8,116 nt of DNA from Candidatus Latescibacterota bacterium (lineage in GTDB: Bacteria; JAAXHH01; JACQVL01), in the NCBI GenBank assembly GCA_016209865.1, contig JACQVL010000230.1:1-8116 (forward strand), read 5' to 3'. The notes under the pieces were generated by a model. The model was not told the DNA's origin. It did no database searches and saw nothing but the letters and a program-made list of their open reading frames with translations. Made by a program: the position numbers and the translations under genes. Every line of letters starts with the position of its first letter. The stretch's first letter is position 1. Below, in pieces: positions 1-8,116 of this stretch.

Positions 1-1732
1 AGCGCGTGATGACCACGTCCCTGTAGTCGATCCGGGGGGCTCCATCCGTCCGGAAAGCCAGCGAATGTTTGAGAAACTGCCCGTCGTTGCGCTCCGGGTA
101 ATCGGTTCGTTGATGGGAACCACGGCTTTCCGTCCTGGCGAGTGCGCTGTGCGCGATCGCCTGGGCCACGTCGAGCATGAAGTCGAGCTCCAGGGCGGCG
201 GTGAGTTCGGTGTTGAACGTCAGGCTCCGATCCTCAATGACGAGATGAGCAAATCGGTCACGGAGTGCTGCGAGCGTCTGGCAGGTATCCCTCAGGCTCG
301 ATTCAGACCGGTAAATGCCCGCCCCGGTTTCCATCGTCTGCTGCATTTCACGTCGAAGGGTGGCGACGTGTTCAGTTCCTTCCGCCTTCCTGATAAAATT
401 CCTGGCGATCCGCTCCTGCCCATCAACTCCTTGTTGGGCGAGCGCGGCGAGATCGAGTCGAGGATGCTCCATCGCGAACTGTGCGGCGGCCCGTCCGGCC
501 CGCGCGCCGAAGACCAACAGTTCCGGGAGTGAATTCGACCCGAGCCGGTTGGCTCCGTTGATCGAGACGCACGCGACTTCTCCGGCCGCGAACAGGCCGG
601 GGAGCACCGTCGCCCCGGTGATATCCGTGTCGATCCCCCCCATGAAGTAATGGAGGACGGGCCGGACAGGAATAGGCTCGTAGACAGGATCGATTCCCAC
701 ATACTTCGTCACCAACTCCCGCACGAACGGGATCTTTTTATCGATCTTTTCCTCGCCAAGATGCCGGACATCGAGATGGACAACATCTCCATACGGCCCC
801 TGGATCGTCCGCCCCTTCTGCTGCTCCTTCACGAACACCTGGCTGAGCCGGTCCCGGGGGCCGAGTTCCATGCTCTTCTTGACCGGATGGCGCGGGTCCG
901 TGATGTCCAGGGGAGTCCCCAGGTCGTAGTCCTGCAGGTACCGGTATCCGTCTTTGTTGACCAGGATCCCCCCTTCGCTGCGGGCGGCCTCGGTAATCAG
1001 GATGCCCGTGCCGGGAAGTCCCGTCGGGTGGTACTGCACGAACTCCATATCCTTCATCGGCACCCCGGCCCGATAGGCCATCGCCATTCCATCCCCGGTC
1101 TTGATCGCCCCGTTGGTCGTGAACGGGAACACGCGGCCTGCACCGCCGGTACACAGAATCACCGCCTTCGCGGCGATCACGCGCACCTGGCCGGAGCGCA
1201 ATTCGATGGCCGTCGCGCCCTGGCAGCGTCCATCTTCGATCAGAAGGCCGGTCGTGAACCACTCGTCGTAGGCAGTGACGTTGTACTTCAGGAACGTCTG
1301 GAACAGGGTGTGGAGCATGTGAAAGCCGGTCTTATCCGCCGCAAACCAGGTCCGCTCGATGACCATCCCCCCGAAGGGACGCACCGCGATCGTGCCATCC
1401 GGCTCACGGTTCCAGGGACACCCCCAGTGCTCGAGCTGGATCATCTCCGCTTGCGCTTCCTTGACGAACACCTCCACCGCATCCTGATCGGCCAGCCAGT
1501 CACTTCCGGTGATCGTGTCCGTACAATGGTTGTCGAAGCTGTCGGTGTCCTTGACGACGGCCGCTGCGCCCCCTTCGGCCGCGACGGTGTGGCTGCGCAT
1601 CGGGTACACCTTGCTCACCAGACCGATACTGAGCGTCGGGTTGGCCGTCGCCGCCGCGATTGCGGCCCGCAGTCCGGCCCCACCCCCTCCGATAATCAAC
1701 ACGTCATGTTCATGCATCTGAGATTGGAGCAT
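1..1732 (-). CDS. frdA: Fumarate reductase / succinate dehydrogenase flavoprotein subunit (3' end outside window)
   Basis: This is the FAD-bearing catalytic subunit that interconverts fumarate and succinate at the membrane, with an iron-sulfur subunit and a quinone-reactive anchor as partners; neither partner is in the window. 577 codons are visible, and E. coli FrdA (about 600 residues) is the closest sequence I recall. The N-terminal dinucleotide-binding motif is [12 protein letters not shown] (residues 13-24). The segment [11 protein letters not shown] holds the His (about 48) that carries covalent FAD in this family. Further family blocks follow in order: [33 protein letters not shown], a RSEGGILVN segment with the active-site Arg, [15 protein letters not shown] and [10 protein letters not shown]. 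The close match to FrdA-type SHTVAAEGG and [12 protein letters not shown] blocks favours the FrdA branch over SdhA, but direction of reaction cannot be read from sequence. I chose ATG at 1732 because GGAGA lies 8 nt upstream; ATG at 1717 is the alternative. Only the last C-terminal residues are missing. Confidence 0.93.
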
Positions 1733-1806
1733 CAGCACATTCTCCACACAGGCTCAACGCGCCTGAACAGATGGGAAACCTCGATCTTTCTTTCACGATG
1801 GACATG

Positions 1807-1835
1807 ATACTAAAGACAAAATCCTTTCTACGCAA
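1807..1835 (-). promoter_or_regulatory. Possible sigma70-type promoter for frdA
   Basis: On the minus strand TTGCGT (1835-1830) and TAGTAT (1812-1807) are 17 nt apart, upstream of the flavoprotein start. The match is only moderate (3/6 and 4/6 to consensus). It sits just after a terminator-like hairpin, which is where an independent frdA promoter would be expected. This is inference from spacing and position. Confidence 0.3.
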
Positions 1836-1836
1836 T

Positions 1837-1860
1837 AAAAAAATGGGCTTAGGGGGCCCA
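1837..1860 (-). terminator. Rho-independent terminator-like hairpin after the dehydrogenase gene
   Basis: On the minus strand TGGGC (1860-1856) can pair with GCCCA (1848-1844) around a 7-nt loop, and a run of seven T (1843-1837) follows at once. The stem overlaps the last codons and the TAA stop of the dehydrogenase gene. The stem is only 5 bp but GC-rich, so moderate termination is plausible. It would end the transcript arriving from the kinase-phosphatase-dehydrogenase group before frdA. Confidence 0.5.
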
Positions 1861-2823
1861 ATCGAACACGACCCCTAACAACTCACCGGGACGATCCCGG
1901 AGGGTCGCATAGATGTGCGGGGCTTCGGCGATCGACGGCCGATGGGAAATGACCGGGTCGATCCGGATGATGCCATGTTGCAGGAGGTGGAGGAGGATCG
2001 ACAGGTCGCTCAGGCTGAAGTGACAGGACACCTCGAACGACGCTTCCCGGCCGTGGAAGAGCCGCCAGTCGAACGTCGTCTCCGTCCGCGCGGCGATCGC
2101 GCCGATGACCCCGTGGGAGGCCAGGAGGCCGTCGTTGAAGATGTCGAGGAACAACGACGGCAGTCCGCACGCGTCGATGATGACATCGTACGGTCCCCCC
2201 TGCTGAAGGGCGGCATGCCCGTCCGCCGTGGCCACGTGGATCGTCCGGTGCGCGCCCGCTGCCTGTGCGACCCGCAGCCGTTGTTCGTTCACATCGGTGA
2301 TCGTCACGTGCGCGCCGACCGCCCGCGCCGCCTGAGCGGAGAACTGGCCGATCAGCCCCGCGCCCGCCACCCAGACTCGCTGTCCGGCAGAGACCCGGCA
2401 ACGCCGCACCGCCCGCATCGCCACCCCGGCGACGCCCAACAACGCGCAGGAGGGCCGATCTACCCCATCGGGCAAGACGATACACAGGTGCGAGGCATAC
2501 AAAACCCGGTCGGCGGACGCGACATCCTGGAGATGCCAGCCGCGATGGCCGACGTACCGGCCGAAGAAGACCCAATCGCCGGGACGAAACCCCTCCACTC
2601 CCTCCCCCGCCGCTTCGATCACGCCGACGTGCTGGTAGCCGTGGCGGCCGGGGAATCGTCCGAACCCGTGTTCGGCTAAGAGCGCGTGACGTTCCGTCCC
2701 GTTCGTGATCCCGGAATACTGCGTGCGGATGAGCACCTCCGTCCGTCCGGGCTGCGGCGCCGGGCCGAGGTCGTAGACGCGCATCTCCCCTGCTGACGGG
2801 TATTCGATGCCGATGTCACGCAT
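1849..2823 (-). CDS. MDR-superfamily (alcohol dehydrogenase-like) NAD(P)-dependent oxidoreductase, non-zinc type
   Basis: A 324-residue medium-chain dehydrogenase/reductase. The N-terminal half is the GroES-like catalytic domain (about 28-140); the Rossmann domain follows with VAGAGLIGQ (about 152-160) and an acidic residue after the second strand (TD, 176-177), which suggests NAD(H) rather than NADP(H). The usual catalytic-zinc ligands look absent: the position of the first Cys reads Ser in YSGITNGTE (about 36-44), and the GHE motif reads GYQ (62-64). The SGI-x-x-GTE pattern resembles the MDR branch that includes the bacteriochlorophyllide dehydrogenase BchC and uncharacterised relatives; nothing here implies photosynthesis. 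The substrate is unknown. The reading frame stays open to an ATG at 2964, but that would overlap the phosphatase gene by more than 100 nt. ATG at 2823 has GGAGG 7 nt upstream and starts the conserved domain properly. It is the last gene of the minus-strand group, 29 nt after the phosphatase stop. Confidence 0.85.
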   Translation of the reverse strand: MRDIGIEYPSAGEMRVYDLGPAPQPGRTEVLIRTQYSGITNGTERHALLAEHGFGRFPGRHGYQHVGVIEAAGEGVEGFRPGDWVFFGRYVGHRGWHLQDVASADRVLYASHLCIVLPDGVDRPSCALLGVAGVAMRAVRRCRVSAGQRVWVAGAGLIGQFSAQAARAVGAHVTITDVNEQRLRVAQAAGAHRTIHVATADGHAALQQGGPYDVIIDACGLPSLFLDIFNDGLLASHGVIGAIAARTETTFDWRLFHGREASFEVSCHFSLSDLSILLHLLQHGIIRIDPVISHRPSIAEAPHIYATLRDRPGELLGVVFDWAP

Positions 2824-2852
2824 GAAAACGCCTCCATTTGAGCGGGTCGCCC

Positions 2853-3797
2853 CTACGGCCGGATCACCATCACCACGACGCCAACCCGTTCGTGCGTCAG
2901 CTCTGGCATGACTGACCACCGGCCGTCCCGGCCGTGATGGTAGCGGTACTGCCAGAACGCCCACGTCGCGCCGATCGCGCCGCCGGCCAGGACATCCGTG
3001 AAATAATGCCGGTCGATCTGCATCCGAGAATACCCCACATACGCCGCCCAGCCGTACAGCGTGGTGACCGAGAGGACGCGGTACAGGAGACGGGCGCGGC
3101 CCTCGACCCTCGGCCGGAGCAGGTCGCCGACCTTCTGGTCGACGTACGCGGCGGTGTAGAACGCCGAGGAAGTATGGCCTGAGTAGAAGGATTCGTGGTT
3201 ATTCGCCTGGACGTTGAGCGCGGCGTAGTGGGCAGGGTCGGCGAATTCCAGCAGGGGCCGTCGCCGGGCGACCGCGGCCTTGACGGCCAGTTTGATCCCC
3301 TGTTCGGCGATCGTGCCAGTCCCGAAGACGGCCAGTTCATCGACCGAATCCTTCCAGGTACACTGGTCGTCGACGAGTTGTTCGAGGAGCACCATCACGG
3401 CCATGCCCCCCGCTTGTGAAAATCCCCCACGGAAGTTGCTGTCTATAAAATTCGTCGTCCGTCTGCCGTCGCGCAGATGATCCCGGAAGAACCGGTCGAG
3501 GCGGGACGGGGCGCCGATCAGCGGGTCGCGGTGGACGACATCGATGCCGGAGGAGACACCGACGCCGAGGCCGAGGGCTCCGGCGGCGACGGCGGTGGAG
3601 AGGAGGAGTTTGTGGGGCCGATGAGCCGGAGTGGATGAAGAATCCGGCGGTGCTGCATGAAGCAGAGCGGGCAGACCGATCAGGACGCACAGGACACCGC
3701 CACACCACCGTCGCCGCCAGTGGGGAAAGAAGACACTACGAGGAATGGTTTTTAACCGACCACCGACCACCGACCACCGGCCACTGATGTCACTCAT
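2853..3797 (-). CDS. PAP2-superfamily phosphatase with N-terminal signal peptide
   Basis: A 314-residue protein with the three-part PAP2 (type 2 phosphatidic acid phosphatase) signature: KAAVARRRP (173-181, K-x6-RP), YSGH (205-208, usually PSGH) and SRMQIDRHYFTD (257-268, SR-x5-H-x3-D). The two His residues (208, 264) would be the acid/base and the phospho-accepting nucleophile. Family members dephosphorylate membrane lipid phosphates such as undecaprenyl pyrophosphate or phosphatidate; the substrate here is not known. The N terminus has an Arg-rich stretch then a hydrophobic core (about 31-48) ending LLHAAPPD, read as a signal peptide or anchor. Another hydrophobic segment lies at about 65-83 and weaker ones around 240-256 and 268-283, so a periplasmic membrane-associated site is likely. 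The ATG overlaps the kinase TGA (ATGA), suggesting translational coupling, with AGGG 6 nt upstream. Residues about 6-14 are encoded by a heptamer repeat. GTG at codon 10 is the only in-frame alternative before the hydrophobic core. Confidence 0.85.
   Translation of the reverse strand: MSDISGRWSVVGGRLKTIPRSVFFPHWRRRWCGGVLCVLIGLPALLHAAPPDSSSTPAHRPHKLLLSTAVAAGALGLGVGVSSGIDVVHRDPLIGAPSRLDRFFRDHLRDGRRTTNFIDSNFRGGFSQAGGMAVMVLLEQLVDDQCTWKDSVDELAVFGTGTIAEQGIKLAVKAAVARRRPLLEFADPAHYAALNVQANNHESFYSGHTSSAFYTAAYVDQKVGDLLRPRVEGRARLLYRVLSVTTLYGWAAYVGYSRMQIDRHYFTDVLAGGAIGATWAFWQYRYHHGRDGRWSVMPELTHERVGVVVMVIRP
3755..3782 (-). repeat. GGTGGTC-type heptamer tandem repeat inside the 5' end of the phosphatase gene
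   Basis: Three exact tandem copies of a 7-bp unit (plus-strand ACCGACC at 3755, 3762 and 3769) are followed by one degenerate copy (ACCGGCC at 3776). The array lies in codons 5-14 of the phosphatase gene, just after its overlap with the kinase stop. As 7 is not a multiple of 3, gain or loss of a unit would change the frame. Confidence 0.75.
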
Positions 3798-4726
3798 CCC
3801 CTGCCCTGATTGAAGACGCGCTCCACCTCATCCTTCGCCGGCAGCGAATAGATCGCCCCGCGGCCCCGCACCTTGAGGCCGGCGATGATCGTCCCCAACC
3901 GCGCCGCCTCGACGGGCGGCAAGCCGAACGCCAGGCCGTGCAGGAAGCCGCCGTTGAACGCATCCCCCGCGCCCGACGTGTCCACCACAGGCCCCGGCGT
4001 ATACGCGGGCACTGCCCGGATCGTGCCCCCGGCCCCGACCAGCACCCCGGCCGCACCCTGTTTGACGACGACCGTCTTGATCCCGCGACCCCAGAGCGTC
4101 CGAATGACCGTCTCCGCGTCCTCAGTCCCGAACAGACGGGCTGTCTCATCCGGAGCACTGGGAAACATGAGATTCACGTACGGGATGACTTCGTCGAGGG
4201 CGGCTTTCGCGTCGTCGAGCGGCCAGAGACGGAGCCGCAGGTTGGGGTCGTACGCCACCGTGAGGCCGTGCTCGTGGGCGATGCGGAATGCTTTCAGCAC
4301 GGCGGCGCGGCTGCTGGCCGAGATCGCCTGTGAGATGCCGCTCGCGTACACAATCTTCGCGCGCGTGAGGTAGGCCGGGTCGATGTCGTCCGGACTCAGG
4401 CCGCTCGCCGCGCTCCCCGCCCGGTAGTACGTGAACTCCCGTTCGCCGCCCGGCAAGAGGGAGATGAAGTACAGCCCGTTCGGCCGGTCGAGGGGGGTGA
4501 CGCAGGTGAGGTCGATCCCCGCCTCGGTCCAGGACCGGAGCAGGAAAGGCTTGAACGGGTCGTTCCCGACGTGCGTCACGTAGCCGGTCTTTGCCCCGAG
4601 CCGGGAGGCGGCGACGAGCATGTTCACCGTGTCCCCGGCGAACGTCTTCGTGAACGTCGTCGCGTCCGCCAGCGACCCCTCGCAGAACATCTCGATCATG
4701 CACTCCCCGATAGCGATGATGTCCAC
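3794..4726 (-). CDS. kdgK: PfkB-family sugar kinase, probably 2-dehydro-3-deoxygluconokinase
   Basis: A 310-residue ribokinase/PfkB-family kinase that probably phosphorylates 2-keto-3-deoxygluconate with ATP to KDPG, which feeds the Entner-Doudoroff pathway in the cytoplasm. It starts IIAIGECMIEMF, very like E. coli KdgK, and keeps the FAGDTVNMLVAASRLGA substrate-side motif, GLYFISLLPGGEREFTYYR, YASGISQAI and YDPNLRLRLW, each of which has a matching block in KdgK. The family's C-terminal signature is DTSGAGDAFNGGF (249-261), with Asp255 the expected catalytic base. Length is normal. The start is GTG at 4726, with AGGGGG 6 nt upstream. The gene begins 10 nt after the winged-helix gene and its stop overlaps the phosphatase start. 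Another PfkB sugar specificity (fructokinase, ribokinase) cannot be excluded, but the N-terminal and YxSGIS blocks point to KDG. Confidence 0.85.
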   Translation of the reverse strand: MDIIAIGECMIEMFCEGSLADATTFTKTFAGDTVNMLVAASRLGAKTGYVTHVGNDPFKPFLLRSWTEAGIDLTCVTPLDRPNGLYFISLLPGGEREFTYYRAGSAASGLSPDDIDPAYLTRAKIVYASGISQAISASSRAAVLKAFRIAHEHGLTVAYDPNLRLRLWPLDDAKAALDEVIPYVNLMFPSAPDETARLFGTEDAETVIRTLWGRGIKTVVVKQGAAGVLVGAGGTIRAVPAYTPGPVVDTSGAGDAFNGGFLHGLAFGLPPVEAARLGTIIAGLKVRGRGAIYSLPAKDEVERVFNQGRG

Positions 4727-4736
4727 GATCAGCCCC

Positions 4737-4937
4737 CTACTGCCTCAACGCCACCGCGTACCCCCGGCCGGATTTCTCAATCACCACCTTCTCCTCACGG
4801 GCCAGCCAGCCGATGCCCATGATGATCAGGTTTTCCGGTTGATCGAGTTTCACTTTGAGTTGACTGAGACTCGTCGTGCCGTTCGCCTCCAGGTACCGCC
4901 AGATGTCTCCTGCTGTCACTCCGATCTCATGAATCAT
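4737..4937 (-). CDS. Small winged helix-turn-helix protein (DUF2582 type)
   Basis: A 66-residue protein that is a single winged-helix domain. The order MIHEIGVTAGDIWRYLE, TSLSQLKVKLDQPENLIIMG, IGWLAREEKVVIEK matches the small wHTH family once called DUF2582, in which I recall the same phrases (IG-x-TAG-x-IW-x-YL, IGWLARE-K). Such proteins are presumed DNA- or protein-binding, but no target is established. The frame is open to ATG at 5006, but that part reads through heptamer-repeat DNA. ATG at 4937 has a strong AAAGGAGG about 8 nt upstream and begins the conserved domain. It is the first gene of the closely spaced kinase-phosphatase-dehydrogenase group, 10 nt before the kinase, so it could be a local regulator; that role is inference. 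Confidence 0.85.
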   Translation of the reverse strand: MIHEIGVTAGDIWRYLEANGTTSLSQLKVKLDQPENLIIMGIGWLAREEKVVIEKSGRGYAVALRQ

Positions 4938-4960
4938 GCCGTCCACCTCCTTTAAAAAGC

Positions 4961-5058
4961 AAGGACGAAGGACAAAGTACGAAGGATAAAAAAATCTGCC
5001 TCCCATTTCCTTTGTTGTCCTTGCCTTCTTCGTCCTTAGTCCTTCGTACTTCGTCCTT
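4961..5058. repeat. Heptamer-repeat array forming a long inverted repeat
   Basis: The gap between the methyltransferase and winged-helix genes is built mostly of degenerate 7-bp units. On the plus strand 4961-4988 reads AAGGACG, AAGGACA, AAGTACG, AAGGATA. On the minus strand 5058-5031 reads AAGGACG, AAGTACG, AAGGACT, AAGGACG, followed by looser units to about 5009. The two blocks face each other: 4968-4986 and 5040-5058 are complementary over 19 positions with a single mismatch, which is a G-U pair in minus-strand RNA, leaving a 53-nt loop. The minus-strand transcript could fold there, starting 2 nt after the methyltransferase stop. Its downstream arm is followed by a short T run (TTTTT) and then the next gene's ribosome binding site, so it may attenuate, stabilise or process the transcript. 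Confidence 0.8.
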
Positions 5059-5060
5059 AC

Positions 5061-5693
5061 TTAATGCAGTTTCACACTCACTGCCACTCCATCCCGTAGG
5101 GGAATGATCGTCGTCCAGACCTCCGAAGACGCGTAGCTCAGCCGATTGTACTCCTGGATCGCCTGCGTCCAGGCATCCGTCGAGGGAGAGACCACCTGCC
5201 CGCTCCAGAGGACGTTGTCCGTGACGAGCAAGCCGCCGCGCCGGATGCGGGGCAGAGCGAGGGAGAACACTTTGGGATAATCGTGTTTATCGACATCGTT
5301 GAAGATGAGGTCGAACGTCCCTTCCGTCCTGGCCAGCAGGTCGAGCGCATCCCCGACCAGCACCTCGACTCGATCCGCCACCCCGGCGCGGCGAAGGTAA
5401 TCGCGTGCTTTCTCCGCATTCGACGCGCTCCCATCAGTGTAGTAGACTTTCCCGCCGTCGCCGACCGCGCGGGCCAGCCAGATCGTGGAATACCCGATGG
5501 CCGACCCCATCTCGAAGACGCGTGTCGCCCCGCTCATCCGCGCAAGCTGGTGCAGCAGTCGCCCGACGAGCGGGCCGATGATGGGGATGGAATGCTCCTT
5601 CGCCACCGCTTCCATCTCCGCGAGCGTGGCGTCACGCTCCGGCAACAGTGCAGCCAAATAATCGTGAAGCGGACCAGGCAGGACTTGATGCAT
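5061..5693 (-). CDS. Class I SAM-dependent O-methyltransferase (COMT / caffeoyl-CoA type)
   Basis: A 210-residue cytoplasmic methyltransferase of the metal-dependent O-methyltransferase family 3 (PF01596 type). SAM motif I is VFEMGSAIGYSTIWLA (59-74). The second-strand region reads VYYTDGSASNAEKARDYL (83-100), with Asp87 where an acidic residue contacts SAM ribose. VEVLVGDALDLL (109-120) follows. Likely divalent-metal ligands lie in FNDVDKHDYPKVF (131-143) and VTDNVLWSG (157-165, Asp159-Asn160), as in catechol O-methyltransferase. Length is typical of bacterial members, which methylate catechol-like small molecules; the substrate here is unknown. ATG at 5693 has AAGGAGG about 5 nt upstream. 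It starts 26 nt after the selenoprotein stop, so the two are very likely co-transcribed; this pairing is the only clue to function. Confidence 0.88.
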   Translation of the reverse strand: MHQVLPGPLHDYLAALLPERDATLAEMEAVAKEHSIPIIGPLVGRLLHQLARMSGATRVFEMGSAIGYSTIWLARAVGDGGKVYYTDGSASNAEKARDYLRRAGVADRVEVLVGDALDLLARTEGTFDLIFNDVDKHDYPKVFSLALPRIRRGGLLVTDNVLWSGQVVSPSTDAWTQAIQEYNRLSYASSEVWTTIIPLRDGVAVSVKLH

Positions 5694-5719
5694 GCTTCCC
5701 TCCTTTGCTCTCTATGAGA

Positions 5720-6448
5720 TCACCATTCTTCCAGGACGGGACCGGAAGGACGGTCGAACAGGGCGAACGCGCGTTCGATGATTCGGCGCTGGAGCGCCGG
5801 GTTGTTCGGCTCCCCTAACGGATACCCCATCGCGTACGGGACGTACAACGCGCGCGGCGGCCGGACCTGCTCGGTGATCTCCCGGAGGAGACTGATGGAC
5901 ACCGTCGAGATTCCGGTCTGTTCAATCGCGCGCTGAATCAGTCCGACCGACTGATTACACAGCGGTCAGGCCGGGGTGAGCAGCACGACATCGACCCCAT
6001 CGTCGCGGAGGAGTTGCGCGACCGCCGGGGCGGTCTGGGCGATCAACCGGCCGGGCGCGGAGATCGACCCCATGAAGCTGAAGTGTCGCCCGTTGAGCGT
6101 CCCGACCCGGCCCTCCGCCCGCATCTCGCGCAGACGATCGAGCGGCAGGACGAGGTTGATGTCCCGCTGCGCGCCCGTCTGATCGAACGCATAGCTCTTG
6201 TGCGAGATGCGCAGCGTCTGGACATCCACGCTGTCTGGAATCTCCCGGTACGACCAGTCGCCCCCCTTGATCGTCTCATCGAACGGCGGCTGGGACGGCA
6301 GATGGACGCCGGTCGTCGTCACCAGAGCCACCCGGCACGCGGGGAGCGGCTTCGACACGGGCGTCCAGGGGGTCTCACGGTACCGCCGTACCCGGTAGAA
6401 CGCGAAGTACGCCTGGACTGAGCGTGGTAATTCGTGCATTCGAGCCAT
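5720..6448 (-). CDS. GrdB-superfamily selenoprotein (glycine/sarcosine/betaine/D-proline reductase selenoprotein B-like), TGA read as Sec
   Basis: Read through the in-frame TGA at 5968-5966, this is one 242-residue protein with selenocysteine 161. The N-terminal part has CRVALVTTTGVHLPS (38-52), like the start of the reductase selenoprotein B family (PF07355), and MGSISAPG (126-133). Then VDVVLLTPA-U-PLC-NQSVGLIQRAIE gives a U-x-x-C pair (Sec161, Cys164), and the protein continues with VRPPRALYV and GYPLGEPNNPALQRRIIERA. This short form lacks the length of true GrdB (over 400 residues), and no other glycine-reductase genes are present, so substrate and reaction are unknown; a redox role is inferred from UxxC. 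A SECIS-like hairpin follows the TGA. ATG at 6448 has no clear ribosome binding site; a putative promoter is so close that the mRNA may be nearly leaderless. ATG at 6439 is the alternative start. Automatic calling would give a 160-residue fragment plus a 60-residue one. A pseudogene is the alternative but fits worse. Confidence 0.88.
5931..5964 (-). promoter_or_regulatory. Bacterial SECIS element (selenocysteine insertion hairpin)
   Basis: One nucleotide after the TGA, the minus-strand RNA can form a lower stem CGCUG (5964-5960) with CAGCG (5935-5931), a 3-nt bulge UGU (5959-5957), and an upper stem AAUCAGUC (5956-5949) with GACUGAUU (5943-5936). All 13 pairs are Watson-Crick. The apical loop is GGUCG (5948-5944). 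Bacterial SECIS elements lie inside the coding sequence, with the loop about 16-37 nt after the UGA and a G at the first or second loop position; here the loop begins 17 nt after the UGA with GG, and GGUC recalls the E. coli fdhF loop bound by SelB. The same bases encode PLCNQSVGLIQR. Confidence 0.85.
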
Positions 6449-6456
6449 ATCGTGTC

Positions 6457-6485
6457 AGTATAGCCAAAAGTTGTCTCCAGAGCAA
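6457..6485 (-). promoter_or_regulatory. Putative sigma70 promoter for the selenoprotein gene
   Basis: On the minus strand TTGCTC (6485-6480) and TATACT (6462-6457) are separated by 17 nt; the -10 matches 5/6. The -10 ends 8 nt before the ATG at 6448, so a transcript starting 6-8 nt further down would have almost no leader. This agrees with the lack of a Shine-Dalgarno sequence before that ATG. Confidence 0.45.
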
Positions 6486-6510
6486 GGAGAAAGTCATGCT
6501 CAAAAAATGC

Positions 6511-6539
6511 TTGCCGTTTCCGTGATGAGGTGATATAGT
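6511..6539 (+). promoter_or_regulatory. Putative sigma70 promoter for the GH57 gene
   Basis: TTGCCG (6511-6516) and TATAGT (6534-6539) lie 17 nt apart on the plus strand, matching 4/6 and 5/6. It points toward the glycoside hydrolase and would give a leader of about 75-120 nt depending on the start codon. Its -35 is only 25 nt from the -35 of the opposing promoter, so both could share a regulator. The 217-nt region 6449-6665 otherwise shows no gene. Confidence 0.45.
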
Positions 6540-6665
6540 TCACAGGAGATAGTGGAGACCTATCCTATATTGGCTCTGCCTCGTTTATCCCTTCGGCACG
6601 TTTTCAGCCCCTGTTCTCGCATGATACCCCGGCTGAGGAACGTGTCTCAGCGTGGTCACGACAGG

Positions 6666-8116
6666 ATGTCCTCCGTACCCATGAGCGCCCCATTCCCGTT
6701 GTTTGTCGTGTTCGTCTGGCACATGCACCAGCCGTACTACCGGGATGTGCTGACGGGCGAATGTCTCCTCCCGTGGACACGGCTCCACGGACTGAAGGAT
6801 TATTACGATATCCCCGCCATCGGGGCAGAATTCCCGGAGGTTCATCAGACGTTCAACCTTGTCCCGTCGCTGATCGTGCAGCTCGAAGAGTACGCGTCGC
6901 AGGGGAAGAGCGATGCCTTCCTGGATGCCGCCGCCCGGCCGGCCGACCGTCTGACGATGGACGACCGGCTGTTCCTGCTGCGGAACTTCTTCATGGCCAA
7001 CACCGACACGATGATCACCCCCTACCCGCGCTACAAACAGCTCCTCGACCGGCGGGGACAGTACGGGACGTTCGATGAGGTGTCGAACGTGCAGGAACGG
7101 TTTCAGCCCCAGGACTTCCTCGACCTCCAGGTCTGGTTCCATCTCGCCTGGACGGGCCAGACGCTCAAGGAACGGCCGGAGGTGCAGCGTCTCTTCACGA
7201 AAGGGCTGCATTTTACCGAAGAAGAGAAACAGACCCTTCTCCGGGTTCAACGCGAATTCTTGGGGGAGATCATCCCGTTCTACCGCCGCTTGCAGGACGC
7301 CGGCCAGGTCGAGGTGAGTCTCAGTCCGTTCTACCATCCCATCCTGCCGCTGCTGTGCGATTCGTTCGCCGCGGCCGTGGCCCTGCCGGGACTGCCGCTG
7401 CCGTCCAGCCGGTTCGCTCACTCTGAGGATGCGCGGACACAAGTCCGGCGGGGCGTCGAGTGTTATCAGCAACGGTTCGGACGGGCGCCGGCCGGGATGT
7501 GGCCGTCCGAGGGGTCGGTCAGCCCGGACATCATCCCGATCGTGGCGGAGGCGGGCCTGGCCTGGATCGCGTCGGATGACGAAATCTTGACGTACTCACT
7601 AGCCCCGTCCACGACGACGGGTGGCGCAGTCCCGGTACTCACGCCAACTCAGCGTTACCGTCCGTATCGCGTCGGCGAAGGGGATCAGACTGTCACCCTG
7701 CTCTTCCGCGATCACCTCCTGTCGGACCGGATCGGGTTCATCTACTCCCGGTGGGATGCAGAGGACGCGGCGGCGGATTTCGTCGGTCGCCTGCTGGAGA
7801 TTCGGCGACAGCTCCCCCCGTCGCCGCCGTTCATCGTCCCCATCATCCTCGACGGGGAGAACGCGTGGGAGTTCTATGCCAACCACGGGGAAGACTTCCT
7901 GCGGGCGTTGTACACGAAGGTAGCCCGGACGCCTGAATTGCGCGCGGTGACGGTCAGCGAGGCGCTCGACGCGGCCGGCCCGACCGAGCCGCTGGAACGG
8001 CTGTTCTCCGGCTCCTGGATCGGCCATAGCTTTGCGACGTGGATCGGTCATCCGGAGAAGAACGCGGGCTGGGAATGTCTGGACGCGGCGCGCCATGCCC
8101 TGATCGAGCACGACCG
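6666..8116 (+). CDS. Glycoside hydrolase family 57 protein (alpha-amylase/alpha-glucanase type), 3' end outside window
   Basis: 483 codons of a GH57 enzyme, a retaining alpha-glucan hydrolase or transferase family acting on starch- or glycogen-like substrates, here with no signal peptide and so probably cytoplasmic. Conserved regions appear in order: VFVWHMHQPYYRD (region 1, about 15-27), GQVEVSLSPFYHPILPLL (region 2), GMWPSEGSV (277-285, with Glu282 the likely nucleophile) and LDGENAWEFY (about 395-404, with Asp396 the likely acid/base). The layout fits the COG1449 alpha-amylase/alpha-mannosidase group, whose members are often around 700 residues, so roughly a third may be missing. Specificity (amylase, amylopullulanase, 4-alpha-glucanotransferase) is not decidable. 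The start is uncertain: the frame is open upstream, with ATG at 6621, 6666 and 6681 and GTG at 6642, none with a well-placed ribosome binding site. I chose 6666 because it is the middle ATG and leaves a short lead into the domain. It is transcribed away from the selenoprotein gene. Confidence 0.9.
   Translation, partial: MSSVPMSAPFPLFVVFVWHMHQPYYRDVLTGECLLPWTRLHGLKDYYDIPAIGAEFPEVHQTFNLVPSLIVQLEEYASQGKSDAFLDAAARPADRLTMDDRLFLLRNFFMANTDTMITPYPRYKQLLDRRGQYGTFDEVSNVQERFQPQDFLDLQVWFHLAWTGQTLKERPEVQRLFTKGLHFTEEEKQTLLRVQREFLGEIIPFYRRLQDAGQVEVSLSPFYHPILPLLCDSFAAAVALPGLPLPSSRFAHSEDARTQVRRGVECYQQRFGRAPAGMWPSEGSVSPDIIPIVAEAGLAWIASDDEILTYSLAPSTTTGGAVPVLTPTQRYRPYRVGEGDQTVTLLFRDHLLSDRIGFIYSRWDAEDAAADFVGRLLEIRRQLPPSPPFIVPIILDGENAWEFYANHGEDFLRALYTKVARTPELRAVTVSEALDAAGPTEPLERLFSGSWIGHSFATWIGHPEKNAGWECLDAARHALIEHD

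Follow-up and report, generated by a model that had tools for sequence, protein, structure and literature searches.

The sea is rich in selenocysteine (Sec)-containing proteins that resemble PrdB, a subunit of D-proline reductase; such proteins, known since 2005, have been filed as "proline reductase PrdB" (PMC1088965, PMC2398784). Their genes ranked with the most frequent selenoprotein genes in two marine surveys, with 42 Sec genes under that name in the Sargasso Sea (PMC1088965) and 235 in the GOS data, where a further 110 homologues had cysteine (PMC2398784). A survey from 2016 recorded 131 such Sec genes in 110 bacteria. In proline and glycine reductase, the partner subunit (PrdA or GrdE) forms a pyruvoyl group from a cysteine (Bednarski 2001 and Kabisch 1999, as cited in PMC10298544). 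Excerpts of recent reviews place the PrdB family under the profile TIGR04483 with a UxxC motif (U, Sec), and those excerpts do not discuss a missing PrdA.

The window analyzed here, a stretch of 8,116 nucleotides from a Candidatus Latescibacterota bacterium, holds a gene of this already known type, a widespread Sec-containing family that resembles PrdB and occurs without the other proline reductase subunit. We consider it quite likely that the gene encodes an intact PrdB-like selenoprotein that acts alone as a thiol-dependent reductase. On the minus strand, the reading frame runs from an ATG at 6448 through 160 codons to an in-frame TGA at 5968-5966, and then through 81 further codons to a TGA stop at 5722-5720. 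The initial annotation had described two pieces in one frame separated by this TGA, the residues PLC after it giving UxxC, and a 242-residue product ending 26 nt before the next gene; its coordinates and counts were exact. That next gene, an O-methyltransferase with its ATG at 5693 and a good ribosome-binding sequence ahead of it (AAAGGAGGGA), is probably co-transcribed with the selenoprotein gene, and the neighborhoods of relatives showed no conserved partnership between the two. The upstream neighbor, a GH57 glycoside hydrolase gene (6552 onward), is divergent. The features are collected in Table 1.

Table 1. Features of the selenoprotein locus and its downstream neighbor (positions within the window)
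Feature	Position	Strand	Description and evidence
PrdB/GrdB-like selenoprotein gene	5720..6448	minus	242 aa, U161-P-L-C164; read-through frame, Pfam/NCBIfam matches, 85-locus comparison, model
Sec161 codon, in-frame TGA	5966..5968	minus	TGA in 84/85 related loci; Sec machinery in genome
Cys164 codon, TGT, proposed resolving cysteine of UxxC	5957..5959	minus	Cys in 69/75 members
SECIS-like bacterial hairpin	5936..5956	minus	8-bp stem AATCAGTC/GACTGATT, loop GGTCG; fold z, pairing, covariation
O-methyltransferase (PF01596)	5061..5693	minus	downstream of selenoprotein gene; Pfam match

The coding character of the frame continues past the TGA, as had been proposed from the sequence. GC content by codon position was 0.65/0.47/0.79 after the TGA, like the 0.68/0.49/0.86 before it, and 0.46/0.75/0.65 in the same frame past the final stop, which is unlike either coding part. 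Homologues align across the TGA up to the end of the protein. Among 149 pairs of close homologues, which are not mutually independent, pN/pS was 0.15 before the TGA and 0.12 after it; by this measure, amino-acid change is selected against as strongly after the TGA as before. Standard annotation would truncate the gene at this codon.

By its profile matches, the protein belongs to the GRDB superfamily and, within it, to the PrdB-like branch. The Pfam profile PF07355 (GRDB) matched at 46.8 bits (E=3e-12), above its gathering cut-off of 22, through its last 139 positions, which end just before the Sec. The best NCBIfam match was TIGR04483 (PrdB; 168.6 bits, E=1.5e-49), below the curated cut-off of 300. 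It was followed by GrdH, GrdF, TIGR01918 (60.5 bits, cut-off 65.45) and TIGR01917 (54.5 bits, cut-off 602.2), all of them below cut-off. Like PrdB of D-proline reductase, the window protein has a comparable length, a nearly full-length match to TIGR04483 and UxxC with Sec, but it falls under the PrdB cut-off, has no prd operon and is accompanied by no PrdA that we could find. With selenoprotein B of glycine, sarcosine and betaine reductases (PF07355, TIGR01917, TIGR01918) it shares the PF07355 match and UxxC; unlike that protein, it has about 240 rather than about 435 residues, falls under the NCBIfam cut-offs and has no GrdE found in its genome. The term GrdB-like in the initial annotation holds, with the refinement that the protein resembles the short PrdB more closely than it does GrdB. 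By description, the selenoproteins called PrdB in the Sargasso Sea and GOS papers are also similar to the window protein, sharing the family name, a UXXC motif and a SECIS of bacterial type (PMC1088965, PMC2398784). The PrdB name is retained in those papers, whereas our searches found no PrdA in the tested genomes that carry short copies.

TIGR04483 matched in 45 of 384 genomes surveyed (about one in nine), in no case above its cut-off, and a TGA lay inside 56 of the 64 matches, some of these being long frames of the GrdB type. The window protein grouped, in a tree of 75 members, with UPxC proteins of Acidobacteriota, Myxococcota and one Planctomycetota row (97/88), and this group adjoins Poribacteria. 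All close relatives carry UPxC (Poribacteria, Acidobacteria, Myxococcota, Planctomycetota and one actinobacterial bin), while remoter members have UGxC or UQLC and, further out, Cys in place of Sec; in a few, both Sec and Cys are missing. Single departures from the motif were also noted: CPETCH, with one extra residue between the cysteines, in L164 (genome G368), and UPLD, in which Sec is retained and Asp stands for the second Cys, in L150 (genome G186).

A structural model of the full 242 residues had a mean pLDDT of 96.4 and a pTM of 0.93. The part after the TGA was modeled as strands and two long helices within the one chain, at a confidence equal to that of the earlier part, and the model points to a single-domain alpha/beta protein. 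A strand (154-158) leads to Sec161 at the start of a helix (162-176), with Cys164 one turn on. Position 161 is Sec or Cys in 71 of the 75 members and Cys164 is kept in 69; D96, P102 and G208 are invariant in the family. A phmmer search of solved structures found no relative, and a profile search of them returned just a repetitive designed protein and weak matches. Because no Foldseek match reached E<=0.001 and no VIA-align match reached Z>=8, we have left the fold without an assignment.

From the motif and the model, a reductase role is moderately probable. The UGA is read as Sec by the resident SelA, SelB, SelC and SelD, directed by the SECIS element just 3' of it. In the proposed sequence of events, the Sec161 selenolate is predicted to attack an electrophilic substrate, after which Cys164 would form a selenenyl-sulphide with Sec161 and the reduced product would be released. 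A cellular dithiol, thioredoxin or similar, would then reset the Sec161/Cys164 pair. Such chemistry would amount to the Sec half-reaction of proline or glycine reductase minus the pyruvoyl subunit. Thiol-dependent reduction through Sec161 and Cys164 is the most likely role, with substrate and reductant being guesses.

In four distant members (L166, L167, L169 and L170), Sec is replaced by Gly or Ser and the second Cys has been lost too. Judging from these sequences, it seems that such proteins reuse the fold without the redox pair, and the fold may have non-redox uses. The persistence of such relatives would suit a binding or sensor protein in which the Sec/Cys pair, rather than catalyzing a reduction, serves to bind a ligand or a metal or to sense redox state, as would the presence of LacI-type ligand-binding proteins among the weak structural matches. 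Those matches had Z below 8, however, and may reflect merely a common arrangement, and Sec is kept almost throughout the UPxC clade, as is usual for catalytic nucleophiles. We regard a binding or sensing role as unlikely. The model also bears on whether both possible products matter, that is, a terminated form of 160 residues and the Sec form of 242 residues, in a ratio set by selenium supply. Decoding of UGA through a SECIS competes with termination in bacteria, which would allow for two products, but the strands at 181-186 and 199-202 and the helices at 162-176 and 217-232 belong to the same confidently modeled chain, and the shorter form would miss part of the core and both active-site residues. 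A functional role for both forms is thus very unlikely.

Whether this reductase would work with a partner was addressed with the profile PF09338, which found no match in the genome of the window (3.75 Mb, 83% complete; G000). In all, 47 of the 54 genomes searched had none, among them several rated 100% complete (G185, G190, G346 and G349). The profile did match GrdE in the other seven genomes, each time adjoining a long GrdB-type frame, which served as a positive control. In none of the 54 genomes did a match lie beside a short PrdB-like copy. PF09338 also covers PrdA, and we ran TIGR04480 (PrdA) as well, which had no match in the window's genome and elsewhere found GrdE proteins, weakly. The uniform absence of PF09338 matches, several complete genomes included, argues that the short protein works without a pyruvoyl subunit, and it is very likely that it has no such partner. 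The initial annotation had called the protein short and stand-alone, outside any visible reductase cluster, and this is borne out by the score below the PrdB cut-off and by the lack of a PrdA/GrdE homologue among the matches in the genome. Without a pyruvoyl subunit, the substrate would be one that needs no Schiff-base activation, and free D-proline is unlikely.

D-proline or glycine reductase proper was rejected as an assignment, at 169 bits against 300 and with PrdA/GrdE not found in the genome. The assembly is incomplete and TIGR04483 is the best NCBIfam match, so that the protein could in principle be a true PrdB whose PrdA was missed, but this is highly improbable given the margin to the cut-off, the failure of both partner profiles in this genome, the PF09338 result across the other genomes, where the same profile does find GrdE, and the fact that its matches never adjoin a short copy.

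The genome has the machinery to decode the TGA as Sec. It contains selA (351 bits), selB (337 bits), selC, a tRNA-Sec gene with anticodon TCA (UCA) that begins 83 nt past the selB match, and selD (390 bits). The selD gene itself has a TGA in frame at the position usual for Sec (GAGUACK), which means that the genome has at least two selenoprotein genes. SelB scored above cut-off in 14 of the 16 genomes of the window's order, so the Sec machinery is old in the order. No PrdB-like protein or PrdB profile match was found in the other 15 genomes (G001-G015); either the PrdB-like gene arrived in this lineage or it was lost elsewhere in the order. Codon 161 was compared across 80 loci from a genome-contig search together with relatives from whole genomes, giving 85 loci with the window's own excluded. 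The position was TGA in 84 of them, across several phyla, and the sole exception was the TGC of a Cys relative (L021/L171).

The SECIS stem starts 9 nt after the TGA, and its loop begins 17 nt after it. Bacterial SECIS elements have been described as hairpins that closely follow the UGA and have a small, guanosine-containing apical loop, and the window's element agrees with this description in its position and its small, G-containing GGUCG loop (PMC1088965). Two stretches containing the hairpin had folding z-scores of -2.6 and -3.2; for a longer stretch starting before the TGA, the best-energy fold differs from the SECIS hairpin. No Rfam family matched at the element. Covariation was assessed for the inner seven pairs in an alignment of 84 loci without gaps, where 96.7% of cells were standard pairs and the covariation score was 0.310, against 0.149 when shuffled and no more than 0.049 with the partner slid by 1-3 columns. 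Columns 19/27 were UA in 47 sequences, AU in 17 and GC in 2, with both sides changed in 19 of 74 sequences. In these columns, where Thr (ACN) replaces Ser (TCN) in the 5' arm, a Gly codon in the 3' arm has T instead of A as its third base, and the compensating 3'-arm changes leave the amino acid mostly unaltered. Columns 15/31 (UA 54, CG 10, GC 2) and 18/28 (GC, GU, AU) also covary, and G22 and T23 of the loop are invariant.

Overall, five independent lines (machinery, TGA conservation, a covarying SECIS, downstream selection and the full-length model) support decoding of the UGA as Sec, and the apparently broken gene is almost certainly intact. This bears out the selenoprotein proposed initially, for which homologues were to be compared at position 161 (84 TGA and one TGC) and selA, selB, selC and selD sought in the same genome (all four found). 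That the gene is instead a pseudogene or a sequencing error, by nonsense mutation of a Cys codon, has next to no probability despite the single base separating TGA from TGT or TGC and the existence of the TGC relative, as the identical TGA recurs across phyla, purifying selection persists downstream of it, the SECIS covaries and the Sec machinery is complete.

The neighborhoods of relatives gave little guidance on the substrate. In Poribacteria (e.g., L057, L064 and L065), the gene usually lies between two same-strand genes for Gfo/Idh/MocA-type oxidoreductases, identified by reading their sequences, a possible hint that the substrate in that group is a sugar acid or resembles inositol. Outside Poribacteria, no widely recurring neighbor was found and neighbors vary by lineage. 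We rejected neighborhood as a general guide, there being no shared partner beyond the poribacterial arrangement; the substrate had been left unassigned initially, which holds, as the gene's neighbors point to none.

For a bacterium that uses Sec, one such selenoprotein gene is ordinary, and the wider point about naming matters more. Since matches to the PrdB profile are nearly all Sec-containing, none passes as a true PrdB and most are without PrdA, the name may be borrowed, and a selenoprotein that ranks with the most common in the environment may thus carry it without a known reaction. We suggest, tentatively and at slightly less than even chances, that the short PrdB-like proteins are no proline reductases but a separate, broad selenoenzyme family that carries out reductions with no pyruvoyl partner, in bacteria lacking the Stickland reductases. 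If so, the label "proline reductase" on hundreds of environmental genes would be wrong.
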